From Mucispirillum schaedleri (lineage in GTDB: Bacteria > Chrysiogenota > Deferribacteres > Deferribacterales > Mucispirillaceae), in assembly GCA_949287985.1 (NCBI GenBank), contig CASEIN010000038.1, positions 1 to 32,934 on the forward strand: a DNA stretch of 32,934 nucleotides, in the 5' to 3' direction. Below the pieces are notes generated by a model. The model did not search any database, was not told where the DNA came from, and saw only the letters and a list, made by a program, of their open reading frames with translations. Shown piece by piece: positions 1 through 32,934 of this stretch. Numbering within the stretch: the first letter of the stretch is position 1; every line of letters starts with the position of its first letter. Position numbers and translations under genes: made by a program.

Positions 1-138
1 CGGCTGCCTGAATAGAATATAGAAATGTGAAAAATAAATTCCTGCTCTTGACTGAATAACTTTATTCTGGTATGCATAGAGCAGGATATGTAAAAATATA
101 ATCATAGAAAACTGAATTTACAGACTTTTTTTCACAGG
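1..138 (+). mobile_element. right end of an IS256-like insertion sequence (partial)
   Basis: Read on the minus strand from 138 inward, the sequence begins CCTGTGAAAAAAAGTCTG. The same string occurs in the opposite orientation at 32797, just upstream of a transposase start, so the two are terminal inverted repeats of one IS type. Both ends also share AGTTTTCTATGAT a little further in. The sequence beyond the inverted repeat differs from the right-hand copy, so this is the other (transposase-distal) end, with the transposase gene lying off the left edge. The frame starting at base 1 reads R-L-P-E-stop (stop at 13-15), possibly the transposase C-terminus; this is weak. A nested hairpin, TCCTGCTCT (40-48) with AGAGCAGGA (78-86), lies inside the element. 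The family is inferred from the right copy. Confidence 0.7.
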
Positions 139-175
139 CTCCCCCATTTATTTGTCCAATAAATGGGGTTCGCCT
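136..175. terminator. strong hairpin next to the IS end, probable pfkA terminator remnant
   Basis: CCCCATTTATT (142-152) pairs perfectly with AATAAATGGGG (158-168) across a 5-nt loop. AGGC (136-139) and GCCT (172-175) can add an outer stem, although 136-138 already belong to the IS end. It lies just past the pfkA stop. On the minus strand no U-run follows; the IS begins within four bases of the stem. On the plus strand a T-run occurs at 185-191. It may be the pfkA terminator whose U-tract was displaced by the insertion. Confidence 0.5.
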
Positions 176-191
176 CATATCAGGAGTTTTT

Positions 192-1151
192 TTATGTTAG
201 AATATCTAAAAGTTTTACAACATTTTGGTTCATTTCATGTTTTCTTGAGAAAACATCTTCATATGGAACATATTCAATTTTATTTCCCTGCAGCCCTGTC
301 ATAACACCATTTCTACCATTTATAAGACCTTCTATGGCAGCAGCTCCCATTCTTGAGCCTAAAACTCTATCAAAGTATGATGGAAAACCACCTCTTTGGA
401 TATGCCCTAAAACTGTTATACGTGCATCAAATGTTCCTGCTTCTTGTAAAATTTTACCAAATTCATAAGCAGAACCAGCACCTTCTGCAACAATTAATAT
501 GTTTCTTGTTTTGCCATCTTCTGCACGCTTTTTAAATTTTGAAATAATTCCATCTAAATCTGGTTTAACTTCTGGAATAATTACAGCATCTGCACCTGTT
601 GCAATACCTGCCATTACTGCTAAATATCCACAATGCCTGCCCATTACTTCAATAATAAAAGTTCTACCATGGGAACTTGCAGTATTATTTATCATATCAA
701 CAGAATCCATAATTACAGTAAGTGCAGTATCTACACCTAAAGATACGTCTGTGCCGTAAATATCATTATCAATGGAGCCAGGTATTCCTATTGATTTAAT
801 ATCATATTTATCATATAAAACCTTTGCTCCACTTAAAGAACCATCACCACCAATAACAACAAGAGCTTCAATACCACGTTTTTTTAAATTTTCAACAGCT
901 TTTTTTTGACCTTCTTCTGTTCTAAACTCTTGACTACGAGCCGTTTGCAGTATTGTGCCGCCTCTACCAATAATATTTGATACATCAGAATGTTTTAACT
1001 CAAATATATTATCTTCTATCATTCCCTTATAACCAGATAATATACCATATGGTGTCATATTATAATAAAATGCAGTGCGAACTGCAGCTCTAACAGCACC
1101 ATTCATTCCAGGACTATCGCCACCACTTGTCATTATTGCAATCTTTTTCAT
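192..1151 (-). CDS. pfkA: ATP-dependent 6-phosphofructokinase
   Basis: Phosphorylates fructose 6-phosphate to fructose 1,6-bisphosphate, the committed step of glycolysis, in the cytoplasm. The 319-residue length is that of a short bacterial PfkA. Visible motifs are GGDSPGMN (10-17) in the nucleotide site, GGDGS (101-105), SIDND (126-130, D128 being the expected catalytic base), MGRHCGYLA (170-178) and HIQRGG (250-255). Glycine in GGDG and the PGSIDND context, instead of the GGDD and PKTIDND of the pyrophosphate enzymes, indicate ATP as phosphoryl donor. The start is ATG preceded by GAGGG. It is the last gene of the leftward block, 51 bp after livF. That gap contains a TATAAT-like element but no well-spaced -35, so it may be read from the liv transcript. 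Confidence 0.95.
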   Translation of the reverse strand: MKKIAIMTSGGDSPGMNGAVRAAVRTAFYYNMTPYGILSGYKGMIEDNIFELKHSDVSNIIGRGGTILQTARSQEFRTEEGQKKAVENLKKRGIEALVVIGGDGSLSGAKVLYDKYDIKSIGIPGSIDNDIYGTDVSLGVDTALTVIMDSVDMINNTASSHGRTFIIEVMGRHCGYLAVMAGIATGADAVIIPEVKPDLDGIISKFKKRAEDGKTRNILIVAEGAGSAYEFGKILQEAGTFDARITVLGHIQRGGFPSYFDRVLGSRMGAAAIEGLINGRNGVMTGLQGNKIEYVPYEDVFSRKHEMNQNVVKLLDILT

Positions 1152-1202
1152 GATTTACTACCCTCTTTTAATGTTTATTATAACAATAAATATTTAACAA
1201 AA

Positions 1203-1907
1203 TTAAAAACCTAAATATGCAGCTTTTACACTTTCATTATTCATTAAGTTTTCAGCTTTATCTTCTAAAACTATTTTACCAGTTTCCATTACATAACCAC
1301 GGCTGGCAACAGATAATGCTAAAGTTGCATTTTGTTCCACAAGTAATACCGTAGTGCCCTGCTCATTAATTTTCTTAATAACATCAAAAATACCATGAAC
1401 AAATTTTGGAGCAAGACCAAGAGATGGTTCATCCATAAGTAAAAGTTTTGGTTTACTCATTAATGCTCGAGCAATTGCAAGCATTTGCTGTTCTCCACCA
1501 GATAATGTCCCACCTAATTGGTTAAAACGCTCTGAAAGACGTGGGAAAAAACTTGTAACATATTCTATATCTTGTTTGATAGCATTTTTATCTTTACGTA
1601 AATAAGCACCTAATTTAATATTCTCAAGCACTGTTAACTGTGGAAATATTTCCCTGCCCTCTGGAACTTGAACTAAACCAGCCTCCACAATTTTATCAGC
1701 AGGCATATGAGTAATATCAACTCCGTTAAATTCAATATTTCCATAAATAGACTGCACTATACCAGATATTGTATTTAACGTTGTGCTTTTACCTGCACCA
1801 TTTGCACCAATAATTGTAACTATCTCACCTTGATTAACTACTAAATCAACACCTTTTAAAGCATAGATACTACCATATTTAGTTTGGATAGAGTTTAATT
1901 TTAACAT
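1203..1907 (-). CDS. livF: branched-chain amino acid ABC transporter ATPase LivF
   Basis: One of the two cytoplasmic ATPases that power the LivHM permease for uptake of leucine, isoleucine, valine or related amino acids. The 234-residue protein has Walker A GANGAGKST (34-42), signature LSGGEQ (135-140) and Walker B LLLMDE (155-160). The shorter length and the canonical signature distinguish it from its neighbour LivG. The start ATG directly abuts the livG stop (TAAATG), and its ribosome site AAGGGGG lies inside the end of livG, so the two are probably translationally coupled. No periplasmic binding-protein gene (livJ/K type) is present in this window, so the substrate cannot be fixed from context. 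Confidence 0.95.
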   Translation of the reverse strand: MLKLNSIQTKYGSIYALKGVDLVVNQGEIVTIIGANGAGKSTTLNTISGIVQSIYGNIEFNGVDITHMPADKIVEAGLVQVPEGREIFPQLTVLENIKLGAYLRKDKNAIKQDIEYVTSFFPRLSERFNQLGGTLSGGEQQMLAIARALMSKPKLLLMDEPSLGLAPKFVHGIFDVIKKINEQGTTVLLVEQNATLALSVASRGYVMETGKIVLEDKAENLMNNESVKAAYLGF

Positions 1908-2681
1908 TTATTCCCCCTTTCCTAAATATGCTTTTATTACAGCTGGATTATTGCGAATTTCTTCAGGTGAACCTTCAGCAATTTTTTCACCATAGTCAAG
2001 AACTACTATTCTATCAGATATGCCCATAACAAGTTTCATATCATGTTCAATTAAAAAAATAGATTTATTAAGTTTAGTTTTTATATTTTTAATTATATCC
2101 ATAAGCTGTATTGTTTCAGAAGGGTTTAACCCTGCTGCTGGTTCATCTAATAATAATAAATCAGCTCCTGTTGCTATGGCTCTGCATATTTCTAATTCTC
2201 TTTGTTTACCATATGGTAAATTTTCTGCACGGATATCTTTAAACTCAACTAAATTTGCATATTCTAAATATTGAATTGCCTGCTCTACAACCATGTCAAG
2301 TTCTTTTTTACCTGGTCCAAAAGGAAGAAGTGATGCAAAAAAATTAACTTTTCTTCTATGGTCCATTGCTAAAATTATATTTTCTAAAACTGTAAGCTGT
2401 TTGAAAAGCCTAATATTTTGAAAAGTTCTTGCAATTCCTAACTTTGTTATTTGATGTGGTTTATATTTTTTTAAATCTTTATCTTTAAATAAAATCTTTC
2501 CTTCAGTTGGGGTGTATACTCCTGTAATAAGGTTAAAAGTTGAAGTTTTACCTGCTCCATTTGGTCCAATAAGGCTTAAAATTTCATTATGCTCCATTGT
2601 AAAACTTACATCACTAACTGCTTTTAAGCCACCAAAAGCTAATGTTACATTCTGTAATTCTAAAATAATATTATCTGCCAT
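1908..2681 (-). CDS. livG: branched-chain amino acid ABC transporter ATPase LivG
   Basis: The second ATPase of the branched-chain amino acid importer. The 257-residue protein shows Walker A GPNGAGKTS (39-47), a LivG-type variant signature LPYGKQRE (155-162) in place of LSGGQ, and Walker B LLLLDEPAAGLNP from about 175. The signature variant and the extra loop of about 20 residues near 107-126 are usual for the LivG subfamily. The gene starts 11 bp after livM, with GGTGG as ribosome site, and ends flush against livF. Identification is by strong family resemblance; the transported substrate is not shown. Confidence 0.95.
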   Translation of the reverse strand: MADNIILELQNVTLAFGGLKAVSDVSFTMEHNEILSLIGPNGAGKTSTFNLITGVYTPTEGKILFKDKDLKKYKPHQITKLGIARTFQNIRLFKQLTVLENIILAMDHRRKVNFFASLLPFGPGKKELDMVVEQAIQYLEYANLVEFKDIRAENLPYGKQRELEICRAIATGADLLLLDEPAAGLNPSETIQLMDIIKNIKTKLNKSIFLIEHDMKLVMGISDRIVVLDYGEKIAEGSPEEIRNNPAVIKAYLGKGE

Positions 2682-2692
2682 TTTACCACCAG

Positions 2693-3529
2693 TTACACAT
2701 TAACTCTAATATTTCCAAATAAACCTTTTGGACGAAATACCATCATAATAATTAAAACTACCCCATACATAATCATTCTATATTCTGCTGCAAACCTTAA
2801 AAGCTCTGGAATAGATGTTAATATAATAGTTCCTGCAATAACACCAACAATACTTCCCATACCACCAAGCACAAGCATACAAAGAATACCTATTGATAAT
2901 TTAAAGCCAAAATCAACAGGCTGAATAGCTGTTATATTACTAGCCATTAATGCTCCACCAAGACCAGCAAATGCTGCACTTATAGCAAAAGCCATTACTT
3001 TGTGACGTGCAATATCTATACCCATCATTTGAGATGCTACTTCATCTTCTCGTATACTTCTTAAAGCTAAACCAAATTTTGACCGTTCTAAACTAATCAT
3101 AAATAAAATTGAAAAACATACTAAAAATAATATGAGAGGTAAGTTAATATGTTGTGGTATATTTGCTAAACTTACAGATAGCCTTTGAACTTCCCCATTT
3201 ATAGTTACTTTCATATTTGTAAAAATTACTCTAACAACTTCACAAAATCCCAGTGTAGCAATAGCTAAATAATCACCACGTAAACGGAGTATAGGTATAC
3301 TAAATAAGCCACCAATTAAACCAGCCATTAAGGCTGCTGCAATAATAGCTATACCAAAAGGAACATTAAAAACCATCATTAAAAGTGATGAAGTATATGC
3401 ACCTATACCAATAAAAGCAGCATGACCTAATGATAATTGACCAGTTACACCTGTAATCAGATTAAGCCCTAACACCATAATTATATTAATTCCTGAAAGA
3501 ATTAAAATATTATATACGTCTATATACAT
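2693..3529 (-). CDS. livM: branched-chain amino acid ABC transporter permease LivM
   Basis: Inner-membrane permease of the liv importer, 278 residues, almost entirely hydrophobic helices. Family landmarks are the N-terminal GLNLITGVTGQLSLGHAAF segment (about 21-39), the cytoplasmic coupling loop RSIREDEVASQMMGID, and the C-terminal GGMGSIVGVIAGTIIL segment. It lacks the N-terminal extension of the Enterobacteria protein, so it is near the short end of the family range. ATG follows the livH stop after one base, and the ribosome site AGAAGGTG overlaps the end of livH. Confidence 0.93.
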   Translation of the reverse strand: MYIDVYNILILSGINIIMVLGLNLITGVTGQLSLGHAAFIGIGAYTSSLLMMVFNVPFGIAIIAAALMAGLIGGLFSIPILRLRGDYLAIATLGFCEVVRVIFTNMKVTINGEVQRLSVSLANIPQHINLPLILFLVCFSILFMISLERSKFGLALRSIREDEVASQMMGIDIARHKVMAFAISAAFAGLGGALMASNITAIQPVDFGFKLSIGILCMLVLGGMGSIVGVIAGTIILTSIPELLRFAAEYRMIMYGVVLIIMMVFRPKGLFGNIRVNV

Positions 3530-3530
3530 A

Positions 3531-4889
3531 TTACACCTTCTCTTTCATTGGTTTGCCAAATATACCAGTAGGCTTGATTATTAATATTAATATAAGTATC
3601 CCAAAGGCAATAGCATCTCTATATGAAGATAGAACCGGTGAAGCAGTTCCAAATGTTTCTACCACACCTAAAATTATACCACCAACAACTGCACCCGGAA
3701 TACTACCTATTCCACCTAAAACGGCAGCAACAAACGCTTTTAAGCCATACATAATACCAATATTTGGATCAACCTGTCCATAGCTTGTTCCAACTAAAAC
3801 ACCAGCAACACCTGCTAGAGCAGAACCTATTATAAAAGTATTACCAATAACTTTATCTGGATTTATACCCATTAATTTTGCTGCATTTAAATTATGTGAT
3901 ACTGCACGCATAGCAAGACCAAATTTAGTCTTATGTATAATATAAAACAGCACACCCATTAAAACAAAAGAAAATAATATAATAAATATTCTTAAATATG
4001 ATATGTGAAAAGAACCTATTGTAAGCATTCCCGTAGAAAAGCCCATATCATATCGTATTGCTGAATTGCCTTTTAAAAGTGCAACAAGATTAGTTAATAT
4101 CATAGACATACCTATGGCACTAATTAATGCATTAATACGAGAGTTGCCACCAATATTAGAACTTTTTACCCTGCTTACAACAAGCCAGTATACAAGCAGC
4201 ACAACCATAAATGATAATAGCATTATATTGTTAATATCATAATACCATGCAAGATAAAACAGCACAATAAATGCTATCACATATAAAACTGTATATATAA
4301 TATGTTTTTGAGTAATATTTTCCTTTTTAAAACCTTTAAAGTTATTAAACATATATTTTAAATATGCAATAGTAGCTGCTGAAAGAGAAATAAGGATAAC
4401 AAGAAAAAGTAAAGCTATTCCAAAAGAGATACTTCCTTTACCAAATACTGCTATCATAATAATTACAGCAAGACCAACAGCAGAACCAATAATTGTTTTT
4501 GGAGAACCTTCTCGTAAGGGTCTGTATGCTACTTTTTCAACAAATAAACCAAGTAGACCACAAAAGATAATGGAAGCAACAACTGCAATATATAAGCGAT
4601 ACTCTAAAATAAAAGATTTAAAACCATTGGCTGAAGCTGCATCTAAACTTAAAGCTGAAGCAAGGAAAGAACCTATAAATACATCTGCAATAAGAACAAC
4701 AGCAAAATAGCCAGAATAAGCTCCTATCATAAAAATATCACCATGGGCAAAATTTATAAGCTTAATAATACCATAAACCATTGTATATCCCAATGCTATT
4801 AACGCATAGATACCACCAACAGTTAAACCATTAATTAGCTGTTCCACAAACATAACTAAATACTGCATTACCTGCCCACCTGTTTCCAC
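3531..4889 (-). CDS. livH: branched-chain amino acid ABC transporter permease LivH with membrane insert
   Basis: Partner permease of LivM. The N-terminal part (GIYALIALGYTMVYGIIKLINFAHGD, about 27-51) and the C-terminal half (from about 251, including FGLAMRAVSHN and LGGIGSIPGAVVGG) are typical LivH. At 452 residues it is about 150 longer than usual. The extra part is roughly residues 131-250, between AYRPLR and RINALISAIG, and carries about four additional hydrophobic stretches separated by a basic loop. The insert is in frame and the flanks are intact, so this is not a fusion artefact. The start given is GTG, with AGGAG seven bases upstream. An ATG at 4868 (residue 8) fits the family N-terminus better and has AGGTGG upstream, so the start is unsettled. 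It is the first liv gene, 104 bp after purL. Confidence 0.9.
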   Translation of the reverse strand: METGGQVMQYLVMFVEQLINGLTVGGIYALIALGYTMVYGIIKLINFAHGDIFMIGAYSGYFAVVLIADVFIGSFLASALSLDAASANGFKSFILEYRLYIAVVASIIFCGLLGLFVEKVAYRPLREGSPKTIIGSAVGLAVIIMIAVFGKGSISFGIALLFLVILISLSAATIAYLKYMFNNFKGFKKENITQKHIIYTVLYVIAFIVLFYLAWYYDINNIMLLSFMVVLLVYWLVVSRVKSSNIGGNSRINALISAIGMSMILTNLVALLKGNSAIRYDMGFSTGMLTIGSFHISYLRIFIILFSFVLMGVLFYIIHKTKFGLAMRAVSHNLNAAKLMGINPDKVIGNTFIIGSALAGVAGVLVGTSYGQVDPNIGIMYGLKAFVAAVLGGIGSIPGAVVGGIILGVVETFGTASPVLSSYRDAIAFGILILILIIKPTGIFGKPMKEKV

Positions 4890-4938
4890 TACAACACTCC
4901 TAACAAATTCTTTATTTACAGCTTAATATCTTAATATA

Positions 4939-4973
4939 AATTTATAAAAAAATATAGTGTTTTTTTATAAATT
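4939..4973. terminator. A+T hairpin between purL and livH
   Basis: TTTATAAAAAAA (4941-4952) pairs with TTTTTTTATAAA (4960-4971) around a 7-nt loop, extended by two A-T pairs. On either strand it produces a U-rich 3' arm. It lies 3' of purL and 5' of livH, so it could give partial termination. It has no G-C pairs, so its strength is doubtful. Confidence 0.35.
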
Positions 4974-4993
4974 ATTAAACTAGTATATAGTAA

Positions 4994-7900
4994 TTATTCT
5001 TCACCAGTAAAGTATTTAACACCTGCTTCAAAAAGCCTTTGGTTCATATTACCATATTGGTTATTAATATGCACGCCATTACCAAACCTTTCACTATGCC
5101 CCATTTTACCTAATGCTCTACCACATGGAGAACACATACTTTCTATTGCCATATCTGAACCATTTGGATTAAATGGTGACTGCATTGTTATATTACCATC
5201 TAAATCAACATATTGAAATAATATTTGCCCATTATTAAACAGATTATCAATTAATGGTTTTGGTGCAGTAAACCTACCTTCACCATGGGATACTGGCACA
5301 ATATCTATTTCTCCAACCTGTCTATAATTCATCCATGGGGAATTTACTGACGCAATACGTGTTCTAACCATTTGTGATACGTGACGCCCAATTTTATTAA
5401 ATGATAATGTAGCATCTTCTGAAGTTAAATCACATATATGACCATAAGTTAATATACCTGTTTTAATTAATGCCTGAAAACCATTACATATACCAATTAT
5501 TAACCCATCTCTTTTATTTATTAAATCATCTACTGCCTGCCTAACTTTTGCATGCTTTAATACTGATACATAAAATTTACCTGAACCTTCTGGTTCATCA
5601 CCTGCACTAAAACCACCAGGTAATACTAATATTTGAGATTTATTTATAATATCAGCAAACTCATTACATGAATTAACTGCATCTTCTGTTGTTATGTTTC
5701 TAAATATAAAAGGATTAACTTCTTTACTGCCTGCAGTTTCAAAAATACGTTTTGTATCATATTCGCAGTTTGTCCCCGGCAGTGCAAGCACAGCAACAGA
5801 TGGCTGAACTTTAATATTGGCACATTTCAAACTTGTTTTACCTCTAAAATCATTTGGTTGAATAGCAGCTTCTGTTGATTTAATATAACTTGGAAAAATA
5901 TGCTCCAATGGTTTTTGCCATAATGAAAGCATTTCTGATAATTTAATATTTTCACCATTAAATGATACAATATCATCGCTATTTATTTCTGCTATTTCTG
6001 TTATATTATTTACACCACTAATATTATATCCTTTTTTCGCTTGAATAATAAAACTTGCATAATATGGAAAAGTTAAATCATGTAATTCAATATTTTTAAT
6101 ATTTAAACCTACCATATTACCAAAAGCCATTTTGGATAATGCTTCTATAACACCACCATTTGTTACAGTATGAACTGCTTTTACAACTTTATCAGATATT
6201 AATTTTGATAGTGTTTGTAAATTTGCTTTAAAACTATTTATATCTATTAAATCATTGTCCAATATACTAGTTTTTAATAAATAAATATTACCACCATCAT
6301 GTTCAATTTGGTTTGTAGTAATATGGGATAAATCAGAAGGTGCAACAGCAAAAGATATTAAAGTAGGTGGAACATTTATTTCCCTTCCAGTTTCACTATC
6401 TTTAAATGTGCCAGACATACTGTCTTTTCCACCAATTGCAGCAAGCCCTAAATCAGCTTGAGCTTTTAATGCACCAAGTAATGCTGCCACAGGTTTGCCC
6501 CATCTTGTTTTATCATGTGATAATCTTTCAAAATATTCTTGGAAAGATAAACGAATATCTTCTAATTTTCCACCTGCTGCTGCAATTTTTGAAACTGATT
6601 CTATAACTGCATAATAAGCACCATGATATGGGCTCCACTCCATTATGTATGGGTTATATCCTGAAGCCATAATAGATACAGTTGTTGTATCACCTTTTAA
6701 AACAGGGATTTTTGCAATCATTGACTGTGCAGGTGTGTTGCCTGTTTTTCCACCAAAAGGTGTAATGACACTTGATGCACCAATGGTGGAATCAAACATC
6801 TCTACTAAACCTTTTTGTGAGCAAATATTTAAATCTGATAATGTATTTTCTACCATATTTTTAAAATTATTATATTTTTTATGCTCTATGTATGTTGTTT
6901 TTTGTGGGTTAGAAACAAATGCACTTTCACTTCTTGATGCACCTGCACTATCAAGAAAATCCCTTGAAATATCAACTATTAATTTGCCATCATGCATCAT
7001 TTGTAACCTATTGGTATTAGTTATTTTTGCCACAATAGTTGCTTCTAAGTTTTCTTTTTTACATTCTGAAATAAATGTATCTACATCTTTTTTGTTTACA
7101 ACAACAGCCATACGCTCCTGTGATTCAGATAGTGCAATTTCAGTTCCTGTTAAACCTTCATATTTTTTTGGCACTTTATTTAAATCAATTTCTAAACCAG
7201 CAGCTAGCTCACCAATAGCAACACCAACACCACCTGCACCAAAATCATTACATTTTTTAATAATTTTAGATACATTTTCTTTTCTGAAAAGCCTTTGGAT
7301 TTTATGTTCTTCTGGAGCATTACCTTTTTGAACTTCTGCACCACAAATCTCAATAGAAGATGCATCATGCTCTTTTGATGAACCTGTTGCACCACCAACA
7401 CCATCTCTACCTGTTCTACCACCAATAAGTATAACTACATCATCTGGCTCAGGGCTTAATCTTGTTACAGCATTTTTAGGACATGCACCAATTACTGCTC
7501 CAGTTTCTAGACGTTTTGCTGTAAAACCATCATGGTAAAATTCCTGCACATAACCAGTTGTCAGCCCTATTTGGTTACCATAAGATGAAAACCCTTTTGC
7601 TGCGTCCTGCACTATTTTTCTTTGAGAAAGTTTTTTACCTTTTAAAAAATCTTCCATAGGTTTTCTAGGGTCTGCTGCTCCAGTAATTCGCATAGACTGG
7701 TATACATAAGCTCTACCAGAAAGTGGGTCTCTTATAGCTCCACCAACACAAGTAGCAGCACCACCAAACGGCTCAATTTCTGTAGGGTGGTTATGGGTTT
7801 CATTTTTAAACTGTAAAAGCCATTTTTCTTTATTATTATTAACATTTACATCAATTTCAATTGAGCATGCATTATTTTCTTCACTTTCTTCTAAATTATT

Positions 7901-8773
7901 AAGTAAACCTTTACGTTTTGCATCCCGTGCACCAATAACTGCCATATCCATAAGGCATACTGGTTTTGATGATATTTTTTCATTATATATTTCATTACGA
8001 AGGTTATAATACATATCTAAAGTTTCTTTAAATAACTGACTGTATTTACCTTCTTCTATATCAATATTTTCTAATATAGTATTAAATGTTGTGTGCCTGC
8101 AGTGGTCAGACCAGTATGTATCTAATAATTTTAATTCTATTTCTGTTGGGTTACGTTTTTCTTGGTTTTTAAAGTAATCCTGTGAAAATTTAATATCATC
8201 TATATTAATAGCAAGCCCCATAGATGATATTATACCCTGCAATCCTTTTTCATCAAGATTAATAAAATTATCAATTACTTTTGTTTTTTCTGGCTCTAAT
8301 ATATGTAAAGCAAGAGTATCAGGTATATTTTCTCCGGCTATTCTTTGGTCAATAGTATTGACCATAACACTAATTATTTGAGATAAATCTGCATCACTAA
8401 TGCTTCCTGATAATACATAAGTTTTAGCACATCTTACCCTGACATTATCAGCACTAGTAATAACTTTTATACACTGCTCTGCACTATCTGCTCTCTGATC
8501 ATACTGACCAGGTAAATATTCTATGGAAAAATACTTATTATTACCAAAATCATAAGTATCCATATAAACATCATCTACCATAGGTTCTGCAAATACAGTA
8601 TTAATCGTCATATTTAATTGAGCATCTGATAAACCCTCAATATCATATCTATTAAGGATTAAAAGATTTGATATACAAGAAATATTTTCATCATCTTTTA
8701 AGATATTCAATAATTTTTCGGCTTCTACTGCGTGCTCTTTGCGTTTTGTAACATAAATGCGTCTAACTGCCAT
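4994..8773 (-). CDS. purL: phosphoribosylformylglycinamidine synthase, single-chain PurL/PurQ type
   Basis: Converts FGAR, glutamine and ATP to FGAM, the fourth step of purine synthesis. The 1259-residue chain combines the synthetase with a C-terminal glutaminase. Landmarks are the KRNPTEIELKLLDTYWSDHC linker/active-site segment near 210-230, a glycine-rich AIRS-type nucleotide site (GGRTGRDGVGGATGSS), and a class I amidotransferase domain from about 1000. That domain begins VAVLALPGTNCEYDT and has nucleophile C1096 in GICNG and H1163/E1165 in VSHGEGR. The wording of the linker resembles the clostridial/Bacteroidetes subtype more than the Enterobacteria one. ATG is preceded by AGGAG at 9 nt. 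It is driven by its own promoter (8814-8841) and is followed by livH. Confidence 0.95.
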   Translation of the reverse strand: MAVRRIYVTKRKEHAVEAEKLLNILKDDENISCISNLLILNRYDIEGLSDAQLNMTINTVFAEPMVDDVYMDTYDFGNNKYFSIEYLPGQYDQRADSAEQCIKVITSADNVRVRCAKTYVLSGSISDADLSQIISVMVNTIDQRIAGENIPDTLALHILEPEKTKVIDNFINLDEKGLQGIISSMGLAINIDDIKFSQDYFKNQEKRNPTEIELKLLDTYWSDHCRHTTFNTILENIDIEEGKYSQLFKETLDMYYNLRNEIYNEKISSKPVCLMDMAVIGARDAKRKGLLNNLEESEENNACSIEIDVNVNNNKEKWLLQFKNETHNHPTEIEPFGGAATCVGGAIRDPLSGRAYVYQSMRITGAADPRKPMEDFLKGKKLSQRKIVQDAAKGFSSYGNQIGLTTGYVQEFYHDGFTAKRLETGAVIGACPKNAVTRLSPEPDDVVILIGGRTGRDGVGGATGSSKEHDASSIEICGAEVQKGNAPEEHKIQRLFRKENVSKIIKKCNDFGAGGVGVAIGELAAGLEIDLNKVPKKYEGLTGTEIALSESQERMAVVVNKKDVDTFISECKKENLEATIVAKITNTNRLQMMHDGKLIVDISRDFLDSAGASRSESAFVSNPQKTTYIEHKKYNNFKNMVENTLSDLNICSQKGLVEMFDSTIGASSVITPFGGKTGNTPAQSMIAKIPVLKGDTTTVSIMASGYNPYIMEWSPYHGAYYAVIESVSKIAAAGGKLEDIRLSFQEYFERLSHDKTRWGKPVAALLGALKAQADLGLAAIGGKDSMSGTFKDSETGREINVPPTLISFAVAPSDLSHITTNQIEHDGGNIYLLKTSILDNDLIDINSFKANLQTLSKLISDKVVKAVHTVTNGGVIEALSKMAFGNMVGLNIKNIELHDLTFPYYASFIIQAKKGYNISGVNNITEIAEINSDDIVSFNGENIKLSEMLSLWQKPLEHIFPSYIKSTEAAIQPNDFRGKTSLKCANIKVQPSVAVLALPGTNCEYDTKRIFETAGSKEVNPFIFRNITTEDAVNSCNEFADIINKSQILVLPGGFSAGDEPEGSGKFYVSVLKHAKVRQAVDDLINKRDGLIIGICNGFQALIKTGILTYGHICDLTSEDATLSFNKIGRHVSQMVRTRIASVNSPWMNYRQVGEIDIVPVSHGEGRFTAPKPLIDNLFNNGQILFQYVDLDGNITMQSPFNPNGSDMAIESMCSPCGRALGKMGHSERFGNGVHINNQYGNMNQRLFEAGVKYFTGEE

Positions 8774-8813
8774 TGTGATAAACTCCTATGGTATTAATCA
8801 TACAAGAAAAGTA

Positions 8814-8841
8814 ATTATAATGAATTTTAATTTTTTTTCAA
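8814..8841 (-). promoter_or_regulatory. sigma70-type promoter of purL
   Basis: On the minus strand, TTGAAA (8836-8841) is followed after 16 bp by a perfect TATAAT (8814-8819). Predicted transcription start is near 8807, leaving a leader of about 33 nt before purL. That is too short for a purine riboswitch, and no riboswitch fold was seen. Confidence 0.7.
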
Positions 8842-8873
8842 ATAATATTTCACTTTCATATAAAATTTTGTGA

Positions 8874-9782
8874 TTATTTTTGAACTTTAAAAAACATTGT
8901 TATTTGGGCAAAATCATCTCTATCATCTATAATAGCATCAAATTTCATATTGCTTACATAGTCATATGCTAATTTTTCCACATCAACACTACTTCTTGTT
9001 ACAAATGTAATATTATAAGTATTTCCTTTTTTATCAATGTGAAATTTAACTGTAACATAAGTATCATTTGCTAATGCAAATACAGGGTCTTTTGGAACAT
9101 ATACTACTTTTCTGTTACCTGATGGTGCTATATCAAAATTATAAAGATTTGTTTTATTCTCTACATTACCTGCCATTTTAGTTTCTTCTTTAATCTGGCT
9201 TGATAACTGGTTATTGCTGCTTGCAGAATTTGAAGAACTTTGCAAAGATGAAAGCTCTTTAGTAATATCTATATTTTGCTGATTTTCTACCATTTCATTT
9301 GTAATATTTGGTTTTGGAATATCTGGTATTTTTATTTCTGGTATATCCATATTTTCAGTAAGCGGCACATTGATTTCTGGTAAAACAAGTGGATCATCTG
9401 CCCCTTTTGGTCTAAATGGCTTTTCTTCTTTATTATTTTTTGGAGTTGGAGTATTATTTGCAACCTGTTTTTTAATATCCTGCTTGTTTTCCACCTTTTC
9501 TACTTTTGGTTTGTTATTAGGTTTGCTATTATCATTATTAACTATTTCATTTTTAGCAGGCTGCTGTTTTTTTACTGTTTCTTTCTTTTCTTCTATTTTT
9601 TTAGGCTTTTCCACTACTTTTTTAGGGGCAGGTGTATCTTTTTTCTGAATTTCCTCTTTTTTAATATCAATTATTGACACTGGGATTATTTCCTGCTTTT
9701 TCATTTGTTTTTCAGGCAAAGGTAAAAGCAGGATAAGTATGTGAACAGCAATAGAAACAGCTAAAACAAAAAATAATCTCAC
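8874..9782 (-). CDS. tonB: TonB-like energy transducer
   Basis: Predicted to span the periplasm and pass proton-motive energy from ExbB/ExbD to outer-membrane receptors. It has one N-terminal membrane helix (FFVLAVSIAVHILILLLPLP), then about 200 residues rich in Lys, Pro, Glu and Asn (KPKKIEEKKE, TPAPKK, PEIKIPDIPKP), then a C-terminal TonB-like fold (about the last 90 residues, YVTVKFHIDKKGNTYNITFV). Start choice: a frame-open TTG at 9812, overlapping exbD by 23 nt, has no ribosome site. GTG at 9782, just after the exbD stop with AAGGA upstream, gives a compact N-terminus and is preferred. It is the last gene of the rqcH-surE-TPR-exbBD operon. The C-terminal domain is divergent, so TolA-like or other TonB paralogues remain possible. 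Confidence 0.82.
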   Translation of the reverse strand: MRLFFVLAVSIAVHILILLLPLPEKQMKKQEIIPVSIIDIKKEEIQKKDTPAPKKVVEKPKKIEEKKETVKKQQPAKNEIVNNDNSKPNNKPKVEKVENKQDIKKQVANNTPTPKNNKEEKPFRPKGADDPLVLPEINVPLTENMDIPEIKIPDIPKPNITNEMVENQQNIDITKELSSLQSSSNSASSNNQLSSQIKEETKMAGNVENKTNLYNFDIAPSGNRKVVYVPKDPVFALANDTYVTVKFHIDKKGNTYNITFVTRSSVDVEKLAYDYVSNMKFDAIIDDRDDFAQITMFFKVQK

Positions 9783-9789
9783 AGAAATA

Positions 9790-10188
9790 TTATTCCTTAG
9801 TAGCAATGGCAAATTTTGTATAGTCTACACTTTTTGCTTTATCTATTACAAATACTACTTTTCCATGCATTGCTTTTTCATCTGCTTCAATAATAACAGT
9901 TGCTTCAGGGTGTAAATCTTTTAATGTTTTAAGCCTGCCTTCAAGCTCTTCATCTTTAATAGGTTCTCCATCAATATATAACGCCCCGGCACTATCTACA
10001 GCCACTCGTATATTCTTTTTATCTTCAACAGCCTCACCCTTTGCTTTAGGCAAATCCATCTTAATAGATGATGGAGTTACAAAAGATGTGGTAACTGCAA
10101 AAAATATAAGTAAAATAAATACAACATCTATAAGTGGTGTAATATTAATAATTATATTTGTATCTCTTTTTGTATCTCGAAAACGCAT
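9790..10188 (-). CDS. exbD: ExbD/TolR family biopolymer transport protein
   Basis: Inner-membrane component of the proton-driven TonB motor. The 132-residue protein has the family layout: a short cytoplasmic N-terminus, one membrane helix (NITPLIDVVFILLIFFAVTT) with the proton-carrying aspartate at D21, and a small periplasmic domain (KNIRVAVDSAGALYIDGEPI). The gene begins 11 bp after exbB and ends where tonB starts. The TonB partner makes ExbD more likely than TolR. Confidence 0.93.
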   Translation of the reverse strand: MRFRDTKRDTNIIINITPLIDVVFILLIFFAVTTSFVTPSSIKMDLPKAKGEAVEDKKNIRVAVDSAGALYIDGEPIKDEELEGRLKTLKDLHPEATVIIEADEKAMHGKVVFVIDKAKSVDYTKFAIATKE

Positions 10189-10199
10189 AATTTTACCAT

Positions 10200-10808
10200 T
10201 TATTTTTCATCTTTAAATAAAAGATTCATAACTTCAGAAGATGCTTTTTCTAAATCATTACCAATAGCATCTGCTTTTGCTCTTGCTATAAAATAAAATA
10301 TTTGAGCAGGAATTGCTACCACAAGCCCTGCAGCTGTTGTAAGCAGTGCTTCTGCAATACCTGAAGATAATGCTTCTGCATTACCTGTGCCTTGTAATGC
10401 AATTACATCAAATATTTTAATCATACCTAAAACTGTTCCTAAAAGCCCTAAAAGTGGTGCAATAGCAACAATAGTTTGAAGCGATGGTAAATACCTGTCT
10501 AACTTACCTGCTTCAATTCTGCCAGATTCTTCTGCCACTTCTAAAAGACGTGATAACGGTAAATCTGTATTTGATATAATTGACTCTGATATTCTTGCAA
10601 GTGCTGATGGGTTAGATTTACAAACTTCCACAGCCTCGCTAATATTTTTCTTTTTTAAAAGGTTAATAAGCTGTTCTTTAAATGCTTTAGGAACAAATCT
10701 TTCTTTACGTAAAGATATTAATCTTTCTATAAATACTGCTAATGATATAACAGACAGCAGTATTATAGGATACATTGCAATACCACCTTTCTGTATTAAT
10801 TCCCACAT
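10200..10808 (-). CDS. exbB: ExbB/TolQ/MotA family proton channel protein
   Basis: Proton-channel subunit of the TonB motor, with three membrane helices. Recognised by the N-terminal IQKGGIAMYPIILLSVISLA helix and the conserved APLLGLLGTVLGMIKIF and EALLTTAAGLVVAIPAQIFY segments. The frame is open to a TTG at 10820, but the ATG at 10808 has GGAGG at ideal distance, and that GGAGG lies within the longer reading; 10808 is therefore taken, giving about 202 residues. It starts shortly after the TPR gene and precedes exbD. Confidence 0.93.
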   Translation of the reverse strand: MWELIQKGGIAMYPIILLSVISLAVFIERLISLRKERFVPKAFKEQLINLLKKKNISEAVEVCKSNPSALARISESIISNTDLPLSRLLEVAEESGRIEAGKLDRYLPSLQTIVAIAPLLGLLGTVLGMIKIFDVIALQGTGNAEALSSGIAEALLTTAAGLVVAIPAQIFYFIARAKADAIGNDLEKASSEVMNLLFKDEK

Positions 10809-10823
10809 ATAAGCCTCCAAAAC

Positions 10824-13556
10824 TTACTTTCTACTAATATTAACTTTTTGATTAGTATTTGATTTTTCATTTTTAATATTATATTTTTTTAGCATTTCAT
10901 CAACAATTGCTAATTCTTTTTCTTTTTTACGTTTAGTATATGTAGCTTTTGCACCTATTAAGTTTTCTAAAGCATACTTTTCTTCAGGAAATAAATAATA
11001 ACCCTTCATAAAACTAACAACTGCTTCATCAGTTTTACCATTTTCAAACTGGTCTTTTCCTATTCTCCATAAAGATGCAGAACGAACAGCAGGTGTAGAA
11101 GTTTTTGAAAGCTCTATAATATAATCCATATGTTTTTCGTATTCTTTTTTATTAGATAAATCAATAAATCTAATAATACCATTTTCCCATACTTTAGGTG
11201 ATGTTGTTTTTAATTTTTCAGCTGCCCAAATAACATCTTCTGCTGAACTACTCATACCAGCAACTCTACTATATGCTGGCTTTGCAAATCTTTCACTTTT
11301 TTCTGCTACTTCTTTATAAATCTCCATAGCATTATTTTTATCTATATATTCCATACATTCTGCTTTCATAAATAACGCATCTTCTGCTGCTGTGCCGCCT
11401 TTTGCAATAATTTTATCAGCATCATTTATGCAGTTATCATATCTTCCTGTAAATTTAAAAAGCTTCGCTCTTGTTTCTAATACATTAGGATAATATTGTG
11501 ACTGTGGATAATTATCCATAAAAAAATTAACATAACCTATTGATGTATTAGGTGATTTTACTTCTAAAGCATATGAAGCAAATTCAGAAATAATTAAATC
11601 TTTTTGCTCAAAATCTGCACTTTTTTCTATGAAATTAAGCTTATCATCAACAAATTCTTTGCCTTTCTTTTCTTTTTTAGCAATTTCAAATAAGCCTGAT
11701 AATGATTCATATAAATAATCACCAGAAATTATTAAATCATTATAATCTTTTTTTGCGTCCTTTAGCCTGTTATAAGCTGCTAAAAGTTTTGCTCTTTCAA
11801 GTTTAAAATCAGGTGTTAAGTTTTTTAAGCCTTCCATATAATCAAGTGCTTTTTTGCCGTTACCAGTTAATATTAACTGCTGTATACCACTTGAAAATAT
11901 TCTTAAATCATCTTTATTGTCACCCATTATTCTTTCAGCTTCCAATATACGTTTTTCTTTAAAATAGCACATCATTAATAAAAATTTAGAATCTGGAGAA
12001 GATTTTTTTATTTTTAAAAGTTCATCAAGAGCTGATTTATATTTTTTGCTGTTATAATAAACATTTGCTTTAATAAGCCTTGACCTGTCATCTGTTTTAT
12101 CTTTAACAAAACTAAATGCTTTTTCTTCATCATTTAATGCAAGGTATAAATCACCCTTTAATATATGGCAGTATGATGTGTTACAGTCATCAACAAGCAT
12201 TAAAGCATCATCATATTTTTCTTTTAAATAGTATATCTGGGCAAGCATAAATTTAGCAAGCATCAATTTTTCATATTCCTGCCCTGAAGAAATATACCTT
12301 TGAAAATTATATTCTGCCCTATTCATATCAATATATAAGCTTGCCATACCTTGATAAAAGTATGAAGCCCCTAGTAACGACCTGTTAAAACCAATAAGTG
12401 AGAAAAACAGCATAGAGTTTGCATAATCTTTTTTTTCAAAATATTTTATACCAGTATAAAAATATACATAGTCATTTGTAGCTCTTTCTTTAAATTTAAA
12501 GTTTTGTAAAAATTCTGGTGTAATTGAAGCAAATTTATCACCAACGGCATAAAATAAAAGAGAAAGTTTTTCATTATCATTTTTTATTAAAGGTATCTTA
12601 CTTTCTGCTACCTTTAATTTATTTTCTGCTATATCAATTTTTGCATTTAATAAATAATATACATCATCTTTAGGAAGACCTTTAATATACTCTTTTGCCT
12701 TTGTAATATTACCACTCATAATATATGCATCAGCTATTACTGGTTTAATACTTTCATCTGTATTATCAGAAGCTATTTTTGCTATTTGTTTATACTGTTT
12801 TAAAAAATAATAGCAAATAATACGAACATTTTTATATTCAGGGTAATCTGTTTCCATAGATGGATGGTTATTTAATGCCTGGAGTATATCTTCATATCTG
12901 TCTTTAGAGTATAAGTATTCTATCCATTTAGAAAGGCTGTAATCTGTAAAATCAATATTTCTTGCAACAGCATCTTCCATAATATCATATTTTCTTAATT
13001 CTGAACTTATTAAAAATAAAGCATCTTGAGCAAGCAGTGAGTATTCATCTTTATTATCAAGTAATGCTAACAAAATTCTTATTGCCTCCTGCTGACTGCC
13101 TGTATAAAAAAGGCTCATACCATAAATAAATCTTGTTTCAGAATTATATTCACTTTTTACTAATTTTTTTTCAAACCTTTCATATGATGCTACAGTATCA
13201 ATATATGATTTATTTAAAAAAGATTTTACAACATTATTTCGCAGTGCCTTTGCACCTACAAATAAAGATGTAAATCTGGCAGAATTAGGATCTTTATAAA
13301 TAAAACCTGGTTCATCAGATTTATAGTCCCTTTTATCACCACCTGATAACTCTTGTTTACGAACCTGCAGGTATATATCCATTTGACTTGGCATACTAAA
13401 ATTAAAATGAACAGCAGTATAACTTGGTCTAACTTTAAAATTAGTTATTTCCTGCCCAGTAAATGAGTAATTAGGAACAGTAATTTGCCCATGTGCAGTT
13501 AAAATGCAAATATTAAAAAACAAAAAAACAGCAGCAATGTGTTTTTTTATCACCAT
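10824..13556 (-). CDS. large exported TPR-repeat protein linked to ExbBD-TonB
   Basis: A 910-residue protein with an N-terminal signal (KKHIAAVFLFFNICILTAHG, likely cleaved after HGQ). Most of the rest is helical tetratricopeptide-like repeats with A-x-Y-x3-G/KxY patterns (for example FMLAQIYYLKEKYDDALMLV and ALFMKAECMEYIDKNNAMEI). The first 100 residues after the signal are non-repetitive (VPNYSFTGQEITNFKVRPSY). The tail is basic (TYTKRKKEKE). The start ATG lies inside the last codons of surE (overlap ATGGTGA) with AGGAG upstream, and exbB follows at once. Inference: a periplasmic or outer-membrane scaffold working with the TonB motor. I do not recognise a specific named family. Confidence 0.8.
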   Translation of the reverse strand: MVIKKHIAAVFLFFNICILTAHGQITVPNYSFTGQEITNFKVRPSYTAVHFNFSMPSQMDIYLQVRKQELSGGDKRDYKSDEPGFIYKDPNSARFTSLFVGAKALRNNVVKSFLNKSYIDTVASYERFEKKLVKSEYNSETRFIYGMSLFYTGSQQEAIRILLALLDNKDEYSLLAQDALFLISSELRKYDIMEDAVARNIDFTDYSLSKWIEYLYSKDRYEDILQALNNHPSMETDYPEYKNVRIICYYFLKQYKQIAKIASDNTDESIKPVIADAYIMSGNITKAKEYIKGLPKDDVYYLLNAKIDIAENKLKVAESKIPLIKNDNEKLSLLFYAVGDKFASITPEFLQNFKFKERATNDYVYFYTGIKYFEKKDYANSMLFFSLIGFNRSLLGASYFYQGMASLYIDMNRAEYNFQRYISSGQEYEKLMLAKFMLAQIYYLKEKYDDALMLVDDCNTSYCHILKGDLYLALNDEEKAFSFVKDKTDDRSRLIKANVYYNSKKYKSALDELLKIKKSSPDSKFLLMMCYFKEKRILEAERIMGDNKDDLRIFSSGIQQLILTGNGKKALDYMEGLKNLTPDFKLERAKLLAAYNRLKDAKKDYNDLIISGDYLYESLSGLFEIAKKEKKGKEFVDDKLNFIEKSADFEQKDLIISEFASYALEVKSPNTSIGYVNFFMDNYPQSQYYPNVLETRAKLFKFTGRYDNCINDADKIIAKGGTAAEDALFMKAECMEYIDKNNAMEIYKEVAEKSERFAKPAYSRVAGMSSSAEDVIWAAEKLKTTSPKVWENGIIRFIDLSNKKEYEKHMDYIIELSKTSTPAVRSASLWRIGKDQFENGKTDEAVVSFMKGYYLFPEEKYALENLIGAKATYTKRKKEKELAIVDEMLKKYNIKNEKSNTNQKVNISRK

Positions 13557-14305
13557 ATATCTCCTATTTTAGTAAGCTTTTCCAGTGCAGCATAATTAGT
13601 TCTATCCATTAAAAGTGGTGTAATAGAAATAAAATCTTCACTTAATGCACCATCATCAGTATCTTTATCTATATGTTCTGGTTTTCTAAAATCTGAAAGC
13701 CAGTAAAAAGGTTCACCAAATGGGTCCTGCCCTTTATAATAGTTTGTAAGATATGAATATTGTGATGCCTTTGTCCACCTAATGCCTTTTATATCTTTTT
13801 TTAAAAGTGGTGGAATATTTATATTATAAAGCAAACATTCCTTTGGTAACATATCTGCTTTAAGAATAAAATCTTTCATAAAATCTGCACTAACGGTGTA
13901 ATCATGATAATGATACCCTGTTAAACTTACAGCAAAAGATACTATGCCATTAACAGCCCCTTCACTAGCTGCCCCTACTGTTCCAGAATAATGCAAGTTG
14001 CAGGCGTTATTAGGACCTTTATTAATACCAGAAATAACATAATCTGGCTTTTTACTGCATATAGATGTTAATGCAAGTTTAACACAATCTGCAGGGCTTC
14101 CGTTAACTCCATACCCTATAAATTTACCATTTTTTACAACTTCTTTTATTTGCAAAGGCGAATGTATTGTTAATGACTGGCTGGCACCACTTCTTTCATA
14201 AAGTGGAGCAACAACAGTAACATCAGCAACCTTTTTTAATGCATGAATAAGGTGTAAAATACCTTCTGCCTCTATTCCATCATCATTACTAATTAATATA
14301 TTCAT
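13550..14305 (-). CDS. surE: 5'/3'-nucleotidase SurE
   Basis: Metal-dependent phosphatase that removes phosphate from nucleoside monophosphates and is associated with stress survival. It opens MNILISNDDGIEAEGI, with the metal-binding aspartates at residues 8 and 9. It also has SGINKGPNNACNLHYSGTVG, the conserved central motif. The frame is open to a TTG at 14350, but that would add 15 unrelated residues and has no ribosome site; ATG at 14305 matches the family start. It overlaps the downstream TPR gene by 7 nt and lies 55 bp after rqcH. Confidence 0.93.
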   Translation of the reverse strand: MNILISNDDGIEAEGILHLIHALKKVADVTVVAPLYERSGASQSLTIHSPLQIKEVVKNGKFIGYGVNGSPADCVKLALTSICSKKPDYVISGINKGPNNACNLHYSGTVGAASEGAVNGIVSFAVSLTGYHYHDYTVSADFMKDFILKADMLPKECLLYNINIPPLLKKDIKGIRWTKASQYSYLTNYYKGQDPFGEPFYWLSDFRKPEHIDKDTDDGALSEDFISITPLLMDRTNYAALEKLTKIGDIW

Positions 14306-14360
14306 AATTCTACCATTATACCTTATAGCATTATTTAATTTATTTTGCAAATATTATTGA

Positions 14361-15938
14361 CTATTTTCTTTTTAAAAGACCATATTTTTCTAACTGCTCC
14401 TGACTTAATGGTGTTGCATTCACTGTTTTAAACCGTTTATATATAACAAAGCCCGGTGGCGTATTTTTAGGTTTAGTAACATATTTTTTATATGTATAGT
14501 CAACATCAATATTTTTTTCTGTATTATATTTTGAATACGATGCAACCACATTTGCTGCCAACATTATTATATCATCACTTATTTCTGCACCCTGCAGGCG
14601 TATAATCCCATGAGCTGATGGAATATTTCTTGCATGCAACCAAATATCATCACTTTGGGCAAATTTAAATACAAGTTCGTGATTTGAAGCTGAATTTCTG
14701 CCAACATAAACTATATATCCATCACCATGATATTCTAAAAATGGTTTTAATTGCTCTTTTTTATGTTTTTTTACTTTTGTTTCTTCATCAATAATCTTTT
14801 CAAATTCTGATAGTTCATCTTCCGATAAAGTATCTGCATAGTATATTTGTTCTTCAGAAAATAAGGCAAGCTGCATAGCATCCTGCAGTCTTTCTTCAAT
14901 TAGGGGTATAGATTTTTTTAATCTGTTAGATTTTTTAAAAAGTTTATCACTTTTTTCTTGGAGATTATCTCCATACTCTACATTATATTCTATTTCTTTA
15001 ACACCATCTTGAGTATATTTTTCAAAAATATACTTGCCAGGTCCATTAACTTTATATAAATTATTTTTAATTAACTGGGCTTCATCTAATATATCATTAT
15101 ATTTTTTTGCTGCATTTAATTCAAGCTCCAGCTTTGATGCCAGCTCTATATATTTATCTCTTTTAGATGAATATAATTTTTTAATTTTTCTAGATATATC
15201 TTTTGTAACTACTTTATTTTCTTTAACACAAAAATAATCGCCTAACTTATCATAAGTTACAGCAACAGCATCATCAATATAAAATGGGATTACCTTTCCT
15301 TTACTATCTATATAGAAATATTCATTATTATTTAAATCATCAAGAATTTTTAAACATGCTTCACCAAAGGAATACTTTTGCAGCATTATATCAGCATATT
15401 TAGCAGTAACAGGATAAAAACCTGAAAGTTCATTAAAACTTTTTGCACCATCAAAATGTAATAAAGAATATTTTTTATTAGCTTTTGGCAGGCTGTATTT
15501 GCCACCTATACCTATATTTCTATTTGCATCTATAGTCCGTGATGATAAAGAATATAAAATTGTCCCATCATCTGCAATTAAGAAAAAATTAGCATAATTA
15601 CCGGCAGGCTCTAATATTAACCTGTATGATAATACTTTACCACTAGGTTTTCTTTTTTTTATATCAAAAAAACATGCCCTTTCAAAAGAAAAGCTGGAAA
15701 TATCTGTTACTTTTGCCCCATGTATAGAAGAAATAATACCCGGGCTTTCTCCAATAATATTGTTAACAGGCTTTAATACTGGTGGAGCTGGTGCTGCTCT
15801 GTATTCAAAATTAACTGATTGATTAGTATAGAAAGAAAAAAATACACTATCATTATTTATAGTTATGGTGTTGAGTTTAGAGTTAATAAGTTGTTTTTTT
15901 AGTATATTTATTAATTTATAAAAAGTAAGACCGTCCAC
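14361..15938 (-). CDS. rqcH: NFACT-family ribosome quality control protein RqcH
   Basis: RqcH/Rqc2 binds obstructed large ribosomal subunits carrying peptidyl-tRNA and adds alanine tails to mark the chain for degradation. The 525-residue protein shows a divergent NFACT-N domain (about 1-200), a helical/coiled-coil middle rich in Lys and Glu (about 255-400), and a well-kept NFACT-R domain from about 400 (VGRNSASNHELVFKFA, then DDIWLHARNIPSAHGII). The conserved Asp-Arg pair of NFACT-N appears as E86-R87 in SFERACFF. Start is GTG, with AGGGA six bases upstream. It is the first gene of the operon, driven by the promoter at 15970-15997. It could also be annotated as fibronectin-binding protein A, an older family name. 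Confidence 0.88.
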   Translation of the reverse strand: MDGLTFYKLINILKKQLINSKLNTITINNDSVFFSFYTNQSVNFEYRAAPAPPVLKPVNNIIGESPGIISSIHGAKVTDISSFSFERACFFDIKKRKPSGKVLSYRLILEPAGNYANFFLIADDGTILYSLSSRTIDANRNIGIGGKYSLPKANKKYSLLHFDGAKSFNELSGFYPVTAKYADIMLQKYSFGEACLKILDDLNNNEYFYIDSKGKVIPFYIDDAVAVTYDKLGDYFCVKENKVVTKDISRKIKKLYSSKRDKYIELASKLELELNAAKKYNDILDEAQLIKNNLYKVNGPGKYIFEKYTQDGVKEIEYNVEYGDNLQEKSDKLFKKSNRLKKSIPLIEERLQDAMQLALFSEEQIYYADTLSEDELSEFEKIIDEETKVKKHKKEQLKPFLEYHGDGYIVYVGRNSASNHELVFKFAQSDDIWLHARNIPSAHGIIRLQGAEISDDIIMLAANVVASYSKYNTEKNIDVDYTYKKYVTKPKNTPPGFVIYKRFKTVNATPLSQEQLEKYGLLKRK

Positions 15939-15969
15939 AAAAATCCCTGTTATTAAATATTATTTTATG

Positions 15970-15997
15970 ATTTTATATAGAAAAAAATATTTGTCTA
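15970..15997 (-). promoter_or_regulatory. sigma70-type promoter of the rqcH operon
   Basis: On the minus strand, TAGACA (15992-15997) is followed after 16 bp by TAAAAT (15970-15975). The predicted start is near 15963, about 25 nt before the GTG of rqcH. A 7-bp inverted repeat, ATATAGA/TCTATAT, spans the spacer and could bind a regulator. Confidence 0.6.
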
Positions 15998-16028
15998 TAT
16001 TTTTTTGAACTTTTTATTGTTAACAATG

Positions 16029-16106
16029 TCAAACAAGTATAAGATTTTTTTTAATTAACCTCCTATAAGAGGAACGATACAAATGGTTATTACCCCAAGT
16101 AACCAT
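16029..16106 (-). CDS. possible 25-codon small ORF antisense to the candidate sRNA
   Basis: ATG at 16106-16104 follows AGGAGGG at a six-base spacing, an ideal ribosome site. The frame runs 25 codons (beginning MVTWGNNHLYRSSYRRL) to TGA at 16031-16029. The ATG sits in a 9-bp hairpin. The same sequence read on the plus strand gives C-rich motifs, so the apparent ribosome site may simply be the mirror of an sRNA. No family recognised. A leader peptide or a small antisense-controlled peptide are alternatives. Confidence 0.25.
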   Translation of the reverse strand: MVTWGNNHLYRSSYRRLIKKNLILV

Positions 16107-16170
16107 TTTATCCCTCCTAGAACCTAAAACAAAAAAATGCCAACATTTCCCCAAATGTTGGCATTTTTTT
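16051..16170 (+). ncRNA. candidate C-rich small RNA ending in a strong terminator
   Basis: A possible promoter, TTGTTA (16018-16023)-N16-TAAGAT (16040-16045), would start a transcript of about 120 nt. The segment contains CCTC/GAGG (16059-16072), a 9-bp hairpin AAATGGTTA/TAACCATTT (16081-16108), and an 18-bp terminator stem. Four C-rich motifs are unpaired or in loops: CCTCCT (16059-16064, partly paired), ACCCC (16092-16096), CCCTCCT (16112-16118) and the CCCC terminator loop. Such motifs are typical of small RNAs that mask Shine-Dalgarno sequences. Prediction only. Confidence 0.4.
16131..16170. terminator. bidirectional 18-bp hairpin terminator
   Basis: AAAAAAATGCCAACATTT (16131-16148) pairs perfectly with AAATGTTGGCATTTTTTT (16153-16170) around a CCCC loop. 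It gives a seven-U tail on either strand, a textbook intrinsic terminator shape. Confidence 0.85.
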
Positions 16171-16233
16171 ATTCATTATTTTTTAATAACTATTTACAAT
16201 AATACCAGCTTGTATGGGATTATTGTATCATTT
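16138..16233. repeat. 96-bp direct repeat, copy A
   Basis: Matches 16313-16408 with five substitutions and no gaps, offset 175 bp. It includes the right part of the terminator hairpin and a second imperfect hairpin, ACAATAATACC (16196-16206) with GGGATTATTGT (16216-16226). Confidence 0.9.
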
Positions 16234-16268
16234 CTAAAAGCTGTTACGGAATGAGTAGCAGCTTTTAG
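16234..16268. repeat. 10-bp stem hairpin between repeat copies
   Basis: CTAAAAGCTG (16234-16243) pairs perfectly with CAGCTTTTAG (16259-16268) around a 15-nt loop. No U-run follows. Function unknown. Confidence 0.6.
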
Positions 16269-16280
16269 GCAAATTGCTTT

Positions 16281-16305
16281 TTGCAAAAAATGGTATTTTT
16301 TGCAA
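16281..16305. terminator. 10-bp hairpin with A/U-rich arms
   Basis: TTGCAAAAAA (16281-16290) pairs with TTTTTTGCAA (16296-16305), loop TGGTA. Terminator-like in shape, but the T-run lies within the stem rather than after it. Confidence 0.35.
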
Positions 16306-16312
16306 GGTTAGT

Positions 16313-16408
16313 TGCCAATATTTCCCCAAATGTTATCATTTTTTTATTCATTATTTTTTTATAACTATTTACAATAATACCAGCTTGTATAGGATTATTG
16401 TATCATTT
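16313..16408. repeat. 96-bp direct repeat, copy B (degenerate terminator)
   Basis: Second copy of 16138-16233. Three of its five substitutions fall in the terminator stem and break the pairing (GTTATC in place of GTTGGC), so this copy should no longer terminate transcription. It lies directly upstream of the mazG promoter. Confidence 0.9.
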
Positions 16409-16423
16409 TGTATTAATATATTT

Positions 16424-16453
16424 TTTACATTGTAATAAATTACAAATTAATAT
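16424..16453 (+). promoter_or_regulatory. mazG promoter with palindromic operator-like site
   Basis: TTTACA (16424-16429)-18 bp-TAATAT (16448-16453). The spacer is largely a palindrome, TTGTAAT-AA-ATTACAA (16430-16445), placed where a bound regulator would block the polymerase. No regulator family assigned. Confidence 0.45.
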
Positions 16454-16486
16454 ATATAGACATAAATATAAATTATGGAGTAGGAT

Positions 16487-17266
16487 ATGCAGGAATTTGA
16501 TAGATTAGTGGAAATTGTTAAAAGATTACGTGCTCCAGATGGCTGTCCGTGGGATAAAAAACAAACATTATACAGCTTAAAAGATGCAATTATGGAAGAA
16601 ACAGCAGAGCTTGTAGATGCTCTTGATAATAAAGATATTGAAAATATTAAAGAAGAGCTTGGCGATGTGCTTTTACACGTAGTATTTCATTCTGAAACTG
16701 CCAGTGAAAGTGGTTTATTTAATATAGAAGATGTGGCAAAAGGAATAAATGAAAAACTTATACGCAGGCACCCTCACGTATTTAAAGATGAACATTATGA
16801 AACAGCAGAAGAAGTAAAAGTTCGCTGGGATGAAATTAAAGAAGAAGAAAACAAAAATAAAAAAATACCAGAATCTGTGCTTGATAAAGTTCCAAGAAAC
16901 CTGCCTTCCCTGCTGCAAGCTGAAAAATTACAGAAAAAAGCCTCTAAATACGGCTTTGACTGGGATAATGCCCAGCAGGTTTTTGATAAACTTCAAGAAG
17001 AATTAAACGAGCTAAAAGAAGCTTATCTTGAACAGGATAAAGAGCATATCAGTGAAGAATTGGGCGATGTAATATTTGTACTTTCACGCCTTGCTTCTCA
17101 TCTTGATATTTCAGCAGATGAATCACTTAGAAAAGTAAACAATAAATTTCGTATGCGTTTTTCATATATTGAAAAAGCTTTAAAAAATGAAAACAAAACA
17201 CTAGATAAAGCAACAATAGATGAAATGGAAGCAAAATGGCAGGAAGCTAAAAGCAAAGGTTTATAA
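16487..17266 (+). CDS. mazG: nucleoside triphosphate pyrophosphohydrolase MazG
   Basis: Hydrolyses (d)NTPs to monophosphate and pyrophosphate, a housecleaning and stress-related activity. The 259-residue length is that of full, two-domain MazG. The N-terminal domain has PDGCPWDKKQT then EETAELVDAL and EELGDVLLHVVFH. The C-terminal domain repeats the pattern with EELNELKEAY and EELGDVIFVLSRLA, and holds the active-site EExxE and ExxD metal ligands. FDWDNAQQVFDKLQEE precedes the second motif as expected. ATG has GGAG at a six-base spacing. It is monocistronic and convergent with the repeat protein at 17306. Confidence 0.94.
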   Translation: MQEFDRLVEIVKRLRAPDGCPWDKKQTLYSLKDAIMEETAELVDALDNKDIENIKEELGDVLLHVVFHSETASESGLFNIEDVAKGINEKLIRRHPHVFKDEHYETAEEVKVRWDEIKEEENKNKKIPESVLDKVPRNLPSLLQAEKLQKKASKYGFDWDNAQQVFDKLQEELNELKEAYLEQDKEHISEELGDVIFVLSRLASHLDISADESLRKVNNKFRMRFSYIEKALKNENKTLDKATIDEMEAKWQEAKSKGL

Positions 17267-17275
17267 ATAATATTA

Positions 17276-17294
17276 AAGGGGCTTTATGCCCCTT
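17276..17294. terminator. shared terminator between mazG and the repeat-protein gene
   Basis: AAGGGGC (17276-17282) and GCCCCTT (17288-17294) with loop TTTAT, between two convergent genes. T-rich sequence follows on both strands. Confidence 0.6.
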
Positions 17295-17305
17295 AATTAT
17301 ATATA

Positions 17306-20236
17306 TTATGGATATGCCTCACCACAATCACAGTCACCCATAAGTTCCTTATAAACTTCAAGATTTAGTTTTTTTGATGTATAAGTATATTTATACCATT
17401 CTGGAACAGTTTGTGTGTCAGCATTAAAAATGTTTTTAAACTTATTTTTTAATATAAAGTTTTTCCATTTATCTATTGAATATTTAAAATTAACTGCATC
17501 AAATAAAAAGTCTTCCATCTTTGTAACACTGGAAATATTCCATTTAGATATATCTTGATTAAAATTTTCTGCACCAGAAAACATAGCAGTCATATCTTTA
17601 ACTTTAGATACATTCCAGCGGCTAATATCCTGATTAAATGATTTTGCTTCTTGAAACATTGATGACATATCCTCAACATTGGATACATCCCATTTACTAA
17701 TATCTTGATTAAATTTTTTTGCACCAGAAAACATTGATACCATAGATTCAGCTTTAGATACATTCCAGTTGCTTATATCTTCATTAAAATCAGTGTATGA
17801 AAAGGTAGAATAATATTCAGTAACATTAGAAACATCCCAGTTTTTTACACCTTTATATGATTTAAAATTTATATTATTAATTGTATATGCATAATATGTG
17901 TCAATACTTGTAACATCTGTAACATATCCAATAACATCAAAATAATGATTATCATTAGATCCATGATCACTTGTTGTTACAATACGCGGACTAAATACAA
18001 TACCTTCACCTACTATGTGGATAGGCTCCTTACCATTGTTTTTATGTGCCCATTTAGGAATATTTTTCATTCCAGAATTTGCAAATATTGTTTCATAAAC
18101 CATTGGTTCAGCAGGCTGCCAATCATCTAGATTTTGATTAAAACTCTTTGCATTCTGAAACATTCCTAAAACACGAAACATTTTTAATTTATAATATTCG
18201 CTAAACTTCCACTTATTTAATGGCTGGTTAAAGCTTTCTGCTCCTGCAAACATATTTGTAAAATCATGTACATGGCCAACATCCCATCTATTTAAAGGCT
18301 GGTTAAAATTTTTCGCCTGAGCAAATACGCCATGCATACTATTAACTCTTGATACATTCCAGCTGTTAATGTTTTGATTAAAGTTGTATGCTCTACCAAA
18401 CATTCCTTCCATGTATACTAATGACTTAGTATTCCACCTATTTAGTGGCTGATTAAAACTTTCTGCACCAAAAAACATACCATTCATAATTGAAACATTT
18501 TTTACATTCCACTTATTAATATTTTGATTAAACTTTTTTGCATATGCAAACATATACCCCATATACTTAATAGACTCTGTATTCCATTTATCAAGTGGCT
18601 GATTAAAGTTTTCTGCACCGCAAAACATTCCCGTAGTATTTTCTACTTTACTCATATCCCATGAATTAATATTTTGATTAAAAGATTTTGCATAGCCAAA
18701 CATAAAAGATGCATCTTCAACATTAGAGAAATCCCAGTTACCTATTGGAGAGTTAAAAAGCTCAACTTCATAAAATAAATATGAAACATTTTGCACACTA
18801 GAAGTATTCCACATACTTAAATCTTGATTAAATTTCTTTGCACTCCTAAGCATATCTCTCATGTTTACAACATTTGATACATTCCATTTTCCTATTGGCT
18901 GATTAAAGTTTTCAGCTTTATAAAACATAGCTCTCATATCTACTACATTTGATACATTCCAATTACTAATATCTTGATTAAAAGCTAATGCACCAGAAAA
19001 CATTTCATCCATATTTCTAACTTTGGAAACATTCCATTTACCAATATTTTGATTAAACTTTTCTGCACCAGAAAACATATAACTTGTATATTCTACACTA
19101 GATGTATCCCATTTACTTATATCTTGATTAAAGTTTTTAACATTCGAAAACATACTACGCATTATTATAACATTGCCAACATTCCACTTTGTAATGTCAC
19201 TTGCAATATTATCAATATCTGCAAACATTCCTTCCATATTTTCTACGCTTGATACATTCCAAGTGCTGATATTACCTTTAAAACTTACTGCATTACTAAA
19301 CATTTCTTCCATTGTAAGAACATTAGAAACATTCCAGTTTGATAAATCTGAATTAAACTTAACTGCTCTTTTAAACATAAAAGACATATTTTGCACGTTA
19401 GATACATTCCAATTATTCAAATTTTGATTAAAACTTTCTGTATCATAAAAAATTGCTTCCATATTAGTAACTTTTGAAACATTCCACTTATTTAAAGGCT
19501 GATTAAAAGATGATGCTCCTGCAAAAAGTGCAGTCATATTCTCTACATTAGATACATCTAAATTATTAATATTTTGATTAAAACTTTTTGCACCACGAAA
19601 CATACCAGCAAGACTTTTTACTTTAGGCATTTTCCATGCACCTATATCTTTATTAAAAGATAATGCTTCATGAAACATTTCTTCTACATCTTCTAGATTT
19701 ATAACATTCCATCTGCTAATATCTTGGTTAAAGCTTACTGCATTATTAAACATTTTATTCATATTTTTAACATTAGATACATTCCAGTTGCCAATAGGTT
19801 GATTAAAACTAACAGCAGATGAAAACATTGCCTCCATATCTTCAACATTTGAAACATTCCACCTGCCTATATTTTGATTAAAATCTACAGCAGCATAAAA
19901 CATATATGCCATATCTTTAACTTTTGAAACATTCCACCGGCTTATATCTTCATTAAAATTTTTAACATCAGAAAACATACTTCTCATATTTTCCACATTT
20001 GATACATTCCAAGAATCAATTCCTGAAAAATCCTCGCGTTGAGAATCTTCAAATAACTCACTCATATCTGTAATTAAACTTGTATCAATACTTGATAATT
20101 TGATACTCTCATCAATAATAAGGGCATACAATTCTTGTTTATCTTTTGGCTTATATTTGATAACATTTTTTGCATAAATATTTTGGATTGAAAAAAGAAA
20201 TAAAAATAATAATAAATAGATAAATATTTTTTTCAT
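17306..20236 (-). CDS. secreted BspA/DUF285-type repeat protein
   Basis: A 976-residue protein with a cleavable signal (KKIFIYLLLFLFLFSIQNIYA). Residues 82-656 are 23 repeats of exactly 25 residues, consensus xxMxxMFxxAxxFNQxIxxWNVSNV, with irregular copies on either side. A non-repeat segment (about 716-805) splits off a second block of four to five copies (806-929). The tail (930-976) ends with a cluster of cysteines, GDCDCGEAYP. These are DUF285 repeats, leucine-rich-repeat-like units found in surface proteins of Brachyspira, mycoplasmas and Bacteroidetes, often tied to adhesion. No lipobox, sortase signal or anchor helix is seen, so it is probably released or held by other means. Its own promoter lies at 20294-20322. 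Ribosome site AAGGGG. Confidence 0.88.
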   Translation of the reverse strand: MKKIFIYLLLFLFLFSIQNIYAKNVIKYKPKDKQELYALIIDESIKLSSIDTSLITDMSELFEDSQREDFSGIDSWNVSNVENMRSMFSDVKNFNEDISRWNVSKVKDMAYMFYAAVDFNQNIGRWNVSNVEDMEAMFSSAVSFNQPIGNWNVSNVKNMNKMFNNAVSFNQDISRWNVINLEDVEEMFHEALSFNKDIGAWKMPKVKSLAGMFRGAKSFNQNINNLDVSNVENMTALFAGASSFNQPLNKWNVSKVTNMEAIFYDTESFNQNLNNWNVSNVQNMSFMFKRAVKFNSDLSNWNVSNVLTMEEMFSNAVSFKGNISTWNVSSVENMEGMFADIDNIASDITKWNVGNVIIMRSMFSNVKNFNQDISKWDTSSVEYTSYMFSGAEKFNQNIGKWNVSKVRNMDEMFSGALAFNQDISNWNVSNVVDMRAMFYKAENFNQPIGKWNVSNVVNMRDMLRSAKKFNQDLSMWNTSSVQNVSYLFYEVELFNSPIGNWDFSNVEDASFMFGYAKSFNQNINSWDMSKVENTTGMFCGAENFNQPLDKWNTESIKYMGYMFAYAKKFNQNINKWNVKNVSIMNGMFFGAESFNQPLNRWNTKSLVYMEGMFGRAYNFNQNINSWNVSRVNSMHGVFAQAKNFNQPLNRWDVGHVHDFTNMFAGAESFNQPLNKWKFSEYYKLKMFRVLGMFQNAKSFNQNLDDWQPAEPMVYETIFANSGMKNIPKWAHKNNGKEPIHIVGEGIVFSPRIVTTSDHGSNDNHYFDVIGYVTDVTSIDTYYAYTINNINFKSYKGVKNWDVSNVTEYYSTFSYTDFNEDISNWNVSKAESMVSMFSGAKKFNQDISKWDVSNVEDMSSMFQEAKSFNQDISRWNVSKVKDMTAMFSGAENFNQDISKWNISSVTKMEDFLFDAVNFKYSIDKWKNFILKNKFKNIFNADTQTVPEWYKYTYTSKKLNLEVYKELMGDCDCGEAYP

Positions 20237-20293
20237 ACACCGCCCCTTATGTAATACTAAAAGAAAATATATAAATTACAAAACTACACATAT

Positions 20294-20322
20294 AATATAA
20301 CAATAAAAGATTACTTTATCAA
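20294..20322 (-). promoter_or_regulatory. sigma70-type promoter of the DUF285 gene
   Basis: On the minus strand, TTGATA (20317-20322)-17 bp-TATATT (20294-20299). It lies between the aspA terminator and the gene start, so the repeat protein is transcribed independently of aspA. Confidence 0.65.
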
Positions 20323-20347
20323 CAAAAAATACAGTTTGCCAAATAAA

Positions 20348-20379
20348 AAAGCACTCCTAACAAATGCTCAGAGTGCTTT
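20348..20379 (-). terminator. aspA intrinsic terminator
   Basis: On the minus strand, AAAGCACTC pairs with GAGTGCTTT (20371-20379 with 20348-20356), followed by T-rich sequence. It lies 32 bp after the aspA stop. Confidence 0.8.
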
Positions 20380-20410
20380 ATATTATTAATAAACTTAAAA
20401 AAGTTAAAAA

Positions 20411-21829
20411 TTATTTATGTTTTTTAAGCTCTGCACCAGAAATACCCGGAGTAGTCATACCAACAGGGTCTAAAATAACATTTATTTCATCCTCTGTTAA
20501 TACTTTATCCCTTAAAATAAGCTCTCTAATTGGCTTACCTGTAACGTATGCTTCCCTTGCAAGTTTTGCAGCAGTTTCATAACCTACATGTGGGTTGATT
20601 GCTGTAACTATACCAACAGAATTTTCAACATAAGCTTTCATTCTATCAGGATTTGCTGTTAAATCAGTAAGCAGATATTTTGTAAATACTTTAAAGCCAT
20701 TTGCCATTATTGTAAGTGATTGTATTACATTAAATACAAATACTGGCTCCATAACATTTAACTCAAACTGACCAGCTTCTACACCCATCGTTACAGTAAT
20801 ATCATTACCTATTACTTGGAAAGCTATTTGATTAATAACTTCTGCCATAACAGGGTTTACTTTACCCGGCATAATTGAGCTGCCTGGCTGACGAGGTGGT
20901 AAATTTAATTCAAATAAACCACATCTTGGACCAGATGCCATTAAACGTAAGTCATTACATATTTTAGACATGCTAACCATGCAAACTTTAAGTAATGCAC
21001 TAACTTCTGCATAAGCATCACAGTTTTGAGTGCCATCAACTAAATCATCAGCACCAACTACTGGAAGCCCTGAAATATCTGCTAAATTTTTAACAACTTC
21101 TTTAATATATTCAGGCTCTGCATTAAGCCCTGTTCCAACAGCTGTTGCACCCATATTCACTACTAACACATTTTCTCTAGCAGCCTGTAAACGTTTAATA
21201 TCTCTACCAACAACAGCAGCATATGCTTTAAATTCTTGCCCAAGCCTTATAGGCACTGCGTCTTGAAGGTGAGTTCTACCCATTTTTATCATGCCGTCAA
21301 ATTCTTGGGATTTTTTAAGCATCATAGCCTGCATATCTTTCATAACTACAATTAATTCATCAATTAAAAATGCAATAGTTAAATGTGCTGCTGTAGGGAA
21401 AGCATCGTTTGTGCTTTGTGCCATATTTACATGAGAATTTGGAGATATAACTTTATAGTTACCTTTACTTTCTCCCATAATCTCTAATGCTCTATTTGCA
21501 ATTACTTCATTTGTATTCATATTGATAGATGTACCTGCCCCACCTTGGATAGGATCTACCAAAAACCAGTCATTAAACTTACCTGCAATTACATCATCTG
21601 CAGCTTTCGCTATGGCTTCTGCCTTTGCTTTATCAAGTTCACCAATTTTTGCATTAGCAAGTGCTGCTGCCTTTTTTACTATAGCCATACATTTGATTAA
21701 TGTAGGATGAATACGGTAACCTGTAATAGGAAAATTTTCAATAGCACGTAAAGTTTGCACACCATAGTAAGCATCTATAGGTACTTCCTTATCTCCAAGA
21801 AAATCATGTTCCATACGAAATTCAGCCAT
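20411..21829 (-). CDS. aspA: aspartate ammonia-lyase
   Basis: Deaminates aspartate to fumarate and ammonia. The 472 residues are full family length. Aspartase landmarks are FRMEHDFLGDKEVP at the start, YYGVQTLRAIENFPITGYRI (21-40), DPIQGGAGTSINMNTNEVIA (92-111), SPNSHVNMAQSTNDAFPTA and the signature GSSIMPGKVNP (316-326). The N-terminal ENFPITG motif separates it from class II fumarase. ATG follows AAGGAGATTGT. Monocistronic, with its own promoter and terminator. In an anaerobe it could supply fumarate as electron acceptor; that is inference. Confidence 0.94.
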   Translation of the reverse strand: MAEFRMEHDFLGDKEVPIDAYYGVQTLRAIENFPITGYRIHPTLIKCMAIVKKAAALANAKIGELDKAKAEAIAKAADDVIAGKFNDWFLVDPIQGGAGTSINMNTNEVIANRALEIMGESKGNYKVISPNSHVNMAQSTNDAFPTAAHLTIAFLIDELIVVMKDMQAMMLKKSQEFDGMIKMGRTHLQDAVPIRLGQEFKAYAAVVGRDIKRLQAARENVLVVNMGATAVGTGLNAEPEYIKEVVKNLADISGLPVVGADDLVDGTQNCDAYAEVSALLKVCMVSMSKICNDLRLMASGPRCGLFELNLPPRQPGSSIMPGKVNPVMAEVINQIAFQVIGNDITVTMGVEAGQFELNVMEPVFVFNVIQSLTIMANGFKVFTKYLLTDLTANPDRMKAYVENSVGIVTAINPHVGYETAAKLAREAYVTGKPIRELILRDKVLTEDEINVILDPVGMTTPGISGAELKKHK

Positions 21830-22179
21830 AACAATCTCCTTTATAAATTTATTATAAGTATCCTATAACATATTTAAAAACTTTTTGCAAGAAAAAAATA
21901 TAATATTGTTATAATTTAATAAATACTTTATTTATCAATAGTTTATATCTATTTAACATGCTTATAAACAAAAAAATATAACATTATATTTAACTTTGTT
22001 TATATAATTTTTAAATCAATATTATTATTTATTATATAACATAGTAATAAAATTCTTTTTTTTGAAATATTTAAGTAAATGCCTTATTTTTTAAGGTGCT
22101 ATTTTTATTATAATTTTTCTTTTCAATTTTTAATAAAAATGTTATATTGGCTGGTAAATAATATTATTAGGGAAAATAT
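21830..22179. other. 350-bp divergent intergenic region
   Basis: Very AT-rich (21890-22080 almost only A and T). Holds the aspA promoter on the left and a weak promoter for 22180 on the right (TTTCAA 22121-22126, 16 bp, TATATT 22143-22148). A short CCTT/AAGG hairpin lies at 22082-22095. Nothing else seen. Confidence 0.6.
21862..21890 (-). promoter_or_regulatory. aspA promoter
   Basis: On the minus strand, TTGCAA (21885-21890)-17 bp-TATAGG (21862-21867). A TATAAT (minus strand) nearer the gene is an alternative -10 without a good -35. Confidence 0.45.
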
Positions 22180-23658
22180 ATGGCTTTAATCAATATAAAT
22201 AAATCATTTATAAAAATACCATGGAATAAGCGTGCTGTAGCATACTACATTCTGCTTTTACTAAATACTTTTTTATATACACTAATTTTTGAAGAACCAC
22301 GTATTGCTCTTTATGATTTTTCTCAAAAAGATATTGCTTTGACAATAATTCTTGTATCTATTTTTAATTTATTTATGTTTTTTTTATTAATGATTTTTAA
22401 ATGGGTTTTTATAATTATAAATCCTATTCTATATTATATAGGTGCTGTTGGGTTTATTTATGCAGATAAGTTTCATTTAGATACAAACATATATTCTGCA
22501 CCTAAATTTTTACTCCATAATACTATATCTTCTTCAATTTCTTCTAATCTTTCATATACTATTTTTATTACTTCAATGTTTCTATTAGGTTTATTTTTTG
22601 GTTTAATAAGATTTTTCTTTGCAAAAGATAAGTCTATAATTAGAAAAGGACAAATATTTGCATTTATATTTATATGTGCTTCTATTTCATACCCATTTTT
22701 ATATAACAATATAAAATATACGAATATACAGCCTTATGCTTTCCTAAAAGGAGCAAAAGATTACCTTGTTACAAGTGTAATATATAAAATACAATTTAAA
22801 GATAGAAAAGATATGATAACTGCTCAAAAAACAGATGATAATATTACTGGTGTTGTTGTATTGCTTGATAAAATAAGTAATAGACTATACTCATCTAATA
22901 ATAAAGCCATAACATTTATGATAAAAGAAAATATCATAAAATATAATGGATTTAAATCAGAATTTAATAATAATAACATTACACGAAGTGCTGTAATGAC
23001 TGGTGCTGCTGCTGATAAAATAAACAATTATACTGACAGCACATCATTTATATCCGTTTTAAAAAATGCAGGCTATAATACTGCTTATATTGGAATATAT
23101 AATTCGCTTTTATCAAAAGATAACTATAACTATTATTTAGTTAAAAATGATACTGAAAATATTTATGAACAGCAGACAAATAATAGTCCAAATTTATTTA
23201 GGTCTATATCATATATTAATGATTTCATTAAAAATAATAAAGGCGGTATCATTGTTGTAAATGCAGAAGGTTCTGCTCCTTATATAGAAAAGAGATATAA
23301 AGATTTTATAACCACTACATCTGAAAATGAATATGATAATTATATTTCATATATTAATGCATATATAAAAGAAATTATATCACAACTTAAAGATAAAAAT
23401 GCTTTTGTAATAATACAAGGTCTTGAAGGTGAAACAGTTAATAATGGCATATCTGTGCAGGATAAAGAAAGTGTTATGCTTGTTTGGGTATCTGACAGCT
23501 TGGAAAATAAATATATGACAAGAAGTCGTATACAATCCAATACTGATGATAAAATAGTAGATGATACTCTTTACTATTCTATACTAGGCTGCTTTGAGCT
23601 AAACAGTAAAACTGATTTTAATAAAATAGATAGAAATATATGCAGACAGAAAAAATAA
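22180..23658 (+). CDS. EptA-like (phosphoethanolamine transferase family) membrane protein, degenerate active site
   Basis: A 492-residue protein with about five N-terminal membrane helices (about 20-175) and a soluble, probably periplasmic domain. The domain order and several segments match EptA/MCR lipid A phosphoethanolamine transferases: SFISVLKNAGYNTAYIG, the YDNYISYINAYIKEIISQLK helix, ESVMLVWVSDS (aligns with PMLVWLSD) and DDTLYYSILGCFEL with a terminal Cys-Arg. The catalytic motifs do not match. The GETARAD metal-ligand motif reads LDKISNR (D230 for Glu), the SDHGES motif reads GLEGET (Leu415/Glu416 for Asp/His), and GSHGP reads GSAPY. Thr268 or nearby could be the nucleophile region. 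A non-catalytic or altered-activity paralogue is inferred. AGGGA ribosome site. Its 3' end overlaps the cupin gene by 19 nt. Confidence 0.7.
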   Translation: MALININKSFIKIPWNKRAVAYYILLLLNTFLYTLIFEEPRIALYDFSQKDIALTIILVSIFNLFMFFLLMIFKWVFIIINPILYYIGAVGFIYADKFHLDTNIYSAPKFLLHNTISSSISSNLSYTIFITSMFLLGLFFGLIRFFFAKDKSIIRKGQIFAFIFICASISYPFLYNNIKYTNIQPYAFLKGAKDYLVTSVIYKIQFKDRKDMITAQKTDDNITGVVVLLDKISNRLYSSNNKAITFMIKENIIKYNGFKSEFNNNNITRSAVMTGAAADKINNYTDSTSFISVLKNAGYNTAYIGIYNSLLSKDNYNYYLVKNDTENIYEQQTNNSPNLFRSISYINDFIKNNKGGIIVVNAEGSAPYIEKRYKDFITTTSENEYDNYISYINAYIKEIISQLKDKNAFVIIQGLEGETVNNGISVQDKESVMLVWVSDSLENKYMTRSRIQSNTDDKIVDDTLYYSILGCFELNSKTDFNKIDRNICRQKK

Positions 23659-24152
23659 TTAATAAACTTATTCAGCAATACAGTTTAAAACAACATGTAG
23701 AAGGCGGGCTTTACACACGCCACTATGAAGCTAAAGAATATATCACTAGAAATGATAATATAAAATGTAAATCAGGAAGTGCTATATATTATTTATTAGA
23801 TAAAAACACATTATCAAAATTTCACTCTATATCTTCAGATGAATTATGGCATTATTATAATGGTGGATTACTTGAAATCCACATAATTACAAAGGATAAT
23901 AATTATATGATAAAATATTTAGGCAACAGTTTAATTTATGAACATGCCTGTTTTTGTATTCCTGTTAAAAAGGGAAGTATATTTGCAGCAAGAGTTATTG
24001 ATGGAGATTATGTTTTTGCAGGCTGCTCATTACACCCAGAATTTCAAATAAATGATTTTAAACTCTTTGAGTATAATGAACTTATTAATATGTATCCAGA
24101 CTTTAAAAAAGAATTAGATAACTTTTTTAAAATATGTAGTGAAAAGATGTAA
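23640..24152 (+). CDS. cupin superfamily protein, DUF985
   Basis: A 170-residue cytoplasmic protein with the DUF985 (Cupin_5) pattern: HVEGGLYTRHYEA near the start, then SAIYYLLDKNTLSKFHSISS, DELWHYYNGGLLEIHII and the closing AGCSLHPEFQINDFKL. The conserved His and Glu are as expected for the small-molecule or metal pocket, but the family has no firmly established reaction. It starts inside the EptA-like gene, with no clear ribosome site, so translational coupling is likely. Its last 26 bases overlap the convergent transporter gene. Confidence 0.87.
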   Translation: MQTEKIINKLIQQYSLKQHVEGGLYTRHYEAKEYITRNDNIKCKSGSAIYYLLDKNTLSKFHSISSDELWHYYNGGLLEIHIITKDNNYMIKYLGNSLIYEHACFCIPVKKGSIFAARVIDGDYVFAGCSLHPEFQINDFKLFEYNELINMYPDFKKELDNFFKICSEKM

Positions 24153-25065
24153 CATATAATGGCAGTGCCAGCATACTTATCACAAATGACCACACTGTTA
24201 ATATTGTAGAATATTTATAATCACAACCATAATATTTACTTAAAATAGTAACTTGATTCATAGCAGGCATTGCAGCTTGTAAAATATATACTTCCTGCCT
24301 TTGGCTGCTAAATGATGAGAAAAACATCATAATCAACAAAACAGCAACAGGTGCTGCAATAAATCTACCTATCATCACAGCCCAAAAGTCTTTTGTAATT
24401 TTAAAATCAGAAAGCTTAATTTCGGCAAAAACCATACCTATAAATAATGTTGCCAAAGGTGATGTCATACTGCCAAGCATTGTAGCAGGTTTTTGTAACA
24501 TATCTGGCAGTTTTATTTCCAAAAGAACAAAAATAATTGCTATTAATGTTGCAGTAAGCGATGGAGTAAGCAGTGCTTTTAAATTTATACCACCCTTTGA
24601 TTTACCTGATGCTGATTGGAGAGAATATACCCCTAAAGTCCAAAATAATATTGTATTTGCAATATAATACTCAAGAACATAAGCAATGGCTTCATCACCA
24701 AATAATGCTTGATTTACAGGAAGCCCAATAAATACCACATTAGAATACACAAATAATGCTAAAAAGACACCCATATTATTTTTTGATACTCTAAAAAGTT
24801 TACCAACGAGATATCCAATTGGATAAAGTATTATAGTAGCTATAACTGCAATAATAATACCACCTAAAGAATCCACAAACTCAGATTTTGTAAACTGGTA
24901 AGGCAAAGCAGAAATAATATATGCAGGAAATGTTAAATTTACAACAAGCCATGCAATACGGGAACCAAACTCAGTTGATAAAATATCTTTTTTCGTTAAA
25001 ATATATCCAACAGCAATTAACAAATATACTGATATAATACTTTGAATAGAATCAAAAAAGCCCAT
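24127..25065 (-). CDS. AEC (auxin efflux carrier) family transporter
   Basis: A 312-residue integral membrane protein with about ten helices in two five-helix halves, as in the AEC/BASS fold. Characteristic stretches are ISVYLLIAVGYILTKKDILS at the start, the crossover region VYSNVVFIGLPVNQALFGDE, and TLFIGMVFAEIKLSDFKITK. Bacterial AEC members export or import small organic acids such as malate; the substrate cannot be told here. ATG has AGGAGG upstream. The 3' end overlaps the convergent cupin gene by 26 nt. Confidence 0.9.
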   Translation of the reverse strand: MGFFDSIQSIISVYLLIAVGYILTKKDILSTEFGSRIAWLVVNLTFPAYIISALPYQFTKSEFVDSLGGIIIAVIATIILYPIGYLVGKLFRVSKNNMGVFLALFVYSNVVFIGLPVNQALFGDEAIAYVLEYYIANTILFWTLGVYSLQSASGKSKGGINLKALLTPSLTATLIAIIFVLLEIKLPDMLQKPATMLGSMTSPLATLFIGMVFAEIKLSDFKITKDFWAVMIGRFIAAPVAVLLIMMFFSSFSSQRQEVYILQAAMPAMNQVTILSKYYGCDYKYSTILTVWSFVISMLALPLYVTSFHYIF

Positions 25066-25093
25066 AAATGCCTCCTTAAAAAATGCAACACCC

Positions 25094-25122
25094 TTTTTAA
25101 TACCATTTTATGTTAAAATCAA
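25094..25122 (-). promoter_or_regulatory. possible promoter of the AEC transporter
   Basis: On the minus strand, TTGATT (25117-25122)-17 bp-TAAAAA (25094-25099). Moderate match. Confidence 0.4.
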
Positions 25123-25160
25123 GAAAAAACTCTTTTCTTTTTTAAAAAAATTATGTAGTC

Positions 25161-25166
25161 TATAAT
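25161..25166 (+). promoter_or_regulatory. probable -10 element of the first PepSY-like gene
   Basis: Perfect TATAAT, 56 bp before the start codon, without a recognisable -35. A TGTAAC at 25174-25179 is present but not followed by CGAC, unlike its three relatives. Confidence 0.45.
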
Positions 25167-25221
25167 CATATGGTGTAACGGATTAATATGTTGCATGTAA
25201 AATATTAATAAGGAGTGTTTT

Positions 25222-25635
25222 ATGAAAAAAATTATTTTAACTTTAGTAGTAACATTATTTGCATTTGCTGCATTTGCAAACGATATGCCTATTCAGCCTA
25301 ATCAATTGCCTGCTAATGCTCATTCTTTTGTTGCTTCAAAATTTGCTGGTGCTACTATTGTAGCAGCAAAAAAGGACAGAGACAGCTATGAAGCAGCACT
25401 TAGTAATGGAACAAAAATTGATTTTGCATTAAATGGTGAATGGGATAGCATAGAATCATATTCTGTTTTACCTGCTGGCATTTTACCAGCACCTGTTGAA
25501 GCTGCTGCTAATGCTCAAGGTGGTAACATTGTTAAAATTGACAGAGATTTCGGATATTTTGAAGTTAAATTACAAAACAATGTAGAATTAAAAATTGATA
25601 ACAATGGTAACATTTTAAAAAGAGAAATTGATTAA
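25222..25635 (+). CDS. PepSY-like periplasmic protein, type A, copy 1
   Basis: A 137-residue exported protein: signal peptide KKIILTLVVTLFAFAAFA (cleavage near AFA-ND), then two copies of a PepSY-like (DUF2874, BLIP-fold) unit. Unit one has QLPANAHSFVASKF, a YEAALSNG strand and NGEWDSIES. Unit two has LPAGILPAPVEAAANA, YFEVKLQNNVELKID and NNGNIL. The LP start, hydrophobic helix and tyrosine-strand-NG-hairpin pattern define the family. No enzyme motif; related proteins are thought to bind or inhibit others. About 80% identical by eye to the gene at 26695. Ribosome site AAGGAGTGT. Confidence 0.85.
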   Translation: MKKIILTLVVTLFAFAAFANDMPIQPNQLPANAHSFVASKFAGATIVAAKKDRDSYEAALSNGTKIDFALNGEWDSIESYSVLPAGILPAPVEAAANAQGGNIVKIDRDFGYFEVKLQNNVELKIDNNGNILKREID

Positions 25636-25656
25636 TATATTCTAATTTCAATACAT

Positions 25657-25681
25657 AATGCCTGCCTTCATAGCAGGTATT
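25657..25681. repeat. AATGCCTGC/GCAGGTATT hairpin
   Basis: Nine-pair stem (one G-U), loop CTTCATA, just 3' of the first PepSY-like gene. A close copy of the stem occurs at 25875-25897. Confidence 0.6.
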
Positions 25682-25686
25682 CAGAT

Positions 25687-25720
25687 TGGCGAAAAAATAT
25701 ATTTTTTCGCCAGTTTTTTT
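25687..25720 (+). terminator. 26-bp perfect palindrome followed by a T-run
   Basis: TGGCGAAAAAATA (25687-25699) is followed at once by its exact reverse complement TATTTTTTCGCCA (25700-25712), then a seven-T run (25714-25720). Likely terminator of the first PepSY-like gene. Confidence 0.75.
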
Positions 25721-25972
25721 ATGAGCCTAATAATGCTCGTTGCATTTTATCAGGCTATAATGGTAACTAAACTTGGATATACGCTACAAGTTTAGTTAAA
25801 CAGTTCAATTTTTAATGTATCTAATATTGATTATTTTAAATTTAAAAATAATAACCGACTTTTTCAACAGTCTTATACCTGCATTTATGGCAGGTATTGT
25901 TTTCAAAATTATTATTATTTATCTATCACTTATACTTCTAAAATCATATAACTTTATTTTTTTTAAAATTTT

Positions 25973-25998
25973 TGTAACCAGAAAATAAATAGTGCGAC
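25973..25998 (+). promoter_or_regulatory. ECF-type promoter candidate of the first type B gene
   Basis: TGTAAC (25973-25978)-16 bp-CGAC (25995-25998), then ATAAAG nine bases further (26008-26013). The same three blocks with identical spacing precede 26695 and 27311. Confidence 0.65.
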
Positions 25999-26054
25999 CT
26001 ATAAAACATAAAGAACGTTTTGGTATATAGAAAATACCTATAAGGAGTGTAAAA

Positions 26055-26477
26055 ATGAAAAAAATTTTAGTTTTAACTTTTGCTTTTGTAATGACAGCAG
26101 GAATGGCTTTTGCTGATATGATGGTTGCACCTAATGCTTTACCTGGTAAAATTACTCAATTTGTAAATGCTAACTTTCCAGGTGCACAAGTAATGTATGC
26201 TGAAAGAGATTATGACAGCTTTGAAGTTAAATTAAACACTGGTGTTGAACTTGATTTTTATGTTAATGGCGACTGGAAAGAAGTAAAAACATTCCAAAAT
26301 TTTCCAACACAAATTTTACCTGCTGCTGTAGCTCAGGCAGTAAAAAGTGCTCACCCACAAGCTTTTATTATTAAAGCTGAAAAAACTTGGAATGGTTATG
26401 AAATTAAAACTAGCAACATGATGGAAATATATGTTACTCCAAATGGCCAGATTATGGGACAAAAATTTGATGATTAA
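26055..26477 (+). CDS. PepSY-like periplasmic protein, type B, copy 1
   Basis: A 140-residue exported protein with signal KKILVLTFAFVMTAGMAFA (cut before DMMV) and two PepSY-like units. Unit one: ALPGKITQFVNANFPGAQVM, DSFEVKLNTGVELDF, NGDWKEVKTFQ. Unit two: FPTQILPAAVAQAVKSAHPQ, NGYEIKTSNMMEIYV, PNGQIMGQ. About 90% identical by eye to 27311, and only broadly similar to type A. Ribosome site AAGGAGTGT. Preceded by the ECF-type module. Likely periplasmic; partner unknown. Confidence 0.85.
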   Translation: MKKILVLTFAFVMTAGMAFADMMVAPNALPGKITQFVNANFPGAQVMYAERDYDSFEVKLNTGVELDFYVNGDWKEVKTFQNFPTQILPAAVAQAVKSAHPQAFIIKAEKTWNGYEIKTSNMMEIYVTPNGQIMGQKFDD

Positions 26478-26497
26478 TCCTTCATTTGCATAACCCC

Positions 26498-26534
26498 AAA
26501 AGCCGTTGATTATTCAACGGCTTTTCTTTTTTTT
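26498..26534 (+). terminator. terminator of type B copy 1
   Basis: AAAAGCCGTTGA (26498-26509) pairs with TCAACGGCTTTT (26514-26525), loop TTAT, followed by C and eight T. Confidence 0.9.
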
Positions 26535-26621
26535 ATTTCACATACTTTAAAATATATTTTTATGTAAAATTATTACAATATTATATAACTTATTGAAATA
26601 AAAAATTTTTTTTGTATTTTT

Positions 26622-26647
26622 TGTAACCATTTTTTTTTATAAACGAC
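26622..26647 (+). promoter_or_regulatory. ECF-type promoter candidate of the second type A gene
   Basis: TGTAAC (26622-26627)-16 bp-CGAC (26644-26647), ATAAAG at 26657-26662. Start codon 51 bp from CGAC. Confidence 0.65.
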
Positions 26648-26694
26648 ATTTAATATATAAAGCAAATGGTATAAATATACCAAAGGAGTGTATC

Positions 26695-27108
26695 ATGAAA
26701 AAAATTATTTTTACTTTAGTAGTATCATTATTTGCATTTAGTGCTTTTGCAAAGGATATGCCTATCCAACCAAACCAGCTGCCTGCAAATGCACAGTCAT
26801 TTATTGCATCTACTTTTGCTGGGGCTAATATTGTAGCAGCTCAAAAAGATCTTGATGGGTTTGAAGCAGCTCTTAATAATGGTGTCAAAGTCAAATTTGA
26901 ATTAAATGGTCAATGGGATAGTATTGAGTCTTATTCTGCTTTACCTGCAGGTATTTTACCAGCACCTGTTGAAGCTGCTGCTAATGCTCAAGGTGGAAAT
27001 ATTGTTAAAATTGACAGAGATTTTGGATACTTCGATGTAAAATTACAAAATAATATTGAGTTAAAAATTGATAATAATGGTAAAATATTAAAAAAAGAAC
27101 TTGATTAA
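26695..27108 (+). CDS. PepSY-like periplasmic protein, type A, copy 2
   Basis: A 137-residue paralogue of the gene at 25222, the same length with no gaps. Most of the roughly 24 differences lie in the signal peptide and first unit, while PAGILPAPVEAAANAQGGNI and following residues are nearly unchanged. That suggests stronger constraint on the second unit. Signal KKIIFTLVVSLFAFSAFA. Preceded by the ECF-type module, which copy 1 lacks, so the two copies probably respond to different signals. Ribosome site AAAGGAGTGT. Confidence 0.85.
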   Translation: MKKIIFTLVVSLFAFSAFAKDMPIQPNQLPANAQSFIASTFAGANIVAAQKDLDGFEAALNNGVKVKFELNGQWDSIESYSALPAGILPAPVEAAANAQGGNIVKIDRDFGYFDVKLQNNIELKIDNNGKILKKELD

Positions 27109-27129
27109 TACTTCACTACCATTACTTTT

Positions 27130-27162
27130 AAAAACTACCTGTAATATGCAGGTAGTTTTTTT
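27130..27162 (+). terminator. terminator of type A copy 2
   Basis: AAAAACTACCTG (27130-27141) pairs with CAGGTAGTTTTT (27149-27160), loop TAATATG, with further T residues. Confidence 0.9.
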
Positions 27163-27229
27163 CGCATAAGTTTCTTAATATAAAAAAATACTACAAAAAA
27201 ATAATAAATAGTGTATATTAAAAAAATAT

Positions 27230-27255
27230 TGTAACCATATTCAAATATATACGAC
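27230..27255 (+). promoter_or_regulatory. ECF-type promoter candidate of the second type B gene
   Basis: TGTAAC (27230-27235)-16 bp-CGAC (27252-27255), ATAAAG at 27265-27270. Start codon 59 bp from CGAC. Confidence 0.65.
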
Positions 27256-27310
27256 ATAGTATATATAAAGTATAAATAATATAAAAAAATTTAATATTAA
27301 GGAGATTAGA

Positions 27311-27733
27311 ATGAGAAAGATTTTAGTTTTAACTTTTGGTTTTGTTATGATGGCAGGAATGGCTTTTGCTGATATGATGGTTGCACCAAATGCTTTACCT
27401 CCAAAAATTACTCAATTTATCAATGCAAACTTTGCAGGTGCTCAGATTATGTATGCAGAGCAGGACTTTGATAGTTTTGAAGTTAAATTAAATACTGGTG
27501 TTGAACTTGATTTCTATGCTAATGGCGACTGGAAAGAAGTAAAAACTTACCAAAACTTCCCTACTCAAATTTTACCTGCTGCTGTAGCTCAGGCAGTAAA
27601 AAATGCTCACCCACAAGCTTTTATTGTTAAAGCTGAAAAAACTTGGAATGGCTATGAAATAAAAACTAGCAACATGATGGAAATATATGTTACTCCAAAT
27701 GGTCAAATTATGGGACAAAAATTTGATGATTAA
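27311..27733 (+). CDS. PepSY-like periplasmic protein, type B, copy 2
   Basis: A 140-residue near-copy of the gene at 26055 (about 13 substitutions, no gaps), with signal RKILVLTFGFVMMAGMAFA. The final 34 residues are identical to copy 1, consistent with recent duplication or gene conversion. It completes the A-B-A-B order. Preceded by the ECF-type module. Ribosome site AAGGAG. Convergent with the chemoreceptor gene. Confidence 0.85.
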   Translation: MRKILVLTFGFVMMAGMAFADMMVAPNALPPKITQFINANFAGAQIMYAEQDFDSFEVKLNTGVELDFYANGDWKEVKTYQNFPTQILPAAVAQAVKNAHPQAFIVKAEKTWNGYEIKTSNMMEIYVTPNGQIMGQKFDD

Positions 27734-27758
27734 TATATTATAATCTATCATATAAATG

Positions 27759-27787
27759 AGCTGTTAATATTTATTAACGGCTTTTTT
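27759..27787 (+). terminator. terminator of type B copy 2
   Basis: AGCTGTTAATA (27759-27769) pairs with TATTAACGGCT (27772-27782, one G-U; the inner pairs probably open to form a loop), followed by TTTTT. Confidence 0.8.
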
Positions 27788-27890
27788 ATTCATAAATAAA
27801 GTATAATAACTATATAAAACAAACATCATCTATATTATCTAAATTTATATATATGTTTTACAGTATAATACTACATTACTCTAATAAAAA

Positions 27891-27913
27891 AGCCGTTAAC
27901 AATGTTAACGGCT
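27891..27913 (-). terminator. terminator of the chemoreceptor gene
   Basis: AGCCGTTAAC (27891-27900) pairs with GTTAACGGCT (27904-27913), loop AAT. On the minus strand six T follow. Confidence 0.9.
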
Positions 27914-27936
27914 AATTATAGTATTATAATATAAAA

Positions 27937-29940
27937 TTATACATTAAATCTGCTTACAAGCATTTTTAAACCATCTGTTCTTTCCTGCAAATGAGAAACA
28001 GTTTTATTTACCTCACTTACTGCTGAGTTACTTTCTTCAATTCCTGCAGCAATAACTTGTGTATTATCAACAACTGTTAAAATTGTGCTGTATTGGTTTG
28101 AAACAGAATTTGCAACAACCTGCATTTCTTTATGAAGGTTCATAACGCTTTCAACAGCACTTTTAAACCCTTCATTAGTGGCACCAATATTATCCACACC
28201 TGCTTGAACACTGTCTACTGATTTTGTCATTTCAATAGAAGCAAGGTTAGATTTTTGCTGTAATGTAGTAATAATGGATTCTATTTCACCTGTTGCATGT
28301 TGAGTTCTTTCTGCTAACTTTCTAACCTCATCAGCAACTACTGCAAAACCACGTCCAGCCTCCCCTGCTCTAGCTGCCTCAATTGCTGCATTTAAGGCAA
28401 GAAGGTTTGTTTGGTTTGCAATATCATTAATAACACCTAATATCTCACCAATTTGGTTTGAACTATCAGCAAGCTGCACAACAACTTCTTCTAATGATAT
28501 TGTTTCATCTTTAATAGTCATCATATCTCTTTGAACACCATTTAACTGTTCTGCACCAGTTTGAGTTTGTGTTGCTGCTGATTCTAATATATCCATATTT
28601 TTATCAAGTGTAGTTGATGTAGTGTGAGAAATATCTTTTACACTATCCATACTTAATACCATATCAGAAATCTGCTGTGCTTGAGAATCAAATGTTGTTG
28701 ATAATTCTTCCATAGTTGCTGCAAGCTGATTATTTCCTGATGCTACCTCATCTGTTGCATCTTTTACTTCTTTAATAATACGCTGTACATTTTCTATAAA
28801 CGTATTAACATGAGAAGCAAGCTCACCAAGCTCATCTTTTGTATGAATATCAATGCGTTTAGTTAAATCACCATCTCCGCTTGTTAAATTATTAACCCTT
28901 TCTACAAGTTTATCAAGTGGTCTAATAACACTGGCATTAAGTACTATAATAACAAACACAGCCACTAAAATAGCCAATACTGCAAGCACAACACTCGCTA
29001 CAAAAGAACTTTTTTGACCAGAAACAATGCTTGCAGATGCACTGCTTACATCTTTTGCTATCATATTTTCAAAATTTTCCAGTTGTAAAAACATTTTTTC
29101 CTGATCTTCATCTAATTTCATATTAGCAGTACCAAATTCAACAAATTTTGGCTCTGCTGTTTTTGCAATATTTTCAAGCTCTGTAACCATTTTATAAAGT
29201 TCATTTAACTCGCGAATATTATCAGGATTTATTGCTAAATCTCTAAGTGAAGTTACTGATTTTTTTAAATCATTTATAGGCACATAAACTGACTTAAATA
29301 ATTCAGGATCTGTATTTGTACCTGCCAAAATTTCTTCTGCAATCATCACCATTTGAAGAGTATATGCTTTTGATGAAGCAATTTTATCTACAAACTTAAT
29401 GTAATCACTAATTACCTGCTGATTACCCTGCCTAACATAGTCATCTAAAAGCCCAATAGAACGTTTATATATTTTTTCTGTAGATGCATTTACTTTATCC
29501 ACTGTGGATTTGAAAACTACCCCACCATCTACAATAATTTTAAAAGTATCAACAGTTACAACAGCATTTTCCATAAAATCTTTTGCTGTTGTATGAAGCT
29601 CTGTAAACCCTTGCTGATAGCCTGATAGTTCTTTGTTATATTGTTTTAATAGAGCACCTAATTTATCTACATTTGGCTCACGTATTCTGTCATGAATATT
29701 AGTTATATGTGACTCTTGATGGGTAGCAATGTATCTATCCACATCTGCCCCAATATTTAACACATTAGTTTTTAATTTAGTAGCAAGTAGATTAGCTGAT
29801 AAATAAACATCATTTAACACTTCTGTATGTTTAATACCGCTTATGCTTGCAATAACAGAAAAGGCACTCCCAATAATACCTATTAATGCTAATGCAATAG
29901 TGAAAACATTAATTTTCTTTGCGATTGTTAATTTTGACAT
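27937..29940 (-). CDS. methyl-accepting chemotaxis protein
   Basis: A 667-residue chemoreceptor: cytoplasmic start, membrane helix about 12-34, a large all-helical periplasmic sensor of about 275 residues (two helical-bundle lengths, HBM-like), second membrane helix about 312-334, HAMP domain about 335-388 ([20 protein letters not shown]), then a long coiled coil. The signalling tip ([20 protein letters not shown] and [17 protein letters not shown]) lies at about 507-546. It controls the CheA kinase. No C-terminal CheR-binding pentapeptide is present. The ligand is unknown. It implies a motile, chemotactic organism. Ribosome site GAGGAAG. Confidence 0.95.
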
Positions 29941-29974
29941 TAGTACTTCCTCATTTCATTTTTAAAATTAGCAC

Positions 29975-30003
29975 ATATTATATACACTTGTTAAGGTTGT
30001 CAA
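29975..30003 (-). promoter_or_regulatory. promoter of the chemoreceptor gene
   Basis: On the minus strand, perfect TTGACA (29998-30003)-17 bp-TAATAT (29975-29980). A perfect TATAAT at 29977-29982 gives a 15-bp spacing. Looks like a housekeeping promoter rather than sigma28. Confidence 0.6.
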
Positions 30004-30072
30004 TATTTATTTTTACACTTGTCATTGTTATTACATTATTATTTTTTGCTTTATCATTAAAAAAAAATATTG

Positions 30073-30078
30073 TATAAT
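30073..30078 (+). promoter_or_regulatory. probable -10 of the fifth PepSY-like gene
   Basis: TATAAT with a weak TTTATC at 30050-30055 (17 bp). The ECF-type module of the other copies is absent here. Confidence 0.4.
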
Positions 30079-30103
30079 TTTTTATTAAATTAAAGAGGTT
30101 TTT

Positions 30104-30526
30104 ATGAAAAGTTTTTTTATTATTTTATCTTTAATGATAGTATCTTTTAGCTACTGTTATGCTGATATGGTTGTAAGTTTCGATAAACTACCTAACAATA
30201 TTAAATCATTTGTTAAAACATATTTCCCCAGTACTGTTGTTATGTTTGCAGAGCAGGATTACAATGAGTATAAAATACGTATAAATAGTGGTGCAGAAAT
30301 AGAATTTGATATAAATGGTGCATGGAAGGAAGTAAAATCATTTCAAAATTTTCCAATAGAAATTTTACCTAAAAATATTATTAAAGAATTAAAAAAGCAA
30401 TTTCCATCAGCTCGTATAATCAAAGTAGAACGAATATGGAATGGGTATGAAATAAAGCTTAGTAATATGACAGAAATTTTCATTGATAATAGTGGAAAAA
30501 TAAAAAAATTTGAATATGATAACTAA
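30104..30526 (+). CDS. PepSY-like periplasmic protein, divergent type B
   Basis: A 140-residue relative of the type B proteins, about half identical by eye and the same length. Signal KSFFIILSLMIVSFSYCYA, then KLPNNIKSFVKTYFPSTVVM, NGAWKEVKSFQNFP and WNGYEIKLSNMTEIFI. It is separated from the main array by the chemoreceptor gene and has a sigma70-like rather than an ECF-like upstream region. It looks like an older duplicate. Its stop codon directly abuts the stop of the convergent lipoprotein gene. Confidence 0.82.
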   Translation: MKSFFIILSLMIVSFSYCYADMVVSFDKLPNNIKSFVKTYFPSTVVMFAEQDYNEYKIRINSGAEIEFDINGAWKEVKSFQNFPIEILPKNIIKELKKQFPSARIIKVERIWNGYEIKLSNMTEIFIDNSGKIKKFEYDN

Positions 30527-31273
30527 TTAAATATAACTTCTTGCTCCCACATACACTTTAGTCCAATATTTATTACTTAACGAATCTGTTCTAACTGTTG
30601 TTCCTTTTCTTGGGGCATGTAAAAACTTACCATCTCCTACATATATCCCTACATGACTTACACGTTTCCCACCTGCTGTTGCAAAGAAAACTAAATCACC
30701 TTTTTGTAAATCTTTTTTATATACAAATCTACCAGCTTTATACTGGTCTCTTGATACCCTAGGAATAGAAAGACCATTAAGTCTGTATACTGCACGTGTG
30801 AGCCCACTACAGTCTACACCAGAAGCAGTATTACCACCCCATACATAAGGTGTGCCAATATATTTATATGCAGTTTTTACAATCTCATTTCTTAAATATG
30901 ATGAACCTTGTTGTTTAGTTGGAGCAGAACGAGATTTATATAAGGCATAGCTTTCTGGGATTACCACAAAAAATTCATCAATTCTACCTTGAGCCTGCAA
31001 CTGCCTTCCTCTGTTTCTTGCCTCATCAATTGTTGCATAGCTTCCAAAACGAACTTTATATATAGAGCCATCTCTAAACATAAAAGCATCAAGACCACGA
31101 GCAATTAATGAATCAACAAATCTACCAGCATTATTCGGATCTTTAAATGCTCCTACTTGAATAGAGTAACCCTCCCTGTATATACCAAAGTCGGCAGGGT
31201 TACCATTTGATGTATAAGCACAGCCTGTTAAAAAAAGTATTACAATAGAAAAAAATATATATAATCTTGTCAT
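30527..31273 (-). CDS. SPOR-NlpC/P60 lipoprotein, predicted peptidoglycan endopeptidase
   Basis: Predicted outer-membrane-directed lipoprotein cutting peptide stems in peptidoglycan. Counting from a GTG at 31282, it has a lipobox LTGC (Cys21), a SPOR domain (about 38-110, YSIQVGAFKDPNNAGRFVDS) that binds denuded glycan, and an NlpC/P60 domain with C158 (DCSGLTR), H210 (SHVGIY) and H222 (HAPRK). The preferred start is the ATG at 31273, three codons later, because AGGTGG lies at the right distance and overlaps the GTG. All catalytic residues are kept. It follows the broken lemA gene and may have its own promoter (31293-31321). Confidence 0.92.
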   Translation of the reverse strand: MTRLYIFFSIVILFLTGCAYTSNGNPADFGIYREGYSIQVGAFKDPNNAGRFVDSLIARGLDAFMFRDGSIYKVRFGSYATIDEARNRGRQLQAQGRIDEFFVVIPESYALYKSRSAPTKQQGSSYLRNEIVKTAYKYIGTPYVWGGNTASGVDCSGLTRAVYRLNGLSIPRVSRDQYKAGRFVYKKDLQKGDLVFFATAGGKRVSHVGIYVGDGKFLHAPRKGTTVRTDSLSNKYWTKVYVGARSYI

Positions 31274-31292
31274 TAAATCCACCTACTTTTCA

Positions 31293-31321
31293 AGAATACA
31301 TATATAATAAAAAAAAAGCAA
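31293..31321 (-). promoter_or_regulatory. possible promoter of the NlpC/P60 gene
   Basis: On the minus strand, TTGCTT (31316-31321)-17 bp-TATTCT (31293-31298). It would allow expression independent of the decayed genes upstream. Confidence 0.35.
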
Positions 31322-31326
31322 GTTTA

Positions 31327-31888
31327 TTATTCAAAATCTACTTTTGGGGCAGTAGCAGCACCTTCATCAGCTTTAAAATATGATTTTTCATCAAATTTAA
31401 ATGCTGAAGCTATCATATTTGAAGGGAAACTTTTTACTATACTTCATAACCACCTTATTGTAATTATCACGTTCTACTGAAATTCTATTTTCAGTTCCTG
31501 CAAGTTCGTCCATTAATGCTATCATTTGTTTATCAGATTTTAGTTCTGGGTAATTTTCTACAACCACTAAAAGCCTTGATAATGCACTTTCAAGCTGATT
31601 ATCTGCTGCAATTTTTTCCTGCACATTACCTGCTTTAGTTAAAGCTGCCCTTGCATTTGCAATATTTGAAAAAACTTTTTCCTCATGTTTTAAATAACCT
31701 TTTACTGTATTTACAAGGTTAGGTATTAAATCATATCTTCTTTGAAGTTTAGATTCTAATACTCCATACTGTTGGTCAACCTGCTCACTAAGAGAAACAA
31801 GACTATTGTAGTTTGTTCCTACAAATAATGCAGTCAAAATTCCAGAACCAACAATTATTACTATTAAAAAAATAAGTAAATTTTTCAT
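31327..31888 (-). pseudogene. lemA: lemA, frameshifted near the 3' end
   Basis: LemA proteins are small, N-terminally anchored helical proteins of unclear role. The first frame (31888 to about 31440) gives the anchor helix and the conserved QLNALESKLQRR/DLIPNLVNTVKGY-type core, through [18 protein letters not shown], then runs out of frame to a stop at 31397. From 31437 the +1 frame resumes the family C-terminus: [20 protein letters not shown], continuing to TAA at 31327. Compared with the usual spacing between these parts, about eight bases appear to be missing. Ribosome site GAGGTG. A sequencing error is possible, but the upstream partner is also broken. Confidence 0.85.
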
Positions 31889-31909
31889 ATATCACCTCAT
31901 ATTAAAAAA

Positions 31910-32796
31910 TTATCTTCTTGCACCACCGCCACCACTGCGGCCACCACCTCTAAATGAGCCACCTCTTCATCCAGAAAAGCCTCCACTTCTACCACCGCCT
32001 GTAAATGAGCCACTCCTTCTACCCCTAAAACCATTACCTTTACTTCCAATACTATAAGCTCCAAATCCAGAAAATAGATTAACAAAAAACATAATTACTA
32101 TAAGCACTCCCATAATATCTATATAGTCTTGATTATATCTATCAGTTGGGGCAAAAAACAAACTCAAATATAATGCATATGAAATAGGAACTCTACAAGA
32201 TTTCATTTTAATAAATAAAAAAATAGATATGGCTAAAATTATTAACAATAATAATATAATAAAATTATTATAACCATATATGCCCATTGTATAAGATATT
32301 GACATATATATTATAAAAAAAATAATCGTATAATTTAATAAAAATCTATGCGGTAGATTTTGAAAATATGATTTATTTTTAGGTGGTATAAATAATTCTT
32401 TTAACAATGCTTTTGCATATGGCATTGTAGTATTTGAATGGTTTACAGCATTTATCATTATACCTGCACTATTACTATTTATATCATTAACTTCTTTGTC
32501 ATCTTTATTATTATCCTTATCCAAAAGAGCCTTATCAGTGCTTGTCGTATAGAATGTGATATTAATTAAAAATGGATAAATAAAAAAAAGAATTGAAATA
32601 AGTGCTAAAAATGTATGTGAATTAAAAATAGGGTTTCCAAATATGTCTACTATACCAAAAATATAATATAGTAAATATTCAGCTAAAAGAAAAACAACAT
32701 CTAGAATTATAAAAGGATAAAATATAAGTTTATACACATACCTGTATTTTAAGCATCTAATATATAAAAAAATTGATAACAATACTAAAAATAGAA
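31910..32796 (-). pseudogene. membrane protein with Gly-rich tail, lemA partner; 5' end cut off by IS, premature stop
   Basis: The remaining part is a membrane protein with about six to seven helices and an Arg/Gly/Ser-rich tail, like the TPM or DUF2207 proteins often next to lemA. The 5' end is lost: the open frame continues upstream into the IS256-like element, where 28 codons (32881-32798) are IS sequence. At 31969-31967 a TGA interrupts the tail (GGA-TGA-AGA). In the same frame the tail resumes as RGGSFRGGGRSGGGGARR to TAA at 31910, so one base change (GGA to TGA) explains it. Which of the two families it belonged to cannot be told, because the N-terminal domain is gone. Confidence 0.75.
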
Positions 32797-32934
32797 CCTG
32801 TGAAAAAAAGTCTGTAAATAGTGCAAACTTAAGTTTTCTATGATATACTAAAAAAATATGAAAGGAGCTTAAGTATGGCACGAAGAAAGAAACCAGTACA
32901 CAAAGTAGTAATGACGGAGGGTAAGCGTCAAATA
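32797..32934 (+). mobile_element. left end of an IS256-like insertion sequence (partial)
   Basis: Begins with the terminal inverted repeat CCTGTGAAAAAAAGTCTG, matching 138-121 in opposite orientation. 78 bp later the transposase starts. It interrupts the Gly-tailed membrane protein gene. The right end is beyond the window, so a target duplication cannot be examined. Confidence 0.75.
32875..32934 (+). CDS. IS256-family transposase, N-terminal 20 codons
   Basis: ATG with AGGAG seven to eight bases upstream. The visible residues are basic, MARRKKPVHKVVMTEGKRQI, and resemble the N-terminus of IS256/mutator-family transposases, which continue IIQQLL. The frame is open at the window edge. The catalytic DDE domain is not visible, so the family call rests on this short stretch plus the inverted repeat. 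Confidence 0.65.
   Translation, partial: MARRKKPVHKVVMTEGKRQI

Follow-up and report, generated by a model that had tools for sequence, protein, structure and literature searches.

What factor reads the short blocks that precede three PepSY_like genes of Mucispirillum schaedleri, and which other genes does it control? The genes lie in a 32,934-nt stretch of DNA (the window) that is contig C38 of a draft genome of 2.44 Mb and ~30% G+C. The blocks, TGTAAC-N16-CGAC-N9-ATAAAG, are present in the window in exactly three copies (positions 25973-26013, 26622-26662, and 27230-27270), with ~0 expected, and precede three of the five PepSY_like genes of the window (genes 26055, 26695, and 27311) with identical spacing, as a sequence-only reading had reported. 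The spacers of the three copies are dissimilar. The shorter pattern TGTAAC-N15..17-CGAC is likewise found three times, versus 0.02 expected from shuffles of the window.

The assignment of the three downstream genes to a PepSY-like family, and the sharing of the motif by type A and type B genes, are both borne out. In particular, all five PepSY_like proteins of the window match PF11396 at 63-82 bits, against a Pfam gathering cut-off of 28.3, with E values of 3e-17 to 4e-23 for the three proteins encoded behind the blocks; solved relatives of the 26055 protein include 3db7; and both type A genes, 26055 and 27311, and the type B gene 26695 have the site (Table 1). The signal-peptide-like N termini of the proteins were called by inspection. 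The site is absent upstream of paralogues 25222 and 30104, and is absent too before the orthologues of 30104. Upstream of 25222, a TGTAAC is left without CGAC, and is perhaps a decayed promoter.

Table 1. Features of the PepSY_like cluster, in window coordinates.
Feature	Position	Strand	Remark
Putative ECF-type promoter of PepSY_like gene 26055	25973..25998	+	Exact match; orthologous site kept in other Mucispirillum species
Promoter elements, gene 26055	-35 TGTAAC 25973-25978; -10 CGAC 25995-25998	+	Predicted transcription start ~26004-26006
ATAAAG block, first leader	26008..26013	+	PepSY-specific, not a promoter element
Putative ECF-type promoter of PepSY_like gene 26695	26622..26647	+	Exact match; kept in other species
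Promoter elements, gene 26695	-35 TGTAAC 26622-26627; -10 CGAC 26644-26647	+	
ATAAAG block, second leader	26657..26662	+	
Putative ECF-type promoter of PepSY_like gene 27311	27230..27255	+	Exact match; kept elsewhere, with rare one-base variants
Promoter elements, gene 27311	-35 TGTAAC 27230-27235; -10 CGAC 27252-27255	+	
ATAAAG block, third leader	27265..27270	+	
PepSY_like paralogue, type B, without ECF site	25222..25635	+	PF11396, E 9e-18
PepSY_like type A, 140 aa, signal-peptide-like N terminus	26055..26477	+	PF11396, E 4e-23
PepSY_like type B, 137 aa, signal-peptide-like N terminus	26695..27108	+	PF11396, E 3e-17
PepSY_like type A, 140 aa, signal-peptide-like N terminus	27311..27733	+	PF11396, E 3e-23
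PepSY_like paralogue without ECF site	30104..30526	+	PF11396, E 3e-22

The home genome was scanned by pattern, and selected stretches were read. The scan with TGTAAC-N15..17-CGAC revealed 11 matches, comprising 3 inside coding sequence and 8 intergenic sites, each of the latter close upstream of a co-directional gene: the 3 PepSY_like genes, 2 genes for secreted proteins, 1 for a membrane protein, 1 for a lipoprotein, and an ECF sigma gene. A reversed-pattern control gave 9 matches versus these 11, so that the raw count alone is unimpressive; this control was dropped as misleading, because the reversed pattern is without CpG, which is rare here, and a wrong-spacing control (N20-22), which gave 1 match, was used instead. 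Across ten Mucispirillum genomes, 76 sites have the N15-17 spacing versus 8 with N20-22. Classification of 69 of the 76, counted by reading the table, placed 52 upstream of a co-directional gene, 14 inside genes, and 3 with no gene in reach, and the 7 unclassified sites are identical or near-identical in sequence to matches inside genes; the promoter-position figure is thus at least 52/76, as compared with 0/8 for the wrong-spacing matches. The possibility raised with the original observation, that the motif occurs at random frequency, is answered by both spacing and position. Orthologous sites are inherited rather than independent, so these counts are a sign of constraint and should not be taken for probabilities.

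Two bases outside the search pattern are also constrained: the base after TGTAAC is a pyrimidine in 35 of 35 upstream N16 sites, and 34 of these sites have a purine before CGAC. A search with TGTAACY-N13..15-RCGTC yielded 8 further-variant matches, of which 6 precede orthologues or relatives of regulon genes, giving the consensus TGTAACY-N14-RCGWC.

The site persists across species. In the other Mucispirillum genomes, the ATG of most readable PepSY_like orthologues is preceded at 71-83 nt by TGTAAC-N16-CGAC, and the spacers are unrelated from species to species, which argues for constraint and not recent copying, as had been proposed from the window alone. One-base departures occur before some orthologues (CAAC in genome G006, AGAC in G005, and ATAACC in G004). 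In a sister genus (G011), an exact site precedes both PepSY_like genes, at 84-87 nt. Among 40 genomes, PepSY_like genes over the Pfam cut-off are confined to Mucispirillum and G011, the same two genera whose ECF1 gene (see below) bears the site.

The ECF sigma gene with a site before itself, which the sequence-only reading had suggested looking for, is located on contig C44 and encodes a 186-aa protein, here ECF1, having regions 2 and 4 only (Pfam Sigma70_r2 and r4_2, both over cut-off). ECF1 has an orthologue in 10 of 10 Mucispirillum genomes (84-100% identity; 85-99% in named Mucispirillum MAGs), in each of which TGTAAC-N16/17-CGAC lies 59-67 nt upstream of the gene; the G011 gene has the variant TGTAAC-N16-CGTC. 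The closest solved sigma factor is E. coli sigma-E, CnrH is a remote sequence match, and no NCBIfam SigX model scores over cut-off. The operon runs from the sigma gene to a gene for a 257-aa single-TM protein, followed by one for a membrane-anchored, LTPDQ-containing protein of 220 aa (Spy/CnrX-like). The single-TM protein is anti-sigma-like and is encoded directly downstream of ECF1 in all species read; no Pfam or NCBIfam anti-sigma model matches it over cut-off. The Mucispirillum LTPDQ protein matches no Pfam family, and a fold search with its low-confidence model gave no match below E 0.5; a homologue from a more distant member of the taxonomic order scores above the cut-off for LTXXQ and below it for Metal_resist.

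A second ECF sigma gene, RpoE-like and located on contig C75, has the upstream sequence GAAC...TCT and no TGTAAC/CGAC site. By inspection, the next genes encode an anti-sigma-like protein that bears a zinc motif, H-x3-C-x2-C, and a protein resembling RseB, and the C75 operon is probably the true sigma-E system of the organism. On the basis of this different upstream sequence, and of the site before ECF1, we assign TGTAAC...CGAC to ECF1. As judged from sequence, TGTAACY-N14-RCGWC is very probably the promoter of this one sigma factor, which would thereby govern an autoregulated regulon of exported and envelope proteins.

Members found repeatedly across species comprise the ECF1 operon, PepSY_like genes of types A and B, and genes for Pro-rich secreted proteins, lipoproteins, a ~180-aa secreted protein (PISLTxPLSFNGTYEVERLIIRN), a ~170-aa membrane protein (ELKNExTNDVKKxNHGINxFLL), and a probable beta-barrel protein (EDMWINLGYxY). 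Single cases of an ECF-type site precede an RND efflux adaptor gene (G005:C18:46885) and a chemoreceptor-like gene (G004:C51:858). By inspection, nearly all products appear exported or membrane-bound. The initial proposal of a dedicated envelope-stress-type regulon of duplicated periplasmic proteins is supported as regards a sigma factor of its own and exported or envelope targets, and is to be widened beyond the PepSY genes. The label "envelope-stress-type" is one that we infer from gene products and operon layout.

The third block has a different status. ATAAAG occurs at 8 of 15 Mucispirillum PepSY sites versus 0 of 38 other rows (which include 2 sister-genus PepSY sites and 1 coding match), and this confinement indicates that it belongs to the PepSY leader and not, as first described, to the promoter module. 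The distinction bears on an alternative reading of the locus, in which the blocks are a site for an activator or two-component regulator placed over a housekeeping sigma-70 promoter having TATAAA or ATAAAG as its -10 element. AT-rich, TATAAA-like words do follow CGAC in the PepSY leaders; however, ATAAAG is missing from the other regulon genes, and the Shine-Dalgarno sequences of the genes for the beta-barrel and 180-aa secreted proteins start 11-13 nt after CGAC, too near for a downstream sigma-70 -10 element and start. This geometry leaves CGAC itself as the -10 element, and a start by an ECF sigma factor 6-8 nt beyond it would fit. A sigma factor also accounts better for the strict spacing of 16-17 nt and for the presence of the site ahead of an ECF gene, and we consider a regulator over a sigma-70 promoter improbable.

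Reading of the promoter by the RpoE-like C75 sigma factor, or by both ECF sigma factors, is just as improbable. ECF -35 elements commonly share AAC, and both proteins are ECF sigma factors, so the AAC of the -35 element would suit either; but the C75 gene has upstream of it a classical sigma-E-style GAAC...TCT without TGTAAC/CGAC, and none of the genus matches listed adjoins an orthologue of the C75 sigma gene. Least credible, to the point of being negligible, is chance combined with recent duplication, by which the upstream regions would be alike only through gene copying: the genes are indeed adjacent paralogues, but the spacers are dissimilar, and the blocks stand before unrelated genes, in other species, and in the sister genus. 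Chance, duplication alone, and a sigma-70 promoter with ATAAAG as its -10 element were accordingly all rejected.

Regulation by ECF1 could proceed as follows. Region 4 of the sigma factor would recognize the -35 word TGTAAC and region 2 the -10 word CGAC, with transcription predicted to start ~6-8 nt after CGAC. The membrane anti-sigma factor, together with the LTPDQ protein, would hold ECF1 inactive until an envelope signal on the periplasmic side, probably acting via the LTPDQ protein, frees it; freed ECF1 would then transcribe its own operon and the genes for periplasmic proteins, lipoproteins, and outer-membrane proteins, including the three PepSY_like genes of the window. The sequences show directly where the sites lie, how they are spaced and conserved, and that a sigma gene has one of its own; we infer that ECF1 binds them, where transcription starts, that the single-TM protein acts as an anti-sigma factor, and that an envelope signal is involved.

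The proposed system has parts in common with several known ones. The words TGTAAC...CGAC agree with the Bacillus subtilis SigX promoter consensus that PMC8024623 gives after Huang and Helmann 1998, tgtAACnww / CGwCww, in line with the resemblance noted at the outset. SigX is alike in its -35 and -10 words, comparable spacing, autoregulation, and cell-envelope targets, whereas Mucispirillum belongs to another phylum, Deferribacterota, and has a Gram-negative-type envelope and other target genes. The CnrH/CnrY/CnrX system of Cupriavidus metallidurans resembles the ECF1 operon in having, in neighbouring genes, an ECF sigma factor, a small single-TM protein (in the ECF1 operon a putative anti-sigma factor) without a zinc motif, and a membrane-anchored periplasmic protein with an LTxxQ-like motif; unlike CnrY, the putative anti-sigma factor of the ECF1 operon has 1-5 repeated units. 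A CnrYXH-like layout is plausible, given the LTXXQ match of the distant LTPDQ homologue and the remote similarity of ECF1 to CnrH; the gene order of the ECF1 operon departs from CnrYXH. RpoE/RseA/RseB likewise combines an ECF sigma factor, a membrane anti-sigma factor, a periplasmic partner, and envelope targets, but ECF1 promoters are TGTAAC...CGAC, the third gene of the ECF1 operon is not RseB-like, and it is the separate C75 operon that resembles the RpoE system. The window PepSY_like proteins are clear members of the family of solved Bacteroidales-type periplasmic proteins of PF11396 (3db7, 3due), differing in that the Mucispirillum copies form a paralogue cluster, most of it under an ECF promoter.

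An autoregulated ECF regulon is a well-known type of system; an anti-sigma factor with 1, 3, or 5 units is unusual. In the home species, as in its nearest relative, the putative anti-sigma gene (L024:4067-4840; G000:C44) encodes five tandem helix-pair units, each unit being YNEENIETLLxSLK...DFTxxVMxRIK, ~40 aa in two helices. The alignment also covers five other Mucispirillum species, which have three units, and the sister genera, which have one and align through the membrane-proximal unit alone. Comparison of the gene with itself shifted by 243 bp gives 221 identical bases of 270, indicating recent internal duplication. The structure model is of low confidence and contains regular helix pairs and a TM helix only. 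The class II anti-sigma factor CnrY binds its sigma factor with two helices (PMC7406223), and each unit could by this precedent be one binding module. A tentative and rather doubtful extension is that the anti-sigma factor is multivalent, each unit binding one ECF1 in the manner of CnrY, with copies having grown from 1 (sister genera) to 3 and 5 (Mucispirillum), and that it would thereby store several sigma molecules and sharpen or buffer the PepSY/envelope switch. A growing array of units that probably bind sigma could point to a new means of tuning a sigma switch.

Mucispirillum is a mucus-dwelling gut bacterium linked to inflammation. The analysis provides a promoter, a sigma factor, and a list of genes that can be tested in it, and places PepSY_like proteins under a putative stress-type sigma factor. 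A search of the open literature yielded no account of a Mucispirillum ECF regulon; in the genome paper (PMC5285517), PepSY and anti-sigma had no match, and the displayed ones among 3 matches to "sigma" refer to a chemical supplier.

The leaders and the rest of the window provide minor observations. A leader hairpin was considered (25999-26054, 26648-26694, and orthologues) and not adopted: only the 26695 leader beats most shuffles (z ~-2), the others giving ~0 and +1. Several type A PepSY leaders have a short inverted repeat before the Shine-Dalgarno sequence, GGTAT..ATACC, or AGGTT..AACCT elsewhere. No Rfam families were found in the window. On the minus strand, positions 17306-20236 encode a 976-aa exported protein with many WNVSNVxxMxxMF repeats, which is BspA/DUF285-like by inspection.
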